The notes beneath the pieces are model-generated. The model did not search any database. It was not told the DNA's origin and was given only the letters and a program-made list of their open reading frames with translations. From Chryseobacterium sp. R2A-55 (GTDB taxonomy: Bacteria; Bacteroidota; Bacteroidia; Flavobacteriales; Weeksellaceae), in NCBI RefSeq assembly GCF_021401085.1, contig NZ_JACBFP010000005.1:124001-188000 (forward strand): DNA of 64,000 nt, in the 5' to 3' direction. Positions 1 to 64,000 of this stretch are shown here, one piece after another. Positions within the stretch are counted from its first letter, which is position 1; every line of letters begins with the position of its first letter. The position numbers and the translations under genes were made by a program.

Positions 1-1
1 G

Positions 2-196
2 ATTATGATCATCCAGGGCGGAATCGATTTCCGGGTTCCATATGAACAGGGACAGGAAGCTTTTCAGGCGGCAAGACTTCACGGTTTGAAATCCAAATTC
101 CTTTATTTTCCCAATGAAAATCACTGGGTTCTTCACGCGCACAATGGTTTGGTTTGGCAAAGGGAATTTTTTGAGTGGTTGAAAGAAACGCTTTAG
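2..196 (+). CDS. S9 family peptidase, C-terminal end only
   Basis: The reading frame enters from the left edge, and only the last 64 codons are visible. They match the end of the alpha/beta-hydrolase catalytic domain of prolyl oligopeptidase/dipeptidyl peptidase IV enzymes (S9). The GGIDFRVP segment holds the catalytic aspartate, followed by the usual VPYEQG helix start, and NENHW holds the catalytic histidine. The nucleophile serine and the propeller lie outside the window. Such enzymes are usually exported in flavobacteria, but no signal peptide can be checked here. The family call rests on two motifs at correct spacing. A hairpin terminator lies about 110 bases downstream. Confidence 0.85.
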   Translation: MMIIQGGIDFRVPYEQGQEAFQAARLHGLKSKFLYFPNENHWVLHAHNGLVWQREFFEWLKETL

Positions 197-307
197 AAAA
201 CAATTTCCAATTGAATCGGACCACCATTCAGAATTTTTTGTGAAAAAAGATAACCTCTTTTGATGGAGGCCTGAAGAAGATGATTGGAACTCTCAAAAAA
301 AAATATC

Positions 308-338
308 AAAAACGGACGTTCAGCTGTCCGTTTTTTGT
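308..338 (+). terminator. Intrinsic terminator after the S9 peptidase
   Basis: A ten-base inverted repeat (AAAAACGGAC at 308-317 with GTCCGTTTTT at 326-335) has an eight-base loop and a T run. It lies between the peptidase stop and the next gene and would work on either strand. Confidence 0.75.
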
Positions 339-392
339 TTTCTCTAATCCTCGAAACCGCTAAAATCATTATATTTATCGCAAAAATAAATT

Positions 393-1118
393 ATGGCCGA
401 ATTAGAAGTTGTAAAATCTACCAAAAAAATTTTCAGCACAGCAAAATCAAAGGACGAATCTTTCTGGAGCAAATTCAAGAAAATTTCCTCGGAAATCCTG
501 ATCATCATGTTTGCGGTTTCTCTGTCGATTGGGCTTCACACATGGAGTGAGGAGAGACATCAGCAACACGAAGTAAAAATCTTTCTTACAGGTCTTAGAA
601 ATGATTTGAAGAAAGACAGGGAGGAAATGAATCATGACATCAATAGTTATGAAAATCAAAGAAAAGCCTTCAGATACCTTGCGAACTTACAAAAGGGACA
701 GTCTGCCAATTCCGACAGCATGAAGATATATGCTGATGACCTAAAAACTTTTACCGGATTTATGGGGAATACCGGTCGGTATGAAGGGTTTAAATCTTCG
801 GGAAAGATTTTATTTATAGAAGATGATGAACTCCAGAACAATATTTTGGATTTCTATGAAGAAAGTATTCCCGTTCTTACTCAGGGAACCAATTTTTACA
901 AGAATGAAAAATTGAAACTGAATGACTTTATCATTGAAAAAACCACTGATTTTCCCAAAGGAAACCTGCCTGTGGTTTTGGGTTCGGATCCGGTGAAAAA
1001 CCGAAGCAATATGTATCTGGCTTCAGTGGCTCATATCATTGTCTATTATAAAGATTGCCTCTCAAAAATAGATGCAATCATCACGGGAATAGACAAACAT
1101 TATCCCGAGCACAAGTAA
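393..1118 (+). CDS. DUF6090-like membrane-anchored protein
   Basis: This protein of 241 residues has one hydrophobic segment near residues 30-50 (EILIIMFAVSLSIGLHTWSE), followed by a long, charged, probably helical region. The layout (short cytoplasmic start, single helix ending in a Trp-Ser/Asn-Glu-Glu/Gln-Arg motif, then K/E-rich helices) is that of the Bacteroidetes DUF6090 family, whose function is unknown. It stands alone between a terminator at 308 and another at 1126, so it is probably monocistronic. A weak -7-like element (TATATTTA, 370-377) lies just upstream. There are no catalytic motifs. Confidence 0.6.
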   Translation: MAELEVVKSTKKIFSTAKSKDESFWSKFKKISSEILIIMFAVSLSIGLHTWSEERHQQHEVKIFLTGLRNDLKKDREEMNHDINSYENQRKAFRYLANLQKGQSANSDSMKIYADDLKTFTGFMGNTGRYEGFKSSGKILFIEDDELQNNILDFYEESIPVLTQGTNFYKNEKLKLNDFIIEKTTDFPKGNLPVVLGSDPVKNRSNMYLASVAHIIVYYKDCLSKIDAIITGIDKHYPEHK

Positions 1119-1125
1119 TAGCAAC

Positions 1126-1150
1126 AGCTGGAAATTTCTCCAGCTTTTTT
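1126..1150. terminator. Bidirectional terminator between convergent genes
   Basis: AGCTGGA (1126-1132) and TCCAGCT (1139-1145) form a seven-base stem with a six-base loop, flanked by a T run. It separates the convergent DUF6090-like and lipoprotein genes. Confidence 0.7.
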
Positions 1151-1699
1151 TCAGAGTTGCACTTTCACCTTAAATCCGGTATTCAGCTTCATCCGAATGA
1201 TATCGGTAGAGGGATAGCTCGCCATGATTTCCATGATGAGCGAGTTTTGATTGGTCCTGAAGTAATCCAGCAGTTCCGCATCGTTGGATGAGAATGTGAT
1301 GGAGTTTGGGTTGGTGTTATTTTGTACACTGGCAATCAATTTTTCCGGCAGATTGGGCGATTTGATGTAAAGATTTGCGTTTTTGATGACATCAAGTTTG
1401 TTGCCCAGCTGAGAACTCACATATTCCACCGTAATAGCATTAAGCTTAACTGATTTCAAATTATTGATTGAAAAATTTGAATTTTGAGCTTTAATCTGCG
1501 CATCAAGGTCAATGTTCATATTCATTTCCGGAGAACGCGTATAAGAAGTGGTGCTTACCGCAGCAAACGGAACCTCAATAGTGGTTGAAAAAGGTGCGTC
1601 AAATGGTGGCAGCACATCTAAAACAGCATTTACAATATCTCTGCAGCTACCCATTAACAATAGGAAAATTATTCCGGTGATGAGTGATAATTTTTTCAT
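1151..1699 (-). CDS. Putative lipoprotein of unknown function
   Basis: The 182-residue protein starts with a typical lipoprotein signal: MKK, a hydrophobic stretch, then the lipobox LMGSC with the lipidated cysteine at residue 19. It should be cut by signal peptidase II and anchored in the membrane. The remainder is beta-rich and contains no motif I recognise. The region around residues 60-100 (alternating N, S, I, V, L) suggests an immunoglobulin-like or LEA-like beta sandwich, but this is only an impression. It is monocistronic and convergent with its left neighbour. Confidence 0.7.
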   Translation of the reverse strand: MKKLSLITGIIFLLLMGSCRDIVNAVLDVLPPFDAPFSTTIEVPFAAVSTTSYTRSPEMNMNIDLDAQIKAQNSNFSINNLKSVKLNAITVEYVSSQLGNKLDVIKNANLYIKSPNLPEKLIASVQNNTNPNSITFSSNDAELLDYFRTNQNSLIMEIMASYPSTDIIRMKLNTGFKVKVQL

Positions 1700-1990
1700 T
1701 TTTCAATATTTTACTTTTTTAGCATTGCATTAATTGTTCCAAATTAGAAAATCGATGTATTTTATTTCAATCAATATTTCCGTTGATTCTAAGAAAAACC
1801 TTGCTATTTTAATTTGGTTTTTGGTCTTCTCTCTTCTGAATTTCCCACTTTATTCCTTCGGTTTTTTGACCAAATACGAATCAAAAAAAATCGGATCCGC
1901 ATAGGATGACCTATTTCAATACAGACGATTTCAGTAATGATCACACGATTAGAAATACCCGAACTGCCTTCTTTAATGACAAGACAGCTC

Positions 1991-2021
1991 TTGACAAAGC
2001 CTTTTTTAAGTTGTATATTTG
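1991..2021 (+). promoter_or_regulatory. Promoter of queA
   Basis: TTG (1991-1993), 20 bases, then TATATTTG (2014-2021) matches the Bacteroidetes -33/-7 consensus. It predicts transcription starting near 2027 with a leader of about 50 bases. The rest of 1700-1990 holds no supported gene. Confidence 0.65.
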
Positions 2022-2077
2022 CATTCCGAAAATTTTCATGATTTCCGGGCTAAATTTTTAAACCGTAATTTAAAAAA

Positions 2078-3127
2078 ATGAAGACATCCGATTTTAATTT
2101 TCATTTGCCAGAACACCTTTTGGCAGAGCATCCAAGCGAACACCGAGACGAAGCAAAACTGATGGTTCTGAACCGAAAAGATCAGACCATCGAGCATAAG
2201 CTTTTCAAAGACGTGGTGGATTATTTTGATGAACACGACCTTTTTATCTTTAACAATACCAAAGTTTTCCCAGCTAGATTATATGGAAACAAAGAAAAAA
2301 CTGGAGCTAAGATCGAAGTTTTCCTGTTAAGGGAACTCGATAAAGAAACAAGAGTATGGGACGTTTTGGTGGATCCCGCAAGAAAAATCCGTATTGGGAA
2401 CAAATTATTCTTTACTGAAGATGAATCTTTGGTGGCAGAAGTTATTGACAACACCACTTCCAGAGGAAGAACATTGAGGTTTTTGTATGACGGATCCTAT
2501 GAAGAATTCCGCGCGAAGTTGAAAGAATTGGGAGAAACGCCACTTCCCAAATACATCAAAAGGGAAGTAGAGCCTGAAGATGCGGAACGCTACCAGACGA
2601 TTTATGCGAAAATTGAAGGTGCAGTTGCTGCTCCCACTGCAGGTCTGCATTTCTCCAAACATTTGATGAAAAGATTGGAAATCAAAGGAATCGACTTTGC
2701 GGAAATCACTTTGCATGTTGGTTTGGGAACTTTCAACCCGATCGAGGTGGAGGATTTGAGCAAACACAAAATGGAATCCGAAGAAGCCATCATCGACCAA
2801 AAGAATGCAGATATCATCAACAAAGCCGTGGAGGAACAAAGGAGAGTTTGCGCAGTTGGAACTACGACGATGAGAGCGCTGGAAACTTCGGTTTCATCCA
2901 ATAGAAAAATCGGGCCTTATCACGGTTGGACCAACAAATTCATTTTCCCGCCGCATGATTTTGGAGTCGCAAATTCAATGATTACCAACTTCCACACGCC
3001 AAAATCAACATTATTAATGATGATCGCCGCATTTGCCGGAAAAGATTTCGTGATGCATGCATATGAAGAAGCCATCAAGAATGAATACAAATTCTATTCT
3101 TATGGTGATGCAATGCTGATTCTATAA
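2078..3127 (+). CDS. queA: tRNA preQ1(34) S-adenosylmethionine ribosyltransferase-isomerase QueA
   Basis: QueA transfers and isomerises the ribosyl group of SAM onto 7-aminomethyl-7-deazaguanine at tRNA position 34, giving epoxyqueuosine. The 349-residue length is normal for the family. Family signatures are visible along the chain: the N-terminal [10 protein letters not shown] and [11 protein letters not shown], then AAPTAGLHF near residue 187, HVGLGTF near 215, the GTTTMRALE stretch near 262 and the C-terminal [12 protein letters not shown]. The start is the first ATG after a good promoter and aligns with the usual N terminus. A terminator follows at 3145, so it is probably transcribed apart from rlmN. 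Confidence 0.97.
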
Positions 3128-3144
3128 AGTGGAAGCAGGATATT

Positions 3145-3177
3145 GGATGCTGGAAGATTTTGCAGCATCCATTTTTC
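3145..3177 (+). terminator. Terminator after queA
   Basis: GGATGCTG (3145-3152) pairs with CAGCATCC (3163-3170), followed by ATTTTTCTT. It also argues against starting rlmN at the upstream ATG at 3143, which would place this hairpin inside the gene. Confidence 0.75.
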
Positions 3178-3205
3178 TTCCCTCTTCCATTTCCCCACTT
3201 TTTTT

Positions 3206-4243
3206 ATGAAAGATATCCGAACATTATCACTGGACGAACTAAAGGATTACTTCGTAACTCTTGGTGAAAAACCATTTCGTGCGAAACAGGTTTACGACTG
3301 GTTGTGGAGCAAGAATCTCCACTCCTTAGACGAGATGACGAACCTTTCAAAAAGTTTGAGAGAAAGGATTTCGCAGGAGTTCACCATCAATCCAATCGCA
3401 GTTGATCTGCTTCAAAAATCGTCAGATGGAACCATCAAAAACGGTGTGAAACTTCATGACGGGTTATTGGTGGAATCGGTACTCATTCCCACCGAAACCA
3501 GAACCACAGCGTGTGTTTCTTCCCAGGTTGGCTGTTCGCTCAATTGCGAATTCTGCGCAACCGCCAAACTAAAAAGAATGCGCAATCTGGAAGTTGCAGA
3601 GATCGTCGATCAGGTTGCGCTCATCGACAGACAGAGCAAACTTTACTTTGACAGACCTCTTTCAAACATCGTGTTCATGGGAATGGGCGAACCAATGATG
3701 AACTACAAAAACGTGGTGGAAGCTATCCGGAAAATTACGAAACCTGAAGGTTTGGGAATGTCGCCACGAAGAATCACCGTTTCTACCTCCGGAATTCCCA
3801 AAATGATTAAAATGCTTGCCGATGAGAATTTGAAGGTGAAACTGGCACTCTCTCTTCACACTGCGATAGAAGAAAAACGCAACGAGATCATGCCGTTTTC
3901 GGAGAATTTTCCTTTGACTGACATTATGGATTCCCTGAAATACTGGTATGAAAAAACGGGAAATGTGGTCACTTTCGAATATTGTGTTTGGGGCGGAATC
4001 AATGATAAAGATGAAGATATAAAGGCATTAATTAAATATTGCCGACAAGTTCCCAGTAAAGTCAACCTCATTCAATACAATCCGATTGGTGAAGGTAAAT
4101 TTGATCACCGGAGTATTGCCGCCGAAGAAAAATATGTTCGGGAACTCACCAAAGCGGGAATCACCGTGATGGTCCGAAGAAGCCGAGGTGGCGACATTGA
4201 TGCTGCATGCGGACAATTAGCGAATAAATCTGCAGAAGAATAA
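3206..4243 (+). CDS. rlmN: 23S rRNA (A2503-C2)/tRNA (A37-C2) methyltransferase RlmN
   Basis: This radical-SAM dual-specificity RNA methyltransferase methylates C2 of A2503 in 23S rRNA and of A37 in some tRNAs. The chosen start gives 345 residues beginning MKDIRTLSLDEL. The cluster motif C-x3-C-x2-C is at residues 110, 114 and 117, and the two cysteines of the ping-pong mechanism are present at 103 and 335. The GMGEPMMN SAM-binding motif is also intact. The open frame extends 21 codons further upstream to 3143, but that stretch covers the queA terminator. QueA and RlmN both use SAM on RNA, although their adjacency may be incidental. Confidence 0.97.
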   Translation: MKDIRTLSLDELKDYFVTLGEKPFRAKQVYDWLWSKNLHSLDEMTNLSKSLRERISQEFTINPIAVDLLQKSSDGTIKNGVKLHDGLLVESVLIPTETRTTACVSSQVGCSLNCEFCATAKLKRMRNLEVAEIVDQVALIDRQSKLYFDRPLSNIVFMGMGEPMMNYKNVVEAIRKITKPEGLGMSPRRITVSTSGIPKMIKMLADENLKVKLALSLHTAIEEKRNEIMPFSENFPLTDIMDSLKYWYEKTGNVVTFEYCVWGGINDKDEDIKALIKYCRQVPSKVNLIQYNPIGEGKFDHRSIAAEEKYVRELTKAGITVMVRRSRGGDIDAACGQLANKSAEE

Positions 4244-4247
4244 TTTA

Positions 4248-4279
4248 TTTCTGCACCACAAAAATTCTATATATCTTTC
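4248..4279 (+). promoter_or_regulatory. Possible promoter of the fatty acid hydroxylase gene
   Basis: TTTC (4248-4251), 20 bases, then TATCTTTC (4272-4279). Both elements differ by one base from consensus. It lies 15 bases before the ATG. Confidence 0.4.
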
Positions 4280-4293
4280 GTCAAAAATAAAGT

Positions 4294-5229
4294 ATGCTTG
4301 ATTTTTCCAACATTCTGACTGAACACGGACAAACGATCCTCTATTTTTATACCATTCCTTTTTTTACAGTCGTGATTTTTGCGGAAATGCTTTTCAGTTA
4401 TTTCGGTAACAGACAGCTCTATAAGGGAAAAGATTTAGCGATGAACGTTTTTCTTGCACTAATCAACTTCGGGCTGGATTTGGTGATGAAGACATTCGCA
4501 ATGTTGGTCATGTTTTTCTTTTTCACGCATCGGATTTTTGATTTTGACCTGAATGTTTGGTATTTCATCGCCTGTTTTGTGGTGACCGATTTCGCCTATT
4601 TTGTGCATCATTATGTCGATCATCACTCCCGGTTTTTCTGGGCAGTGCATATCACGCATCACAATTCGGAGCATTTCAATATCACTACAGGGTTCAGAAG
4701 TCCTGTTTTGCAGCCGCTCTACAGGTATTTGTTTTTCTCACCCCTCGCTTTATTGGGATTCAATCCGTGGCATGTTATGGTGATGTATTCTTTAGGACAG
4801 ATCTACGGAACTTTGGTTCACACTCAAACGGTTAAAAAAATGGGTTTTTTGGAATATTTCATGGTTACACCTTCACATCACCGTGTTCATCATGCATGCA
4901 ACATCAAATATCTGGATCGAAATATGGGGATGGTTTTTATCATTTGGGACAGGATTTTCGGAACTTTTGAAGCTGAAGATCCAAAAGTTCCCGTGAAATA
5001 CGGAATTTATCCAAAGATGCCCGACAATGGCGCAGTCACCACGATTTTCTACGAATGGCGAAAGATCTGGAAAGACTTAAAACAACCGAAACTGAAGTTA
5101 ACCGACCGGATCAATTATCTTTTCAATTCACCCGGCTGGAGACATGATGGAACCGGAAAAACCGTCCGAAATTTCCAAAAGGAATATTGGGCGAAAAAAC
5201 GAAAATCGGTCAAGAAAAAAGTGGCATAA
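4294..5229 (+). CDS. Sterol desaturase/fatty acid hydroxylase family membrane enzyme
   Basis: This is an integral-membrane non-heme di-iron oxygenase of 311 residues. Four to five hydrophobic segments surround the eight-histidine signature: HHYVDHH at 105-111, HITHH at 119-123, and the final HHRVHH at 195-200. These would bind two irons and hydroxylate or desaturate a lipid; the substrate cannot be read from sequence. The C-terminal ~50 residues are basic and probably cytoplasmic. The next gene starts 19 bases downstream, so the two may be cotranscribed. Confidence 0.9.
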   Translation: MLDFSNILTEHGQTILYFYTIPFFTVVIFAEMLFSYFGNRQLYKGKDLAMNVFLALINFGLDLVMKTFAMLVMFFFFTHRIFDFDLNVWYFIACFVVTDFAYFVHHYVDHHSRFFWAVHITHHNSEHFNITTGFRSPVLQPLYRYLFFSPLALLGFNPWHVMVMYSLGQIYGTLVHTQTVKKMGFLEYFMVTPSHHRVHHACNIKYLDRNMGMVFIIWDRIFGTFEAEDPKVPVKYGIYPKMPDNGAVTTIFYEWRKIWKDLKQPKLKLTDRINYLFNSPGWRHDGTGKTVRNFQKEYWAKKRKSVKKKVA

Positions 5230-5248
5230 TTTTACTGATTGATCAGCA

Positions 5249-6136
5249 ATGAAGAACCTTCTTTTCCTTTTCGTTTTTTTCTTTTTTCAAAATGGATTCT
5301 CGCAGCAAACCGAATTTCTGAAAATCCGTCAATATAAAGTGGCTGAACTTTCGGATTCGATCCGGGAAACTTCAGGTCTGCATTTTTTCAAAAACAAACT
5401 CTATACCTTCAACGATAGCGGAAATACTTCCGAAATTTTCGAGATCGATAAGAACTCGGGAAAGATTTTAAATGTTATTAAAACAAATCTTCAAAACAAG
5501 GATTGGGAGGCGATGACCAGCGATTCTGGAACAATCTATATCGGTGATTTTGGGAATAATGCAGGCGCCAGGAAAGATTTGAAGATTTATCGGATTAATT
5601 TGGATAGCCTTGTCGGCACTTCAAACGCTAACCACGATGCCCAAGTTATTTCATTTTATTATCCTGAGCAAACCGATTTCAAGCCCAAAAACATCAACAA
5701 TGATTTCGATGCGGAAGCGATGGTCTTTCTGAATGGGAAAATCCACCTTTTTACTAAGGAATGGGTTTCTAGAAAAACCACTCATTATATCATAGACCCG
5801 GAAGTTTCAGATCAGCAGCCGGCTCGAAAAATCGAAAACTTTCAAATAGATTTCGCAGTCACTGATGCTTCGTATTTTGACGGAAAACTTTATTTGGTAG
5901 GATATACCAAGAAAACGGAAGTCTTCCTATCCATTTTCACGGAAACCGAAACTGGAATTTTCTTTACAGAAAAACCGAAAAAATATTATTTAGGATCTTC
6001 CATGTCTATCGGACAAATCGAGGGAATTGCAGTGAACGGAGATGGGATCTATATTTCCGGAGAGGAGTTCAGAACTCCTTTTGGGAAAATTAAACAGTGT
6101 TTTTACTTTGTCCCGAACGATGATATTCGCCCATGA
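5249..6136 (+). CDS. Exported protein of unknown function, propeller-like
   Basis: The 295-residue protein has a clear signal peptide (MKNLLFLFVFFFFQNGFSQ, cleavage near residue 19). The mature part contains repeated short beta motifs of the type 'GLHFFKNKLYTFNDSGN', 'IYIGDFGNNAG' and 'IEGIAVNGDGIYISGE'. These resemble blades of a small beta-propeller such as the SdiA-regulated/phytase-like group. No catalytic residues can be assigned. It follows the desaturase-family gene by 19 bases, and together they may act on the envelope. The function is unknown. Confidence 0.65.
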   Translation: MKNLLFLFVFFFFQNGFSQQTEFLKIRQYKVAELSDSIRETSGLHFFKNKLYTFNDSGNTSEIFEIDKNSGKILNVIKTNLQNKDWEAMTSDSGTIYIGDFGNNAGARKDLKIYRINLDSLVGTSNANHDAQVISFYYPEQTDFKPKNINNDFDAEAMVFLNGKIHLFTKEWVSRKTTHYIIDPEVSDQQPARKIENFQIDFAVTDASYFDGKLYLVGYTKKTEVFLSIFTETETGIFFTEKPKKYYLGSSMSIGQIEGIAVNGDGIYISGEEFRTPFGKIKQCFYFVPNDDIRP

Positions 6137-6166
6137 TAAAATTCCCATAGATTCCTCCTTTTTGAC

Positions 6167-6174
6167 TATATTTG
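6167..6174 (+). promoter_or_regulatory. -7 element upstream of the prenyl synthase
   Basis: A perfect TATATTTG lies 59 bases before the GTG start. No good -33 element is seen at 18-20 bases, so only the -7 box is called. Confidence 0.45.
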
Positions 6175-6232
6175 TCGATCAAATCACTGCTGAATCATTG
6201 CTCATAACTAATTACCGATTACTTATAACAAA

Positions 6233-7210
6233 GTGGCGAATATCGTAGAAGAAATCAAGAAACCGATTGCACAGGAAATGAAGCTTTTCGAGCAAAAGTT
6301 TTATGAATCGATGCAGAGCAATGTACCGCTGCTTGACAAAGTCACCCGGTTCATCGTGACCACAAAGGGAAAGCAAATGCGACCTATGTTTGTTTTCCTG
6401 TGTTCTAAAATGGTGGGAGAAGTGAATGAAAAATCTTTCCGTGGCGCTTCTATGATTGAGCTGATTCACACCGCTACTTTGGTGCACGACGATGTGGTGG
6501 ATGAAAGTTTCAAACGAAGGAATTTCTTCTCGATCAATGCACTTTGGAAGAACAAGATCGCTGTATTGGTGGGCGATTACTTATTATCAAAAGCGGTCTT
6601 GCTTTCTACGGACCACAAAGAATATGATTTGCTCGCAGTGATTTCCAGAACCATTAAAGAAATGGCGGAAGGAGAACTGCTGCAACTTGAAAAAGCCCGA
6701 AAACTAGACATTACAGAAGATGTTTATTACGAAATCATCCGCCAAAAAACTGCCACATTAATTGCAGCTTGTTGTGAAATCGGTGTGCTTTCCAATAATG
6801 CTGATGAAAATATGGCAAAGAAACTGAAGGAATTTGGGACTTTGACTGGGATGGCTTTTCAAATCAAAGACGATCTCTTTGATTACCTTACTTCCAACAT
6901 CATCGGGAAACCAGTGGGAATCGACATTAAGGAGCAAAAAATGACTTTGCCGCTGATTTATTCCTTAAAGACCGCGAGTGAGACCGACCGTAAATATTTC
7001 TTCGACACGATCAAGCGCTATAACAACAACACGAAACGAGTGAAAGAACTTATCGAATTTGTGAAAAGATCCGGAGGTCTTGATTATGCAATTGGCGTGA
7101 TGAAGCATTTCCAGCAAAAGGCGAAGGACATTCTGAACGAGTTTCCAGATTCTGATGCTAAGAATTCGCTTCACCTGATGCTGGATTATGTGATTGAAAG
7201 GAAGTTCTAA
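6233..7210 (+). CDS. Long-chain polyprenyl diphosphate synthase (menaquinone side chain)
   Basis: This trans-prenyltransferase of 325 residues extends allylic diphosphates with IPP. The first aspartate motif is DDVVD at residues 86-90, and the second is DDLFD at 213-217. GKQMRP near residue 46 binds IPP. Small residues before the first Asp motif fit a long product (C30-C40), the usual menaquinone tail in flavobacteria; the exact length is inference. The start is GTG, since no in-frame ATG lies upstream and [12 protein letters not shown] is the natural N terminus. Its stop overlaps the stop of the convergent copA gene by three bases. Confidence 0.93.
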
Positions 7211-9909
7211 TCCAGTTTTAAATCCGCTCCATTCAACCTCAATGAATTTAAGATGACCGAAACCGAAGAAAAACTCATCGCGGCCGCCGCAATCATCGGA
7301 GACAGTAAAATTCCGAAGAAAGGGTAGAGCAAACCTGCTGCGATGGGAATTCCCAAAGTATTGTAGATAAAGGCAAAGAAGAGGTTTTGTCGGATGTTTT
7401 TCAGCAGTTTTTCGCTAAGGATTTTTGCTTTCGCTACTCCCAAAATATCGCCTTTGATCAAAGTAATTCCGGCACTTTCAATTGCGGCATCACTTCCGGT
7501 TCCCATTGCGATTCCCACATTGGATTGTGCCAAAGCAGGAGCATCATTGATTCCGTCGCCGGTCATTGCTACAATTTTTCCTTCGGATTGCAGTCTTTTC
7601 ACCTCATTCATTTTGTCCTCCGGAAGACAACCGGACCAATAGGAATTGATGCCTAATTCCTGAGAAACGGATTTCGCCGAGTGCTCATTATCACCGGTCA
7701 TCATTACGATTTCAATTCCCTGGTTTTGAAGATATTGAATGGCTTGTTTTGAAGTGGATTTTAATGGGTCTGAAAACGTGATGAAACCAAGGACTTGTCC
7801 ACTTTGTACCAGATAAGAAATGGTGTTTGCTTTCTCCTGGTTTTGTTTCACTTGATTTTTCAGCGGATTCGGGATTTCAATTTTGGCCTCATTCAGCATG
7901 GCTTCATTTCCAAGGAAAACCTCTTCGCCATTGATTTTTCCCTTAATTCCTTTTCCGGTTATGTTTTCGAAATTTTCGACTTTTTGAATCTGAAATTCCT
8001 TCGAAGCACTTTCAGGAGTATCTGTGATGATAAATTCCATTTTACGGAACTCATATAAAACTGCTTTTGACAAAGGATGTTCTGAGTTCTGATTTAAAGA
8101 TGCAGCCAGTTTTAACACTTCAAATTTATCGGAATCAATAATGGTTTCCACACTTTCCACGCTTGGTTTTCCTTCCGTTAAAGTTCCTGTTTTATCGGTA
8201 ATCAGCACATTTATTCGATGCATTTCTTCCAGAGATTCCGCATTCTTAATGAGGATTCCGTTTTTCGCACCTTTGCCAATTCCTACCATCAGACTCATTG
8301 GTGTTGCCAAACCTAAAGCACAAGGACAAGCAACAATCAGCACTGCAACGGCATTTACGAACGCATAAATCATTTTGTTTTCTCCGCCTAAAACCATCCA
8401 TCCAACAAAAGTCAGAATGGAAACTGCGATCACCACCGGAACAAAGATGGCAGAGATTTTATCTACCAATTTTTGAATCGGAGCGCGGCTTCTGCTCGCT
8501 TCGAAAACCATTTTGATAATTTGCGAAAGCAATGTTTGATCGCCCACTTTTTCGGCAATCATAGTGAATACGCCGTTTCCATTAATGGTTCCGGAAGTCA
8601 CCTTGTCATTAAGACTTTTCTCCACCGGAATAGGTTCGCCGGTAATCATGCTTTCATCTACATTTGAGTTTCCTTCCGTAATTTTCCCGTCAACCGGAAT
8701 TTTCTCCCCGGGTTTTACCCGCAAGAAATCACCAATTTTCACTTCTGAGAGCGGAACTTTCTTTTCAGTGCCTTCTACGACTAAAGTGGCTTCATCGGGG
8801 GAAAGGTTCATCAGTTCCTCAATAGCTTTTCCGGTTCGTTGATGAGCGCCTGCTTCCAACATTTGTCCCATAATCACCAAGGTGAGAATCACAGAAACCG
8901 ATTCAAAGTAATAAGGATTTTTTCCGTCATGGATCAATTCATGAGGTAAAATATTGGGGATGAACAGCACAATCAAACTGAATATAAACGCTGCAGCCAC
9001 TCCCAATGCAATCAATGAGAACATATTGAGATTCCAGGTTTTAAAGGAAATCCAACCGCGTTTCAACAAAAACCAACCCGCATAAAATATAACCGGCGCA
9101 GATAAAATCAGTTCCAAATATCCCTGAACCTGGTTGGAGAAAGGAAAATCAAACCACATTCCTCCCATCGACAGTATAAAAACCGGAATGGTGAAAACGA
9201 CCGCGATCCAAAATTTTCTCTTTAAGATCTTGTAGGTTTCATCCTCATTCGCCTCATTCTTTGAGGGGATGGGAACCAGATCCATCCCGCAAATCGGGCA
9301 ACTTCCGCGTTCATCGCGAATGATCTCCGGATGCATCGGACAGGTGTATTGAATCACTTTCTTTTTTTCCGGAATTTTCACTAAATCCATTCCACACACT
9401 GGGCAACCGACATTCGAATCATAGACTTTGTCGCCTTCGCAGAACATCGGGCAATAGTAGCCGCTGCTTGCGGAGGGCTGTATATTGACTTTCGAACTGT
9501 GTTGATGCGTTGCAGCTTTGTGGGTCTTCATGTGAGCAATCAACTTCTCTTCAATTTGTTCTAAATGCATATGACAAACTGGACATCCCACATCTGAGCT
9601 GTAGGTTTTATCACCTTCACAAAACATCGGGCAAAAATACTGACCAAGTTTACCCTGAAAAGTTTCGGGGAGATTTGTTTTAGTGAATTGTTGCGGCTTG
9701 TTCTTGTATTCCTCTTTTTCCTCAATGGGAACAAGATACATATTGCAGACCGGGCACCTTTTTCCCTGCTGAAAATAGACTTTTTCTCCTTCACATTCCA
9801 TCGGGCAATAATAGACGGAACTTGGCGAAACTCGGTCTTTAGGCAGAATATCTTGATTTTGATGATGGTGGTGATGTTCGTGATTGTGATGGTTTTGTTC
9901 CATTGTCAT
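7207..9909 (-). CDS. copA: Copper-translocating P-type ATPase with four Cys-Pro-Met metal-binding fingers
   Basis: This inner-membrane P1B-type ATPase exports Cu(I). The N terminus carries a run of histidines (residues 5-16). Four heavy-metal-binding fingers follow, near residues 34-62, 92-121, 152-181 and 188-214, each with a Y-x-CPM ... CP-x-C-x-M pattern. The first three have CPMxCEG and the fourth the commoner CPMHPE. The pump core has MITGEP near 421, the CPC membrane motif at 528-530, DKTGT with the phosphorylated Asp near 572, and GDGINDAP. Classic HMA domains are absent. The frame stays open upstream to a TTG at 9936, but ATGs at 9909 and 9903 are better starts. It is last in a probable three-gene operon with the regulator upstream. 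Confidence 0.93.
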
Positions 9910-9982
9910 TGAATTTGGTGATACAAATTTCGTCAATACAAACCGGACTCAGTTATAGATTTCGGGAAAAGAGTTACAGAAT

Positions 9983-10543
9983 TTAGAGCAAATCCAAAGG
10001 CAGACGGTTTTTGTCTTTCTTTTGCTTGAATTCGGTTGGCGTAAACCCCGTACTGTTTCTGAACTGGCTTGAAAGGTGCTGAACGCTTTTGTAGCCAAGT
10101 TTTCCGGCAATTTCCGTCAAAGAGAATTCGTTATAAAAAAGCAGTTCCTTTACTTTTTCGATTTTTTGGAGAATGAAAAACTGCTCGAGCGTAATTTCAT
10201 GATTTTGGGAAAAAAGCCTGGAAACAGCGCCGTAATCTTTGTGCAGATTTTCAGTGATAAATTTAGAGAGCAGGAAATCTTCTGCGATATCGAGTTCCGC
10301 AATTTTTTGGATGATGAGTTTCCTGATTTTTTCAAGAAATTTTTGAGTGGAGTCTTCCAAAATTGCAAATCCTTTCTGCTTTAATTTTTCAGAAATTTCC
10401 TGAAGTTGTTTTTTTGATAGGTCTTGTCTGGTCTCCACTTCTCCAAGCAAGATCGATTTTATTTCAGTTTCTGAATCCTCAAAAATCATATTTACCGCAT
10501 CAATACAGCGGTTGCAAACCATATTTTTGATGAAGATTTTCAC
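9983..10543 (-). CDS. AraC-family regulator with HMA-like metal-binding N terminus
   Basis: This 186-residue protein combines a short N-terminal region carrying MVCNRC at residues 8-13 with a C-terminal AraC/XylS helix-turn-helix. The N-terminal motif is an exact MxCxxC copper-site signature. The HTH region (about 105-180) includes SLTEIAGKLGYKSVQHLSSQFRNSTGFTPTEF cut at the usual helices. The N-terminal ~65 residues have the length and beta-alpha-beta feel of an HMA domain. It starts with GTG inside the GTGA overlap with the thioesterase stop, indicating translational coupling, and copA begins 73 bases downstream. The inferred role is a copper-sensing activator of copA. Metal binding and target are unproven. 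Confidence 0.8.
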   Translation of the reverse strand: MKIFIKNMVCNRCIDAVNMIFEDSETEIKSILLGEVETRQDLSKKQLQEISEKLKQKGFAILEDSTQKFLEKIRKLIIQKIAELDIAEDFLLSKFITENLHKDYGAVSRLFSQNHEITLEQFFILQKIEKVKELLFYNEFSLTEIAGKLGYKSVQHLSSQFRNSTGFTPTEFKQKKDKNRLPLDLL

Positions 10544-10935
10544 TCTTCCTGATTTAACCGGTCCTTGATAAATTCAATTTTGGTTTTTCCGTGACGGGTC
10601 GGCTTTCCGCTTTCATCCACCCCTACAAAAATAATTTTGTCAATGGTAATGATGGTTTGACGGGTCATCATGTTTCTAACTTCACACTGAAGTGTGATCG
10701 AGGTATTCCCAAAATTGGTTGCCTCAATCCCGATTTCAATGATGTCGCCCTGCTTTGCCGAGCTCACGAAATTGATTTCTGAAATATATTTAGTCACGCA
10801 GCGCGGTGTTTCCAGTTGCACGATCGCATAAAGTGCGGCTTCTTCATCAATCCATTGCAGCAGTCGTCCGCCGAATAAGGTATGGTTTGGATTGAGGTCT
10901 TCTGGTTTGATCCATTTTCTGGTATGGTAATTCAT
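10540..10935 (-). CDS. Acyl-CoA thioesterase, hotdog fold (YciA/BACH-like)
   Basis: This single hotdog domain of 131 residues would hydrolyse acyl-CoA esters. The N-terminal PNHTLFGGRLLQWIDEEAAL matches the family's N/D-x-GG-x-L/W-x-D helix with the catalytic acid. VSSAKQGDIIEI and the late VDESGKPTRHGK fit the rest of the fold. It is first in a coupled set with the AraC-type regulator (GTGA overlap) and copA. A link between a thioesterase and copper is not obvious, so the promoter may simply be shared. Confidence 0.85.
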   Translation of the reverse strand: MNYHTRKWIKPEDLNPNHTLFGGRLLQWIDEEAALYAIVQLETPRCVTKYISEINFVSSAKQGDIIEIGIEATNFGNTSITLQCEVRNMMTRQTIITIDKIIFVGVDESGKPTRHGKTKIEFIKDRLNQEE

Positions 10936-10962
10936 ATGCCTTTGTTTTTTTAGCTTTGAAGT

Positions 10963-10976
10963 CTGTCTGCAGACAG
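10963..10976. repeat. 14-bp perfect palindrome upstream of the thioesterase-copper operon
   Basis: CTGTCTGCAGACAG is a perfect dyad 28 bases before the thioesterase ATG. It could be an operator, perhaps for the neighbouring regulator, or a dispersed genomic palindrome. No second half-site or A/T spacer typical of AraC sites is seen. Confidence 0.35.
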
Positions 10977-11025
10977 GTGGGTTTAAACTGTAAATTGGGT
11001 CACATTCAAAATTCTGAGCATTAAA

Positions 11026-11784
11026 TTATCGGGTGAAAACGAGTTTTGTTTTCGTAGACAAAGATTCGTTGATTCTATAATTTTCCAGGTTGAATGCTTT
11101 CACGTCGTTCAGCGTTTTGGCTTTGCTCATTGCACAGAACCTTACGACTAAACCTCTTGCATGTTTCGTGTAAACCACGATGGTTTTTGGTTTTCCGCTT
11201 TTCATTTCGTAGAACTCAAAATCAATGACGGTAGCATTCAGTTTCTTTTGATCCACCACTTTGAAGTATTCGGTACTTGCAAGATTTAGGATGATATCTT
11301 TTGATTTGAGTTCTGCATTGATTTGCGCGGTGACTTTTTCCCGCCAAAATTCATATAAATTTTTGTACTGGTCAAATTTGAAATTTCTCCCCATTTCTAG
11401 ACGGTAAAGCATGACTTTATCCGAAGGTTTCAGCAATCCGTATAATCCCGAAAGTATCCTGTAATTTTTCTGCAAATAAGCAATGGATTCTTTGTCTAAG
11501 CTACGTGCATCCAAACCGCGGTAAACCTCACCGGTAAATGCAAAAAGAGCGGGAGCGGACATTTTTGATGACGGATTGGGTTTCCATTTTTGGTTTCTTG
11601 CCCAGTTTTCATCCGCCAGTTTGGGCGAAATTTCCATCAGATCTGATAAGTATTGTGGAGATTTTTCTTTTAGATAGGATTGGATGAATGCCGCATCTTC
11701 AATGAATTTTGGGTTTGTGGATTTCAACAAAGTACTTGAATTCTCAATATTCATTAGTTTTGCTGGAGAGGTGAGGATTTTCAT
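11026..11784 (-). CDS. yaaA: Peroxide stress protein YaaA
   Basis: This UPF0246/DUF328 protein of 252 residues is a full-length homologue of E. coli YaaA, which lowers free iron and limits hydroxyl-radical damage during peroxide stress. Family signatures are clear: MKILTSPAKLM at the start, APALFAFTGEVYRGLDA near residue 75, LSGLYGLLKPSD near 110, and a late YTKHARG segment. It starts at ATG and stands alone between gaps of about 90 and 180 bases. Confidence 0.93.
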   Translation of the reverse strand: MKILTSPAKLMNIENSSTLLKSTNPKFIEDAAFIQSYLKEKSPQYLSDLMEISPKLADENWARNQKWKPNPSSKMSAPALFAFTGEVYRGLDARSLDKESIAYLQKNYRILSGLYGLLKPSDKVMLYRLEMGRNFKFDQYKNLYEFWREKVTAQINAELKSKDIILNLASTEYFKVVDQKKLNATVIDFEFYEMKSGKPKTIVVYTKHARGLVVRFCAMSKAKTLNDVKAFNLENYRINESLSTKTKLVFTR

Positions 11785-11962
11785 TTATTTCTTTGGATAT
11801 AATTTGATGTTGTTTGAAGTTGTTTGAACCAGCCCTTCTTCGATTAGTGTGGAAGCTACCCTTTAGGAACTGACTTTCGGGAGATAGAAGAGGGGAATCA
11901 GTGTCCCTTAAAATTTACTTTAAGAAATTGGTGCAAAAACTAGTTTTTTTAAATTGCTTCTT

Positions 11963-12574
11963 TCACAAAATCCCCTTTCCTTCCCGAATGATTTCAGGTT
12001 CACTACCCGTTAAATCAACAATTGTGGAGGCCACATTATCTCCATAACCAGAATCAATGACGATTTCGACAAGATGGTCGTATTTTTCGGCGATCAGTTC
12101 AGGATCCGTGGAGTATTCGATGATTTCGTCGTCATCTTTAATAGAGGTGGACGCAATCGGATGTCCCAGTTTTTCCACGATCAACATTGGAACCGCATGG
12201 TCTGGAACTCGGATTCCGACTGTTTTTTTTCCTTTATAAGCCAAAGGCAGGCTTTTGTTGGCCTCCAAAATAAAGGTAAAAGGTCCGGGAACCCGGTTTT
12301 TCAGAAAACGAAAAGTGGTGGAATCAATGGGTCTGGTAAATTCAGATAGGTGGCTTAAATCATTACAGATAATGGAAAACTGGGCTTTTTCAAGTTTGGT
12401 TTTTTTTAGATGAGCCAGTTTTTCCATCGCCCGAATGTCAAAAATATTACAACCCAAAGCATAAACCGTATCGGAAGGATAGATGATCAACCCGCCACTT
12501 TTCAGCGTTTTTACCACTTCTTCGATCAGGTTTTCCTGCGGATTATCAGGATATATTTTTAGGATTTTAGCCAT
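11963..12574 (-). CDS. tsaC: L-threonylcarbamoyladenylate synthase (Sua5/YciO/YrdC family)
   Basis: This enzyme makes threonylcarbamoyl-AMP from threonine, bicarbonate and ATP for t6A37 of ANN-decoding tRNAs. The protein has 203 residues and is a lone YrdC domain without the extra Sua5 C-terminal domain. The GGLIIYPSDTVYALGCN nucleotide/threonine motif is near residue 27, KR-type basic residues follow, and the PGPFTFIL and VGIRVPDH motifs are intact. The start is the ATG at 12574; a GTG two codons earlier is less likely. A sequence matching the -7 consensus (TAAATTTG) ends three bases before the ATG, raising a possible leaderless start. YciO-type paralogues cannot be fully excluded. Confidence 0.85.
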   Translation of the reverse strand: MAKILKIYPDNPQENLIEEVVKTLKSGGLIIYPSDTVYALGCNIFDIRAMEKLAHLKKTKLEKAQFSIICNDLSHLSEFTRPIDSTTFRFLKNRVPGPFTFILEANKSLPLAYKGKKTVGIRVPDHAVPMLIVEKLGHPIASTSIKDDDEIIEYSTDPELIAEKYDHLVEIVIDSGYGDNVASTIVDLTGSEPEIIREGKGIL

Positions 12575-12620
12575 ACACAAATTTAGGAAAAATCGGTGAA
12601 AAAAGAATTTTCATAAAAGA

Positions 12621-12651
12621 TTTGCAGTTCTGAATGAAATTTGTATCTTTG
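12621..12651 (+). promoter_or_regulatory. Promoter of the initiator tRNA
   Basis: TTTG (12621-12624), 19 bases, then TATCTTTG (12644-12651) is a perfect Bacteroidetes promoter, 11 bases before the mature tRNA 5' end. Confidence 0.8.
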
Positions 12652-12662
12652 CAGCACAATAC

Positions 12663-12735
<73 letters not shown>

Positions 12736-12743
12736 CTAGGCAA

Positions 12744-12774
12744 AGAGAATTCTGAAAAGAGTTCTCTTTTTTTT
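12744..12774 (+). terminator. Terminator of the initiator tRNA
   Basis: AGAGAATTCT (12744-12753) pairs with AGAGTTCTCT (12758-12767), one G-U included. The loop is GAAA and a run of T follows. Confidence 0.85.
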
Positions 12775-12821
12775 ATTTGAAGTTCGTAGATTTTAGAATA
12801 TAGTTTTCAAAAGTGAATGAA

Positions 12822-12847
12822 AAAGACCGGTCAAAAAACCAGTCTTT
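12822..12847 (-). terminator. Terminator of the Asp-box protein gene
   Basis: Read on the minus strand, AAAGACTGG and CCGGTCTTT form a nine-base stem with one mismatch, followed by a T run. It lies 28 bases after the stop at 12875. Confidence 0.6.
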
Positions 12848-12874
12848 ATTTGTATCCTAATGAATTTAAAGGTT

Positions 12875-15800
12875 CTAACTACTAATAAATTCATCTTTGG
12901 TCTTTAAAACAAATGGAATATTTTCTGATTTTGCCTTATCCTCAATTTTCTTCCGGTTTTTAGCATTGAGCTGATCCAGTTCTTCCAATGAATTATCGTA
13001 ACGTTCCTTTACGTTTTCAAAATTCTGGAGCTGTGAATTGGTAGGAGCCGCGAACTGTGTAACGACCGAAGAATAGAGCTCGCCCAGTTTTTCCCGCAAT
13101 TGTGGTTCTGCCGTACCTACATAATTGTCTCCTGTGGTGATCACCATTTTTTCTTTCTGTTTCTGGAAAGCGTCTTTTAATTTGGTGAAGGATTTGTCCT
13201 TTTTTTCCAGTTCGTTCAGTACTTTTAAGGTTTCATCCAGTTCGTAAACTTTGTAGGCTAAATTTTCATTCATGTCAAAAAGGATTTGAGACAATTCTGA
13301 CTGTTTTTTTCGGTCCTCAGCACTGATTTTGCTTTTCGGATCGTTTTTGACTACGATGTTTTTGGTATAGACCTCTTTGCCTTTGGTCATTACTATTTTA
13401 TAGGTTCCCGCACTCACCTTCGGTGAATTGAACCCCGCAAATGAAATGGTTTTTGCTGCAGCGATTTTCGGAAATTTCGTGCTGTAGTTCCAGTTGACCA
13501 CATTGATTCCCTTTTGTTTTCCGGGAGATAATGAAACCACTTTTTGGCCGTTCATGTCCTGCACTTCCAGATCCATTTTGCCCATAACATGTCGTTTCTT
13601 CAGATAGTAGGTGATTTTTGCATCGGTAGAAGGGTTTTCACCTACAAATTCCAGTTCGGAAGCATTCCCGCCATAACTGGATTTTTCCTCTATAATGGCA
13701 TCTGGTGTTTCAAAAAAATAGACCTCTTTAGCTAAAACTTCGGGCGTAATTTCCCTTAAAACTGAAATGTCATCCAGGATGATGATTCCTCGCCCGTGAG
13801 TTGCCATCACCAAATCGTTGGTTTTTGGGTGCAGATCGATGTAGTGAACCGCCACATTCGGCATGTTGTTGGTAAAATGTGACCAGTTTTTTCCACCGTC
13901 CACTGTAATGAAAAGTCCTTTTTCTGTTCCCAGGAAAAGCAGATCTTCGTTCTGGAAATCTTCCTGCAAATTCCTTACAAATCCTTTAATATCCGGAGTT
14001 GTAATAGAAGTCCATGTTTTACCAAAGTCTTTCGTTTTATAAACATATGGATTGTAATCGCCAGTGGTGTGTCCATCAAAAACAGCATAGGCAGTACCTT
14101 CCGCAAATGAACTCGCCTCAATATGGTACACCCAGGTATTTTTTGGGAGATTCGGAATATTCGCCGTTACATTGCTCCAACTCTGGCCGCCATCTTTGGT
14201 GACCTGCACATTTCCGTCATCAGTTCCCACCCAGATTACTTTTTCATTTTTCGGAGATTCGGCGACGGTGAAAATGGTGCAATGGTTTTCCGCTCCGGAA
14301 TTGTCTTTAGATAATCCTCCGGAATTTTCCTGGTTCTGCTTCACCTTATTGTTCGTGGTTAAATCCGGAGAAATCTTTACCCAGGTTTTTCCCATGTCTT
14401 CGGACTTATGCAGAAATTGACTTCCCACAAAAAATCGGTCCGGCTGATGCAAACTTGTCAAGATGGGAGCATTCCAATTGAAACGCAGTTTCGGGTCGCC
14501 TTTTACCGGCAATGGTTGCACGGTGACGATTTCTTTGGTATCGATATTATAGCGCCAAACATTTTCCGCACCCTGCATTTCGCTGTAGATGATGTTTTTG
14601 GTCGGGTGTTTTACCACACGAAAACCGTCGCCGAATCCCACTCGATGCCAATCGCGGGATTCTATGCCACCATCACCCTTTGAAGGTCCGTACCAAGAGC
14701 CATTGTCTTGCAGGCCTCCATATATATTATAAGGTTCATTTTGATCCAAACTGACATGATAATATTGGGAAACCGGCAAACTTTTTACAATATCCATGGT
14801 GTTTCCACCATCCCAGGAACGGTAAACACCGCCATCAGTTCCTACATAAATCCTTTCGCTATCCAAATTGTCAAAAGTAATATCGTGGATATCGCCATGC
14901 ATTGCACCTAGGTTTTTGAAGGTCTTTCCACCGTCTCTGCTGATGGAACCGTAAAGTCCGCCTTTCACCACCACATCCGGATTCTTTGGATCTACCACAA
15001 TTCTAGAAAAATAAAAAGGTCTTACCACTAAACCAAAATCGCTGTTCAGGTGTTTCCAGGAGTTTCCGCCGTCATCGGAGCGATAAAGACCGCTGGTTTC
15101 GGGTTTCTCAGTTTCCAGCACGGAATAAAGTATATTCGGACTGGAAGGAGCTACTGCCACTGCAATTCTGCCTAATTTTCCTACCGGAAATCCATGATGT
15201 ATTTTGTTCCAAGTTTTTCCGCCGTCTATGGATTTGTAGAGCGCAGATTTTTCTCCACCTGAACTGAAGGACCATGCCGTACGTCTGAATTCCCAAAAAC
15301 TCGCATACATTGTATTTGGATTTTTGGGATCGATGGTCAAATCCGAGCATCCCGTTTTTTGGTCTATGCCAAATATTTTTTGCCAGGTTGTTCCGCCATC
15401 TGTGGTCTTGTATATTCCTCGTTCATCACTGTCTGACCAAAGTGATCCCAAAACGCCGACCCAAACTTCATCGCTGTTTTTTGGATTAATGATAATGGAG
15501 GAAATGCGGTCTGATTTTTCAAGTCCCATATTTTTCCAGGTTTGGCCGCCATCTACTGATTTGTATATTCCGTCACCTACAGAAACGCTGTTTCTGGTCC
15601 ATGTTTCGCCTGAACCTACCCAAATATTCTGGTCAGGTTTTGCCGGGTCTATCGCCACTGTTCCAATGGATTGGATGTGGTCTTCATCGAAAACGGGAGT
15701 AAAGGAAGCGCCGCCATTGCTGGATTTCCAAACGCCGCCACCTGCAGTTCCCACGTAAATAATTTTGTTATTGGTTGGGTGCATTTCCAGGTCGGTAATC

Positions 15801-15949
15801 CTTCCGCTCATCAAAGCCGGTCCGATATGTCTTGCTTTGATATCGCCAAACAGTTCCTTTCCTTTCAAGGTGATTCCTGCTTCTCCCTGGGAAAAATAGG
15901 AGATCGGGAACGTCAGCGAAAACGCTAATGCTAATCTGATCATTTTCAT
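12875..15949 (-). CDS. Exported Asp-box (BNR/sortilin-like) repeat protein, glycosidase-like
   Basis: The protein has 1024 residues and a signal peptide (first ~20 residues, ending ISYFSQG). About ten Asp-box motifs of the S-x-D-x-G-x-T-W type run from residue 60 to 670, for example SVDGGQTW, TTDGGTTW, SIDGGKTW, SDDGGNSW, TKDGGQSW and TVDGGKNW. This predicts one or two large beta-propellers like those of sialidases, xyloglucanases and Vps10. A C-terminal part (about 730-1024) has a beta-sandwich and then K/E-rich helices. Annotation pipelines often call this family glycosyl hydrolase, but no catalytic pair can be identified here. No T9SS sorting domain is present. It is probably cotranscribed with the LolA-like gene 67 bases upstream. 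Confidence 0.85.
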   Translation of the reverse strand: MKMIRLALAFSLTFPISYFSQGEAGITLKGKELFGDIKARHIGPALMSGRITDLEMHPTNNKIIYVGTAGGGVWKSSNGGASFTPVFDEDHIQSIGTVAIDPAKPDQNIWVGSGETWTRNSVSVGDGIYKSVDGGQTWKNMGLEKSDRISSIIINPKNSDEVWVGVLGSLWSDSDERGIYKTTDGGTTWQKIFGIDQKTGCSDLTIDPKNPNTMYASFWEFRRTAWSFSSGGEKSALYKSIDGGKTWNKIHHGFPVGKLGRIAVAVAPSSPNILYSVLETEKPETSGLYRSDDGGNSWKHLNSDFGLVVRPFYFSRIVVDPKNPDVVVKGGLYGSISRDGGKTFKNLGAMHGDIHDITFDNLDSERIYVGTDGGVYRSWDGGNTMDIVKSLPVSQYYHVSLDQNEPYNIYGGLQDNGSWYGPSKGDGGIESRDWHRVGFGDGFRVVKHPTKNIIYSEMQGAENVWRYNIDTKEIVTVQPLPVKGDPKLRFNWNAPILTSLHQPDRFFVGSQFLHKSEDMGKTWVKISPDLTTNNKVKQNQENSGGLSKDNSGAENHCTIFTVAESPKNEKVIWVGTDDGNVQVTKDGGQSWSNVTANIPNLPKNTWVYHIEASSFAEGTAYAVFDGHTTGDYNPYVYKTKDFGKTWTSITTPDIKGFVRNLQEDFQNEDLLFLGTEKGLFITVDGGKNWSHFTNNMPNVAVHYIDLHPKTNDLVMATHGRGIIILDDISVLREITPEVLAKEVYFFETPDAIIEEKSSYGGNASELEFVGENPSTDAKITYYLKKRHVMGKMDLEVQDMNGQKVVSLSPGKQKGINVVNWNYSTKFPKIAAAKTISFAGFNSPKVSAGTYKIVMTKGKEVYTKNIVVKNDPKSKISAEDRKKQSELSQILFDMNENLAYKVYELDETLKVLNELEKKDKSFTKLKDAFQKQKEKMVITTGDNYVGTAEPQLREKLGELYSSVVTQFAAPTNSQLQNFENVKERYDNSLEELDQLNAKNRKKIEDKAKSENIPFVLKTKDEFISS

Positions 15950-16016
15950 TTTGTGAAGTTTTAGTTTAAAAAGAAGCCACAGCGATTGCTATGGCATGAG
16001 GTAATGAGGTTAGAAA

Positions 16017-16751
16017 TTATGGTGCAGGAAATGCGAACATTTTCTTATCAATAATCGGGTTCACCGTGATCTTATTGACCTTGAGCTCCTGTCCCATCAT
16101 CTGAAGTGAGAAAGGGAAATAAATGCCGTCCACTTCCTGATAATCACTCATCTTCGAGGTGGATTTTTGTCCTTTCATGGGTCCCTCGTGGATTTCTGCT
16201 TCAGTCACAATCGGTAAATTGCTATCGGCATCAAAATAGTAAAAAGAAATATTTTCCTGCGGTTGTCCCTGCACTTTGATTGGTTTTTTTGTCAGTTTGA
16301 TTTTGTAGGTATCGGCTCCGTCTTTGGTTTCTTTACCTAAATATTCAATTTTGTACCCTTTAGCCTTATAATTTAAGAAAGGATCTGGGAAATCTATATT
16401 CTGCTTCATGTTGTCGGTAGTTTCTGCATCTGCTTTTTCCGCTTTCATGGTCATGAAATTGGTTGACCACATTTCTTTACCGTCAAAAGCCATTTGGGTA
16501 ATTTCTTTTCCCTGAAGGTTGATATTCATAAGAATTTCTCCATTTTTAGCAGAGAATAGGGACACCGGGATTTCCATTCCCTGTGCTTTTGCCACCATAT
16601 CCATTTTTAAGCCTTCCAGATTGCTCAGTTTTTTTCCTGGATCGATGGTTTCCAGATACTTATTCACGATTTCATCAGCAGTTTGACCATAACTGCATAC
16701 TGATGCGGTGGAAATCATTGCGATGCTTAAAATTGTTTTGAAAGTTTTCAT
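16017..16751 (-). CDS. LolA-like outer-membrane lipoprotein-sorting family protein
   Basis: The protein has 244 residues with a signal peptide cleaved near residue 22 (VCSYGQ). The mature part begins with the LolA-family pattern TADEIVNKYLETI and continues as alternating beta strands with ISFYYFDADSNLPIVTEAE. This is a LolA/LppX-fold periplasmic protein that would hold a lipid or lipoprotein acyl chain in an open beta-barrel. It is first in a two-gene unit with the Asp-box protein, so the pair may form an exported complex, which is inference. Its identity as the housekeeping LolA is unlikely, because that is normally shorter and separate. Confidence 0.75.
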   Translation of the reverse strand: MKTFKTILSIAMISTASVCSYGQTADEIVNKYLETIDPGKKLSNLEGLKMDMVAKAQGMEIPVSLFSAKNGEILMNINLQGKEITQMAFDGKEMWSTNFMTMKAEKADAETTDNMKQNIDFPDPFLNYKAKGYKIEYLGKETKDGADTYKIKLTKKPIKVQGQPQENISFYYFDADSNLPIVTEAEIHEGPMKGQKSTSKMSDYQEVDGIYFPFSLQMMGQELKVNKITVNPIIDKKMFAFPAP

Positions 16752-16775
16752 GTTCTTTTTTTAATATTATGGGAC

Positions 16776-16805
16776 TAAAGATATAAAAAAATCAAATTTG
16801 TCAAA
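16776..16805 (-). promoter_or_regulatory. Promoter of the LolA-like/Asp-box operon
   Basis: On the minus strand, TTTG (16802-16805), 18 bases, then TATCTTTA (16776-16783). One base differs from the -7 consensus. Confidence 0.55.
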
Positions 16806-16872
16806 AAAAAACATTCTATTCACCAAATTGGATTGCATCAAGAATGGATAAACATGGAAAGATCCCAAAAAA

Positions 16873-16896
16873 AAAGACCGTCGGCAAACGGTCTTT
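16873..16896 (-). terminator. Terminator of the large endonuclease gene
   Basis: AAAGACCGT (16873-16881) and ACGGTCTTT (16888-16896) form a perfect nine-base stem with a six-base loop. A T run follows on the minus strand. Confidence 0.85.
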
Positions 16897-16922
16897 AAAA
16901 AAATTGAAATCAGTTTAGCATA

Positions 16923-18977
16923 TTATTCTACCATAAATTTAGCAGCGGATGTTCCTGCTTTCAGTACATAAACTCCCTTCGGCAAATTGTTCAAGTAAAT
17001 TTTACCGGAATTTTTGAAAGGTTGCGCAATGGTCTGTACCAGTTTTCCACTGAAATCGAAAATATAGGCGATTTGCACCTGGTTTAGATCTTTACCGGAA
17101 ACGTTGAGTTCACCGTTCTTCACTGGATTTGGATAAACAGAAAAAGAGTTTTTGGAAGCTGCATTTTCGTTGGTTCCCAATGCCATATAGCAGGTCCAGC
17201 TGATGTCGTCAATGGCAACCCTGTTTGTAGGAGCACCATTTTGCTGCAGACGGATTTCCACCGTTCCCGAAATATTGATTCCGGTGAGGGTAGTGGTGAT
17301 TGGTGCAGAAGCTGTTCCTCCATAAGGGATTGTTTTTCCCGTATCCACATCATTCACAAACAATTTCAGTGTTCCGGCGCTTCCGGAATATTTCAATTGG
17401 GTAGTAACTTTCAGGTCACCGATTCCATTAGGTACAGAAAGTGCAGTAAGCGATCCGTTTCTGATAGTCAATGCTTTTCCGTTGATGGTTTCGTCGGTTC
17501 TGGAATCTTCAGAAGTCCAAGAAATTCCGTTGCTCACCCAGTTGTAGGTGGAGTATTGGTTTGTAACGACTATAAGATTGTCAAAATGTTCATCACCACA
17601 CGTAGTTCCTACAGCGAGAGTGGTTGCCGACACCAAGTTACTTTGTGGGGAGATATTTCCCACCGCATCTTTTGCTACTACATATATCGAGTAGTTTGTG
17701 ACAGGATTCAAATTGGCAATATTGGTTGAAATGGCGCTTGTAGAACCCATTAAAACACCATTGGCATAAACATCATAAGAATCTACGCCCACGTTGTCTG
17801 TTGCTGCCGTCCATTGCACTTCAATATTATTTGTTCCCACTGAAACTACTGAAAGATTGGTAGGTGCAGTTGGTGCAATGCTGTCCGTCAAAGTCGTTCC
17901 CACTGCATTATTACTTTGAGGCGAAAGGTTTCCGGCTGCATCGGATGCCACCACATAAAAAGTATAGGTTGTTCCCTGGTTCAACCCTGAAACGGTCACT
18001 GAAGTAGAACTGGAGCTGGTTTTGAATATTCCATTCACATAGATTTTGTAGGATGTCACCGCTACGTTGTCTGTGGAAGCATTCCATGTTAAATTTGCAG
18101 AGGCTGTGGAAGTGGAAATTACTGCCAAATTGGTTGGAGCAGTAGGAGCTTGGGTATCAGTGATTACCGTTCCCCAAATAGCCTGAACCCATTCCGGATG
18201 GTCAATGAAAGGGTTTCTGTTTTTTTGGAAAACGAAGGCTGCATTATTTCGCTCGATTTCTGATGGCGAAACCGGATCTTGCTCAGACCATTGCAAAAGC
18301 ACATCTCTTTCCCAGGTCTGAAGTCCAGGATATGCTGAACCTCCCAACATATTTCCGGTAGAAAATCCCGCAAGTTGTGTTTCATAACGGGTCACGAAGT
18401 AGAAAATCATTCTGGCGATATCTCCTTTGAATTCATCGATGGGTTCACAAACCGTTCCACTATACCCTGGGGAAACACTGGGTCCCACCTTAGTTCCATT
18501 TTTTGAAAGGAAAGCTGGGTTTGCCACTGCTCCATAAGGATAGTTGCTCCTCATTCCGTTTACTTTTCCGTCCGTTGGCCGAATATGATGAATATCGGAA
18601 ACCATTGGTGCCTTTGAATTGAAAAAACTTTGCGGAACCACGTGCTCTCTGTTGTAGCAATCGCCTTCCACGCTGTAATTTCCACATTTTTTTTGTCCAT
18701 GGATATATTTGTAAGGATCAGCGGCATTCGGTCTTTCAGAATACATATCCAGTACGGAGCCGTCATTTTCGTAAAAATGATCGGAATCTGTGGTCGGATA
18801 TCCGTTGTATAACCCATCATAACCGTTGTCTTTGTGACCTGCAGTAATGATGGAGTTAAGTTTTGTTTTTAGGGCTGCTCCCGTCAAACCAGCGGTTCCG
18901 TTGTAATATCCTGCAGGTTCCTGGGCAAATCCCAGAGAAAAGAGCAATGCCAAAATAAGTGTAGTAAGGTTCTTCAT
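16923..18977 (-). CDS. T9SS-exported endonuclease I with two fibronectin type III domains
   Basis: This secreted nuclease has 684 residues. The order is: signal peptide (1-19, cut after FAQ); endonuclease I domain (about 20-265) with the His-Me finger core NREHVVPQ at 109-116, HHIRPTDGKVN at 130-140 and FKGDIARM; two fibronectin type III domains (about 270-365 and 365-455), each with a T-A-P-T-N-L start; a beta-sandwich of about 130 residues; and a T9SS type A C-terminal domain (last ~75 residues) with YPNPVKNGELNV and a final K/V-rich strand. It degrades extracellular DNA or RNA, presumably for nutrient recovery. The start is the ATG at 18977; the frame runs on to a TTG at 19001 that would put polar residues before the signal peptide. 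Confidence 0.92.
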   Translation of the reverse strand: MKNLTTLILALLFSLGFAQEPAGYYNGTAGLTGAALKTKLNSIITAGHKDNGYDGLYNGYPTTDSDHFYENDGSVLDMYSERPNAADPYKYIHGQKKCGNYSVEGDCYNREHVVPQSFFNSKAPMVSDIHHIRPTDGKVNGMRSNYPYGAVANPAFLSKNGTKVGPSVSPGYSGTVCEPIDEFKGDIARMIFYFVTRYETQLAGFSTGNMLGGSAYPGLQTWERDVLLQWSEQDPVSPSEIERNNAAFVFQKNRNPFIDHPEWVQAIWGTVITDTQAPTAPTNLAVISTSTASANLTWNASTDNVAVTSYKIYVNGIFKTSSSSTSVTVSGLNQGTTYTFYVVASDAAGNLSPQSNNAVGTTLTDSIAPTAPTNLSVVSVGTNNIEVQWTAATDNVGVDSYDVYANGVLMGSTSAISTNIANLNPVTNYSIYVVAKDAVGNISPQSNLVSATTLAVGTTCGDEHFDNLIVVTNQYSTYNWVSNGISWTSEDSRTDETINGKALTIRNGSLTALSVPNGIGDLKVTTQLKYSGSAGTLKLFVNDVDTGKTIPYGGTASAPITTTLTGINISGTVEIRLQQNGAPTNRVAIDDISWTCYMALGTNENAASKNSFSVYPNPVKNGELNVSGKDLNQVQIAYIFDFSGKLVQTIAQPFKNSGKIYLNNLPKGVYVLKAGTSAAKFMVE

Positions 18978-19157
18978 ATCTAAATAAAATTGGGAGGGCA
19001 AAGTTACTCAAAAAATGAAATCCACAAATTTGTTTTCTATGTTTTGAATAAAATTTAACATAATTGCTTTGTCAATTAAATGTCATTAGAAAAAAATCCA
19101 TTAAAAATATTGAATTGTAATAAAGATTTTGAGCATTATTTCCAGTAAATAAAATAT

Positions 19158-19184
19158 AAAAACCACCGGTGGACGATGGTTTTT
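19158..19184 (-). terminator. Terminator of the second endonuclease gene
   Basis: AAAAACCA (19158-19165) pairs with TGGTTTTT (19177-19184). It lies 23 bases after the stop on the minus strand. Confidence 0.65.
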
Positions 19185-19206
19185 GAGTATCTGAATAAAA
19201 ATAATT

Positions 19207-20331
19207 CTATTGCACAATCAACTTTAGAGATTGATTGCTGTCTGTTCGTAAAATATAGGTTCCTTTCGCGAGATTATTCAGAACAATCGTTTTTGAGGTT
19301 TTGAAATCTTGATAAATGGTCTGCACCAGCTTTCCATCCAATGAGTAGATTTGTACCGCTTTCACCTCATCCAAGCCATAACCTGCAAGATGCGCTGTTT
19401 GGTTTCTAACCGGATTAGGATAAATGGATATCGTCCGGTCCAATGCAGCAGTTTCGCTTGTGGACATGGTAGAAGTCCAGATCATATTGATCCATTCTGG
19501 ATGGTCGATAAAAGGATTTCTATTTTTTTGTCGGGCATAAACTGCATTGTTCCTAGCAATTTCTCTTGGTGAAACGGGATCTTGTGCCGCCCATTTCAGA
19601 AGCAGGTTAATGTACCATTGCTTAAAGCCTCTATCCACCGTGCCATCCAATGGACTTGATGCAGTTTGGTAAGGCACAAAAGAGGCGAGTCTGTCTTCAT
19701 ATCGGGTCACGAAGAAAAGCTGCATTCTCGCGATGTCTCCCTTGAATTCATTGATCGGCTCGAAAACCGTGCCGCCGTATCCCGGAAATGAACAGCTTCC
19801 AATTTTAGTTCCGTTGGTTGAGGTCCACGTTGGATTGGAAATCTCACCATACGGATAATTGGAACGCATGCTGTTCACATAATAATCACTTGGAATTACA
19901 AAATGAGCGTCATTCGCCATTGGAACTGCATTCTGACCTCCGAAATAGGTTTTCGGCAAAGTATGTTCCCTGTTGTAGCAAGAATTCTCGTGGTTTGCAC
20001 CGTTTCCGCATTGGTTGCCGCCCACTGAAGCCTGTCCCCAAATGTATTCATAGGCATCCGGTCCACTTGGGATTTCAGAATACATATCCAAAATGGTTCC
20101 ATTATTTTCGTAGAAATAGTCTCGGTCAGAAGTCTGGTAAGTTAGCCACAAACCACCTGTTCCGCTTCCGTAACCCAAATCCAGCGCTCCGTTTGAAATG
20201 ATTTCGTTGAGCTTAGACTTAAGGGCATAACCAGTTAATCCCGAAGTCCCATCATAATAACCTGGTGGGATCTGGCCAAAAGTAATTCCTGCGGTTAAAA
20301 TACCGATTATTAAGGTAATTTTCTTTTTCAT
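19207..20331 (-). CDS. T9SS-exported endonuclease I, short paralogue
   Basis: The protein has 374 residues: a signal peptide (1-20, ending ITFGQ), an endonuclease I domain with NREHTLPKTYF, MRSNYPYGE and FKGDIARMQLFFVTRYE, then directly a T9SS type A sorting domain (IYPNPVRNQ... to the end). It lacks the fibronectin and linker domains of its neighbour. Both share the GYYDG/GYYNG mature start and the same sorting-domain style, so they arose by tandem duplication followed by domain gain or loss. Each has its own terminator. The role is extracellular non-specific nuclease. Confidence 0.92.
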   Translation of the reverse strand: MKKKITLIIGILTAGITFGQIPPGYYDGTSGLTGYALKSKLNEIISNGALDLGYGSGTGGLWLTYQTSDRDYFYENNGTILDMYSEIPSGPDAYEYIWGQASVGGNQCGNGANHENSCYNREHTLPKTYFGGQNAVPMANDAHFVIPSDYYVNSMRSNYPYGEISNPTWTSTNGTKIGSCSFPGYGGTVFEPINEFKGDIARMQLFFVTRYEDRLASFVPYQTASSPLDGTVDRGFKQWYINLLLKWAAQDPVSPREIARNNAVYARQKNRNPFIDHPEWINMIWTSTMSTSETAALDRTISIYPNPVRNQTAHLAGYGLDEVKAVQIYSLDGKLVQTIYQDFKTSKTIVLNNLAKGTYILRTDSNQSLKLIVQ

Positions 20332-20406
20332 TGATAAAGAATTATTTATGCCGCAAATTTAGAGAAAAAAGAATTGGTGGAAATTTGGATTCCGGTTAAA
20401 ATTTCC

Positions 20407-21621
20407 TTAAATATTCGTAAGGAAAGACTTATTAACCCTTGAAAAAATCCAGGAAATTCCCACGCCAAATAATGCGGCGGTAAAAGTCACCACAAAGTAA
20501 TTCACAAGCCTGATCCTCACCGGAAAAGGAAGGTCTGTGTTTGCTCCCGCCTTGAAAATTCCGGTTTGAAATTGGAAGTAACTGATAGCAGTACCCAAAA
20601 CCAATCCGCAGATAATCCCGAAAGTCACGATTAAGATTCCGGTATAAAAGTAGATGTTTCTCAGCGATTTCAAGCTCATTCCTAAAGAGACCAGCGATTT
20701 AGCCTGCTCTTTCTTGTCTAGCTGCAGAATAATGATTGCTCCTGCCAAATTAAATGTGGTAATGAAGATCACCAACGCGAAAATGAGGTAGATGAAAAGT
20801 TTCTCGGTATTGATCATCTTCCAAAATGCAGCGTTTTCTTCACTTTTTGTCTTCAAATCATATTTGTTTCCAAGTTGAGAAGAAAGGTTTGATCTTACTA
20901 GATCTGCATTTTCTGGATTTTTCAGTTTAATGACAATCTGGTACGCTGAATTTTTCGGCAGGCTCAAAAGTTCCTGAGCCAGTTCCAGCGGCGAAATGAT
21001 GGTATTGTCGAGTTGGTCATTTCCGGGAAATACCCCAGAAACAAAAATCTCCTTCTTATTAAAAATGTCATCTTCCTTGTTGATAATTCCGATTCCCGGT
21101 TTCGGCATCATCAATACTGCGGAAGTTTGACCGTCTCCTCCGATCGGAATGGCAAGCCGGTTATCGAGCTTGTTTTCCATCAAGACTTCGTTGGAATATT
21201 TATAAGACGGATAAACTCCATAAAAAATGCTTTTTTGGATGGGATTTACAAAAATATAAGCAGAATCCACACTTCGAAGGTTTGCAATATCACCATTTTC
21301 CTGGAAGTTTACGTACACCTTCTCTTCAATTACTTTTGAATAATGGGCAATATCCGGATTTTTGTTTAAAACGCTGCTTACATGATCTATATCAGGAAGT
21401 GTTTTTCCCTGTTTGCTTTTGATAGTAAGGTCTGCGTGAAGATTTGCGATCAGATCCTGATTGAGATCTTCCAATCCAGAAAAAACAGAAATAATAATGA
21501 ACATAGCAGTGACCGCCACCATCATAGCCAAAGCAGCAAGCCACGTGATAAACGTAACTGCGGTGCTTCCTTTTTTGGCAACCAAATAACGGGTAGCGAT
21601 GTAAAATGCGGTGTTCTTCAA
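20407..21621 (-). CDS. LolC/LolE-type ABC transporter permease (FtsX family)
   Basis: This 404-residue inner-membrane permease has the LolCE/MacB layout: one helix at residues 22-50 (including AALAMMVAVTAMFIIIS), a large periplasmic domain (about 50-270), then three helices near 275-300, 320-350 and 370-395. With an ATPase encoded elsewhere it would extract lipoproteins to LolA. The start is a TTG: an in-frame TAG lies three codons upstream, and KNTAFYIATRYLVAKKGSTA fits the family N terminus. It lies 59 bases downstream of rbfA on the same strand, probably in one transcript. Confidence 0.85.
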   Translation of the reverse strand: MKNTAFYIATRYLVAKKGSTAVTFITWLAALAMMVAVTAMFIIISVFSGLEDLNQDLIANLHADLTIKSKQGKTLPDIDHVSSVLNKNPDIAHYSKVIEEKVYVNFQENGDIANLRSVDSAYIFVNPIQKSIFYGVYPSYKYSNEVLMENKLDNRLAIPIGGDGQTSAVLMMPKPGIGIINKEDDIFNKKEIFVSGVFPGNDQLDNTIISPLELAQELLSLPKNSAYQIVIKLKNPENADLVRSNLSSQLGNKYDLKTKSEENAAFWKMINTEKLFIYLIFALVIFITTFNLAGAIIILQLDKKEQAKSLVSLGMSLKSLRNIYFYTGILIVTFGIICGLVLGTAISYFQFQTGIFKAGANTDLPFPVRIRLVNYFVVTFTAALFGVGISWIFSRVNKSFLTNI

Positions 21622-21680
21622 ATCAATCTATGAATTTGGAATAGGAAGTTTAGCTTTTTGCGAAGCGATTTTTTAAACGA

Positions 21681-22043
21681 TTACAAAACGGGATTGTCTC
21701 CTTCGCCGCGCAATTCCTTCTCAATTCTTTCCACATCATCGAGCGAAGTGTCCAGATAAAACTGCAGTTCCGGAATAATCCGCACCTGCTTCGCCATTTT
21801 CTGGCCAATAAAATTTCGATAATGAGATTTGTTCTCCTCAATTTCGGTCATGATCTGCTTTCGGAAATCCTGCGGAAAAATACTCAGGTAAATTTTCGCA
21901 ATACTCAGATCTGCAGTCACTTTCACGTCCGAAACGCTCACCAAAAAACTCTGTTTGCTTTCGGCTGCCTGTTTCCGGAAGAGTTCCGCAAAATCTTCTT
22001 GTATAATCTGTGCTACTTTTCTTTGTCTGTTGCTTTCGTTCAT
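21681..22043 (-). CDS. rbfA: 30S ribosome-binding factor RbfA
   Basis: This KH-fold factor of 120 residues binds the 30S subunit near the 5' helix of 16S rRNA and helps late maturation and cold growth. RQRKVAQIIQEDFAELF at the N terminus, VSVSDVKVTADLSIAKIYLSIFP in the centre and VRIIPELQFYLDTSLDDVERIE near the C terminus are standard family segments. A consensus -7 box ends only four bases before the ATG, so the transcript may be leaderless. It is divergent from mce with interleaved promoters. Confidence 0.95.
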   Translation of the reverse strand: MNESNRQRKVAQIIQEDFAELFRKQAAESKQSFLVSVSDVKVTADLSIAKIYLSIFPQDFRKQIMTEIEENKSHYRNFIGQKMAKQVRIIPELQFYLDTSLDDVERIEKELRGEGDNPVL

Positions 22044-22064
22044 TCCGCAAATTTAGTATTTTTG
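22034..22064 (+). promoter_or_regulatory. Promoter of mce
   Basis: TTTC (22034-22037), 19 bases, TATTTTTG (22057-22064). The -33 lies inside the rbfA coding region and the -7 overlaps the opposing rbfA promoter. Confidence 0.6.
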
Positions 22065-22078
22065 TGTGAAAGTTGGAA
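22048..22078 (-). promoter_or_regulatory. Promoter of rbfA
   Basis: On the minus strand, TTCC (22075-22078), 19 bases, then TAAATTTG (22048-22055), with the ATG beginning at 22043. The -7 is perfect and the -33 is weak. Confidence 0.5.
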
Positions 22079-22138
22079 GTTTGACAATCATTGTCGGAAC
22101 TCCCAAATTTTAACATTATCAATCATCAGAAACCGTTT

Positions 22139-22537
22139 ATGAAAATAGAACACCTGGGAATCGCCGTGAAATCGCTTCAGGATTCAGACAATCTCTTCCA
22201 AAAGCTTTTGTCAAAACAAAATTACAAGCACGAATCCGTGGAAAGGGAAGGAGTGACCACCTCATTTTATAATGTTGGCGAAAGCAAGATCGAACTTTTG
22301 GAGGCCACCAATCCTGAAAGCCCAATTGCGAAGTTCATTGAGAAACGAGGCGAAGGAATCCATCACATCGCCTTTGGTGTGGAAGATATCTACGAAGAAA
22401 TCTCCCGTCTTAAAGCATTAGGATTCATCTTTATTTCTGAAGAACCGAAAGACGGTGCTGACGACAAACTGGTGGTTTTCCTGCATCCCAAATCTACCAA
22501 CGGAGTTTTGGTGGAACTTTGTCAGGAAAAAGCGTGA
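22139..22537 (+). CDS. mce: Methylmalonyl-CoA epimerase
   Basis: This VOC-fold enzyme interconverts (R)- and (S)-methylmalonyl-CoA between propionyl-CoA carboxylase and B12-dependent mutase. The 132-residue length from MKIEHLGIAVKSL is typical. Metal ligands are seen in EHLGIAV (His), GIHHIAFGV (His) and near the end VLVELCQ (Glu). A longer frame opens at 22091, but those 16 codons do not resemble the family. It is followed closely by a tRNA gene with its own promoter. Confidence 0.93.
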   Translation: MKIEHLGIAVKSLQDSDNLFQKLLSKQNYKHESVEREGVTTSFYNVGESKIELLEATNPESPIAKFIEKRGEGIHHIAFGVEDIYEEISRLKALGFIFISEEPKDGADDKLVVFLHPKSTNGVLVELCQEKA

Positions 22538-22542
22538 TAATT

Positions 22543-22573
22543 TTTGCAGAACACGCAAAAAAGTTTATTTTTG
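22543..22573 (+). promoter_or_regulatory. Promoter of the CAT-anticodon tRNA
   Basis: TTTG (22543-22546), 19 bases, TATTTTTG (22566-22573), beginning six bases after the mce stop. Both elements are perfect; transcription should start about 35 bases before the mature tRNA. Confidence 0.8.
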
Positions 22574-22612
22574 CAAACCTAAAGAAAAGGCGTATTCAAA
22601 TACCATTTTTCA

Positions 22613-22686
22613 GGCCTTGTAACTCAGTTGGTTAGAGTAACTGACTCATAATCAGTAAGTCCTTGGTTCGAGCCCAAGCTGGGCCA
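22613..22686 (+). tRNA. tRNA with anticodon CAT (elongator Met, or Ile2)
   Basis: A 74-base cloverleaf. The acceptor GGCCTTG pairs with CTGGGCC with one T-T mismatch and one T-G. The anticodon CAT is at 22647-22649 in a CTCATAA loop. The T arm is CTTGG/CCAAG. It lacks the three G-C pairs of an initiator. CAT is also the gene-level anticodon of lysidine-modified tRNA-Ile2, which cannot be separated by eye. No CCA is encoded. Confidence 0.88.
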
Positions 22687-22691
22687 CAATT

Positions 22692-22729
22692 ATTCCCTGG
22701 AAAACATTGATTTTCTGGGGAATTTTTTT
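22692..22729 (+). terminator. Terminator of the CAT-anticodon tRNA
   Basis: ATTCCCTGGAAAA (22692-22704) pairs with TTTTCTGGGGAAT (22711-22723) over 13 positions with two G-U pairs, followed by a T run. Confidence 0.85.
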
Positions 22730-22763
22730 AGTATAAGCCGTAAAATTTTCCTGATTTTCTACA

Positions 22764-22988
22764 TCATCTCCAATTTGTCTTGGTCAGCAATCCATTGTAG
22801 GTCATTTTTTCAAGGCGGTCTGCCAAAGTGTTGGTAGCGGATTTTTCCGGTATCTGAGACAGCTCCTTGTAAGTGGTTTTTCAGAATGCAGTGATATGAC
22901 GAAGTATCAAAAAGATCCATTTATCTCTCAAAATATCCAGACTTCTTGCCAATGCACATGTGAAGCGAAAATGTTTAAGATTTTTCAT
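22764..22988 (-). pseudogene. Degenerate HxlR-type winged-helix regulator
   Basis: This 75-codon frame on the minus strand reads as an HxlR/YodB-family winged helix interrupted by an in-frame TGA. The first 35 codons give FTCALARSLDILRDKWIFLILR, where the family's conserved cysteine, LD-x-L and DKW are intact. Codon 36 is TGA where relatives have Gly before KTTY. The frame then continues without a shift through KTTYKEL, IPEKSATNTLADRLEKM and NGLLTKT before a TGA. The wing and dimerisation end are missing. It fills most of the gap between the tRNA and the thiolase. Recognition is by family pattern, not by a search. Confidence 0.7.
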
Positions 22989-23100
22989 TTCTTGCGCATT
23001 AATCCTTTCTTCCTAAAAATATCTGTTAAACTCCTCTTCAACTAAAATAATATATTACAAAACGACCGAATTCATGATTCCTCTTGAAAGCAAGCTCAAA

Positions 23101-24318
23101 TCAAAGTGCGGCATTCTCCAAAATAACGGCATAGCCTTGTCCAACTCCAATACACATCGTCGCTAAAGCATATTTTTTTCCGGTTTTCTGCAATTCGAGT
23201 GCTGCAGAATAAGTAATCCTGGTTCCGCTCATTCCCAGTGGATGACCAAGTGCGATTGCGCCGCCATTGATGTTGACTCTCGGATCGTCATTCGCGATTC
23301 CAAGTTCTTTTAAAACTGCGATACTTTGAGCAGCAAAAGCTTCATTCAATTCAATGATGTCTATTTGGTCTAAAGTAATATTCGCTCTTTTTAAAGCAAG
23401 TTTTGTGGCTTCAACCGGGCCGATTCCCATGATTCTTGGCTCGGTTCCAGTAACTCCCGAACTCACCATTTTTGCCAAAGGTTTTAATCCGTATTTTTCA
23501 ATAGCTTCATCAGACGCGATTATTACTGCAGCGGCACCATCATTCAGACCGGAAGAGTTTCCCGCAGTGACGGTTCCATTTTCTTTCACGAAGGCGGCTC
23601 GAAGCTTTCCTAAAACTTCCATAGAACTCTGCGGTTTAATGAATTCATCTTTGTTGATGATGATTGGATCTCCTTTTTTTTGCGGAATGACGAGGTCTGA
23701 GATTTCCTCGGCTAACCTTCCGGTTTGTTGCGCTTTTGTAGCTTTTTGCTGGGATCTTAAAGCGAATTCGTCCTGTTCCTCTCTTGAGATTTTATACATT
23801 TCTGCGAGGTTTTCAGCGGTTTTTCCCATGGCTTCTGTTCCGTACATTTTCTCCATTTCTGGATTGATGAAACGCCATCCGAAAGAGGAATCATACATTT
23901 TTTGGGTAGTATCGAAAGCGTTTTCAGATTTTGAAAGGACATAGGGACCTCTGGACATTCCTTCCACACCACCTGCGATGAACAGGTCGCCTTCGTTTGA
24001 TTTGATGGCTCTCGATGCCTGCACAATGGCGCTCATTCCGGATGCGCAAAGTCGGTTCACTGTTTCTCCCGGAACGGTTACGGGCAATCCAGCAAGCAAT
24101 AGTGCCATTCTCGCTACATTCCGGTTGTCTTCTCCGGCTTGATTGGCACATCCGATAATTACATCGTCAAATTTATCTAAAGGTAATTCCTGATTTTTGG
24201 CCAATAAACTTTTAATCACAGAAGCCATCAAGTCGTCTGTTCTCACTGCTGCGAGTTGACCTTTAAAGTTTCCGATTGCGGAACGGGTTCCATCGATAAG
24301 GTATGCGTTTTTACTCAT
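23101..24318 (-). CDS. Acetyl-CoA C-acyltransferase / 3-oxoadipyl-CoA thiolase-like
   Basis: This degradative thiolase of 405 residues has the nucleophile C91 in NRLCASG, the base H359 in GHPLG and the second cysteine C389 in MCIGVGQG. The GCANQAGEDNRNVARMALLLAGLP segment (56-79) is especially close to PcaF/PaaJ thiolases, which cleave 3-oxoadipyl-CoA, although flavobacterial beta-oxidation thiolases can look alike. No other phenylacetate or protocatechuate genes are nearby, so a general fatty-acid role is equally possible. It appears monocistronic. Confidence 0.92.
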   Translation of the reverse strand: MSKNAYLIDGTRSAIGNFKGQLAAVRTDDLMASVIKSLLAKNQELPLDKFDDVIIGCANQAGEDNRNVARMALLLAGLPVTVPGETVNRLCASGMSAIVQASRAIKSNEGDLFIAGGVEGMSRGPYVLSKSENAFDTTQKMYDSSFGWRFINPEMEKMYGTEAMGKTAENLAEMYKISREEQDEFALRSQQKATKAQQTGRLAEEISDLVIPQKKGDPIIINKDEFIKPQSSMEVLGKLRAAFVKENGTVTAGNSSGLNDGAAAVIIASDEAIEKYGLKPLAKMVSSGVTGTEPRIMGIGPVEATKLALKRANITLDQIDIIELNEAFAAQSIAVLKELGIANDDPRVNINGGAIALGHPLGMSGTRITYSAALELQKTGKKYALATMCIGVGQGYAVILENAAL

Positions 24319-24367
24319 TTTCTTAATTTGTTTTAAAAATAGGTTATTTCTTTGGTGAGAAAAAATG

Positions 24368-24901
24368 TTAATCTCTTAACTTATGTTCAATTTGAAGAGT
24401 TTTCTTGTGAAAATAGCGGATTGGATATGCCGTGATCAAAACTACCAAAAGTCCAATGAGGCATCCGAGTAAAACGGAAATAAACCGTTCAATTGGCGCA
24501 ATGAAACCTTCGTCTGGCTTTTCAATCAAGATGATGATCATTGCAACGATGGTGGTTCTCACCACATTCAACAGGTTGAAAGTTTTGCAGATTACGGCTC
24601 CGAGTATGATTCCAATCATCACCTTCAAATAAGTGTCGATAGGAAAAAATACTACTGCAAAACCAGACAGCGCACCGATGAAATTGGCTTTTACCCGATC
24701 TATGGATAGTTTCCAACTGTCTTTCGCTTCGGGGGAAATCACCAGCAAAACCGATATCAGCGCCCAAAACAAATCGTATTGTGGGATGGTCTTCATCAGC
24801 ACATAACCGATGCTGAAACCGATCAACGACCTACAGATATAGATGAAGAGTGGCGAGAAAATGAATCCCCGAAATCCCGAAAGGGTTGCAGATTTATCCA
24901 T
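24368..24901 (-). CDS. FUSC-like inner-membrane protein
   Basis: The protein has 177 residues with about five hydrophobic segments (near 15-35, 42-58, 72-90, 92-125 and 135-160). The pattern PQYDLFWALISVLLVISPE followed by RVKANFIGALSGF matches the N-terminal membrane half of FUSC/aromatic acid exporter (YgaE-like) proteins, without the cytoplasmic domain. Substrate is unknown. It lies 49 bases upstream of the thiolase on the same strand and could be cotranscribed with it. Confidence 0.65.
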   Translation of the reverse strand: MDKSATLSGFRGFIFSPLFIYICRSLIGFSIGYVLMKTIPQYDLFWALISVLLVISPEAKDSWKLSIDRVKANFIGALSGFAVVFFPIDTYLKVMIGIILGAVICKTFNLLNVVRTTIVAMIIILIEKPDEGFIAPIERFISVLLGCLIGLLVVLITAYPIRYFHKKTLQIEHKLRD

Positions 24902-24941
24902 TTGATGAATGTTTTCTTCTGCAAAAATAACCTTTGCTATT

Positions 24942-25282
24942 TTAATGATGAAGTTTTAGCCCAAATCTTCCTCTAATTTCGCGGAAGTTTTGTTCAGTCA
25001 TTCTGTATTGCAGATTTCCTGTGGTGTCGGCTTTCCATGCGCGAACAAAAGCCCCATTTCCAGGGATTCCCGGTACGAAACCCCTTTCCTTTCCACTGAT
25101 TATTTTGGTTGTGCGTGAGATTTCACGGAGTAGCCTGATTTTCTGAACACTTCATCCAATGCAAGGACATTGATGATGTCGCATTCTGCTGCTCGTAAAC
25201 ACCGTTGAAATAGGTTTTCTGCATCATTGTCTAAATTACGTAAAAAGTAGATTACATGAAACGTTTCAGCTAAAATCAGAGA
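24942..25282 (-). pseudogene. Possible decayed gene with frameshift
   Basis: Two coding-like stretches lie in different frames on the minus strand. One reads AETFHVIYFLRNLDNDAENL and [12 protein letters not shown] (about 25282 to 25110). The other reads [20 protein letters not shown] and [14 protein letters not shown], ending in TAA at 24942. Neither has a convincing start codon. Codon use in the second stretch looks coding. I do not recognise the family. Alternatively this is non-coding DNA read too hopefully. Confidence 0.3.
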
Positions 25283-25295
25283 TTAAACCAGAAAA

Positions 25296-26303
25296 TCAGT
25301 TTTTTACAAATTCCAAAAGCGGTGAGATAAACCTGTCGAAAACCTCAATATGCGGAGAATGCCCCACATTGTCTAGTTCAACCAGTTTGGAATTCTTGAT
25401 TTTCTTTTGGGTTTCTTTTCCCAGATTTTGGTAAAGTCCCATTAAAGGCTGCAGCTCCTGTGGTGCAAAACCTTTACCAATCGCAGTTCTGTCGCGGGTT
25501 CCGATGATCAGAAGAGTAGGAGCAGTAATTTTTTCGAAATCATAAATGACAGGTTGCGTGTAAATCATGTCAGTGGTGAGTGCTGCATTCCATGCAATGA
25601 TGGGGTAATCCTTGTGAATGGTCCAACCGGCAAGAAGGTTCAGCCATTGGTTGTATTCCTGTTTCCATTTTCCGTCATAATAGAATTTCAACTGGTAATT
25701 CTTGTAGGAATCGAAGGTGTTTTTCAGTTCTGAAGCATAGAGCTTATCAATATTCTGGTAAGGCGAAAAACGTTTGTAATCTTCCAGCCCGATTGGATTT
25801 TCGAGGATGAGTTTTTCCACATTTTCGGGATACATCACCGCCATTCTGGAAGCCAACATTCCGCCCATGGAATGTCCCAAAACCATGAATTTATCGATTC
25901 CCAAATCATCCATAATCGATTTGGTGTTTTCTGCGAGTTGATGAAAACTAAATTGGTACTGTTTGGGTTTTGAAGATTTCCCAAAGCCAATCTGATCAGG
26001 CATCACCACCTGGAAACCCTCTTTTAAAAGTACTTTCGCAGTTTGCTCGAAATAATAGCCATTAAAGTTTTTTCCATGGAGCAGAAGGATGGTTTTCCCG
26101 TTTGGTTTCTTGGGTTTTACATTCATATATGCCATTTTCAAATCCTGTCCCTGGTTTTTGATGTTTTTAAATGTCACCGGAAAAGGATAGGTCACCGTGG
26201 AAAGTTCGGCATCTAATGGCTCAAGTCTGGATAAATTTTGCGCTTTGCCAGACATGATGAAGAAAACGGAAAACAGAAATGGAAGGATTTTTTTGGGGTT
26301 CAT
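25296..26303 (-). CDS. Exported alpha/beta hydrolase
   Basis: The protein has 335 residues with a signal peptide (about 1-21). The fold is alpha/beta hydrolase: oxyanion motif LLLHGKNFNG near residue 76, nucleophile S145 in GHSMGG, acid in IGTRDRTAIG and base in NVGHSPH near the C terminus. Relatives include proline iminopeptidases, epoxide hydrolases and haloalkane dehalogenases, so the substrate is unknown. It stands alone; 26304-26528 upstream contains no recognised element. Confidence 0.88.
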   Translation of the reverse strand: MNPKKILPFLFSVFFIMSGKAQNLSRLEPLDAELSTVTYPFPVTFKNIKNQGQDLKMAYMNVKPKKPNGKTILLLHGKNFNGYYFEQTAKVLLKEGFQVVMPDQIGFGKSSKPKQYQFSFHQLAENTKSIMDDLGIDKFMVLGHSMGGMLASRMAVMYPENVEKLILENPIGLEDYKRFSPYQNIDKLYASELKNTFDSYKNYQLKFYYDGKWKQEYNQWLNLLAGWTIHKDYPIIAWNAALTTDMIYTQPVIYDFEKITAPTLLIIGTRDRTAIGKGFAPQELQPLMGLYQNLGKETQKKIKNSKLVELDNVGHSPHIEVFDRFISPLLEFVKN

Positions 26304-26528
26304 ATTCTTGAGATTTGCGTAAAATTAAGGAAATTTTAAGAAGCGGTGAGGCGATACTTTTGAAAAGTTACGCGTCCATGTTAGAACGTATAGAAGAATG
26401 CAGTGCAATTCGCCTTAAAATATTAATAGAAATAAAGTAGATTTTTTTTGAATTTTATTGTTAAGTTTTGAAAAAGGTTCAACATAAAGGACAATCGTGC
26501 ATGATTTTTTCACATTGCTATTGTGCTA

Positions 26529-27644
26529 TTACTCATAAGTTTCCCACCACTTTCCAAATAATTGCTCATCATTCATCCAATCGATCTTTTCGCCAATTTT
26601 TGGGTAAAGAATCCTAAGATTTTCAGAATTCAACTCCGCCATTTTTTGAAGGGGCTCAAACCAGGAATGAGGCGCCAAAGAAAATTTGGAATTGTGCACG
26701 GGAATCATCCGTTTTGCGTTCAGATCCTTCATCGCCTGAATATTCTGCCCGGGAAGAAAGTGAATGTATTTCCAGTCTTTGTTGTACTGACCGTTTTCTA
26801 GGATGGCCAAGTCTAAACTGCCGTATTTCTCGCCAATTTTTTTGAAATGGGAATCGTAACCGCTGTCGCCGCCGATATAGATCCGCTGGTTCGGCGTCTC
26901 TAAAACAAAACTCGACCAAAGCGACTGGTTGGCCTTCAATCCGCGTCCGGAAAAATGCCGTGCCGGTTCTGCGGTAACCTTAAAACCTTCTCCCAAATCA
27001 GAACTTTCGTGCCAATCTAGTTCGATGATGTTTTTCGGGTCAAATCCCCAAAACTCCAGATGTTCAGCTGTTCCCAATCCGGTGATGATTTTCTTGATTC
27101 GCGGGAAAAGTCTGGTGACGGTTCCGTAATCCAGGTGATCCCAATGATCATGCGTAATCACCAGAAAATCCAGTTCGGGAATATCTTGAGGTTTGTAGAG
27201 ATCACTTCCTTTAAAAGCTTTTGTAGTAAAGGAAAACGGCGATGCATAACCACTCAGTACGGGATCCACCAAGATGCTCTTGCCATCAATTTGCAGGAAA
27301 TAAGACGAATGTCCCATCCAAACGTACACATTTTCGTGGGGGGACAAGTTTTTCAAATCACTTTTCTCAAAATGAAAGACTTTCGCAGGAAATCTGTTCG
27401 GGGTTTTCCCGAAAATTAAGCGAAATATTGCTTCAGGCATCGAAGTTCCTTCCGCGAGTTGGGGCGTGTAACTTAGATTTTGAAATTTCCCATCTTTATA
27501 ATTCGGGGATTTCAGGATTCTTTCCAAACGTGCTCCCGAAGGAAGTTTTCCAAATTTTTTCTGTTTCATGACAAAGCAGGCAGAAACCAAAAGGATTCCA
27601 ACAGGTATTAAAATTAATAATGCGGTTCGCTTCAGTATTTTCAT
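26529..27644 (-). CDS. Membrane-anchored MBL-fold hydrolase (NAPE-PLD/UlaG-like)
   Basis: This protein of 371 residues has an N-terminal hydrophobic helix (about 8-25) and then a metallo-beta-lactamase domain. WMGHSSYFLQIDGKSILVDP and the metal motif THDHWDHLDYG are diagnostic of the NAPE-PLD/RomA group, with further ligands in PARHFSGRG and GGDSGYDSHF. The family includes phospholipase D-like and lactonase enzymes; the substrate is unknown. The start is the ATG at 27644; the frame is open to a TTG three codons earlier. Confidence 0.88.
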   Translation of the reverse strand: MKILKRTALLILIPVGILLVSACFVMKQKKFGKLPSGARLERILKSPNYKDGKFQNLSYTPQLAEGTSMPEAIFRLIFGKTPNRFPAKVFHFEKSDLKNLSPHENVYVWMGHSSYFLQIDGKSILVDPVLSGYASPFSFTTKAFKGSDLYKPQDIPELDFLVITHDHWDHLDYGTVTRLFPRIKKIITGLGTAEHLEFWGFDPKNIIELDWHESSDLGEGFKVTAEPARHFSGRGLKANQSLWSSFVLETPNQRIYIGGDSGYDSHFKKIGEKYGSLDLAILENGQYNKDWKYIHFLPGQNIQAMKDLNAKRMIPVHNSKFSLAPHSWFEPLQKMAELNSENLRILYPKIGEKIDWMNDEQLFGKWWETYE

Positions 27645-27810
27645 TGTTGGCAAGGACGGATTGCCGGCAAAATTACCTTAAAAATTTTTAGTCCGTTCAA
27701 ATAATGCCGAATCTGATTGATAAAAATCATTTATGAAGTTAATTTTAAATAAAAAATTTTTTCTCTCGGTTATTTTATTTAATTTTAATCAACCTTAAAA
27801 ATTTACAGCT

Positions 27811-28236
27811 ATGCACGATAATGTAGTCGTTAAACAAAGAGTTAACGCACCTGTAGACAAAGTTTGGAGCGCTATTACCGATAAAGCGCAAATGAAAAAA
27901 TGGTATTTCGATATTCCTGATTTTGAAGTTGGCATTCACAAACAGTTCAATTTTTACGAACCCGGAAACGAGAAGAAATTCCATCACCACGCAGAGATCC
28001 TGGAAGTAATACCGAACGCAAAATTGAAGCACACCTGGACTTATCCGGAATTTTCTAAGGAAAAAACCATCGTGCGATGGGAACTGGAACCAGACGGAGA
28101 CGGAACCATGGTGACTTTGACGCACAAAGGACTTGAAAACTTTGAACATTTGGGCAAAGATTTCGAAAAAAAGAGTTTCGAGCAAGGATGGAACGGAATC
28201 ATAGGCAAAAGCCTAAAAGAGTTTGTAGAAAATTGA
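27811..28236 (+). CDS. SRPBCC/AHSA1-like protein
   Basis: A single helix-grip domain of 141 residues. The typical N-terminal pattern is VKQRVNAPVDKVWSAITD; a middle HHHAEILEVIPNAKLKHTW and a late GWNGIIGKSLKEFVEN helix complete the AHSA1/START-like fold. Such proteins bind hydrophobic ligands or modulate Hsp90-like ATPases; the ligand is unknown. A second SRPBCC gene lies 190 bases downstream beyond a terminator. Confidence 0.85.
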   Translation: MHDNVVVKQRVNAPVDKVWSAITDKAQMKKWYFDIPDFEVGIHKQFNFYEPGNEKKFHHHAEILEVIPNAKLKHTWTYPEFSKEKTIVRWELEPDGDGTMVTLTHKGLENFEHLGKDFEKKSFEQGWNGIIGKSLKEFVEN

Positions 28237-28252
28237 CGACATATTTTTTCAG

Positions 28253-28284
28253 AGCGGGTTTTTTTTAAGCCCGCTTTTTTTTTA
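28253..28284 (+). terminator. Terminator after the first SRPBCC gene
   Basis: AGCGGG (28253-28258) and CCCGCT (28270-28275), followed by nine T. Confidence 0.75.
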
Positions 28285-28427
28285 ACTTTATCCAACAAAA
28301 ACTTTGATGATTGTCTAATTTTATGATGAACTCACCCATTTTAAAATGGAAGTCAAAGAGAAGTTAACCGCTCACTTTCTTAATGGGCAAATATTTTATG
28401 GCTCGAAACAAATATTCGTAAAAAATT

Positions 28428-28889
28428 ATGATGGAAAACCAAAATTTTGCAGAAGCAGGAATGTTGATCAGAAAGCCGGTTTCGGAAGTTTTCAACGCGT
28501 TCCTAGATCCCGCAGTTACCACTAATTTCTGGTTCACCAAGTCAACCGGAAAATTGGAGGAAGGGGAGGAAGTGATCTGGACCTGGGAAATGTATGACCT
28601 CCATGTTCCGGTAAAAGTAGCGCAGATTGTTCCCAACGAACTGATTGAGGTGGAATGGGGAAATTATAACGAAATGACCAGAGTGGTTTTCAATTTCCGG
28701 AAGATTTCTGAGAACGAGACTTTTGTCACTGTGGTCAATGACTTATTCAAAGGAAATGCCGACGAAATGAAAAAACAGATCCGTGATTCTACCGGAGGTT
28801 TCAATCTGGTGATGGCGGGCTGCAAAGCGTGGCTGGAACACGGGATTCATTTGAATTTGATTGGGGATCGGTTTCCACTGGGAAAGTGA
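28428..28889 (+). CDS. SRPBCC family protein
   Basis: The protein has 153 residues and is another helix-grip domain: IRKPVSEVFNAFLDPAVTTNFWFTKS at the start, IWTWEMYDLHVPVKVAQIVPNELIEVEWG in the middle, and a C-terminal helix AGCKAWLEHGIHLNLIGDRFP. It resembles polyketide-cyclase/START-like family members encoded singly in flavobacteria. It is not a close copy of the upstream SRPBCC protein. The first two codons are both ATG, so the start is uncertain by one codon. Confidence 0.85.
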   Translation: MMENQNFAEAGMLIRKPVSEVFNAFLDPAVTTNFWFTKSTGKLEEGEEVIWTWEMYDLHVPVKVAQIVPNELIEVEWGNYNEMTRVVFNFRKISENETFVTVVNDLFKGNADEMKKQIRDSTGGFNLVMAGCKAWLEHGIHLNLIGDRFPLGK

Positions 28890-29148
28890 TTTAGCGAGGT
28901 ATATTTGCTTTTCTAAGTTGGCAGTTTAACACTTAAACCTTGCGTGCCCAATATTCGAATTCAGATTGTTCGAGGTAAAATCCCTGTGCAGAAGCGACTG
29001 CTTTGGTATTTAGCCCCGATCGCAACGGCATCCTTTTTTGGTGATTTGCGCGCCTTGAAGGTCTCATTCTCTTCCCATCACCAAAAAAGATATAGTGGAG
29101 AGCGGGACCCATCTTGGGACGGTTCCAAATCTTGTTGCTCCTGATCAA

Positions 29149-29973
29149 TTATTTTGTTTTTGCCTCCAGTTGGTTTCTTTTCTCCAGTTTTTTGAAGGTG
29201 TAGGAACTCATGATGATGCTGAATTCGTACAGCAGCAGTAATGGGAATGCTGCCATGAGCATGCTTAAAACATCGGCAGGAGTGACGATTGCGGCTACTA
29301 CCATAATCAATACGATTGCATGGCGCCGGTATGTTTTCATGAAAGTTGGTGTGAGAATTCCGATATTGGTAAGGAAATAAACGATAACGGGGAAAAGGAA
29401 AATGACCCCCATTCCCAAAACGACCTGTAAGAACAGGGTGGTGTAGTCGCTCAGATCGTAAAGAGGAACGATGATGTCTGAAATTTTGAAAATGACGCCA
29501 AAATTGATCGCGAAAGGCAAAATTAGGAAGTATCCACATAAAATTCCGGCAAGAAAAAGGATCCACACAAAATTGATCATGAAGACCGAATTTTTTCTTT
29601 CTTTGGGATGCAGAGCAGGACTGATAAACCGCCAAAGTTCCCAAATAATGTACGGAAATGCCAAAACCATTCCGCCAAACATGGAAACAGCCATCATCAC
29701 ATTGAATTGCTGGTAAAGTTTCTGCACACGGACCGGGAAATCGTGCGGAAGCGTAATGCTGTCATGACCAAGAAGCAGATTTGAAAAGTGGTTGACAACG
29801 CGAAAAGTTGGGAATTCATTTCTGGTAGGTCCAAAGAATACGTGATCCATAATCCAGTTGATATTGAAACCGACCACAACGGCACCTACCACAATGGCTA
29901 GAATAGAACGGATGAGATGTCCGCGCAGTTCGCCAATGTGCCCCCAAAATGACATTTCTTTTCCTTCGCTCAC
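29149..29973 (-). CDS. tatC: Sec-independent protein translocase subunit TatC
   Basis: This core receptor of the twin-arginine translocase is 274 residues long with six membrane helices. The conserved cytoplasmic start is MSFWGHIGELRGHLIRS (the family EMSFxxHxxELR), and the first periplasmic and later loops contain PFAINFGVIFK and RRHAIVLIMVVAAIVTPADVLSM, where the family P and D are kept. The start is a GTG at 29973 that gives the usual six-residue lead before EMSF; an ATG at 29955 is the alternative. The ~180-base gap upstream to the KdsD-like gene leaves cotranscription open. Confidence 0.95.
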   Translation of the reverse strand: MSEGKEMSFWGHIGELRGHLIRSILAIVVGAVVVGFNINWIMDHVFFGPTRNEFPTFRVVNHFSNLLLGHDSITLPHDFPVRVQKLYQQFNVMMAVSMFGGMVLAFPYIIWELWRFISPALHPKERKNSVFMINFVWILFLAGILCGYFLILPFAINFGVIFKISDIIVPLYDLSDYTTLFLQVVLGMGVIFLFPVIVYFLTNIGILTPTFMKTYRRHAIVLIMVVAAIVTPADVLSMLMAAFPLLLLYEFSIIMSSYTFKKLEKRNQLEAKTK

Positions 29974-30154
29974 GAAAATTGATTTAATAATTGAGGTTGC
30001 GAAATTACAAAAAAGATGCGAGGTTCGAGTTTCTGGAATCTATTTGAAAAAAAGTCCGACACGGATTCGCTCAAAAAAATTGACTTTCGCAGGAAAATTG
30101 GCTTCGTGGAATCTGCGGTTTCACCACAAAGCAAATAAACTTGTTTCTTATATT

Positions 30155-31114
30155 TTAATTTATCCCTTCGTCCAAAAGTCTGTGAATATCAATAATTCCG
30201 AAGTATTTTCCGTTTTCGGTCACGATGAGTTGTCCGATATTTTTCTCTTTTAAAATTGCCATCGCTTCTTTTGCGAGACGGTCTTTTTCGATGCTTTTCG
30301 GGTTCCTGGACATGATGTCTTTTGCGGAAAGCTTTGTGAGGTCCTGTTCACTCATTAACATCCTCCTTAAATCGCCATCGGTAATGACTCCTGTGATTTC
30401 TTCGCCATTGGTAACTACTGTAATTCCGTGCTTGGAACCGCTAATGGAGATGATAATCTCGCGGATTTCGGCATCTTCAGAAACCAATGGTTTTTGTGAA
30501 GAAAGGTATTGTTCCACTTTCGCGGTGAGGTTTTTTCCCAGACTTCCGCCTGGATGGAATTTGGCGAAATCTTTTTGCTGGAAATCATTGATCTCCATTA
30601 AACAAACCGCCAAAGCGTCTCCCAAAGCCATTTGAACGGTAGTAGAGCTTGTAGGAGCGAGTTTGATCGGACAAGCTTCTTTCTCCACATAGGTGTTTAA
30701 AACGATATCTGAAAATTCTGCGAGTTTGGAATTTGGGTTTCCGGTCATGGCGATTAATGCGGAAGAATAATCCTTTAAAAATGGTGCGAGATTGACGATT
30801 TCCGGCGAGTTTCCCGAGTTGGAAATACATAGAACAACATCTCGTTTTTGGATCACCCCCAAATCTCCGTGAATCGCTTCCGAAGCGTGCAGAAACTGAG
30901 ACGGTGTTCCGGTGGAATTCAGCGTTGCCACGATTTTGTTTCCAACATGAGCCGATTTCCCGATTCCCACGATAATGAGTTTTCCTTTTGCGGAATTTAT
31001 GATTTCAACAGCTTTCAGAAAGTTTTCGTCAAGTCGGTTTTTCAGCTTTTCGAGTTCTGAGATTTCTATGGAAAGAGATTCTTTCGCGATTTTTAGGATA
31101 TTTTCGTTATTCAT
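30155..31114 (-). CDS. D-arabinose 5-phosphate isomerase, KpsF/GutQ family
   Basis: The protein has 319 residues with an N-terminal SIS sugar-isomerase domain followed by two CBS domains (about 205-260 and 270-319). Signatures include VGIGKSAHVGNKIVATLNSTGTP, HGDLGVI, CISNSGNSPE and FHPGGSLG. It converts ribulose 5-phosphate to arabinose 5-phosphate, the first step to Kdo in lipid A-core assembly (KdsD role). It is divergent from recQ. Confidence 0.92.
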   Translation of the reverse strand: MNNENILKIAKESLSIEISELEKLKNRLDENFLKAVEIINSAKGKLIIVGIGKSAHVGNKIVATLNSTGTPSQFLHASEAIHGDLGVIQKRDVVLCISNSGNSPEIVNLAPFLKDYSSALIAMTGNPNSKLAEFSDIVLNTYVEKEACPIKLAPTSSTTVQMALGDALAVCLMEINDFQQKDFAKFHPGGSLGKNLTAKVEQYLSSQKPLVSEDAEIREIIISISGSKHGITVVTNGEEITGVITDGDLRRMLMSEQDLTKLSAKDIMSRNPKSIEKDRLAKEAMAILKEKNIGQLIVTENGKYFGIIDIHRLLDEGIN

Positions 31115-31233
31115 TTTCGAATTTCAGGTTTTAGACTGTTGAGCCTTAAAGATATAGGTGAAAACGGCCCGGGTTTTTTATGAACTGATTCCTCAATTTT
31201 AACAAAAATTTAAGCAAAGAAAAGTTTCATTTT

Positions 31234-31264
31234 TTTCTAATCTGATTTTTATTTTCTAACTTTG
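31234..31264 (+). promoter_or_regulatory. Promoter of recQ
   Basis: TTTC (31234-31237), 19 bases, TAACTTTG (31257-31264), 31 bases before the ATG. Confidence 0.6.
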
Positions 31265-31295
31265 GGTAAAATGCAAATTTAGCAAACAATATTCA

Positions 31296-33500
31296 ATGAA
31301 GACAAAAATCGCCGAATTATCGAAGGAATTGAAGAAGTTATTCGGCTTCTCTACATTTAAGGGACAACAGGAAGAAATCATACAAACGCTGCTCGATGGA
31401 AAGGATGTTTTCGTATTAATGCCGACCGGAGGTGGGAAATCGCTTTGTTATCAGTTACCTGCACTCATTTCTGAAGGAACCGCAATCGTGGTTTCGCCAT
31501 TAATCGCACTGATGAAAAACCAAGTGGATGCGGTCAATGGACTTTCCGAAGCGGAAGGAGTCGCCCACGTTTTAAATTCATCCTTAAATAAAACCCAGAC
31601 CAAACAGGTTTTCGACGACATCAAATCCGGAAAAACCAAACTTTTATATGTGGCTCCAGAATCGTTGATTAAGGAAGAATATCTTGAATTTTTAAAGGAG
31701 GTGAAAATCTCTTTCGTGGCGATTGATGAGGCGCACTGTATTTCTGAATGGGGACATGATTTCCGCCCGGAATACAGAAACCTGAAACTCATCATCGACA
31801 AGATTGCGGATGTTCCAGTAATCGCATTGACCGCCACTGCAACTCCAAAAGTTCAGGACGATATCCAGAAAACTTTGGGAATGACGAATGCGGTGGTGTT
31901 CAAGGAAAGTTTCAACAGACCGAATCTGTTCTACGAAATCCGCCCTAAAATCAATGTGGACAAAGAAATCGTGAAATTTATCCACAAAAATAAGGGGAAA
32001 TCAGGAATCGTCTATTGTCTGAGCCGAAGAAAAGTGGAGGAATTCGCACAACTTCTGCAGGTGAATGGAATCAATGCGCTTCCTTACCACGCTGGTTTAG
32101 ATCAAAAAACAAGAGTCGCCAATCAGGACAAATTCCTGATGGAGGAATGTGACGTGATCGTGGCCACTATTGCTTTTGGAATGGGAATCGACAAGCCGGA
32201 TGTGCGGTTTGTGATTCACTACGATATCCCAAAATCACTGGAAAGTTATTATCAGGAAACAGGAAGAGCCGGAAGAGACGGCGGTGAAGGACATTGCCTC
32301 GCTTTCTATGATCCGAAAGATATCGAAAAACTCGAAAAGTTTTTGGCGCAAAAACCGGTTTCTGAAAGGGAAATTGGTTTACAGTTGCTGAACGAAGTGG
32401 TGGGTTATGTAGAAACTTCCATGAGTAGAAGACAGTACATCCTTTATTATTTTGGGGAACAATTTGACCCTGTCCATGGTGATGGAGCACAGATGTGCGA
32501 CAATTCCGTGAATCCGCCAAAACTGAAAGATGTGACCAAAGAATTGAAACTGGTGTTGACTTTGGTCAAAGATTTAGAGGAAAAATTTAAAACAAAAGAT
32601 CTGATTGCAGTTATCGTAGGCAAAGAAAATTCAGTGACCAAGTCCTATAAACTGGAATCCACAAAACATTTCGGAATCGGCAAGAACCAATCCGAAAACT
32701 TCTGGAAATCCATTATCAGACAAGCGACGGTTCAGAATTTTTTGGCGAAAGACATTGAAACGTACGGGGTGTTGAAAATAACCGAAAAAGGTCAGAAAGT
32801 CATTGACGGAAAGTACAAAAATGCTTTCCTGATCGCAGAAGACAGAGAATATAACCTGGAACAGCAGAAAGCAGATTCCGAGAAAATCCAGGTGCAACAA
32901 AGCGGTGGGTTAGATCAAAAACTTTTCAACCAATTGAAAGATTTAAGGAAAACTGTTGCCAAAAAACACGGAATTCCGCCTTACACCGTTTTTATGGATC
33001 CAAGTCTGGAAGATATGACGGTGCAATATCCGATCACTGTGGAAGAAATTGGTAAAGTTTACGGTGTTGGCGAAGGAAAAGCGAAAAAATACGGAAAAGA
33101 ATTCGCCGAGTTCATTAAAAAGTATGTGGAGGAAAATGATATCGAACGCACTCAGGACATGGTGCTGAAAGGGGTCGCGAATAAATCCAGCCACAAGGTT
33201 TTCATCATTCAAAGTACCGACAAGAAAATCGATCTGGAAGACATCGCCAAAGCGAAAAACCTCTCCATTCAGGAACTGCTGAAGGAAATGGAGCAGATCG
33301 TTTATCAGGGAACCAAACTCAATATTGATTACTATATCGACGAAAACTTTGACGAAGACATCGTCGAAGAGTTCATGGAATTTATGCGGGAAAGCGAGAG
33401 TGACAGCATGAAGATTTTGCTGAAGGAATTCGGCGACGATTTGACCGATGAAGAAGTGAGAATGTTGAGGATCAAATTCATCTCGGATGTCGCGAACTAG
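31296..33500 (+). CDS. recQ: ATP-dependent DNA helicase RecQ
   Basis: This superfamily 2 3'-5' helicase is 734 residues long. Walker A is [14 protein letters not shown] near residue 49; the DEAH box in [18 protein letters not shown] includes the aromatic-rich loop; motif III is TATATP; motif VI is [13 protein letters not shown]-type winged-helix sequence follows, with the zinc-binding cysteines much reduced (one clear Cys near MCDNS). An HRDC domain lies near 540-620 and an extra C-terminal acidic region near 640-734. It acts in recombination and fork repair. The C-terminal extension is usual in Bacteroidetes RecQ. Confidence 0.95.
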
Positions 33501-33862
33501 TATGAGAAATAAATAATGGGCGGCACGATTCTACCACAAAAAATGAAATCCTGCAATGGATTATTGGTTTGGAGAGTCGGGCGATGATGCAGCGGCGGTT
33601 TGATTTGAAAAATAATTATGAGCAGTAAAATGTAGTTTCTAAGCCTCAAATTAAATGCAGGTGAAGCTTAATTTTGAAAAAAAGAGGATTGAATTGAAAT
33701 CATTTGAGCACAATCAAAACGGAGAATTCGTGAATGGTTCGGGAAATAATAAAAAATTGTTTCTGCAAATCTTGTCGCTGTTTTCTGGGCAACCATATCA
33801 TAGCAAAGCAGTCAACAAACTTCTCACAATTATTGTAAATTTGGAATTCCAGAATCTTTTTG

Positions 33863-34942
33863 ATGAATCACCCACGAAAAACCATCCTTTTCATCCTGCC
33901 GGATTTGGAAGCAGGCGGTGCTGAAAGAATCGTGACAACGATTGCAAACCACCTTCCAAGGGAAAAATTCGAGCCGAAAATCCTTTTACTCAGAAAAGAG
34001 GGTACTTATCTGGAAATCCTTAAGGATGATGTAGAAGTTATCGACCTAAAAACGCGGCGAATCCGAAACTCGCTTTTACCCATTTTAAATGAGATCAGGA
34101 AAAGGAAACCGGAAATTGTATTCAGCGGTTTTGGTGAGGTGAATGCATATCTTTCCTTTTTTATCAAAATGTTTCCGAAAATAAAATTCATTGCGCGCGA
34201 AACCAACGTGGTCTCCAAACACGTCACCCGGAAAGACATCCGCTTTTTCTATAAGTTCTACAATAATTTCCACAGAATCATCTGCCAAAGTGACGACATG
34301 CAGAAGGATTTGGTTGAGAACTTTAATATTAAAAAAGACAAAATTGCTAAGATCAACAATCCGGTTGATTTTGACTTTATTGTTGAAAAATTAGCCGAAT
34401 CCGTCAAACCGGAAAGCTTTAAAAGTGATTTCAAAAATATCGTCGCCATAGGAAACCTTTCTTCCAGAAAAGGTTTCGATAATCTGCTGAAAGTTTTCAC
34501 CCACCTGAAAGAGGAAAAAATCCTACTCCATATTTTAGGTGACGGAAGAGACCGCGAACTGCTTCACCAAATGAAAAATGAATTGGAACTCAAGAATGTC
34601 ATCTTTCACGGACCACAGAAAAATCCCTATCCCTACTTAAAGTTTGCTGATTTGTTCATTCTTTCCTCGCGGTATGAGGGGTTTCCTAATGTATTGCTGG
34701 AAGCCGGAGCATGTGGAACATATTCTCTGGCAAACACCTGTCCAGGAGGAATTTCCGAAATTATCCAGCCAGGAATCAACGGTGAGCTATTTGGTATTGA
34801 AAATATCGAAGCATTTGCGCTGAAAATCCAGGAAATTTTAGAAAAACCTCACAATTCTGAAGTCATAAAAAACTCGATTCAGTCAAGATTTTCTAAGGAG
34901 ATTATTTTGGAAAGGTATGAAGAATTGCTTTCGCAACTTTGA
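33863..34942 (+). CDS. Glycosyltransferase family 4
   Basis: This GT-B glycosyltransferase has 359 residues. The N-terminal domain has FILPDLEAGGAERI, the usual donor/acceptor loop with GGAE. The C-terminal domain has VAIGNLSSRKGFDNLLK, ILGDGRDRELL and the nucleotide-sugar-binding SSRYEGFPNVLLEAGACG near 270. It adds a sugar with retention of configuration to a surface polysaccharide or glycolipid; donor and acceptor are unknown. The ATG at 33863 is preferred over the overlapping TTG at 33860. No other polysaccharide genes adjoin it. The 362 bases before it hold one weak overlapping frame and no element I can support. Confidence 0.92.
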   Translation: MNHPRKTILFILPDLEAGGAERIVTTIANHLPREKFEPKILLLRKEGTYLEILKDDVEVIDLKTRRIRNSLLPILNEIRKRKPEIVFSGFGEVNAYLSFFIKMFPKIKFIARETNVVSKHVTRKDIRFFYKFYNNFHRIICQSDDMQKDLVENFNIKKDKIAKINNPVDFDFIVEKLAESVKPESFKSDFKNIVAIGNLSSRKGFDNLLKVFTHLKEEKILLHILGDGRDRELLHQMKNELELKNVIFHGPQKNPYPYLKFADLFILSSRYEGFPNVLLEAGACGTYSLANTCPGGISEIIQPGINGELFGIENIEAFALKIQEILEKPHNSEVIKNSIQSRFSKEIILERYEELLSQL

Positions 34943-34992
34943 CAACCATTCTAATTTGCAAAAGTTTTTTTTAAATTAAATTTAAATTTCAC

Positions 34993-35025
34993 ATAAGAAT
35001 ATTATGATTGCAATCATATTCTTAT
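34993..35025. repeat. AT-rich imperfect palindrome between the glycosyltransferase and nrdJ genes
   Basis: The outer arms ATAAGAATA (34993-35001) and TATTCTTAT (35017-35025) enclose the perfect dyad TGATTGCAATCA (35005-35016), with a three-base bulge. It lies about 135 bases before nrdJ. It has almost no loop and no clean T run, so it looks more like a dyad binding site than a terminator. Confidence 0.45.
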
Positions 35026-35161
35026 TATAAAAATTTGCAAACTTTTCATTTGATTGTAATTTTTATTGTATTGAAAATCAAACTTTTAATATTTATTTTT
35101 TGTAAACTTTTTGTAAAACCGATTATCTTTTGTAGTTTTATTTCGACAAAAAAATAAAATT

Positions 35162-37714
35162 ATGGAGACGAAAGCTGCGACAAAAAAGAAAACGATTTAT
35201 ACCTATGATGACGCATACCGCGCAACTTTGGATTATTTCGAAGGCGACGATTTGGCGGCAAAAGTCTGGGTAAGTAAATATGCATTAAAGGATTCCGACG
35301 GAAATATCTATGAACAAACTCCTGACGATATGCACCGAAGAATCTCATCCGAGATTTCAAGAATCGAAGCAAAATATCCGAATCCACTTTCTGAGCGGGA
35401 AGTTTTCGATCTGATCAAAAACTTTAAATACATCATTCCGCAAGGAAGTCCGATGACGGGTATTGGAAACCATTTCCAGATTGCGTCGCTTTCCAACTGT
35501 TTTGTGATTGGAAGCATAACGGATGGCGATTCCTATGGTTCCATCATGAAAATTGACGAGGAGCAGGTTCAGCTCATGAAAAGGCGGGGCGGAGTGGGTC
35601 ACGATTTGTCAAACATTCGTCCGAAAGGTTCGGCGGTGAAAAACTCTGCATTGACTTCAACAGGTTTGGTGCCATTTATGGAGCGTTATTCCAATTCCAC
35701 GCGGGAAGTGGCACAGGATGGAAGACGCGGTGCTTTGATGCTGTCAGTTTCCATCAATCACCCGGATTCAGAGGATTTCGTGGATGCGAAAATGGAGCAG
35801 GGAAAAATCACCGGCGCTAATATTTCGGTAAGAATCGACGACGATTTTATGAAAGCAGTGGTGAAAGATAAAGATTACGTTCAAAAATATCCAATTTTCA
35901 GCGATCACCCGAAATTCAAAAAAGAAATCAAGGCCACCGATCTTTGGAAGAAAATCATCCACAATGCATGGAAATCCGCAGAACCAGGCGTGCTTTTCTG
36001 GGATACCATTATTCGGGAATCGCTTCCGGATTGCTATGCGGATCTCGGCTACGAAACGGTTTCCACAAATCCTTGCGGAGAAATCCCGCTTTGTCCTTAT
36101 GATTCCTGCCGACTTTTGGCAATCAATCTCTTCTCTTATGTGGAAAATCCATTCACCCAAAAAGCGAAATTCAATTTTGATTTATTTAAAGAACATGTCG
36201 GTTACGCTCAACGGATGATGGACGATATCATTGATCTGGAAATCGAGAAGATTGATGCAATTCTTGACAAAATAGAGAAAGACCCGGAAACTGAAGAAAT
36301 CAAGTACACCGAGAAAAATCTTTGGATCAAGATCCGCAAAAAAACCATCGAGGGAAGAAGAACTGGAGTTGGAATCACCGCAGAAGGCGATATGTTGGCT
36401 GCTTTGGGAATCCGATATGGAAGCAGGGAAGGAAATGAATTTTCGACTTTGGTGCATAAGACATTGGCTTTAGCCGCTTACCGTTCGTCAGTGGAAATGG
36501 CGAAGGAAAGAGGAGCATTCGCGATTTATGATTCAAAGAGGGAGACCAAAAATCCGTTCATCTTAAGAATAAAGGAAGCCGATCCGAAATTGTATAAAGA
36601 TTTACAAAAGCACGGACGAAGAAATATCGCATTGCTCACCATTGCTCCTACCGGAAGTACTTCGCTGATGTCGCAAACCACCTCCGGAATCGAACCAGTT
36701 TTCTTGCCGGTGTACAAAAGGAGAAGAAAGGTAAATCCGAATGACAAGGAGGTTCGTGTGGATTTCGTGGATGAAGTTGGCGATTCCTGGGAAGAATATC
36801 TGGTTTTCCACCACCGTTTCAAGCAATGGATGGAAGCGAATGATATAGATACTGATAGAAAATACACTCAGGAAGAAATCAACAAAATCATCGAGATTTC
36901 TCCCTACTACAAAGCCACTTCCAACGATGTGGATTGGCTCAGCAAAGTGGAGATGCAGGGTGCGATCCAAAAATGGGTAGATCACTCAATTTCCGTAACC
37001 ATTAATATTCCGAACGAAGCGACCGAAGAATTGGTGAACAAACTTTACATCAAAGCGTGGGAAGTCGGCTGCAAAGGAGTTACTGTTTACAGAGATGGTT
37101 CACGTTCCGGTGTTTTGATTTCTACAGAAGACAAAAAAGAGGAAGGTGCTGAAGCTCAGAAAACCATTTTCCCGACAAAACGTCCGCAAATTCTGGAAGC
37201 AGATGTGGTGCGTTTCCAAAACAACAAAGACAAATGGATCGCGTTCGTGGGACTGATCGACGGAAAACCTTATGAAATTTTCACCGGTTTGGCGGATGAT
37301 GAGGAAGGAATCATGCTTCCACGTTGGGTAAACGACGGACTGATTATTAAAAACCGCGACGAAGACGGAAAATCCCGGTACGATTTCCAGTTCAAGAATT
37401 TACGCGGATATAAAACAACTATCGAAGGACTTTCTCATAAGTTCAATCCCGAATTCTGGAATTACGCGAAACTCATTTCCGGAACTTTGAGACACGGAAT
37501 GCCTTTGGAAAGCGTGGTAGAGCTGGTCAATAGAATGGAATTGAACTTGGAATCCATCAATAACTGGAAAGCGGGAGTTGCTCGCGCGCTGAAACGCTAT
37601 ATCGCAGATGGAACGCAGGCTGCAGGAAAATGCTCAAGTTGCGGATCAGACCAGGTGATGTATCAGGAAGGCTGTTTGACCTGTAAGAATTGTGGCAGCT
37701 CAAAGTGCGGATAA
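35162..37714 (+). CDS. nrdJ: Adenosylcobalamin-dependent ribonucleotide reductase (class II)
   Basis: The protein has 850 residues and reduces ribonucleotides to deoxyribonucleotides using B12 rather than an NrdB subunit. SLSNCFVIG near residue 116 and the NPCGEIPLCPYDSCRL block (about 302-317) carry the redox cysteine, active-site cysteine and glutamate. APTGSTSLMSQTTSGIEPVF near 500 is the phosphate-binding region. The C terminus ends in a zinc-ribbon-like tail with CSSCG and CKNCGSSKCG, the thiol-shuttle tail of the long class II enzymes. An AT-rich upstream region holds a dyad at 34993 and a -7-like TATCTTTTG (35124-35132). No B12 riboswitch was seen upstream. Confidence 0.95.
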   Translation: METKAATKKKTIYTYDDAYRATLDYFEGDDLAAKVWVSKYALKDSDGNIYEQTPDDMHRRISSEISRIEAKYPNPLSEREVFDLIKNFKYIIPQGSPMTGIGNHFQIASLSNCFVIGSITDGDSYGSIMKIDEEQVQLMKRRGGVGHDLSNIRPKGSAVKNSALTSTGLVPFMERYSNSTREVAQDGRRGALMLSVSINHPDSEDFVDAKMEQGKITGANISVRIDDDFMKAVVKDKDYVQKYPIFSDHPKFKKEIKATDLWKKIIHNAWKSAEPGVLFWDTIIRESLPDCYADLGYETVSTNPCGEIPLCPYDSCRLLAINLFSYVENPFTQKAKFNFDLFKEHVGYAQRMMDDIIDLEIEKIDAILDKIEKDPETEEIKYTEKNLWIKIRKKTIEGRRTGVGITAEGDMLAALGIRYGSREGNEFSTLVHKTLALAAYRSSVEMAKERGAFAIYDSKRETKNPFILRIKEADPKLYKDLQKHGRRNIALLTIAPTGSTSLMSQTTSGIEPVFLPVYKRRRKVNPNDKEVRVDFVDEVGDSWEEYLVFHHRFKQWMEANDIDTDRKYTQEEINKIIEISPYYKATSNDVDWLSKVEMQGAIQKWVDHSISVTINIPNEATEELVNKLYIKAWEVGCKGVTVYRDGSRSGVLISTEDKKEEGAEAQKTIFPTKRPQILEADVVRFQNNKDKWIAFVGLIDGKPYEIFTGLADDEEGIMLPRWVNDGLIIKNRDEDGKSRYDFQFKNLRGYKTTIEGLSHKFNPEFWNYAKLISGTLRHGMPLESVVELVNRMELNLESINNWKAGVARALKRYIADGTQAAGKCSSCGSDQVMYQEGCLTCKNCGSSKCG

Positions 37715-37780
37715 GATAGAAGATGGAAGCTCAAACAAGATTGCTGATTATTTTGAAAATAGTTTTGATTCAAAATAAGC

Positions 37781-37811
37781 TTTCCAGCAGTTGAAAAATT
37801 CCGTAATTTTG
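37781..37811 (+). promoter_or_regulatory. Promoter of lpdA
   Basis: TTTC (37781-37784), 19 bases, TAATTTTG (37804-37811), giving a leader of about 40 bases. Confidence 0.55.
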
Positions 37812-37854
37812 TAGTTATTCTAAATTCTATTTAAATAACAATAAAAAAATAAAA

Positions 37855-39258
37855 ATGAGTCAATTCGATGTTACCGTCATCGGTTCCGGTCCAGGTGGTT
37901 ATGTGGCGGCAATCAGAGCAGCGCAGTTGGGCTTCAAAACTGCCATTATCGAGAAATATCCTACTATGGGAGGAACTTGTCTTAATGTGGGATGCATCCC
38001 TTCAAAAGCACTTTTGGACAGTTCCGAGCATTTCGAGAATGCCAAACACAATTTTGCCAACCACGGAATCATCATCAACGAGCCGAAAGCTGATTTGGGC
38101 AGAATGGTGGAGCGAAAAAATGAAGTCGTGGACCAAACCACCAAAGGAATCAAATTCCTGATGGACAAAAACAAGATTACCGTTTTCGAAGGAGTGGGAA
38201 GTTTTGAATCTCCAACTCAGGTAAAAGTGACAAAGAATGAAGGTTCCACCGAAGTTCTTGATTCCAAATACATCATCATCGCAACGGGTTCCAAACCATC
38301 CAATTTGCCGTTCATAACTTTAGATAAAGAAAGAGTAATCACTTCTACAGAAGCGTTAAACTTAAAGGAAATCCCGAAAAAGCTTCTGGTAATCGGAGGT
38401 GGCGTCATCGGATTGGAACTGGGTTCCGTTTATTTGAGATTGGGTGCAGAAGTAACGGTGATCGAATTTATGGACAAAATCATTCCCGGAATGGATGGCG
38501 CGTTGTCTAAAGAATTGCAGAAAGTCCTGAGAAAACAGGGAATGAAATTCGAACTTTCTACCGCAGTTTCGGCTGTGGAGAGAAATGGAGACACCGTGAA
38601 AGTGACCGCTAAGAACAAAAAAGGAGAAGAAGTTACATTTGAAGGAGATTATTGCTTGGTTTCTGTAGGAAGAAAACCTTATACAGATGGACTTTCCCTT
38701 GAAAAAGCAGGAGTGGATATGGACGAAAGAGGTAGAGTGAAAGTAAACGAGCACCTTCAAACCAATGTTTCCAATATTTACGCAATCGGTGATGTAATTC
38801 AAGGCGCGATGCTGGCTCACAAAGCTTCAGAAGAAGGAATTTTGGTCGCTGAACAACTGGCAGGTCAGAAACCACACATCAATTACAACCTAATTCCGGG
38901 AGTAGTTTATACTTGGCCAGAAGTTGCCGGAGTGGGAAAAACCGAAGAGCAACTGAAAGCTGAAGGAATAGCGATAAAAGTTGGAAATTTCCCGATGAGA
39001 GCTTTGGGAAGGAGCCGTGCTTCAGGTGATTTGGATGGTTTCATCAAAATCATTGCGGACGAAAAAACCGACGAAATCCTGGGAATGCACATGATTGGAG
39101 CAAGAGCGGCGGATTTGATCGCAGAAGCCGTGGTAGCAATGGAATACAGAGCAAGTGCAGAAGATCTCGCGAGAATGTCTCACGCACACCCAACCTATGC
39201 AGAAGCGGTGAAAGAAGCAGCTTTGGATGCGACTGGTAAAATTGCCATTCACTTTTAG
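37855..39258 (+). CDS. lpdA: Dihydrolipoyl dehydrogenase (E3)
   Basis: This FAD disulfide reductase of 467 residues reoxidises lipoamide in 2-oxoacid dehydrogenase complexes and the glycine cleavage system. The FAD motif GSGPGGYVAAIRAAQLG starts at residue 10, the redox pair C42/C47 is in GGTCLNVGCIPSK, the NAD motif is VIGGGVIGLELGSVYLRLG near 180, and the C-terminal HAHPTYAEA holds the catalytic His-Glu pair. No E1 or E2 gene adjoins it, so it is probably the shared E3. A terminator hairpin follows at 39314. Confidence 0.96.
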   Translation: MSQFDVTVIGSGPGGYVAAIRAAQLGFKTAIIEKYPTMGGTCLNVGCIPSKALLDSSEHFENAKHNFANHGIIINEPKADLGRMVERKNEVVDQTTKGIKFLMDKNKITVFEGVGSFESPTQVKVTKNEGSTEVLDSKYIIIATGSKPSNLPFITLDKERVITSTEALNLKEIPKKLLVIGGGVIGLELGSVYLRLGAEVTVIEFMDKIIPGMDGALSKELQKVLRKQGMKFELSTAVSAVERNGDTVKVTAKNKKGEEVTFEGDYCLVSVGRKPYTDGLSLEKAGVDMDERGRVKVNEHLQTNVSNIYAIGDVIQGAMLAHKASEEGILVAEQLAGQKPHINYNLIPGVVYTWPEVAGVGKTEEQLKAEGIAIKVGNFPMRALGRSRASGDLDGFIKIIADEKTDEILGMHMIGARAADLIAEAVVAMEYRASAEDLARMSHAHPTYAEAVKEAALDATGKIAIHF

Positions 39259-39301
39259 GAAGATACAATTAGAGACAGGTTGCAACTTGTCCATGTCTAT
39301 C

Positions 39302-39337
39302 GATTTTATAAATAAAGAGAAGTTTCGGCTTCTCTTT
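39302..39337 (+). repeat. Direct repeat, copy 1 (36 bp), including a terminator
   Basis: This copy is identical over 36 bases to 39881-39916. It starts with the last bases of a DUF2442-type gene (codons ATT TTA TAA) and runs through the hairpin that follows such a gene. Here it sits after lpdA. Confidence 0.9.
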
Positions 39338-39342
39338 TTATT
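39314..39342 (+). terminator. Terminator after lpdA
   Basis: AAAGAGAAG (39314-39322), loop TTTCGG, CTTCTCTTT (39329-39337), then T and A. A nine-base perfect stem, identical to the second copy at 39893. Confidence 0.85.
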
Positions 39343-39375
39343 TCAAAATCATTAACTTAGCACAAATAAAGAAGC

Positions 39376-39633
39376 ATGCCGGAAATAAGTCGATTTTACG
39401 GAATCATTATTCAGATGTTTTTCAAAGATCATAATCCGCCGCATTTCCATATAACTTATGGAGAATATCGTGCGGTGATGACGATCGAAAATGGAATAGT
39501 GGAGGGAAATATGACTTCGAAGGCATTAAAATTGGTGTTTGAATGGATGGAACTTCATCAAGATGAATTAATGAAAAATTGGGAGCTTGCCCAAAAAGGA
39601 GAGTTACCAAAAGCTATAGAACCTCTAAAATAA
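39376..39633 (+). CDS. DUF4160 domain-containing protein
   Basis: The protein has 85 residues, full length for DUF4160. The family signature is complete: PEISRFYGIIIQMFFKDHNP, then PPHFHITYGEYRAV (with the conserved H-x-H), a central GNMTSKAL, and the helix EWMELHQDELMKNWELA. The family is widespread and often next to DUF2442, as here, with a gap of two bases implying one transcript. Biochemical function is unknown; a toxin-antitoxin-like role has been suspected from size and pairing but cannot be shown from sequence. The cassette is bounded by an exact 36-bp repeat. Confidence 0.88.
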   Translation: MPEISRFYGIIIQMFFKDHNPPHFHITYGEYRAVMTIENGIVEGNMTSKALKLVFEWMELHQDELMKNWELAQKGELPKAIEPLK

Positions 39634-39635
39634 TT

Positions 39636-39890
39636 ATGATGAGTTTAATTTGGGTTACAAAAGCAGAATACATTTCAGAATACAAGATTAGTCTTACCTT
39701 TAACACAGGCGAAGAAATAATTGTAAATCTGGAGAAATATCTGGATAAAGGGATTTTTTTAGAACTGAAAAACAAAGATTATTTCAAAAGTTTTAAGCTC
39801 AATTCCTGGACAATAGAATGGGAAAACGGGGCAGATTTTTCCCCGGAGTTCTTATATTCGTTAAAATCTGACAAAGAATTGATTTTATAA
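39636..39890 (+). CDS. DUF2442 domain-containing protein, copy 1
   Basis: The 84-residue protein starts MMSLIWVTKAEYISEYK, two bases after the DUF4160 stop. VNLEKYLDKG in the middle and the C-terminal WENGADFSPEFLY match DUF2442, which pairs with DUF4160. The frame can be extended 19 codons into the DUF4160 gene, but that part is not family-like. A paralogue is at 39976. The last codons (ATT TTA TAA) lie within the 36-bp direct repeat. Confidence 0.88.
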   Translation: MMSLIWVTKAEYISEYKISLTFNTGEEIIVNLEKYLDKGIFLELKNKDYFKSFKLNSWTIEWENGADFSPEFLYSLKSDKELIL

Positions 39891-39916
39891 ATAAAGAGAA
39901 GTTTCGGCTTCTCTTT
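39881..39916 (+). repeat. Direct repeat, copy 2 (36 bp)
   Basis: Identical to 39302-39337. It covers the stop of the first DUF2442 gene and its terminator. The two copies bound a 579-bp unit. Confidence 0.9.
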
Positions 39917-39925
39917 GTTTTTCCC
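39893..39925 (+). terminator. Terminator after the DUF4160-DUF2442 pair
   Basis: AAAGAGAAG (39893-39901), loop TTTCGG, CTTCTCTTT (39908-39916), then a T-rich tail. The hairpin is the same as after lpdA. Confidence 0.85.
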
Positions 39926-39975
39926 GGAATTCGGTCTTTTTATGGCTAACTTTGAATACCTAAAAAGTAAAAGAC

Positions 39976-40230
39976 ATGAATAATATTAAAGTAACTAAAG
40001 CCAGCTATATTTCTGACTACACTGTAAATCTGGTATTTAGCACCAACGAAAAAATGACCGTAAACCTTCAACGATTTATTGAAAAACCAGAATTTTCTGC
40101 ATTAAAAGGCCAAGAAGTTTTCAAAGACTTTAGGATTGAAGATGGGAATTTGGTCTGGGAAAACGGAGCTCATTTCGCGGCGGAATTCCTCTACGGATTG
40201 CCGAATGAAACTGAGTTGAGTTGTTCGTGA
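39976..40230 (+). CDS. DUF2442 domain-containing protein, copy 2
   Basis: The protein has 84 residues and is clearly paralogous to the gene at 39636. They share VTKA-YIS-Y at the start, VNL in the middle and WENGA-F-EFLY at the end, but differ at most other positions, so the split is old. It has no DUF4160 partner of its own. It is transcribed in the same direction, separated by a terminator. Function is unknown. Confidence 0.88.
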   Translation: MNNIKVTKASYISDYTVNLVFSTNEKMTVNLQRFIEKPEFSALKGQEVFKDFRIEDGNLVWENGAHFAAEFLYGLPNETELSCS

Positions 40231-40272
40231 TTTCTGCGAAAACCATCTTTTGGTAATATTCAAAATTTTTCG

Positions 40273-40476
40273 TCAAACAATGAGCCGCTCTTTATACCTG
40301 AATTTTCCCTTAATAAATCGATTGAGGAAACTTCCTTTTGAAAACGCTGACCTGAAATTTTCAAAAGTATAGAGCGGAACCTGGAAATAGTCGTAAACTT
40401 TCCCTGAAACAAACATGATCGTGAGAATCATTTGTTCCGTGTTGTAAGAATATTTTTTGACAACATTTGATGGCAT
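40273..40476 (-). CDS. KTSC domain-containing protein
   Basis: The protein has 67 residues. VKKYSYNTEQMILTIMFVSGKVYDYFQVP followed by FSKGSFLNRFIKGKFRY (quoted in parts) is the KTSC domain pattern, named for its Lys-Thr-Ser-Cys positions; here the KTSC-equivalent serine-glycine turn is SKGS. The domain is found alone or fused to RNA-related proteins in bacteria and phages; function is unknown. The chosen start MPSNVVKKY is family-like; the frame continues 25 codons upstream into the promoter and start of the divergent gene, which is unlikely to be translated. Confidence 0.75.
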   Translation of the reverse strand: MPSNVVKKYSYNTEQMILTIMFVSGKVYDYFQVPLYTFENFRSAFSKGSFLNRFIKGKFRYKERLIV

Positions 40477-40492
40477 GTTTATCTTTTTGCAA

Positions 40493-40522
40493 TTTCCATT
40501 CCATTCATTTAGCGTATTTTTG
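40493..40522 (+). promoter_or_regulatory. Promoter of the CvfB-like gene
   Basis: TTTC (40493-40496), 18 bases, TATTTTTG (40515-40522). The ATG begins at 40527, only four bases after the -7 box, so the mRNA may be leaderless, although AGG precedes the ATG. Confidence 0.5.
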
Positions 40523-40526
40523 CAGG

Positions 40527-41351
40527 ATGAATATAGGCAGAACCCAAACATTAAAGATTCACGAGCACAATTCTTCAGGTTTTATCCTGGTTGACGAAAA
40601 TGAGGAAAAGGCATTTCTTCCAAAAATTTTCGCTTCCGAAAACTCATTGATCGGTGATGAAATTGAAGTTTTTGTTTATCAGGACGATGACAAATTAAAG
40701 GCGACCACCGAAAAACCTAATGCCGAAGTAGGGGAGTTTGCGGTGATGAGCTGCGTTCAGACTTTGCCGAGCGGAGCATTTATGGATTGGGGAATCATCA
40801 AAGATCTGTTTATTCCATATACCCAACAGAAACTGAAAATCCAGGAAGGGAAAAGATATCTGGTCTATGTTTATGTGGACGAAAAAACAGGACTGATTAC
40901 CGGAACCACCAAATTTAAGCGGAATCCGCAATACACTGATCTGCCTTTTAAAAGTGGTGATAAAGTAGATTTGATTTTGATGGGCGAAAGCGAACTCGGC
41001 TGGAATGTGGTCATCAACAAAGAATATATCGGACTGATTTATGCGTCAGACGTTTACAAGAAACTTTATCCATTGTCCCAAGAAATCGGCTATATCAAAA
41101 CCATCCGCGAAGATGGTAAAATTGATGTGACTTTGCAGCCGGAAGGATTTGCCCATATTGACGAATTCCAAAAAATCATTCTGGAAAAACTAAATGAAAA
41201 TTATGGTTTGCTTTATCTTTCAGATAAATCTTCGCCGGAGGAAATCAAGGACGAATTGCAGATGAGCAAAAAGAACTTCAAGAAAGCAATCGGCGGACTT
41301 TATAAGGACAAAAAGATTGAAATTCTGGAGGATAAGATCAGGTTATTATAA
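40527..41351 (+). CDS. CvfB-like S1 RNA-binding protein
   Basis: The protein has 274 residues in the CvfB/YitL family: tandem S1-like OB folds followed by a small winged helix. GAFMDWGIIKDLFIPYTQQ near residue 85 is the family's S1 strand pair, LGWNVVINKEYIGLIYASDV near 160 is the next repeat, and LYLSDKSSPEEIKDELQMSKKNFKKAIG at 225-255 is the winged helix. In Staphylococcus CvfB binds RNA and affects virulence genes; here it is a general RNA-binding regulator. The start MNIGRTQTLKI is preferred over the frame's first ATG at 40467. Confidence 0.9.
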   Translation: MNIGRTQTLKIHEHNSSGFILVDENEEKAFLPKIFASENSLIGDEIEVFVYQDDDKLKATTEKPNAEVGEFAVMSCVQTLPSGAFMDWGIIKDLFIPYTQQKLKIQEGKRYLVYVYVDEKTGLITGTTKFKRNPQYTDLPFKSGDKVDLILMGESELGWNVVINKEYIGLIYASDVYKKLYPLSQEIGYIKTIREDGKIDVTLQPEGFAHIDEFQKIILEKLNENYGLLYLSDKSSPEEIKDELQMSKKNFKKAIGGLYKDKKIEILEDKIRLL

Positions 41352-41369
41352 ATCAGAAATATCAATAGG

Positions 41370-41395
41370 AACGGACTTTGGTCCGTTTATTTTTG
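41370..41395 (+). terminator. Terminator after the CvfB-like gene
   Basis: AACGGAC (41370-41376), loop TTTG, GTCCGTT (41381-41387), then TATTTTT. It lies between convergent genes. Confidence 0.75.
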
Positions 41396-41420
41396 AAGTT
41401 CTTAATGGCTTTAGTTAAAA

Positions 41421-44400
41421 CTAATCCCTATTTTTCAGCAGCAACCAACCGGTAAGAATCCTTCCGTCAGAAATCTTCACTTGGTACCAGTAACTTCCCG
41501 TCGGTAAATTTCTGGAATTGGATTTTCCATCCCACTCAAAAATGCCGTTTGTGGTTACTTCCAAAACGGTTGTTCCATATCGGTCAATAATCTTAATTTC
41601 AGATCCCGGATAGTTTTCTATGCCTTCAATTTTCCAGGTATCGTTTATTCCGTCTTGATTCGGCGTAATTACATTGGAAACATTGAAAATGGTGAATGTG
41701 ATTGATCCGATGAGACAACCGCCCGTGGTTTTCACCATTACGGTGTGGTTTCCATTGGAGAGATCTTGGAAAATATTGGAAGACTGAAAAATACCATGGT
41801 CTAAGGAGAAAAGAAAATCTCCACTTCCAGAAAGGATCACCGTTGCGGTATTGTTGATAATATCAACTCGGAGAATCGTAGCGGTAATCGATGTTTTGAC
41901 CACTGTACTTGCCGAATTGCTGCAGCCAAAAGGATTCACGACTTTTGCAGTATATGTTCCAACAGCGGAAACGTTTAAAACTTGTTGATTCCAAATAATC
42001 GCAGAACCACCATCTTTTGTCCACTCAAAAGTACAACTGGTGCAGTTTCCCGCATCGAGATTGACAGATTGACCTTCGCAGAATTCATGTGTTGCGGGAA
42101 GTGTAATGGCAGGTTTTGGATTTAAAGTCAAATTCAGTTTTACCCATACAAAACAGCCGAGATTGTTGGAAATCTTTACATTAAACACATTCAAACCGAT
42201 ATCTAAACTGACTTTTGCAGGGTCCGAAACCAATTGATTGCCTGCAGTATAAAACTCAAATTGGTACTGAGACGGATTTGTAGCAAGATCTGCTTTGTAA
42301 TTATTGAGGTTCTCTGTTTTTATATTTGAAGTGGTGTCGTTGCAAAAAGTTATGGAATAGTTATTTGCAGGGATTCCACCATTTTTTACCGAGACCGTCA
42401 CTGCAAACTTTTGCGAACTTTCGCAACCGTTCACCGTTTGGGAAGCGTAATAAGTGGTATTATCAATCAAAAGAGTAGATGGAGACAAGAAATTCCCCGT
42501 GCTGTCATACCATTTGATATTTTGTCCGGCGGCGACGATGTCTGATATTTTCGGGATTTGGGCTGAACAGAAATCTTGTATTGCGTTTCCGGTTGGTGAG
42601 TTGGGATCATTGATGCTTACAGTGATTTCTAATTTGGCACTTTCGCATCCATTCAAAGTTTGGGTTGCGTAATACTTCAATCCATTTTGCAGCAAAGTGT
42701 TTGAAGGTAAAATATTTCCCGTGGAATCGTACCATTTGATCAAAGTTCCCGTGATTTGGATATCGGAGATTTTTGGATTCGTAATCTTGCAGAAACTCTG
42801 GGTTTGAGCAGCGGTAGGAAGCGGTTCACTTGTAATCGTTATATTCTGCGTTTGCGAGGAAATGTTCCCATTTCCATCATCGTATTTCCAGGTAATCACA
42901 TAATTCCCCGGAAGTTGATATTGAAGTGGATCAGTGGTAGTTCCGGTGATTTTCCCTTTGCAAGCGTCAGTCGCAGTGGGAATTGTGGTGATGATTGTTT
43001 TGCAGTTTCCCGTAATTTTAGGCAAAGACGGAAGATCTGGAACTGGTGCGGTTTTGTCTTCCACTTTCACTTCTACGGTAAAGGTTCCATCACATGTTCC
43101 TGTCCCTGTAATGGCGCAGGAGTAAATTCCAGCATTAGCAGCAGTTGCATTGGGAATGGTTGGGTTTTGCAGGTTGGAGGTAAATCCATTCGGGCCGGTC
43201 CATGAATAGTTTGCACCATTGGAAGCATATAACTTTATGTCGGAACCAGGACAAACAGGAGAATTTGAATTTAGATCTGAATATGATGTGCAATCCAAGA
43301 ATTTCGCAATAAAAATATCATTCGATGGATGACCGCCAGTTTGCTGAAAAGTTCCTGGGGTTGCAATACCGGTGGTGTTATTGCTGGACATTCCCCATAA
43401 ATAAAGATGATCATTGTAATCTTTCATCATCATTCCACTTTGAGTTCCTCCATTTCCTTGGTAAAAAGTTGACCAAATTTTTGTGAGATTAGAATCATAC
43501 TTTGTGAGAAAAATTGAGATTTTTGATCCAATTGTAGTTTGATATGCGTTTGGCGTTGTCACTTGATTAACCCAAGGATCATTCGGACTAGCAATGCCTG
43601 CAGAAAAAATATTTCTTTGAGAATCTACGTAAACATGTCCCCAATTGTCAAATACGTTTACGTCCTTATAATCAAGAATTGTATTCAAGATGGTGTCAAC
43701 ACGATAAAAGCAAATCTTATTTTTTGACTGCATTCTGCCTGCAAAAATAACTTCATTTCCAAAGCGTCTTGTACTCGTGAAAACATAGTTTTCATTGCCG
43801 CCGAAGTAGCTGGATTTTACTAGATTTCCATTTGTTGAGAATTTTATATACAATCCATTATTGTTGTAAGAACCGGTAGGATTCGGATTCACAGGCTGGA
43901 ATGGGTCGATCATTGGAAAATCATTTGCACGAGTAGTGCCCGTCATTTCAACTCCGGTAGCATCAATATTGAAGATGTTGTAAATTGATGTTCCATTATT
44001 TCCACCGACATAAGTAAAGAAATCAGTATTACCAGTAGTGCCGTCAAACCTTGTGAAAAATCCCGAATAAGCACTTGGCTTGTTTACTTGGAAAGCACCG
44101 GGTGTTCCAAATCCATTAATTGCGGTTTGTCCCGCAACGTATGCAATTCCATTGTCGAATCTTAAGTCATAAATATTGATTAGATCGGTGGATGAATACC
44201 AAGGATTACCAATTTCCGGCCCGATTTCGTTATTGAACAGCATCGTTCCATTTACAGTAAGTTTTAGGAATATTATTTTTGGATAAAAATAAAGTTTGTT
44301 TCCTGGATAAAGTGGATTCGGTTTTTCCGAATATATTGCTGCATAGACATTAAGATTGTCATCAGTATCTAATGAGCCAGTTTCATCGTAATACAATCTA

Positions 44401-45401
44401 CCATAGTAAGTTCCCCAATACCTTTGTCCATCTTTGTCTACTTTTACGATAAAGGCATCATAACCTCCGAATAAAAAAGTTTGATACGTGCCGCTGGTAG
44501 CGATATTATTAGGACTTGCAGTAGTGCCAAATATATAAACATTGTTATTCTTGTCAATTTTGACATCGCCATAATCCTCTCCACTGCCGCCAAGATAGCT
44601 TCCCCAAATCCGCGTAGGAACCGGATCAATCACCATCACTTTGTCTGAAATGTCCTTCTCTGCCTTAAATCCAAAAACCTGTCTTCCCAAATCCTGGAAT
44701 TCCACATTGATGTTTTCTTTCATCTTTCCGTGCTCTTCCCAAGAATGTGGAATGTTTTCCTGCATTTCACCGAATCGAAGGTTCATTGATAGCTTTCCTC
44801 CTTTCAGTCTGGTTTTAGCACCGTTGAATTTTAACTGCATATCCGAAATTCTTCCGCCCGGATTGACTATGAAATTATATTCAACCGCTTTTGTGGAATC
44901 TTCTGGCTTAAAGAAAACAAGATCAATTTTTGGGTAAAGGTTTTTGTAGGTGATTTTTTCGTACCGATGAACCCGCTCAATTCCATTTGGTTTGTCTGGA
45001 ATATTGTAGTAATTATCAAAATCCGGTGATTTCCCTTCGGCAATGATTTCAGGATTTTTGTTGGCATTCACAAAGTCAATATCTACACGATGGTACTTAA
45101 AATCGGTTTCTGTTCGGCTTTTTTTTAAATCAGAAATTGCTCGGTCTTCGGAATCCTTTCTTAATTTTCGGGCTCTTCTTTCAACTTGATAAACATCGTA
45201 AGAAAAGCCATCTTTCTTTATTTGGACATTCAACCCCGAAGAATGGAAAAGGTATTTCACGGCATGATTTTCTTTGCCTTTTTGGTCAATAATTTGGCCT
45301 TTGTTTTCAGCAAAAAAATATTGGGAACTCTTGGAAACTTTCTGTTGGCAGAAAGTGGTGATTCCAAAAAGAAGCAAAGTAAAAATATAGAATTTTTTCA
45401 T
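41421..45401 (-). CDS. T9SS type B sorting domain protein with SBBP-type propeller
   Basis: This very large secreted protein has 1326 residues: a signal peptide (1-18, ending TTFCQ); a conserved N-terminal domain starting YFFAENKGQI (DUF7948-like, about 25-260); a repeat region of beta-propeller-like strands (SBBP style, about 265-690) with motifs such as WGSYLGGSGEDYGDV; a series of Ig/PKD-like beta sandwiches (about 700-1230) with repeated CESAK/CESSQ patterns and KWYDSTGN twice; and a gliding-motility-associated C-terminal (type B) domain with NVITPNQDGINDTW and DRYGTTVLE at the end. The type B signal implies surface attachment or release through the type IX system. It is likely an adhesin-like or gliding-related protein. 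Confidence 0.9.
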   Translation of the reverse strand: MKKFYIFTLLLFGITTFCQQKVSKSSQYFFAENKGQIIDQKGKENHAVKYLFHSSGLNVQIKKDGFSYDVYQVERRARKLRKDSEDRAISDLKKSRTETDFKYHRVDIDFVNANKNPEIIAEGKSPDFDNYYNIPDKPNGIERVHRYEKITYKNLYPKIDLVFFKPEDSTKAVEYNFIVNPGGRISDMQLKFNGAKTRLKGGKLSMNLRFGEMQENIPHSWEEHGKMKENINVEFQDLGRQVFGFKAEKDISDKVMVIDPVPTRIWGSYLGGSGEDYGDVKIDKNNNVYIFGTTASPNNIATSGTYQTFLFGGYDAFIVKVDKDGQRYWGTYYGRLYYDETGSLDTDDNLNVYAAIYSEKPNPLYPGNKLYFYPKIIFLKLTVNGTMLFNNEIGPEIGNPWYSSTDLINIYDLRFDNGIAYVAGQTAINGFGTPGAFQVNKPSAYSGFFTRFDGTTGNTDFFTYVGGNNGTSIYNIFNIDATGVEMTGTTRANDFPMIDPFQPVNPNPTGSYNNNGLYIKFSTNGNLVKSSYFGGNENYVFTSTRRFGNEVIFAGRMQSKNKICFYRVDTILNTILDYKDVNVFDNWGHVYVDSQRNIFSAGIASPNDPWVNQVTTPNAYQTTIGSKISIFLTKYDSNLTKIWSTFYQGNGGTQSGMMMKDYNDHLYLWGMSSNNTTGIATPGTFQQTGGHPSNDIFIAKFLDCTSYSDLNSNSPVCPGSDIKLYASNGANYSWTGPNGFTSNLQNPTIPNATAANAGIYSCAITGTGTCDGTFTVEVKVEDKTAPVPDLPSLPKITGNCKTIITTIPTATDACKGKITGTTTDPLQYQLPGNYVITWKYDDGNGNISSQTQNITITSEPLPTAAQTQSFCKITNPKISDIQITGTLIKWYDSTGNILPSNTLLQNGLKYYATQTLNGCESAKLEITVSINDPNSPTGNAIQDFCSAQIPKISDIVAAGQNIKWYDSTGNFLSPSTLLIDNTTYYASQTVNGCESSQKFAVTVSVKNGGIPANNYSITFCNDTTSNIKTENLNNYKADLATNPSQYQFEFYTAGNQLVSDPAKVSLDIGLNVFNVKISNNLGCFVWVKLNLTLNPKPAITLPATHEFCEGQSVNLDAGNCTSCTFEWTKDGGSAIIWNQQVLNVSAVGTYTAKVVNPFGCSNSASTVVKTSITATILRVDIINNTATVILSGSGDFLFSLDHGIFQSSNIFQDLSNGNHTVMVKTTGGCLIGSITFTIFNVSNVITPNQDGINDTWKIEGIENYPGSEIKIIDRYGTTVLEVTTNGIFEWDGKSNSRNLPTGSYWYQVKISDGRILTGWLLLKNRD

Positions 45402-45438
45402 AAAGAAAGTAAATATAAGTGATTAATTACTTTTCAAA

Positions 45439-45786
45439 TCACTCCTTCCTCACCAGCAAAATCCAGTCGTCCTCTAAATATTTGTAGCCGATATCATAAA
45501 CAAAACGGTATTCCGCACCATTTTTGTAAATGCGCATATTGGTGAAATAATCAAAGTTAAAGCCTTCGGAAGTGAGTTTGTTTTTGGTGGTTTTTGCTTT
45601 TCCATCCACATAATTCTGTTCGGATAGAACCCGGTGATTTTTGCGTAACTTGTTGTTGATGTTGCGCATCAGATTGGTGGAATCCTTGTTGTGTTTGTTG
45701 TTGTAGGCGTTTCTGCACCCGTCGTTGCAGAATTTCTTATCACTTCTCCCGATGATTTGGTCGCCACATTCCAGACAGTTATTCAT
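45439..45786 (-). CDS. Zinc-ribbon protein, DUF2116-like
   Basis: The protein has 115 residues. The N terminus has a treble-clef zinc ribbon, with CLEC and, 13 residues later, CNDGC. The rest is basic and helical and ends in a small beta part (YRFVYDIGYKYLEDDWILLV). The ATG at 45786 is taken; the frame is open to 45807. Its start overlaps the end of the VOC gene by eight bases, so they are probably cotranscribed. Function is unknown; nucleic-acid binding is a fair guess. Confidence 0.7.
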   Translation of the reverse strand: MNNCLECGDQIIGRSDKKFCNDGCRNAYNNKHNKDSTNLMRNINNKLRKNHRVLSEQNYVDGKAKTTKNKLTSEGFNFDYFTNMRIYKNGAEYRFVYDIGYKYLEDDWILLVRKE

Positions 45787-46180
45787 TGTATTCGATTTTT
45801 TCAGCAAATGCGATGATGTGTCCGTCCAGATCCGAGAAATAAAAAGAGTAATCTCCCCAATTTCGCTTTTCTAACGGACTGATAATTTTGATGTTGAATG
45901 ATCTGATTTCCATGTAAACTTTATCTACATCCGCTACATACAGATACAGTTCACAGCGCGGAATTCCTTTTCCCGAAGACGGATTTGGTGTTTCATCTCC
46001 TAATATTTTGGCAATTCCCGAATTGGGCATCAAACCCAAAACAAAGTCGTCTGAAATCCTGAATTCGGTCATTCCGGGTACATTCAAATCCGCCTTTCTT
46101 CCCAAGATTCTTTCATAGAATTCGGTACTCTGCTGCTTATTTTCGACATAAAAAATAGTATGAACTCCTTTTATTTTCAA
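45779..46180 (-). CDS. VOC (glyoxalase/bleomycin resistance) family protein
   Basis: This single-domain VOC protein has 133 residues. GVHTIFYVENKQQSTEFYERILG is the first beta-alpha-beta unit, with His at the metal position, and CELYLYVADVDKVYMEI plus DYSFYFSDLDGHIIAFAE complete the fold, with the family D-x-DG. The start codon is TTG; there is no ATG near it, and KIKGVHTIFYV must be near the N terminus. It overlaps the zinc-ribbon gene by eight bases. The substrate is unknown. Confidence 0.85.
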   Translation of the reverse strand: MKIKGVHTIFYVENKQQSTEFYERILGRKADLNVPGMTEFRISDDFVLGLMPNSGIAKILGDETPNPSSGKGIPRCELYLYVADVDKVYMEIRSFNIKIISPLEKRNWGDYSFYFSDLDGHIIAFAEKIEYNE

Positions 46181-46214
46181 AATGATTGAATTTGTCTTCC
46201 CTCAAATATAGAAA

Positions 46215-46240
46215 AAATATCCGTTTGTAAGCGGATATTT
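46215..46240 (-). terminator. Terminator of the acyl-CoA ligase gene
   Basis: AAATATCCG (46215-46223), loop of eight, CGGATATTT (46232-46240). A perfect nine-base stem with a T-rich minus-strand tail, between the ligase stop and the VOC gene. Confidence 0.8.
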
Positions 46241-46264
46241 TTCTGAAAATCTTATGGTTGAATT

Positions 46265-48043
46265 TTACTCTTCGTGACCATACATTTTGTTATACAGTTT
46301 GATGTATTTTTCTTTCACCGCTTTTCGCTTCAATTTAAGCGTAGGCGTCAGTTGTCCCGATTCAATGGACCACACATCCGGAGTGAGCTCAAATCTTTTG
46401 ATCTGTTCCCAGCTTCCAAGTTTGGTATTCAGGTAATCGATTTCTTTTCCGATTCTGGCGATCAATTCTGGGCTTTTTACTACCTGTTCCGGCTGGTCAC
46501 CCAGTTGATAACCTTTTCTTTCCGCCCAGTTTTTCGCGAAGTTGAAATCGGGCTGGATCAAAGCGCACGGCATTTTTTCGCCTTCGCCAACCACCATGAT
46601 TTGCTCGATGAATTTAGACGCTTTAGCCAGGTTTTCAATTACTTGCGGCGCAACATATTTTCCGCCGGAAGTCTTGAACATTTCTTTTTTCCTGTCCGTA
46701 ATATGCAGATATCCTTCGTCGTCTATATGTCCGATATCGCCTGTTTTAAAGTAACCATCTTCTGTAAATGCTTCTCGGGTCATTTGCTCATTATTGAAGT
46801 AACCCACAAAAACGGAGGGTCCTTTCACGGTGATTTCTCCATCTTCCTGGATTTTCACATCCAGATTTTCCAAAACGTGACCTACCGTTCCGATCTTAAT
46901 TTTCCCGAAACTGTTCACGGAAATTACCGGGGATGTTTCCGTCAAACCATAACCTTCCAAAATAGGTATTCCAGCGTTTTGAAACATTTTATTCAGCCTG
47001 GCCGAAAGTGCTGCAGAGCCTGAAACCAAAGTGATGATGTTTCCTCCCAAACCTTCTCTCCATTTCGAGAAAACCAGTTTGTCGGCTATGATTTCTTTGA
47101 TACCGGATGGTTTGCCTATTTCCTTTTTTGCCTTGTTTACGCCCAATGCCCAAAGGAAAATCTTTGATTTCAAGCCGCCTGCTGAAGTTCCTTTGTCATA
47201 AATTTTGTCATAAACTTTTTCAATCAGACGTGGAACTACCGACATCAGATGTGGTTTCACTTCCTTGATATTGTCACCCATTTTTTCAATGCTTTCCGCA
47301 AAATGGATGGAGTAGCCGTTGTACTGATACAGATAAAACAACATTCTTTCGAAAATGTGGCAGATCGGCAAAAAGCTCAGAACTTTAATTTCTTTAAAAT
47401 CCATGCCCTTAACTCTTGGAATCCTTGGATCAGAAGCCAAAACATTAGAAACAATGTTTTTGTGCGTGAGCATCACGCCTTTTGGTTTTCCGGTGGTTCC
47501 AGAAGTATAGATAATGGTTGCCAAATCGTCCGAAACGATGCTTTTCGAAATATCTTCTACTTCTCCTTGGGTTTCTTCGTCTTTTCCTAAATCCAAAATT
47601 TCCCTCCAATTTGCCGCACCGTCAATCTGATCGAAAGTGAAAACCCCCTGCAATGAGCTTACATTGGGCTTGATCTGCATCACTTTGTCTAGCAGTTCAC
47701 GATCCGACACGAAACAGTATTTCACTTCCGCATCGTTAAAGATAAAATCATAATCCTCCGGAGAGATGGATGGATAAACCGGAACCGAAACTGCGCCGAT
47801 CTGGGAAATTCCCAAGTCCATCACCGCCCATTCGGTGCGGGTTGCAGTGGTGATCAGCGAAATCTTGTCACCAGGTTTGATGCCTAGTTTCAACAACCCC
47901 CGGGAAATTTGATTGCCCATATTGATGTATTCCTGAGTGGAAGTTTTCTCCCATTCTCCGTGATATTTGGTCACAAACATGTCTTCTCTGGAATATTTCT
48001 CCAATGCATTGTGAGCAAAATCAAAAATCCTTTTTATCGTCAT
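46265..48043 (-). CDS. Long-chain acyl-CoA synthetase (AMP-forming)
   Basis: The protein has 592 residues and activates fatty acids to acyl-CoA via acyl-AMP. Core motifs of the ANL superfamily are all present: IIYTSGTTGKPKGVMLTHKN (about 178-197), GYGLTETSPV near 370, TGDIGHIDDEGYLHITDRKKE near 450, and the late KLKRKAV lysine region. It belongs to the long FAA1/eukaryote-like group with IFERMLFYLYQYNG. It faces an acyl-CoA dehydrogenase gene 171 bases away on the other strand, consistent with a shared beta-oxidation role. Confidence 0.93.
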   Translation of the reverse strand: MTIKRIFDFAHNALEKYSREDMFVTKYHGEWEKTSTQEYINMGNQISRGLLKLGIKPGDKISLITTATRTEWAVMDLGISQIGAVSVPVYPSISPEDYDFIFNDAEVKYCFVSDRELLDKVMQIKPNVSSLQGVFTFDQIDGAANWREILDLGKDEETQGEVEDISKSIVSDDLATIIYTSGTTGKPKGVMLTHKNIVSNVLASDPRIPRVKGMDFKEIKVLSFLPICHIFERMLFYLYQYNGYSIHFAESIEKMGDNIKEVKPHLMSVVPRLIEKVYDKIYDKGTSAGGLKSKIFLWALGVNKAKKEIGKPSGIKEIIADKLVFSKWREGLGGNIITLVSGSAALSARLNKMFQNAGIPILEGYGLTETSPVISVNSFGKIKIGTVGHVLENLDVKIQEDGEITVKGPSVFVGYFNNEQMTREAFTEDGYFKTGDIGHIDDEGYLHITDRKKEMFKTSGGKYVAPQVIENLAKASKFIEQIMVVGEGEKMPCALIQPDFNFAKNWAERKGYQLGDQPEQVVKSPELIARIGKEIDYLNTKLGSWEQIKRFELTPDVWSIESGQLTPTLKLKRKAVKEKYIKLYNKMYGHEE

Positions 48044-48214
48044 AGCTTAATGATTGATTATTTCTAAATTGAAAACAGAGTTTATTAATATTGAGTTAAT
48101 GTAAAAATATCATTTTTATTTCACCCGGCAAAACCTAATACTCGCCTCAGTTCAATTAAATTTTTTCATTTTTGGAAAAGTTGTAAATTTACCCTCAAAT
48201 AAACAGTAAATTTT

Positions 48215-49354
48215 ATGAATTTTAATTTAACGGAAGAGCAGTTGATGATTCAGCAAGCAGCGAGAGATTTTGCTCAGACTGAGCTTCTGCCGGGAGTGAT
48301 CGAGAGAGATAATCTGCAACAATTCCCACACGAGCAGGTAAAGAAAATGGGAGAATTGGGCTTCCTAGGAATGATGGTGGATCCGAAATATGGCGGTGCC
48401 GGAATGGACAGCATTTCCTACGTCTTGGCGATGGAAGAAATTGCAAAAATCGACGCATCTGCAGCCGTGGTGATGTCTGTGAACAATTCACTGGTTTGTG
48501 CAGGATTAGAAAAATTCTGCAATGAGGAACAAAAAATGAAATACCTGAAACCGCTTGCAAGTGGTGAAGTGATCGGGGCATTCGCTCTTTCTGAACCGGA
48601 AGCTGGTTCTGATGCAACCTCGCAAAAAACTACTGCCGAAGATAAGGGAGATTACTACCTTCTGAACGGAATCAAAAACTGGATTACCAATGGCGGAAAC
48701 GCAAGTTACTACATTGTCATTGCACAAACAGATCCGGAAAAAAAACATAAGGGAATCAATGCGTTCATCGTGGAAAGAGGATGGGAAGGTTTCGAAATCG
48801 GACCGAAAGAAGACAAACTGGGAATCCGCGGAAGTGATACCCATTCCCTTATTTTTAATAATGTGAAAATCCCGAAAGAAAACAGAATCGGTGAAGACGG
48901 TTTTGGATTTAATTTCGCGATGGCTGTTTTGAACGGCGGTAGAATCGGTATTGCTTCTCAAGCATTGGGAATCGCAGCCGGTGCCTACGAATTGGCATTG
49001 AAATATGCTAAAACCAGAAAAGCATTTAAAACTGAAATCATCAATCACCAAGCAATTGCCTTTAAATTGGCAGATATGGCAACGCAGATCACGGCGGCAA
49101 GAATGCTTTGCTATAAAGCCGCAGCGGAAAAAGATGAAGGAAAAGACATTTCCGAAAGTGGTGCGATGGCAAAACTGTATGCATCCCAAGTTGCGATGGA
49201 CACCACCATAGAGGCTGTTCAAATTCACGGTGGATATGGTTATGTGAAGGAATACCACGTGGAAAGAATGATGCGTGACGCTAAAATCACCCAGATTTAT
49301 GAAGGAACCTCTGAGATCCAGAAAATTGTGATTTCACGTTCGATTTCAAAATAA
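48215..49354 (+). CDS. Acyl-CoA dehydrogenase
   Basis: This FAD enzyme of 379 residues performs the first oxidation of beta-oxidation. AFALSEPEAGSDATS near residue 131 binds FAD and substrate, IKNWITNGG is the next motif, and the C-terminal GGYGYVKEYHVERMMRDAKITQIYEGTSEIQ (in parts) contains the catalytic Glu in YEGTSEIQ and the FAD-binding R/Q residues. It is full length and of the short-chain (butyryl-CoA-like) group. Its start is 171 bases from the divergent ligase start. Confidence 0.95.
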   Translation: MNFNLTEEQLMIQQAARDFAQTELLPGVIERDNLQQFPHEQVKKMGELGFLGMMVDPKYGGAGMDSISYVLAMEEIAKIDASAAVVMSVNNSLVCAGLEKFCNEEQKMKYLKPLASGEVIGAFALSEPEAGSDATSQKTTAEDKGDYYLLNGIKNWITNGGNASYYIVIAQTDPEKKHKGINAFIVERGWEGFEIGPKEDKLGIRGSDTHSLIFNNVKIPKENRIGEDGFGFNFAMAVLNGGRIGIASQALGIAAGAYELALKYAKTRKAFKTEIINHQAIAFKLADMATQITAARMLCYKAAAEKDEGKDISESGAMAKLYASQVAMDTTIEAVQIHGGYGYVKEYHVERMMRDAKITQIYEGTSEIQKIVISRSISK

Positions 49355-49372
49355 GTCAAAAATCTGAATACC

Positions 49373-49735
49373 ATGAAATACCTTTGGATTACTTTGATCG
49401 CAGTACTTTTCCTTTTGGGCGGATTGATCTGGTACAAGTATTATTTCATTTTCGGTGAAGGCGTGAAATCCGGCGTCTTAAATTATGCCGTAAAAAAAGG
49501 AAATATCTTCAAGACTTATGAAGGTAAACTGATCCAGGAAGGTTTCGGAAGGGGCAAAACAGGAGCATTGACCAGCTATGAATTCGAGTTTTCGATTGAA
49601 AACGAAGCGGTTTATAAACAGCTGGAAATGAACAGCGGGAAAACTTTTGATCTGCACTACAAAGAATACCACGGAATCTTACCCTGGAGAGGAAATACGC
49701 AGTATGTGGTAGATCAGGTAATTGACATGAAATAG
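49373..49735 (+). CDS. Single-pass membrane protein of unknown function
   Basis: The protein has 120 residues. Residues 4-22 form an N-terminal membrane anchor (WITLIAVLFLLGGLIWYKYY). A small beta domain follows, with KTYEGKLIQEGFGRGKTGAL and FDLHYKEYHGILPWRGNTQY. This resembles a conserved Bacteroidetes protein of unknown function sometimes mislabelled 6-phosphogluconate dehydrogenase; that name has no support here. It lies 18 bases after the acyl-CoA dehydrogenase gene, in the same transcript. Confidence 0.7.
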   Translation: MKYLWITLIAVLFLLGGLIWYKYYFIFGEGVKSGVLNYAVKKGNIFKTYEGKLIQEGFGRGKTGALTSYEFEFSIENEAVYKQLEMNSGKTFDLHYKEYHGILPWRGNTQYVVDQVIDMK

Positions 49736-49754
49736 TATTCAGAAAGAAGTTCTT

Positions 49755-49790
49755 AATCCCTTCAATTTTGGTTGAGGGGATTTCTTGTTT
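49755..49790 (+). terminator. Terminator after the acyl-CoA dehydrogenase operon
   Basis: AATCCCTTCAA (49755-49765), loop of six, TTGAGGGGATT (49772-49782), one G-U pair, then TTCTTGTTTTT. The remaining ~280 bases to 50072 show no gene. Confidence 0.75.
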
Positions 49791-50072
49791 TTAGGCACGG
49801 AAAGAATTTTTGCTCTTTTAGCCGTTTCGAAAGTACAGCCGGAAAATCATGATCCGAAATAACAGTTCACAATAAGTTTCAAAAGTTTTTTGACGAATGC
49901 ATCACTGTTTTTATTTTACAGAATTAGGGCGGCGATTAGGGGTTGCCAATTTCTGCTTTTTATGATTTGAACGAGAACTAAACCGCCCGAAAAAATGAAC
50001 CATCTGTCCAGAAAATAATTCTTTGAGGTTTAATAAATTCTGGTTTTCAAAAGTTTTAGCTTCGGTCATTAA

Positions 50073-51221
50073 TTATTTCTTCGGCATATATTTCGAATAA
50101 TCGGTTTCTTCATCATCATGATCTTCATTATTTTCCGATTGAGCGACCGGTTCAGTGGAGCTTTGTTTTTCTTTCGGATCCTGGATTTCTTGTTGATTTA
50201 AAGCTTGTTGGCTTTCAAATTCCTCTTTGGCTTTTCTCTTTTTGTTTCTCGCAAAGAAATACCAAACCAGAATCCCAATCAGCAAAATGGGCCAGAACGG
50301 AAGTAGAAACAGCAATCCGTCTCCCAAAATTCTGAATCCCTGCATAAAAGCATCAGAGGATTTGTCACCGAAAGTATCAGTTTTCAGGGAATCAGAATCT
50401 TTCTGAGCGAAAGAATTGTTCTGGAGATTTTCATTTTGGAAAAGCGATATTTCTACGTCACAAAGCTGCTTTGCATCATAATCAATTCCCTGGGAAATCG
50501 TTGATTTCATGCGGATTTCACCTAGCGTTGAAGCAGAATTGACCAACTGGTCAAAATATAGAACTGGAACCTTTGCAGAAAAAGATTCTTTTGAAATGCC
50601 CTCCGTTTGCGAAAAATTCTCACTGGCTAAATCAGCATGATGTTCCTTCAATTTCTGTTTCAAAAGCGCTTTCGCTTCGGTGAGGTTGACCACCTCAATT
50701 TCAAGTCGGGCGGTTTTTACCAATGGATCTAAAGGAACAGTTGATGGCGAATGCTGGCTTTGAATTTCAGCTTTAGTCGGCGTTTGAGTATTTTCTTTTT
50801 GAGTTTCTGTCTGTTTCAGGATTTTGTCAGCCGTCTTCGACAAAACCTCCAAAGGATTGCTTCCTTTTTTTAAGGCTTCATTGGCGGAATCTAAAGTTTT
50901 CACCACATGAGTTCCGGTCTTCACATTTTTGGTGATCTCCTGAAGCTGTCGATTGATCGAGTCAATCCGCCAACTTCCAGATTTTATGGTGGAATCGATT
51001 GCCTTTTTCTGTTTTTCTATTTCGGGAATGATAATTTTTCTGGTAATTCCGTCTTTGCTGTTGATGGATTTGGAAATGGAATCCAGTGTCTTCATGCCCT
51101 CATTCGCTTGGGAGAACAGGGAATCTGCTCTTTTGAAATGGTCGGTAGTTTGCTGAATGGTGGATTTCTCGCAGGAAATGATTGCAGTTCCAATCAGGAT
51201 GGATAAAAAGAATTTCTTCAT
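50073..51221 (-). CDS. DUF4349 domain lipoprotein
   Basis: The protein has 382 residues. The lipoprotein signal ends in AIISC (Cys 17). A long region of helices (about 20-165) containing heptad-like K/E/I/L patterns precedes the DUF4349 domain (about 168-275), with the typical TARLEIEVVNLTEAKALLKQKL and late VPVLYFDQLVNS. A hydrophobic helix near 300-320 (LGDGLLFLLPFWPILLIGIL) and a charged tail follow. Some DUF4349 proteins are anti-sigma-like or envelope-stress proteins, but the function here is unknown. It lies 53 bases upstream of the M1-like gene's end. Confidence 0.75.
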   Translation of the reverse strand: MKKFFLSILIGTAIISCEKSTIQQTTDHFKRADSLFSQANEGMKTLDSISKSINSKDGITRKIIIPEIEKQKKAIDSTIKSGSWRIDSINRQLQEITKNVKTGTHVVKTLDSANEALKKGSNPLEVLSKTADKILKQTETQKENTQTPTKAEIQSQHSPSTVPLDPLVKTARLEIEVVNLTEAKALLKQKLKEHHADLASENFSQTEGISKESFSAKVPVLYFDQLVNSASTLGEIRMKSTISQGIDYDAKQLCDVEISLFQNENLQNNSFAQKDSDSLKTDTFGDKSSDAFMQGFRILGDGLLFLLPFWPILLIGILVWYFFARNKKRKAKEEFESQQALNQQEIQDPKEKQSSTEPVAQSENNEDHDDEETDYSKYMPKK

Positions 51222-51274
51222 TTTTAAATAAAGTTAAAGCGACGAATCAGAATCAAAATGTGTTCCTAAATTAA

Positions 51275-54088
51275 TCAGAACCAGCCCCGTCTGAAATAAT
51301 TGGTAATCGCTGAAAAATTCAGGGTCAAAGTAAAGCGGATGCGTGTTCCATAATCTTTGAAAGAAGGCTCAAAACCTAGGGAACTTTGAATCGGGAAATA
51401 GACCTCCAGGAAATCGGGAACCACTTTCAGCTTCACGCCGGAATCCCAAATGAATTTCGGGCTGAATTGATGATTTTTATACATTCCTGCATCGGCATAG
51501 AGGTTAAACATCTTCCAAAGATGAGAATCCACATTCACCGCAGTAATCCACTGATTGGTGGTTTGTCCGAGATAGGATTTAAAACCGCCATCGGCAATAA
51601 TGAGCTGTTGCGAAAAAATCCCCGAAGTAGCGCTTTGACCCAAAAGTCCATAGGAAAACGCAAAATTCGAAACACGGGAAATCCCATAATCAAACAAATT
51701 ATTTCGGGTGTGGTTGTTCAAAAACAGTCCGCCAAAAAACCGGAAACTGATCTTCTTGCTTTTCTGGAATTCCCAGCGGTAAAATGCTTCAGCAGAAATC
51801 CGCTGAAAATCTTCCATAAAAAGGAAATTCCCGCTGAAATACTTTTCATGGATCATTCGCCGGTCGGAATAGGCATATCCCACGCTCCAAAGGTTATACC
51901 GCGAATAATCATTTGGATCATTTTTCTTGGGGTCCAAATCCTTGTCGAAAAAATTGTAGGAAATACCTAGACTTCTACCAATGTCGCTTCTGGGATTTTT
52001 ACTGAAACTCAGGTTCCCGAATGCCGTTAATTTCCGGTAACTTAAATCGAAATCATAATGAAAGTAGGAACCGGCGATCCCAAAATCCAAACTCCGGTAA
52101 AAACTTTCGGCTGGCTGGAAAGAGTAGGAGATTCCACCCGAACCGGTCATTGTTCCGGTTCCGGAACTGAAATAGGGCGTGAAGGTATAATTGAATTTTT
52201 GCTCAAAAAAAGAGGTATTCCTGAAATTCAAACCCACCAAAACATTGTCATAGGCATTGAAACTTAATCTGGGATTCAGATAAATTTCATTGAATTCAGG
52301 ATTCGGAATATCCTTGAACAACTTCAGCTTCACTTTTTTTACATTGGTATAAATTCCTTTGGTGTAAAGGTAATTGTCGCGGAAATTATTCTCCGGGAAA
52401 ATATATTCACTGTTGACCACAATTTTTTCTGCGTTCGCTTGCGGAATATTGTAGGTAATCGCTTTTTGGGACTGATCGGTATCAAACCAAAATTCGGATT
52501 TTTCACCTTTTTTGTTAATGGTTTCCAGTTTGAAAGGAATTGCTTGGTTTGTATTTTTGGAGATCTTCACCTGAAATTCGTCGCCATTTTTCTTGAATTT
52601 TTTCAGATCGAAATTCACCCGGTTTTTTCTTTCGATGAATTGCTCCAAAAACTCCGAAGAATATCCTGTAGCTAAAGTGAAGCGATCCAGAAAATCTTTG
52701 CGGTCCACTTTTTTCAGGTGATTTTGTTTCAGGTAATCTACGATGAAATCGTCAAATTTTTCGTTTCCCATTTTTTCTGCAAGGAATGAAAACAAGCTTC
52801 CCATTTCGAAGTGGCTTATTGCGGAAGCATTAAAATTGCTGAGCTGGTAAAAAGGTTCAGAAATTCTCTGGTCCAGATTCTGACTCCTGATGTACTGATA
52901 AGCCAATCCGTACCGCTCAGAAATTTTCAATTCCGATGCATGAAAAATCTTCAGAGGCTTCAAACCAAACAGCTTCAGATTGTCCGGCAATGCGCCCAAT
53001 AGTTTTTCATCCCGATAATAGCGCTCGAGATACTGGATTTCCAGATAAGTTTTCAGTCCGTTGATAAGCCAGTGATCGTCATTTTTGTCAAAAATCACAG
53101 ATTGCTGAATGATGTTTTTTGAAAGGGCGCTGAAATAATTCAAATCCGTGCGCATCCGTTCCGGAAAAAGCGGGTAGCGGAATTTCCAGAATTTCACATC
53201 TTCAAGTCCCGTGAAATTCTGTTCTTTCTTAAACTTATCAGAAATAAATATTTTCTCGGGCAATGTTCCTATTTTGCTTTTAATGAATGAAAGCTGAAGC
53301 GGGAGATAGAATTCCAAATGCTGTTTTTCTTCGGGGCTCAGTGGATAACCAAATTCCACAGAAGTTACTTTCTCATCTATATTTGCATAGATCTGATCAA
53401 ACCGTTTTTCCGAAATCAAAAATTCCGGATCGTTATTCAAAACTCCCTGGAAATAGTTGGTTTGTATTTCTTTGAGGTTACTTTTAGCATACCAATTTGC
53501 CGGAATGTCCAACAGAACGGTCCATTCATTTCCCGGACTTTGGTTTTCGTCAATATCTAAAAATTCTCTTTTTACAACAGTTTCAGGACGGTCCGGAACA
53601 ATAAAAAAATACTTTAGGTAAAAACCATTACCATCTGTGCCATAAGCAGTAAACTTTGACGATGGTATTTTTAAAGTATAATTTAAAGTGATTTTCAATA
53701 CTTCTCCGGGCTGCAAACTTTTATTCAAAGGCAAGAAAATATTTTCTTCAGTAGAACTGCCCTGATCAATACTTTGGTTCTCAACCTTGATCTGCAGATT
53801 TTCTAAACCGCCCAGTTCATTGGGTTTTGCAAAATACAACTCACTTTTCCGGTCCTCTAATTTCCGACCCAAAAGTGCGGTGTTCCTTGATTGGTACGCG
53901 GCAATCCAGTTGAGAAGTTTGAGTTGGTTCAAAGGCTGATCGGTGGAATTGGTAAAGTCAATTTCTTGGGAAACGGCAATTCTAGGATTATTTTCGGTGA
54001 TTTTTGCCTGGATAAAAATTCGATTTTGCTGTGCGAAACCAACAGCAAAACAGAAAAATAAAACAAAACCGCAAAGAAATCTTTTCAT
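51275..54088 (-). CDS. M1-peptidase-like protein lacking the zinc motif, with C-terminal outer-membrane barrel
   Basis: This exported protein has 937 residues (signal peptide about 1-19, ending VGFAQQ). Residues 20-470 look like an M1 aminopeptidase: an N-terminal beta saddle, then DDHWLINGLKTYLEIQYLERYYRDE, which matches the WLxEGFAxYxE helix carrying the third zinc ligand. However, the preceding HExxH is absent (the site reads NIIQQSVIFDKND). A beta-sandwich follows. From about 600 to the end there are alternating strands with aromatic residues (YTFTPYFSSGTGTMTG, YNLWSVGYAYSD), consistent with an outer-membrane barrel. It is therefore probably a non-peptidase surface protein. The start is the ATG at 54088; a frame to 54130 lacks signal-peptide character. 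Confidence 0.65.
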   Translation of the reverse strand: MKRFLCGFVLFFCFAVGFAQQNRIFIQAKITENNPRIAVSQEIDFTNSTDQPLNQLKLLNWIAAYQSRNTALLGRKLEDRKSELYFAKPNELGGLENLQIKVENQSIDQGSSTEENIFLPLNKSLQPGEVLKITLNYTLKIPSSKFTAYGTDGNGFYLKYFFIVPDRPETVVKREFLDIDENQSPGNEWTVLLDIPANWYAKSNLKEIQTNYFQGVLNNDPEFLISEKRFDQIYANIDEKVTSVEFGYPLSPEEKQHLEFYLPLQLSFIKSKIGTLPEKIFISDKFKKEQNFTGLEDVKFWKFRYPLFPERMRTDLNYFSALSKNIIQQSVIFDKNDDHWLINGLKTYLEIQYLERYYRDEKLLGALPDNLKLFGLKPLKIFHASELKISERYGLAYQYIRSQNLDQRISEPFYQLSNFNASAISHFEMGSLFSFLAEKMGNEKFDDFIVDYLKQNHLKKVDRKDFLDRFTLATGYSSEFLEQFIERKNRVNFDLKKFKKNGDEFQVKISKNTNQAIPFKLETINKKGEKSEFWFDTDQSQKAITYNIPQANAEKIVVNSEYIFPENNFRDNYLYTKGIYTNVKKVKLKLFKDIPNPEFNEIYLNPRLSFNAYDNVLVGLNFRNTSFFEQKFNYTFTPYFSSGTGTMTGSGGISYSFQPAESFYRSLDFGIAGSYFHYDFDLSYRKLTAFGNLSFSKNPRSDIGRSLGISYNFFDKDLDPKKNDPNDYSRYNLWSVGYAYSDRRMIHEKYFSGNFLFMEDFQRISAEAFYRWEFQKSKKISFRFFGGLFLNNHTRNNLFDYGISRVSNFAFSYGLLGQSATSGIFSQQLIIADGGFKSYLGQTTNQWITAVNVDSHLWKMFNLYADAGMYKNHQFSPKFIWDSGVKLKVVPDFLEVYFPIQSSLGFEPSFKDYGTRIRFTLTLNFSAITNYFRRGWF

Positions 54089-54183
54089 CTTAAACCAATT
54101 TCCAAATATAACGATGTTTTTTAAAAACAAGTACCCTTTTAAGCATATTCCAAATAATGATTAAATTTGGTTAAACTTTGATA

Positions 54184-55038
54184 ATGGCCAAAAATTATCA
54201 GATTGTCTTTTTCTTTTTCATCCTGGGTTTTCACCACGCTTTTTGCCAAGTCGTGGAAACCACCGTTCCCATGAACATCGATGAAAGCAAGGCCGCGATT
54301 CGAACCCGATTTATCCCGCCGAAAGGTTATGCGTGGGAAAAGGAAGAACGAGGGAGTTTCAGTGAATATTTGGTCAGTTTCCCGCTTTATCCGCCCAGTT
54401 TTCCGATCCGTGATTTCCAGGATATGCCTATTGAAAAGCAAAACCATCATGTAGCAGTTTTAAAGATTGATGTGGGCCACAAGGATTTGCAGCAATGTGC
54501 AGATGCCTGGATTCGGCTTTATTCCGAATTTCTTTGGTCCCAAAAACGATTTGACGAGATTGGCTTCCATTTCACCAGCGGACAGTTTCTTTCCTGGAAT
54601 GATTTCCGTGACGGAGTTCGCACGATTGAAACCGGTCGTACTGTACGTTTTGTGAATCGGGGTTCATTTGACGATTCTTATACCAATTTCAGGAAATACC
54701 TCAGATTGGTTTTTCAGTATGCGGGAACGATTTCTCTCGATCGGGAAGGAGTACCTGTAAAAAGCAATTCCGACATCAAACCGGGGGATTTTGTGATTGT
54801 TCCGGGAAGTCCTGGCCATTGTGTAATTGTGGTGGGACGTATCCGAAATTCTGCAGGAAAGTACCTATATTTACTGGCGGAAAGCTTCATGCCTGCTCAG
54901 GATATCCATATTTTAAGGAATCCCGCCAATTCAAAGATTTCCCCTTGGTATGAACTGGATATAAATTCCCCGGAAACCGTAACAGCGAAATACATTTTCA
55001 AACCGACTTCAATTAAGAGGTTTCATGGGATCAAGTGA
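54184..55038 (+). CDS. DUF4846 domain-containing exported protein
   Basis: The protein has 284 residues with a signal peptide (ending HHAFCQ near residue 20). The DUF4846 family pattern is present: FIPPKGYAWEKEERGSFSEYL at the start, DMPIEKQNHHVAVLKIDVG, CADAWIRLYSEFLWSQKRFDEI, then KPGDFVIVPGSPGHCVIVV, a papain-like-looking GSPGHCVI block. The last motif resembles an NlpC/P60-type catalytic region, but this is inference. A TAAATTTG box (54162-54169) lies 15 bases before the ATG. It is divergent from the M1-like gene. Confidence 0.75.
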   Translation: MAKNYQIVFFFFILGFHHAFCQVVETTVPMNIDESKAAIRTRFIPPKGYAWEKEERGSFSEYLVSFPLYPPSFPIRDFQDMPIEKQNHHVAVLKIDVGHKDLQQCADAWIRLYSEFLWSQKRFDEIGFHFTSGQFLSWNDFRDGVRTIETGRTVRFVNRGSFDDSYTNFRKYLRLVFQYAGTISLDREGVPVKSNSDIKPGDFVIVPGSPGHCVIVVGRIRNSAGKYLYLLAESFMPAQDIHILRNPANSKISPWYELDINSPETVTAKYIFKPTSIKRFHGIK

Positions 55039-55171
55039 AACTGGAACAGGTCGAAATTAAAAAAGGATACCGTTCTAATCTGGTTTTTGAGCGAAACCAA
55101 ACCTTTAAGGTTGAAATAACTTATTTCCCCAAAAATTTATTGAAAAATAAAGGTTGTACCAAAGTTGGCCG

Positions 55172-55197
55172 CGAAAAAAGCCGGGTTTCAGACCGGC
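55172..55197 (-). terminator. Terminator overlapping the end of the small membrane protein gene
   Basis: GCCGG (55180-55184) and CCGGC (55193-55197) flank the stop codon of the gene at 55188, with a T run on the minus strand. Confidence 0.5.
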
Positions 55198-55658
55198 AAG
55201 TTATCTTGATTTTTTTCCAGGTTTGATATCTTATTCCTGCCGTTAAATTTTTTCTGTTTCAAAATTTTCCAAATTAGAATCGCAAAAGCAAAAGTCAAAA
55301 CGGCGAAAAACTTCTCAAAGTTGCTGTTTGCGAAAAGGTTACCAAACGTATTGAGAACAAATAGGATAAGAAAAATCCATAATATGATGTTTATTGTTTT
55401 TTCCTTCCATTTAATTTTGATGTAGTCTGCTTTCATCAACAAAACAAGTCCTAAAAACATATTGATAAGAATGGAAAGGGCTTCAAATACGAGCATTTCC
55501 GAATCATCCTGAAGACGGCCGCCCCAAACGATCTCATTTGGAACTGCTTTAAAAAGTACAGCAACATGAAAGAGGATAACCACAAATAAAAGTCCTAACA
55601 AAATATGGATGGGTGTTTTATCATTCATTTCTTTTCTTTTAATTCCGGATTCGTCCAT
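55188..55658 (-). CDS. Small membrane protein of unknown function
   Basis: The protein has 156 residues (146 if it starts at the ATG at 55628, where AAAAGAAAAGAA precedes). Four hydrophobic segments lie near residues 18-38, 55-75, 88-105 and 115-132. KAVPNEIVWGGRLQDDSEM between the first two is a recurring loop in small flavobacterial membrane proteins of unknown role. No catalytic motif is visible. Its terminator overlaps its own stop codon. Confidence 0.6.
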   Translation of the reverse strand: MDESGIKRKEMNDKTPIHILLGLLFVVILFHVAVLFKAVPNEIVWGGRLQDDSEMLVFEALSILINMFLGLVLLMKADYIKIKWKEKTINIILWIFLILFVLNTFGNLFANSNFEKFFAVLTFAFAILIWKILKQKKFNGRNKISNLEKNQDNLPV

Positions 55659-55956
55659 TTCAAAACAATTTTAAATTTTTTGTTAAGCAGCGATCTGACT
55701 GTTATTTTGACAAGTCTGCGAAGAACTCTATCAAGCTGTATATTTTACAAAAAATACATTCCGTCGTTTGGTATGATCACTTCGAGGTAAATATACACCA
55801 TCCAACCATTCCGCTCAAGTTTTTTATTTTTCAATTAAATGATTGCCCATCAATGGAAAAAACCTGCATCCATTCTGCCTTTATAAATGATGTAAGACAA
55901 AAAATAGCTTCAGTTAGCAGAAAGAGGTAACCCAATACCAATAAATACCTTACAAA

Positions 55957-55989
55957 GAAAAAGCGGAAGCTGGTTTCCCAAACTTCCGC
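55957..55989 (-). terminator. Terminator of the YceI gene
   Basis: GCGGAAG (55963-55969) and CTTCCGC (55983-55989), followed by TTTTTC on the minus strand. The rest of the gap 55659-55956 shows nothing I can support. Confidence 0.75.
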
Positions 55990-56013
55990 CTTCCACTATG
56001 AAAACACAATTTT

Positions 56014-56586
56014 TTATTCTGCAGTCAATTCAAAATCTCCTTTGATTCTGATCAGGTCGCTGATCATAGGAATCGGGAATTTTGGTCCGATCCCGAAATC
56101 TGATCGGTTGAGCGTTCCGGAAACCTGGTAACCGTAAGTCGCTTTCTTGTTCATCGCATTCACGGTGGAACCTCTATACACCAAAGTCAGGGATACCGGT
56201 TTGGTAACTCCATGCATGGTCAAATTTCCGTTCAGCGTATAATAATTATTTGCCGTTTTTGTAAGTGAAGTACTCACAAAATCCATGGTCGGATATTTTG
56301 CTACTTCAAAGAAATCTGCGCTTTTCAAGTGGTTGTCTCTCGCATCAATGTGGGTGTTGATGGAGTTCACATCCACTGAGAAAGTCAGCTTGGAGTTCAC
56401 GAAATTCTTCTCGTCTGCATTGATCGTTAGGTTTGCTTTGTCGAAGTTTCCGGTGATATCGTTGATTCCAAGATGAATGACTTCAAACTGGATTCTGGAG
56501 TGAGCCGGATCGCTCTTTAGCACAAGTTGTCCGTAAGCGGCTACTGAAAACACCAGTGCAGTTAAAATTGAAAATAATTTTTTCAT
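56014..56586 (-). CDS. YceI family periplasmic protein
   Basis: The protein has 190 residues with a signal peptide (1-19, ending AAYGQ). The lipocalin-like YceI fold is evident: DPAHSRIQFEVIHLGINDITGNF near residue 26, DNHLKSADFFEVAKYPTM near 85, and GNLTMHGVTKPVSL near 120. YceI proteins bind polyisoprenoids or other amphiphiles in the periplasm. It is monocistronic. Confidence 0.93.
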   Translation of the reverse strand: MKKLFSILTALVFSVAAYGQLVLKSDPAHSRIQFEVIHLGINDITGNFDKANLTINADEKNFVNSKLTFSVDVNSINTHIDARDNHLKSADFFEVAKYPTMDFVSTSLTKTANNYYTLNGNLTMHGVTKPVSLTLVYRGSTVNAMNKKATYGYQVSGTLNRSDFGIGPKFPIPMISDLIRIKGDFELTAE

Positions 56587-56809
56587 AAGATTTTACTATT
56601 TGTTTGTTTAAAATTCTTTGTCAAAGATATAGCGTTTAAAAAATTTGCTCATTGATGTAGGATAAGAAAATTGAATCCGCTGTGCGGTGAAATCAGAGAT
56701 TCGATGGAGCCAATTTTATTCAGAATGGATTTTGGTGTGCAAGCGGATTTCTTCGAATGAAAAAACCCATTACTTCTTCTCCAAAATCCTGTAACTCGAA
56801 TCCCGGATT

Positions 56810-57523
56810 TCAGTCACAATTCCCGTCCACATCGCAGCTTTCACCGGAATTGATGATCTGTAAACCTTGATCGCCTTGCGAAAATTCACCGAATGATTTT
56901 TCCAGAACTTCCAGAAAAAGTTCCGGTTGTTGCGCGCCAGAAACTCCGTATTTGTCATTAAACACGAAAAACGGAACCGCGTTGATTCCCAAATGTCTAG
57001 CCATCTGCAAATCTTCCTGAACTTTATAGCCTAAATCATCAGAAGTTAAAGCGTTCCTGATTTCACCATCTTCCAAACCGATTGATTTTCCAATCTCTAC
57101 CAAAGTGTCTTCATCATCGATATTCTTGGCATCGATGAATTGTGCTTTGAAGAGTGCTTCTTCAATTTCGTTGGCAAGATTTTTCGTTTTAGCCAACTGA
57201 ATCAAAAGATGTCCTCGGAAAGAGTTCGCGATTTTTTGGTTTTCGAAATTAAATTCGATTCCCGCTTCTTTACCTGCATTTTTTGCATGGTCATGCATTA
57301 TTTTCGCCTGCGAAATCGGAATTCTTTTCGCTTCAGAGAAAAACTCAAACGGATCTCTTTCCGGTTGGGTTTGCAAGTCGGGATCAAGCTGGAAACTGTG
57401 CCAATTGACCTGAATATCTTTTGAATCAGGGAATTTCTCCAAGGCTTTTTCAAACTTCCTTTTTCCCACGAAACAGAACGGGCAACGAATGTCACTCCAG
57501 ATATCTACCTTCATTTTTTTCAT
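56810..57523 (-). CDS. DsbA family oxidoreductase, FrnE-like
   Basis: This thioredoxin-fold protein has 237 residues (or 234 from the second ATG). The CPFC active site in WSDIRCPFCFVGKRKFEKAL lies near residue 16-20. The helical insertion and the C-terminal GINAVPFFVFNDKYGVSGAQQPE (cis-proline loop) place it in the FrnE/2-hydroxychromene-2-carboxylate isomerase-like subgroup. Lacking a signal peptide, it is cytoplasmic. It ends in an unusual CDVDGNCD tail that adds two further cysteines, as in Deinococcus FrnE. The likely role is disulfide handling under oxidative stress. Confidence 0.88.
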   Translation of the reverse strand: MKKMKVDIWSDIRCPFCFVGKRKFEKALEKFPDSKDIQVNWHSFQLDPDLQTQPERDPFEFFSEAKRIPISQAKIMHDHAKNAGKEAGIEFNFENQKIANSFRGHLLIQLAKTKNLANEIEEALFKAQFIDAKNIDDEDTLVEIGKSIGLEDGEIRNALTSDDLGYKVQEDLQMARHLGINAVPFFVFNDKYGVSGAQQPELFLEVLEKSFGEFSQGDQGLQIINSGESCDVDGNCD

Positions 57524-57644
57524 AACTCAATTTTTTGATTGAACAAATATACCTCGTTGAAATCTAGTGAACATTGACCTAGGTTAAGAAAGGAGCATTT
57601 ACTTTTTTGAATGTTTTGGTGATCAATCAAAATCGTGAATCACT

Positions 57645-58559
57645 TCAAATAAAATAATGCATCACGAAATACCAAAAAGCAAGCGTTACAAATGAAATGG
57701 GAATCCCGATTCCAATGATCAGGTTGGTCAGTTTAGGATGAAGATGATGGGTGTTCGCAATAATTCCTGCGGTGATCATCGGTGCCATTCCTGCTTCCAG
57801 AAAGGAGATTTCAATCATTTCACCTCTCTGATTGAAAACAAAAAAGTAGAGCAGGAAAATGATGAGCGGAAAAAAAAGTAACTTAAACGAAAGTGCCAAA
57901 ATCAACGGTTTGGTTTCAGAGTTTAATTTCTGCCATCTTAACTGGCTTCCGACAGAAACCAAAGCGAGCGGAACCGTTGTAGCACCCAATTTTTCAAAAA
58001 CCTGGTCCAGATCGGTCGGAATTCGAAAGGAAAAAACATTTAGTAAAACCGCAATGGTAAAGGCAATGAATGGCGGATATTTCACGATTTTCAGAACCAT
58101 TTGACTTGCAGAACTTTTGCTTCCCGAAAAATAGTTCGCCACGGCTATTCCCACTGTAAAAAGTGCGACAAATCCACCGGGTTGATCTACAAGCATCACT
58201 GTTTTCATTCCGCTTTCGCCGTAAAGTGCATGAATCACCGGAATTCCGATGAATGAAGAGTTTCCCAATCCTGCCCCCATAATCACTGCGCCTATCATTC
58301 CTTTGCTCCACTTTAATTTTCGGCCAATCAGCACGAAAAAAGGAATCGCCAGCAAAATGTTCAGCCATTGAACGGCCACTGGAAAAAGTACCTGAAAATT
58401 CATCGCAATTTTCGGAATATAATATAATGACAACGATGACAGTGAAATATTGACCACGAAAGAATTCAAGGCCGAATGTCCGTTTTCAGGAAAAAGTTTT
58501 GCCTTTCGCAGAAAAATTCCAAGAAAAAGGCAAAGAAATAGAAGAATAAGGTTGCTCAT
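57645..58559 (-). CDS. AEC family transporter
   Basis: The protein has 304 residues with eight to ten membrane helices arranged as two repeats. MGAGLGNSSFIGIPVIHALYG near residue 95 and the second-half LEAGMAPMITAGIIANTH near 255 are the broken-helix motifs of the auxin efflux carrier/bile-acid transporter fold. The substrate is unknown (organic acids or malonate in some homologues). It lies 30 bases downstream of the UMP synthase gene on the same strand and could be cotranscribed. Confidence 0.88.
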   Translation of the reverse strand: MSNLILLFLCLFLGIFLRKAKLFPENGHSALNSFVVNISLSSLSLYYIPKIAMNFQVLFPVAVQWLNILLAIPFFVLIGRKLKWSKGMIGAVIMGAGLGNSSFIGIPVIHALYGESGMKTVMLVDQPGGFVALFTVGIAVANYFSGSKSSASQMVLKIVKYPPFIAFTIAVLLNVFSFRIPTDLDQVFEKLGATTVPLALVSVGSQLRWQKLNSETKPLILALSFKLLFFPLIIFLLYFFVFNQRGEMIEISFLEAGMAPMITAGIIANTHHLHPKLTNLIIGIGIPISFVTLAFWYFVMHYFI

Positions 58560-58589
58560 TGATCAGCTTTCATCAGCTTTTTTAACCTT

Positions 58590-59948
58590 TCAAAGTGAGT
58601 TTTCATAGGCATTCCAACCCGCAATCTTGTAATTCAATGCCGCTTTTTCCACATCATCAGATTTGTAAATTCCGCGTCCTACGATTATGAAGTCGGTTTC
58701 CAGCTTTTTGAAGACATATTCCGGCGTGTTGTATTGCTGCCCTTTTCCGTCACCGGAATCGGCTAAATTTACACCTGGAGTAAAAAGTAAAAGTTCATTG
58801 GGAATCTTGTTTTGGGCAACTCCGCCAAAAACGTTCGGATGTGAAACTGCGATATTCACAGCTTGTTCACGGTATTCCATATCAGTTAAGGTTCCGGTGG
58901 AAGACATGCTGAGAATGGCCACCACACCCACATTCCTAAAACAGTCCAGGGAATCGTAACCTGCGATGACTTGTGCGGTGACCAAATCTGCCCAGTTCGA
59001 AATTTTAAACACACCCATCGAAAATTGTAATTCCTGAGTGTTTCCGATATCCGCAAATTTTCTGTCCTCCATCAACAGGAAGTTGTATTTCGAAGCCAAA
59101 TCTTTCAAGGGCAGAATCGTTTTGTCGGCATCAAAATCGGAAATAATGTCGATATGCGTTTTTAGCGCCACGATGTGCGGACCAACCAATTCCACCAGAT
59201 TGAGTAATTCAGCGGTGGTGGTCACATCGGCGGAAACAATCAGATTCGATTTTTTTTCGATGGCGATTTTCAGCAGTTTTTGGGCAACTGAATGTTCGCA
59301 GATTTTTAATTTTTCCTCGTAAGAAATTCGCTTTTCTTCTTTAAATTGCACAACGTTTCCACGTAAGAAATCGTTGATTCTTTCTACATCTTCACTCATT
59401 AAAAGACCTTCTTCCTGCAATATTTCGCAGACTTCTGAAATGGTGAAAAGCGTGTGGACATGGTACCCTTTGCTTTCCAGCATTTCCCTTCCGCCTTGCT
59501 GTCTGTCTAAAACCACCACGATATCTGAAACTGAAATTCCCTCGTTTTCAATTTCCGGAATGGTTTCCAATAGAGATTTTCCGGAGGTGATCACATCTTC
59601 CACCAAAAGACAGTTCTGGCCTTTCGAAAAGATTCCCTCGATCAGTTTTTTGGTGCCGTGTGTTTTTGCTTCTTTCCGTTTCATAATCAGCGGAATATAG
59701 CTTTCCAGAGACATCGCGGTTGCCATCGGAAGTGCAGCATACGGAACCCCGCAAATCAAATCGAAATTATCAAGCGGAAGCATATCCAAAAGATAATTGG
59801 CGAGGTCTTTCAGAATTTTAGGATCAGAAGCGAGCGGCCTTAAATCCACATAAAACGGACTTTCAATCCCGCTTTTCAGGGTAAACCTGCCAAATTTGAC
59901 GATGCCGAGTTTGTAGCACTCCAGGAAAAATTTTCTTTTAGTATCCAT
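58590..59948 (-). CDS. pyrEF: Bifunctional UMP synthase (orotate phosphoribosyltransferase-OMP decarboxylase)
   Basis: The protein has 452 residues and performs the last two steps of pyrimidine synthesis: orotate + PRPP to OMP, then CO2 removal to UMP. The N-terminal PyrE domain (about 1-195) has KFGRFTLKSGIESPFYVDLR and the PRPP motif LLVEDVITSGKSLLE. The C-terminal PyrF domain (about 210-452) has the catalytic DRKFADIGNTQELQ and the end VGRGIYKSD with the phosphate-binding loop. The order and DRKFADIGNT style match eukaryotic UMPS and yeast Ura3 more than E. coli PyrF. The start MDTKRKFFLECYKLG is preferred over an ATG six codons earlier (59966). The promoter is at 59979. Confidence 0.93.
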   Translation of the reverse strand: MDTKRKFFLECYKLGIVKFGRFTLKSGIESPFYVDLRPLASDPKILKDLANYLLDMLPLDNFDLICGVPYAALPMATAMSLESYIPLIMKRKEAKTHGTKKLIEGIFSKGQNCLLVEDVITSGKSLLETIPEIENEGISVSDIVVVLDRQQGGREMLESKGYHVHTLFTISEVCEILQEEGLLMSEDVERINDFLRGNVVQFKEEKRISYEEKLKICEHSVAQKLLKIAIEKKSNLIVSADVTTTAELLNLVELVGPHIVALKTHIDIISDFDADKTILPLKDLASKYNFLLMEDRKFADIGNTQELQFSMGVFKISNWADLVTAQVIAGYDSLDCFRNVGVVAILSMSSTGTLTDMEYREQAVNIAVSHPNVFGGVAQNKIPNELLLFTPGVNLADSGDGKGQQYNTPEYVFKKLETDFIIVGRGIYKSDDVEKAALNYKIAGWNAYENSL

Positions 59949-59978
59949 GCACTGTTTTTTTTTCATTTTTACTTTCTA

Positions 59979-60008
59979 CAAAGTTAATAGAAATGTGGGA
60001 AGACCAAA
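59979..60008 (-). promoter_or_regulatory. Promoter of the UMP synthase gene
   Basis: On the minus strand, TTTG (60005-60008), 18 bases, TAACTTTG (59979-59986). Both elements are perfect. An opposing -7 box (TATCTTTG, 60051-60058) serves the divergent serine hydrolase gene. Confidence 0.7.
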
Positions 60009-60077
60009 AATGCAGGGCGGAAGTTTAACAGTTTTTGTGTCAATTATCTTTATCTTTGGGGAAATCAAAAATTAGTT

Positions 60078-61628
60078 ATGAAACGAAAACTGTCTATGCT
60101 CTTCATTCTTTTTTCTTTTTTCTGTTTTTCCCAGATCGAAGAAAAAAAACTGGATGACCTCATTCAAAATACCCTGAAAACTTTCGATGTTCCCGGAATT
60201 TCTGTTGGAATCGTTAAAGACGGCAAAACCATCTATTCAAAAGGTTTCGGCGTTCGTTCGCTGAATACCAAACAACCGATGGATGACAACACTTTGGTAG
60301 GAATTGCCTCAAATTCCAAAGGATTTACCGCGGTGGCTTTGGCGATTTTGGCCGATGAGGGAAAATTGAATTTCGATGATAAAGTCACCCAATATATTCC
60401 CGAATTTCAAATGTATGATCCGTATGTTTCTCAACAAGTGACTGTTAAAGATTTGATTACTCACCGAGCCGGGCTTGGTTTGGGACAGGGGGATCTGATG
60501 TTTTTTCCGGAAGGTGGAAATTTGTCGGTGAACGATATCGTGCACAATGTGAGATATTTAAAACCTGAAAATCCGTTCCGAACTACTCTGGATTATAACA
60601 ACATCATGTTCATTGTAGCGGGAGAAGTGATTCACAGGGTTTCCGGGCTTTCCTGGGCAGAATTCATCGAACAAAAAATCATGAAACCGGTTGGGATGAA
60701 TTCCAGTTTTGGAAGTTACAACCGCGCAAAAGCTGCGAATGTTGCCAATATGATCGAAGCACATGCTCCGGTTGACGGAAAAGCGATTCCGGTTCCACAT
60801 GACTGGAATGAGACCGCGAATGCAGCGGGCGGAATCATCAGCAATATCAAAGACATGACGACCTGGGCCGAATTCCTGATAAATGGTTTTACAACAAAAG
60901 ACGGCAGGAAGCTGGTTTCTGACAAACAAATTCAGCAACTGTGGAATCTTCAAATTTCCACTCCGGTTGCTTTAAAAAACGCTTATGATTCCAATTTCGG
61001 GGGATATGGTTTGGGTTGGTTTTTGACGGATGTGAAAGGTCACAAACAAGTTTATCATACCGGTGGATTAATCGGAACTGTGACTCAGTTCACCCTCATT
61101 CCAGACATGAAATTGGGCATCGTGGTTTTAACCAACCAACAAAGCGGAGCGGCTTTCAGCACAATTACCAACACCGTGAAAGATTCTTATCTGGGAATTG
61201 CCGATAGAAACTGGCTGAAAACTTACAGCGAAAGAATGGCAAAAATCAACGCAGATTACGACAAAGGTAAAAAAGAGATTTTCGCAAAATCTGAAATTTT
61301 TAAAAAAGACAAAACCAGCCAAATCAAAGCAGAACAAATCGTGGGAACCTATAATGATCCTTGGTTTGGAGACGTGATTATTTCCAATGATGGAAAGGCT
61401 TTCAGAATTTTCTGCAAGAATTCTCCAAGACTTAAAGGCGAACTTCTGCCTTTTTCACCAAACGTGATGATCGCAAAATGGGACGACAGAAGCTATGATG
61501 CAGATGCTTTCATCAACTTTAACATGGATGAAAACGGGAAAGCGACTTCTGCTAAAATGAAACCGATTTCTGATGTAACCGATTTTTCCTTTGATTTCGA
61601 AGATTTGGATCTGACCAGGAAAAACTGA
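60078..61628 (+). CDS. Exported serine hydrolase, beta-lactamase class C family
   Basis: The protein has 516 residues with a signal peptide (1-19, ending FCFSQ). The class C/transpeptidase fold is complete: nucleophile SNSK at 78-81, Y-x-N as DYNN near 174, and H-T-G in VYHTGGLIG near 335. A C-terminal ~140-residue beta domain (DUF3471-like) begins near 380, with IVGTYNDPWFGDVIISNDG. Members include penicillin-binding esterases and peptidases, so true beta-lactamase activity should not be assumed. The promoter -7 is TATCTTTG at 60051. Confidence 0.9.
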   Translation: MKRKLSMLFILFSFFCFSQIEEKKLDDLIQNTLKTFDVPGISVGIVKDGKTIYSKGFGVRSLNTKQPMDDNTLVGIASNSKGFTAVALAILADEGKLNFDDKVTQYIPEFQMYDPYVSQQVTVKDLITHRAGLGLGQGDLMFFPEGGNLSVNDIVHNVRYLKPENPFRTTLDYNNIMFIVAGEVIHRVSGLSWAEFIEQKIMKPVGMNSSFGSYNRAKAANVANMIEAHAPVDGKAIPVPHDWNETANAAGGIISNIKDMTTWAEFLINGFTTKDGRKLVSDKQIQQLWNLQISTPVALKNAYDSNFGGYGLGWFLTDVKGHKQVYHTGGLIGTVTQFTLIPDMKLGIVVLTNQQSGAAFSTITNTVKDSYLGIADRNWLKTYSERMAKINADYDKGKKEIFAKSEIFKKDKTSQIKAEQIVGTYNDPWFGDVIISNDGKAFRIFCKNSPRLKGELLPFSPNVMIAKWDDRSYDADAFINFNMDENGKATSAKMKPISDVTDFSFDFEDLDLTRKN

Positions 61629-61673
61629 TAAAATCATCCTTAAATTTGCATGAGAATCATTTCGACTTAAAAA

Positions 61674-62441
61674 ATGAAGTTAAAATTTTTAGGTACCGGT
61701 ACTTCGCAGGGAATTCCTGTAATTGGCTGCAATTGCGAAGTCTGCAATTCAACAAATTCTAAAGACAGGCGTTTTCGTTCGTCAGTGATGATTACGACCG
61801 ATTCTGGGAAAAAAATCCTGATTGATTGCGGTCCGGATTTCCGAATGCAGATGCTCGAAAACCATGAAACAGAAGTGCATGCCGTTTTGATTACGCATGA
61901 ACACAACGATCATGTAATTGGTTTGGACGATTTGCGGCCATTGATTTTCAGGCAGAAAGGAGATATGCCGATTTACTGCAACAAAAGGGTAGGAGCCGAA
62001 ATCATGAACAGGTTTCCCTATGCTTTTGCCGATGTGAAATATCCGGGAGCTCCGTCTTTTGAACTTCACGAAATGGAGAACAAAGCATTTCATTTATTCG
62101 ATGCAGAAATTACTCCCATTGAAGTGATGCATTTCAAGATTCCCATTTTTGGCTTTAAGTCTAAGAAATTAGCCTATATCACTGATGCAAGCGCAATCAG
62201 CGAAACGGAAAAAGGCAAATTAAAGGGATTGGATTACCTGATTCTCAACTGCATCCGGAAAGAAAATCCACATCCTGCCCATTTTATATTGCCGGATATT
62301 TTGAAACTTAATGAAGAACTTAATCCCAAGAAACTTTTTCTGACTCACCTTTCGCATTATATGGGACTTCATGACGAGACCAACTCTGAACTTCCTGAAA
62401 ATGTGCAGCTTGCTTTTGACGGTTTGGAACTGGATTTTTGA
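61674..62441 (+). CDS. MBL-fold hydrolase, PhnP/lipoate-octanoyl-linked type
   Basis: The protein has 255 residues in the metallo-beta-lactamase phosphodiesterase group. It begins FLGTGTSQGIPVIGCNCEVC, with a pair of cysteines typical of PhnP-like enzymes, followed by the metal motif THEHNDHVIGLDDLRP, a further Asp in ITDAS and a terminal His in LTHLSHYMG. Such enzymes cleave cyclic nucleotide or phosphodiester bonds; PhnP hydrolyses cyclic ribose phosphates. The real substrate is unknown. A TAAATTTG box (61641-61648) lies 25 bases before the ATG. Confidence 0.9.
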   Translation: MKLKFLGTGTSQGIPVIGCNCEVCNSTNSKDRRFRSSVMITTDSGKKILIDCGPDFRMQMLENHETEVHAVLITHEHNDHVIGLDDLRPLIFRQKGDMPIYCNKRVGAEIMNRFPYAFADVKYPGAPSFELHEMENKAFHLFDAEITPIEVMHFKIPIFGFKSKKLAYITDASAISETEKGKLKGLDYLILNCIRKENPHPAHFILPDILKLNEELNPKKLFLTHLSHYMGLHDETNSELPENVQLAFDGLELDF

Positions 62442-62488
62442 CCTTCAAAATTTTTAAAAATTTATTTTTCCAAAACAAAAAATAATTC

Positions 62489-62496
62489 TATATTTG
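62489..62496 (+). promoter_or_regulatory. -7 element of the tRNA-Leu promoter
   Basis: A perfect TATATTTG, 15 bases before the tRNA. The -33 region is only T-rich (TTTT near 62466). Confidence 0.6.
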
Positions 62497-62511
62497 CACA
62501 CCAATTTAGCA

Positions 62512-62596
62512 GCCCAGGTGGCGGAATTGGTAGACGCGCTAGACTCAAACTCTAGTATCGCAAGATGTACCGGTTCGATTCCGGTCCTGGGTACCA
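62512..62596 (+). tRNA. tRNA-Leu (CAA)
   Basis: A class II tRNA of 85 bases with CCA encoded (62594-62596). The acceptor GCCCAGG pairs with CCTGGGT (G-U at the end). The anticodon CAA is at 62546-62548 in a CTCAAAC loop. A long variable arm is present, and the T arm is ACCGG/CCGGT with a TTCGATT loop. Confidence 0.95.
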
Positions 62597-62601
62597 AAAA
62601 T

Positions 62602-62635
62602 CCTCTGTGACGATTGTTAACAGAGGGTTTTTATT
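62602..62635 (+). terminator. Terminator of tRNA-Leu
   Basis: CCTCTGT (62602-62608) pairs with ACAGAGG (62620-62626), then GTTTTTATTTT. Confidence 0.75.
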
Positions 62636-62739
62636 TTGTGCTCCGTCGTGCTGGATCAAGATTCGGGTACCGTTACCGATAGTCCGTAGAAATTCTGTAA
62701 TTTTAAGTCCAATTTGATTTCGCTTAAATTAATTCCCTC

Positions 62740-64000
62740 ATGATGCCAATTCTTGAACCCCGCAGAACTTTTACGCTTTCACAAGTCACCGCGAGCATCA
62801 AAAAGACTTTGGAAGCAAGGTACCATTCTGAATATTGGATTTCCGCGGAAATGAACAAACTGAATTATTACAGCCATTCCGGACATTGCTATCCGGAATT
62901 GCTGGAGAAAAAAGACGGGAAGGTGGTCGCAGAAATGAGGTCGATGCTGTGGAAAAGTAATTATGACCGAATCAACAAGCGGTTTGAGGAAGTTTTGAAA
63001 ACGCCTCTTTCCGACGGATTAAAAATATTATTTCTTGCCAAAATCACCTTTCACCCGACATCCGGAGTTCAACTGCAAATAATGGATATAGATCCGAGTT
63101 ATACTCTGGGCGACCTGCAAAGGGAAAAAAATGAAACGATCGACCGACTGAAATCCGAACAGGTTTTCGACTTGAACCGCAGAAAAGTATTACCAATTTT
63201 GCCTCAAAGAATTGCGATCATTTCCGCGAACACCAGCAAAGGTTTAGGTGATTTTCTTAAGATTATCGATGAAAATCCTTGGAATTACCGCTTCTTCCAC
63301 ATGCTTTTTCCGGCATATCTGCAGGGAGAAAAGGCAATCACCTCGATCGTGGAAAAGCTTCAAACGATCCGAAAAGTCATCCATCATTTTGATGCAGTGG
63401 CGATTATTCGCGGCGGAGGAGGTGATGTGGGTCTGACGACTTTTAACCATTATGACATTTCACAAGCGATCGCAAATTTTCCCATTCCCGTCATTACCGG
63501 AATCGGTCATTCCACCAATGAAACTGTGGCGGAATTGGTGGCCTATTATAATGCGATTACGCCTACAAAAACCGGAGAATTCCTTTTGCAGAAATTCAGG
63601 GATTTTGATGCCGTGGTGTCCGGGTCGCAAAATTCAATGGTAGATTTCTCCAGGATGTTGTTGAATAATCAAAATGAAAAACTTCAGATTTCCGGAAGGT
63701 TTTTAAAAAGCGGAACCGGCAAACTGGTAGAGAAAAACAAAGGAAAAATCATTTCTGTTTCGCAAAAAGTTTCCCACCAAACCAGAACAAACCTGACCAT
63801 TCATCATAACAGTTTAAATGCAACTGTGAGTAAAATGCAGTCAGTTTCAAATTCCGTTTTATCCCGAAACAACTGGATGATGACAGACTTTTCCGGAAAA
63901 ATAATTTCCTCAACCAAAAGATTTTTGGGGAATGAAGACCAAAAGGTTGAACAGATTCAAAAAAACATCAATATCTTGGATCCCATCAACACTTTGAAAC
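62740..64000 (+). CDS. xseA: Exodeoxyribonuclease VII large subunit, 3' end beyond the window
   Basis: The frame is open for 420 codons to the right edge. XseA with XseB degrades single-stranded DNA. An N-terminal OB fold is seen (FTLSQVTASIKKTLEARYHSEYWISAEM, shortened), followed by the catalytic domain with IAIISANTSKGLGDF, AIIRGGGGDVGLTTFNHYDIS and PVITGIGHSTNETVAELVAY, where the family GIGH motif is intact. A coiled-coil region then follows, and the window ends at LDPINTLK, just before the usual C-terminal GYSI segment, so only a few dozen residues are missing. Two adjacent ATGs (62740, 62743) are possible starts. Confidence 0.93.
   Translation, partial: MMPILEPRRTFTLSQVTASIKKTLEARYHSEYWISAEMNKLNYYSHSGHCYPELLEKKDGKVVAEMRSMLWKSNYDRINKRFEEVLKTPLSDGLKILFLAKITFHPTSGVQLQIMDIDPSYTLGDLQREKNETIDRLKSEQVFDLNRRKVLPILPQRIAIISANTSKGLGDFLKIIDENPWNYRFFHMLFPAYLQGEKAITSIVEKLQTIRKVIHHFDAVAIIRGGGGDVGLTTFNHYDISQAIANFPIPVITGIGHSTNETVAELVAYYNAITPTKTGEFLLQKFRDFDAVVSGSQNSMVDFSRMLLNNQNEKLQISGRFLKSGTGKLVEKNKGKIISVSQKVSHQTRTNLTIHHNSLNATVSKMQSVSNSVLSRNNWMMTDFSGKIISSTKRFLGNEDQKVEQIQKNINILDPINTLK

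Follow-up and report, generated by a model that had tools for sequence, protein, structure and literature searches.

Introduction

The DUF4160 and DUF2442 domains meet in two described toxin-antitoxin modules, the closest known counterparts of the gene pair analysed here. In Dickeya and E. coli, DhiT toxicity is reported to be relieved by DhiA, overproduction of DhiT inhibiting growth and co-expression with DhiA not doing so (PMC8198452). In Thermus, a plasmid carrying the DUF4160 gene but lacking the DUF2442 gene yielded no transformants, and E. coli tolerated both single-ORF deletions of the Thermus pair, so that toxicity may depend on the host (PMC12724237).

In this study, we have analysed a window of 64,000 nucleotides (the whole stretch of DNA under study) from Chryseobacterium sp. 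R2A-55, the genome of which (G000) was compared within a set of 36 genomes of the genus and with other genomes of the family. Twenty-two of the latter were hand-picked, in part because they had numerous stem sites or DhiT matches, and the rates found in them are therefore biased; within set limits cvfB was found in 17 of these and lpdA in 20, and the 16 in which both lie close together were all used. The probable toxin-antitoxin pair of the window is of an already known kind; the unusual part is the variable, terminator-bounded locus in which it lies.

Results

Two exact copies of a 36-bp repeat, in direct orientation and 579 bp apart from start to start, bound a unit holding a DUF4160 gene and a DUF2442 gene, and a second DUF2442 gene follows (Table 1). 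An earlier note on this DNA had described this layout; its repeat coordinates proved exact, and Pfam confirmed all three of its domain assignments. No match to the 36-nt repeat arose in 100 dinucleotide shuffles, even with three mismatches allowed, and the 20-bp core, at up to two mismatches, has two sites in the whole 2.93-Mb genome, both of them these copies. In the sister species G011, the repeat is exact over 43 bp. The copies of G000 and G011 share 12 nt of upstream flank, and those of G011 a further 7 nt downstream.

TABLE 1. Features of the lpdA-cvfB interval and its borders (positions in the window)
Feature	Position	Strand	Evidence
lpdA-type dihydrolipoyl dehydrogenase, left border	37855..39258	+	Pfam Pyr_redox_2/Pyr_redox_dim
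Repeat copy 1, predicted lpdA terminator with 12 nt of upstream flank	39302..39337 (hairpin 39314-39337)	+	
TAACTTAG, resembling the -7 promoter element	39353..39360	+	By-eye motif match only
DUF4160 protein (85 aa), DhiT-like toxin candidate	39376..39633	+	Pfam, 77.5 bits (cut-off 23)
DUF2442 protein (84 aa), DhiA-like antitoxin candidate	39636..39890	+	Pfam, 51 bits (cut-off 23.9)
Repeat copy 2, most likely a copied lpdA terminator closing the DUF4160-DUF2442 unit	39881..39916 (hairpin 39893-39916)	+	
TAACTTTG, exact match to the -7 element, 5' of the lone DUF2442 gene	39947..39954	+	By-eye motif match only
Second, lone DUF2442 gene, orphan antitoxin-like	39976..40230	+	Pfam, 36.2 bits
KTSC-domain gene, convergent neighbour inside the interval	40273..40476	-	Pfam, 64.6 bits
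cvfB-type S1/winged-helix gene, right border	40527..41351	+	Pfam CvfB_WH, S1_2

In each copy, a T-rich tract comes directly behind a perfect hairpin, AAAGAGAAG-TTTCGG-CTTCTCTTT, and RNA folding gave -10.9 kcal/mol (z of -3.5 versus shuffles) for copy 1 and -15.1 kcal/mol (z of -4.8) for copy 2. A consensus terminator scan found copy 1 and missed copy 2, the T run of which is interrupted by G; its total for the region, 2 sites versus 1.6 expected by chance, is no excess, and we therefore base the assignment on folding and on conservation after lpdA rather than on the scan. With a stable G+C-containing hairpin and a T run just 3' of a gene, the repeat looks like an intrinsic terminator, at which transcription would be expected to end. 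The control for duplication covered 329,061 bases of the genome (the window and 20 further stretches), in which 59 terminator-like hairpins form 17 same-strand pairs less than 4 kb apart; only one of these pairs, that at lpdA, has identical arms. The duplicated repeat at this locus is real and beyond chance. Elsewhere in the window, terminator-like hairpins at 321 and 41378, 41 kb apart, have 15 of 16 arm bases in common (AACGGAC stem).

The two copies differ in their likely history. A hairpin of this type (at most 4 mismatches in 24) begins 23 to 190 bp past the lpdA stop codon in 32 of the 36 genus genomes (the exceptions are G013, G016, G024, and G032, of which the last three have other hairpins there), which identifies copy 1 as the terminator of lpdA itself. 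In G002, the lpdA terminator is preceded by ATTTTATAAA, as are both copies in G000, and the DhiA ends of G278, G279, and G284 differ and lack ATTTTATAAA; this argues that copy 2 was derived from copy 1. Most likely, copy 2 was copied from copy 1 together with its 12-nt upstream flank, and this lpdA-type flank replaced the end of a DhiA-like gene, now providing its last codons and stop. The earlier note had proposed the opposite polarity, with copy 1, now behind lpdA, as a remnant left by recombination or duplication of a DUF2442 unit, on the grounds that both copies hold the end of a DUF2442 frame. The letters of such a gene end are indeed present in both, and in copy 2 they do form the end and the stop codon, but in copy 1 they are the 3' flank of lpdA and are misleading. 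A leftover origin of copy 1 is extremely improbable, since the hairpin follows lpdA in those 32 genomes, whereas the pair occurs there only in G000 and G011, and since the ATTTTATAA flank common to the copies is lpdA-like in G002 and missing from the DhiA ends of other genera.

The two genes of the unit are separated by 2 nt, and the stop codon of the DhiA-like gene lies inside repeat copy 2. The -7 promoter consensus of Bacteroidota is TAnnTTTG, and an element like TAACTTAG precedes DhiT in G011, G278, G279, and G284. The genome contains one DUF4160 match and two DUF2442 matches, all at this locus. The best NCBIfam match of the DUF4160 protein is toxin_DhiT (NF048015), with 88.7 bits, under the cut-off of 100, and that of the paired DUF2442 protein is antitoxin_DhiA (NF048016), with 25.7 bits against a cut-off of 200 (positions 4 to 69 of 160); the lone DUF2442 protein scores 31.1 bits against the same antitoxin model and cut-off (positions 2 to 68 of 160). 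About the first 70 of the 160 model positions are matched, the C-terminal half of DhiA being absent from both DUF2442 proteins. Since the scores stay below the equivalog cut-offs, we refer to the pair as DhiTA-like, not as DhiTA proper. It does have the two hallmarks of the broader DUF4160/DUF2442 superfamily, a DUF4160 protein and an adjacent DUF2442 partner on the same strand, and is, as judged from its sequence, probably a toxin-antitoxin module of a known type, the DhiTA type, in keeping with the toxin-antitoxin character suggested for it earlier.

A same-strand DUF2442-like partner was present in 80 of 80 relatives (the best 80 of 577), downstream in 78 and upstream in 2, in an iterated search run without unrelated loci as a control; relatives also lie on 46 plasmid records and 5 phage records. 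The dN/dS values against G011 are 0.11 for DhiT, 0.11 for DhiA, and 0.08 for the lone DUF2442 gene, so that all three are apparently under purifying selection. The structure model of DhiT, built from an alignment of the window protein with 49 of the 80 loci (L197 was left out because it contains a stop codon, and the remaining 30 by choice), has a pLDDT of 95.4. A Foldseek search with this model returned no match at an E value of ≤0.001, its best VIA Z of 4.7 is inside the range of common arrangements, and sequence searches of solved structures gave weak, partial matches only. The invariant residues of DhiT include His19, His23, His61, and Trp69. PADLOC assigned no defence family to the DUF4160 protein or to either DUF2442 protein at E values up to 1, and a role as a known defence-system protein was rejected on this basis.

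The pair occupies the lpdA locus in 2 of the 36 genus genomes, G000 and G011, and weaker DUF4160 matches (in G002, a single one) lie elsewhere in two more, G002 and G026. The lone DUF2442 gene is found in the lpdA-cvfB interval of three (G000, G011, and G002), and TAACTTTG is identical in G011 and G002. The order in G002 is lpdA, one terminator, the lone DUF2442 gene without DhiT beside it, a KOW-motif gene, and cvfB, which is the empty site expected from exact insertion or removal of the 579-bp unit between terminator copies. The unit is therefore a true presence/absence module between close relatives, which agrees with the earlier proposal of a mobile or recombining unit, recombination being the probable route. 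The position of the KTSC gene, between the lone DUF2442 gene and cvfB, is taken by a KOW-motif gene in G002 and G284.

The surrounding interval is itself highly variable. All 36 genus genomes have cvfB, and in 35 it adjoins lpdA; in G035 a contig break divides the interval, which continues on a second contig, and the two genes are presumably linked. The interval measures 363 to 7,456 bp in 35 genus genomes and 69 to 10,930 bp over 51 genomes (35 of the genus and 16 others of the family). Its contents, mapped as ORFs of at least 55 aa with an ATG start in loose blastp clusters, in which genes may be missed, split, or merged, include units that we call X (DUF4476) and Y (T9SS-sorted, with a match just under the cut-off), a SUKH-type gene, the DhiTA-like pair, and others, among them c5, a small protein with a signal-like start and no Pfam match. 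The order of units varies as well, X-Y in G001 and Y-X in G004 and G007. We also observed, in the intervals at L098 (G025), L103 (G013), and L118 (G229), genes that we take by eye, from their sequence, to be TonB-receptor-like and PepSY-like.

Close copies of the terminator occur nowhere else in the genus than in this interval: the 20-bp core, with at most one mismatch, has 44 matches in 31 of the 36 genomes, all inside it. The cassette idea of the earlier note would have fallen with an arrangement fixed among relatives together with a terminator common at unrelated genes; it holds up, the arrangement being variable and the close copies in the genus locus-confined. The 36-mer as a common genome-wide terminator was rejected by the same figures, the core occurring only twice in the genome of the window. 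More relaxed scans used the hairpin with stem AGAGAAG/CTTCTCT (hereafter T, a shorthand for the terminator type). With any loop of 4 to 8 nt, 45 of the 86 genus sites that could be placed fall inside the interval, which makes up some 67 kb out of about 104 Mb, and 41 of 86 fall outside it, about one per genome; in the 16 other family genomes, 29 of 49 placed sites lie outside. Over 320 family genomes, the any-loop scan found at least one site in 252, so that the stem by itself is not exclusive to the locus, although in the genus it is strongly concentrated there, and convergence on a favoured stem may contribute to the distribution of T.

The position of T relative to genes was assessed in 52 family genomes, allowing one mismatch per arm. 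Of 75 forward ORFs of at least 80 aa, 26 have T no more than 160 bp 3' of them, whereas 2,000 runs of random intergenic placement gave a mean of 11.4 ORF ends and a maximum of 19. The 26 ORFs belong to seven clusters (c1, c3, c4, c5, c10, c14, and c17, of which c10, c14, and c17 are represented by one case each), and 27 of the 31 T copies other than that of lpdA follow a forward ORF. Among genus genomes, T follows X in 7 of 8 cases, Y in 4 of 5, and the paired DUF2442 gene in 2 of 2, and it follows none of the lone DUF2442 genes (0/3), the TonB/PepSY-like genes (0/4), or the forward ORFs without relatives (0/6). It is missing after 49 of the 75 forward ORFs, including all 10 that lack a relative in the set; some of these 49 lie inside operons. 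Of 28 reverse ORFs, none has T on the 5' side and 13 have it within 160 bp on the 3' side; the T copy of 12 of these 13 also follows a forward ORF or lpdA (convergent genes), and that of 1 does not.

Outside G000 and G011, the T copies of a given genome mostly have only the hairpin and T run in common, their loops and flanks being different, so that most copies are old and an origin by recombination is not directly visible in them. G006 and G007 have T copies at distances of 173 and 209 bp, and the sequence between them contains no forward ORF of at least 45 aa. Two kinds of further repeats were seen: (i) arrays of repeats of about 20 to 30 bp each, like CATTTCTGTAGGTTGCGGAAC, between the lpdA terminator and cvfB in L012, L013, L014, L015, L018, L019, and L092, either intergenic or as reading frames on their reverse strand; and (ii) short CACGAATGC- and GCATTCGTG-like repeats, possibly small repeat elements, adjoining terminator copies of several species in L090 (G006), L093, L096, L099, and L028.

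Close relatives of DhiTA also occupy the lpdA-cvfB interval of G284, G278, and G279, and T flanks or adjoins the lpdA-locus DhiTA in three genera: directly on both sides in G278, on the left in G279 (on the right only past one further gene), and on the right in G284, which has a variant AAGGAAG stem on the left. In G279 (L119 / L077), stop codons interrupt the DhiT frame, and the DhiA frame is open. Away from this interval T is rare: a DhiTA relative of G232 at another locus lacks it, it lies near 2 of 79 other DhiT loci (named-genome scan, from the best 80 of 577), and six further DUF4160 loci away from lpdA have it in one case (L005). The hairpin thus belongs mainly to the locus and not to the gene pair. 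In L080 (G284, 1251-1767) and L081 (G283, 1242-1767, reverse strand), DUF2442-like and DUF4160-like ORFs occur in reversed, overlapping order beside genes that by eye are nuoE-like and nuoF-like (complex I).

These comparisons bear on a possible, if somewhat unlikely, explanation by descent, according to which the ancestor of the family had a long interval made up of several units, all with similar terminators of their own, and different lineages lost units, the repeat being a relic maintained by selection for termination and recombination at it having no special role. A stem that is widespread, with loops that vary, in the genus and in 16 other family genomes is what old, selected terminators would show, and the identity of DhiT to its counterparts in G284 and G278 (80 and 73%) is like that of cvfB (80 and 77%). 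The flanks shared by the copies of G000 and G011 suggest copying instead of selection on the hairpin, however, and T is mostly missing from DhiTA outside the locus. Unit order also differs among species, and the DhiT of G284 is nearer to that of G278 (85%) than to that of G000 (80%), although DhiA does not follow this pattern (58 versus 61%). Vertical inheritance accompanied by numerous losses fits no less well than transfer.

Discussion

The explanation that we consider probable is that a toxin-antitoxin pair of known type sits in an exchange hotspot, where units are exchanged by recombination at copied terminators. The 579-bp unit would be a self-contained transcription unit, made up of a toxin candidate, an antitoxin candidate, and a copy of the lpdA terminator. 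In the hotspot, co-oriented units of unrelated genes often close with a copy of the lpdA hairpin, placing short direct repeats between neighbours, and recombination at these could have several outcomes: (i) deletion between two copies, (ii) insertion through a single crossover at one of the copies, or (iii) the overwriting of one copy by another. Units would thereby be added, removed, and reordered while the flanking core genes stay unbroken. We infer that such recombination would be of the RecA type or proceed by single-strand annealing between the short terminator repeats, and that the terminators may be kept by selection, each insulating its unit from its neighbours. An arriving unit could have gained its terminator if a circle that had been excised from this locus in a related strain or species was taken up by a single crossover, or alternatively by insertion between two pre-existing copies, an arrangement comparable to that in G006 and G007. 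As a working model, DhiT would slow growth through some target, and DhiA would bind and neutralise it; the lone DUF2442 gene could represent a spare antitoxin or one left over.

A further step would be to regard the lpdA terminator of the family as a recurrent docking site, at which unrelated small units, with toxin-antitoxin pairs being some of them, would be inserted, deleted, and reordered by recombination at the hairpin, each gaining its own copy. We consider this general form unlikely; if true, the locus would amount to a terminator-punctuated cassette array without an integron.

The layout also raises the question of whether a site-specific system devoted to this task, be it Xer-, integron-, or transposase-like, recognises the hairpin and moves units, in the way that integrons use attC hairpins. 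One hairpin type per unit, direct orientation, a single locus, and unrelated cargo do resemble a cassette array, and tyrosine recombinase-like matches exist elsewhere in the genome. Such a system is nevertheless very unlikely, given that none of 13 integron integrase matches in the genome exceeds the cut-off, that the interval of G000 holds only the pair, the lone DUF2442 gene, and the KTSC gene, and that a transposase-like ORF (by eye) in the interval of G003 has no T after it. Membership in an integron was rejected on the same integrase result.

What may be of wider interest is the locus, at which it can be tested whether terminators serve gene units as points of exchange. Within the genus, units of three unrelated kinds (X, Y, and the DhiTA-like pair) are followed by close copies of the lpdA terminator, which at that similarity occur at one chromosomal site only; the looser match extends this to seven ORF clusters in 52 family genomes. 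For a DhiTA-type pair, the locus moreover provides a natural series of presence and absence, to which the broken toxin frame of G279 and the lone antitoxin-like gene of G002 belong.

Compared with the DhiTA module of Dickeya dadantii 3937 (PMC8198452), the pair shares the DUF4160 toxin gene in first place, the DUF2442 antitoxin gene in second, and the near contact of the two, but has scores below the cut-offs and an 84-aa antitoxin that matches about 66 of 160 DhiA positions; the locus differs in that a lone second DUF2442 gene follows and terminator copies lie on both sides. With the 'Persistence Enhancing Module' of Thermus plasmids, the pair has in common the two domains, their order, and a short antitoxin (92 aa in Thermus), but that module (PMC12724237) resides on plasmids and stabilises them, whereas the pair here lies between two chromosomal core genes.

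In word searches of the literature for terminators acting as sites of insertion or recombination, none of the titles and abstract starts listed described terminator-bounded gene units of this kind. Integron gene cassettes consist of one gene unit and one hairpin in co-oriented arrays, and pdif modules carry toxin-antitoxin cargo between oppositely oriented sites at their two ends. Unlike integron cassettes (PMC3053210, PMC8876359), the locus is in a genome with no integron integrase above the cut-off, and its hairpin is a short perfect stem with a T-rich tract. The pdif (XerC/XerD) modules of Acinetobacter plasmids (PMC12907356, PMC6449649) are, like the unit here, small, marked by short repeated sites, and shuffled; in the case of the lpdA-cvfB interval, however, the site is a terminator hairpin, the repeats are direct, and they lie at one chromosomal locus.
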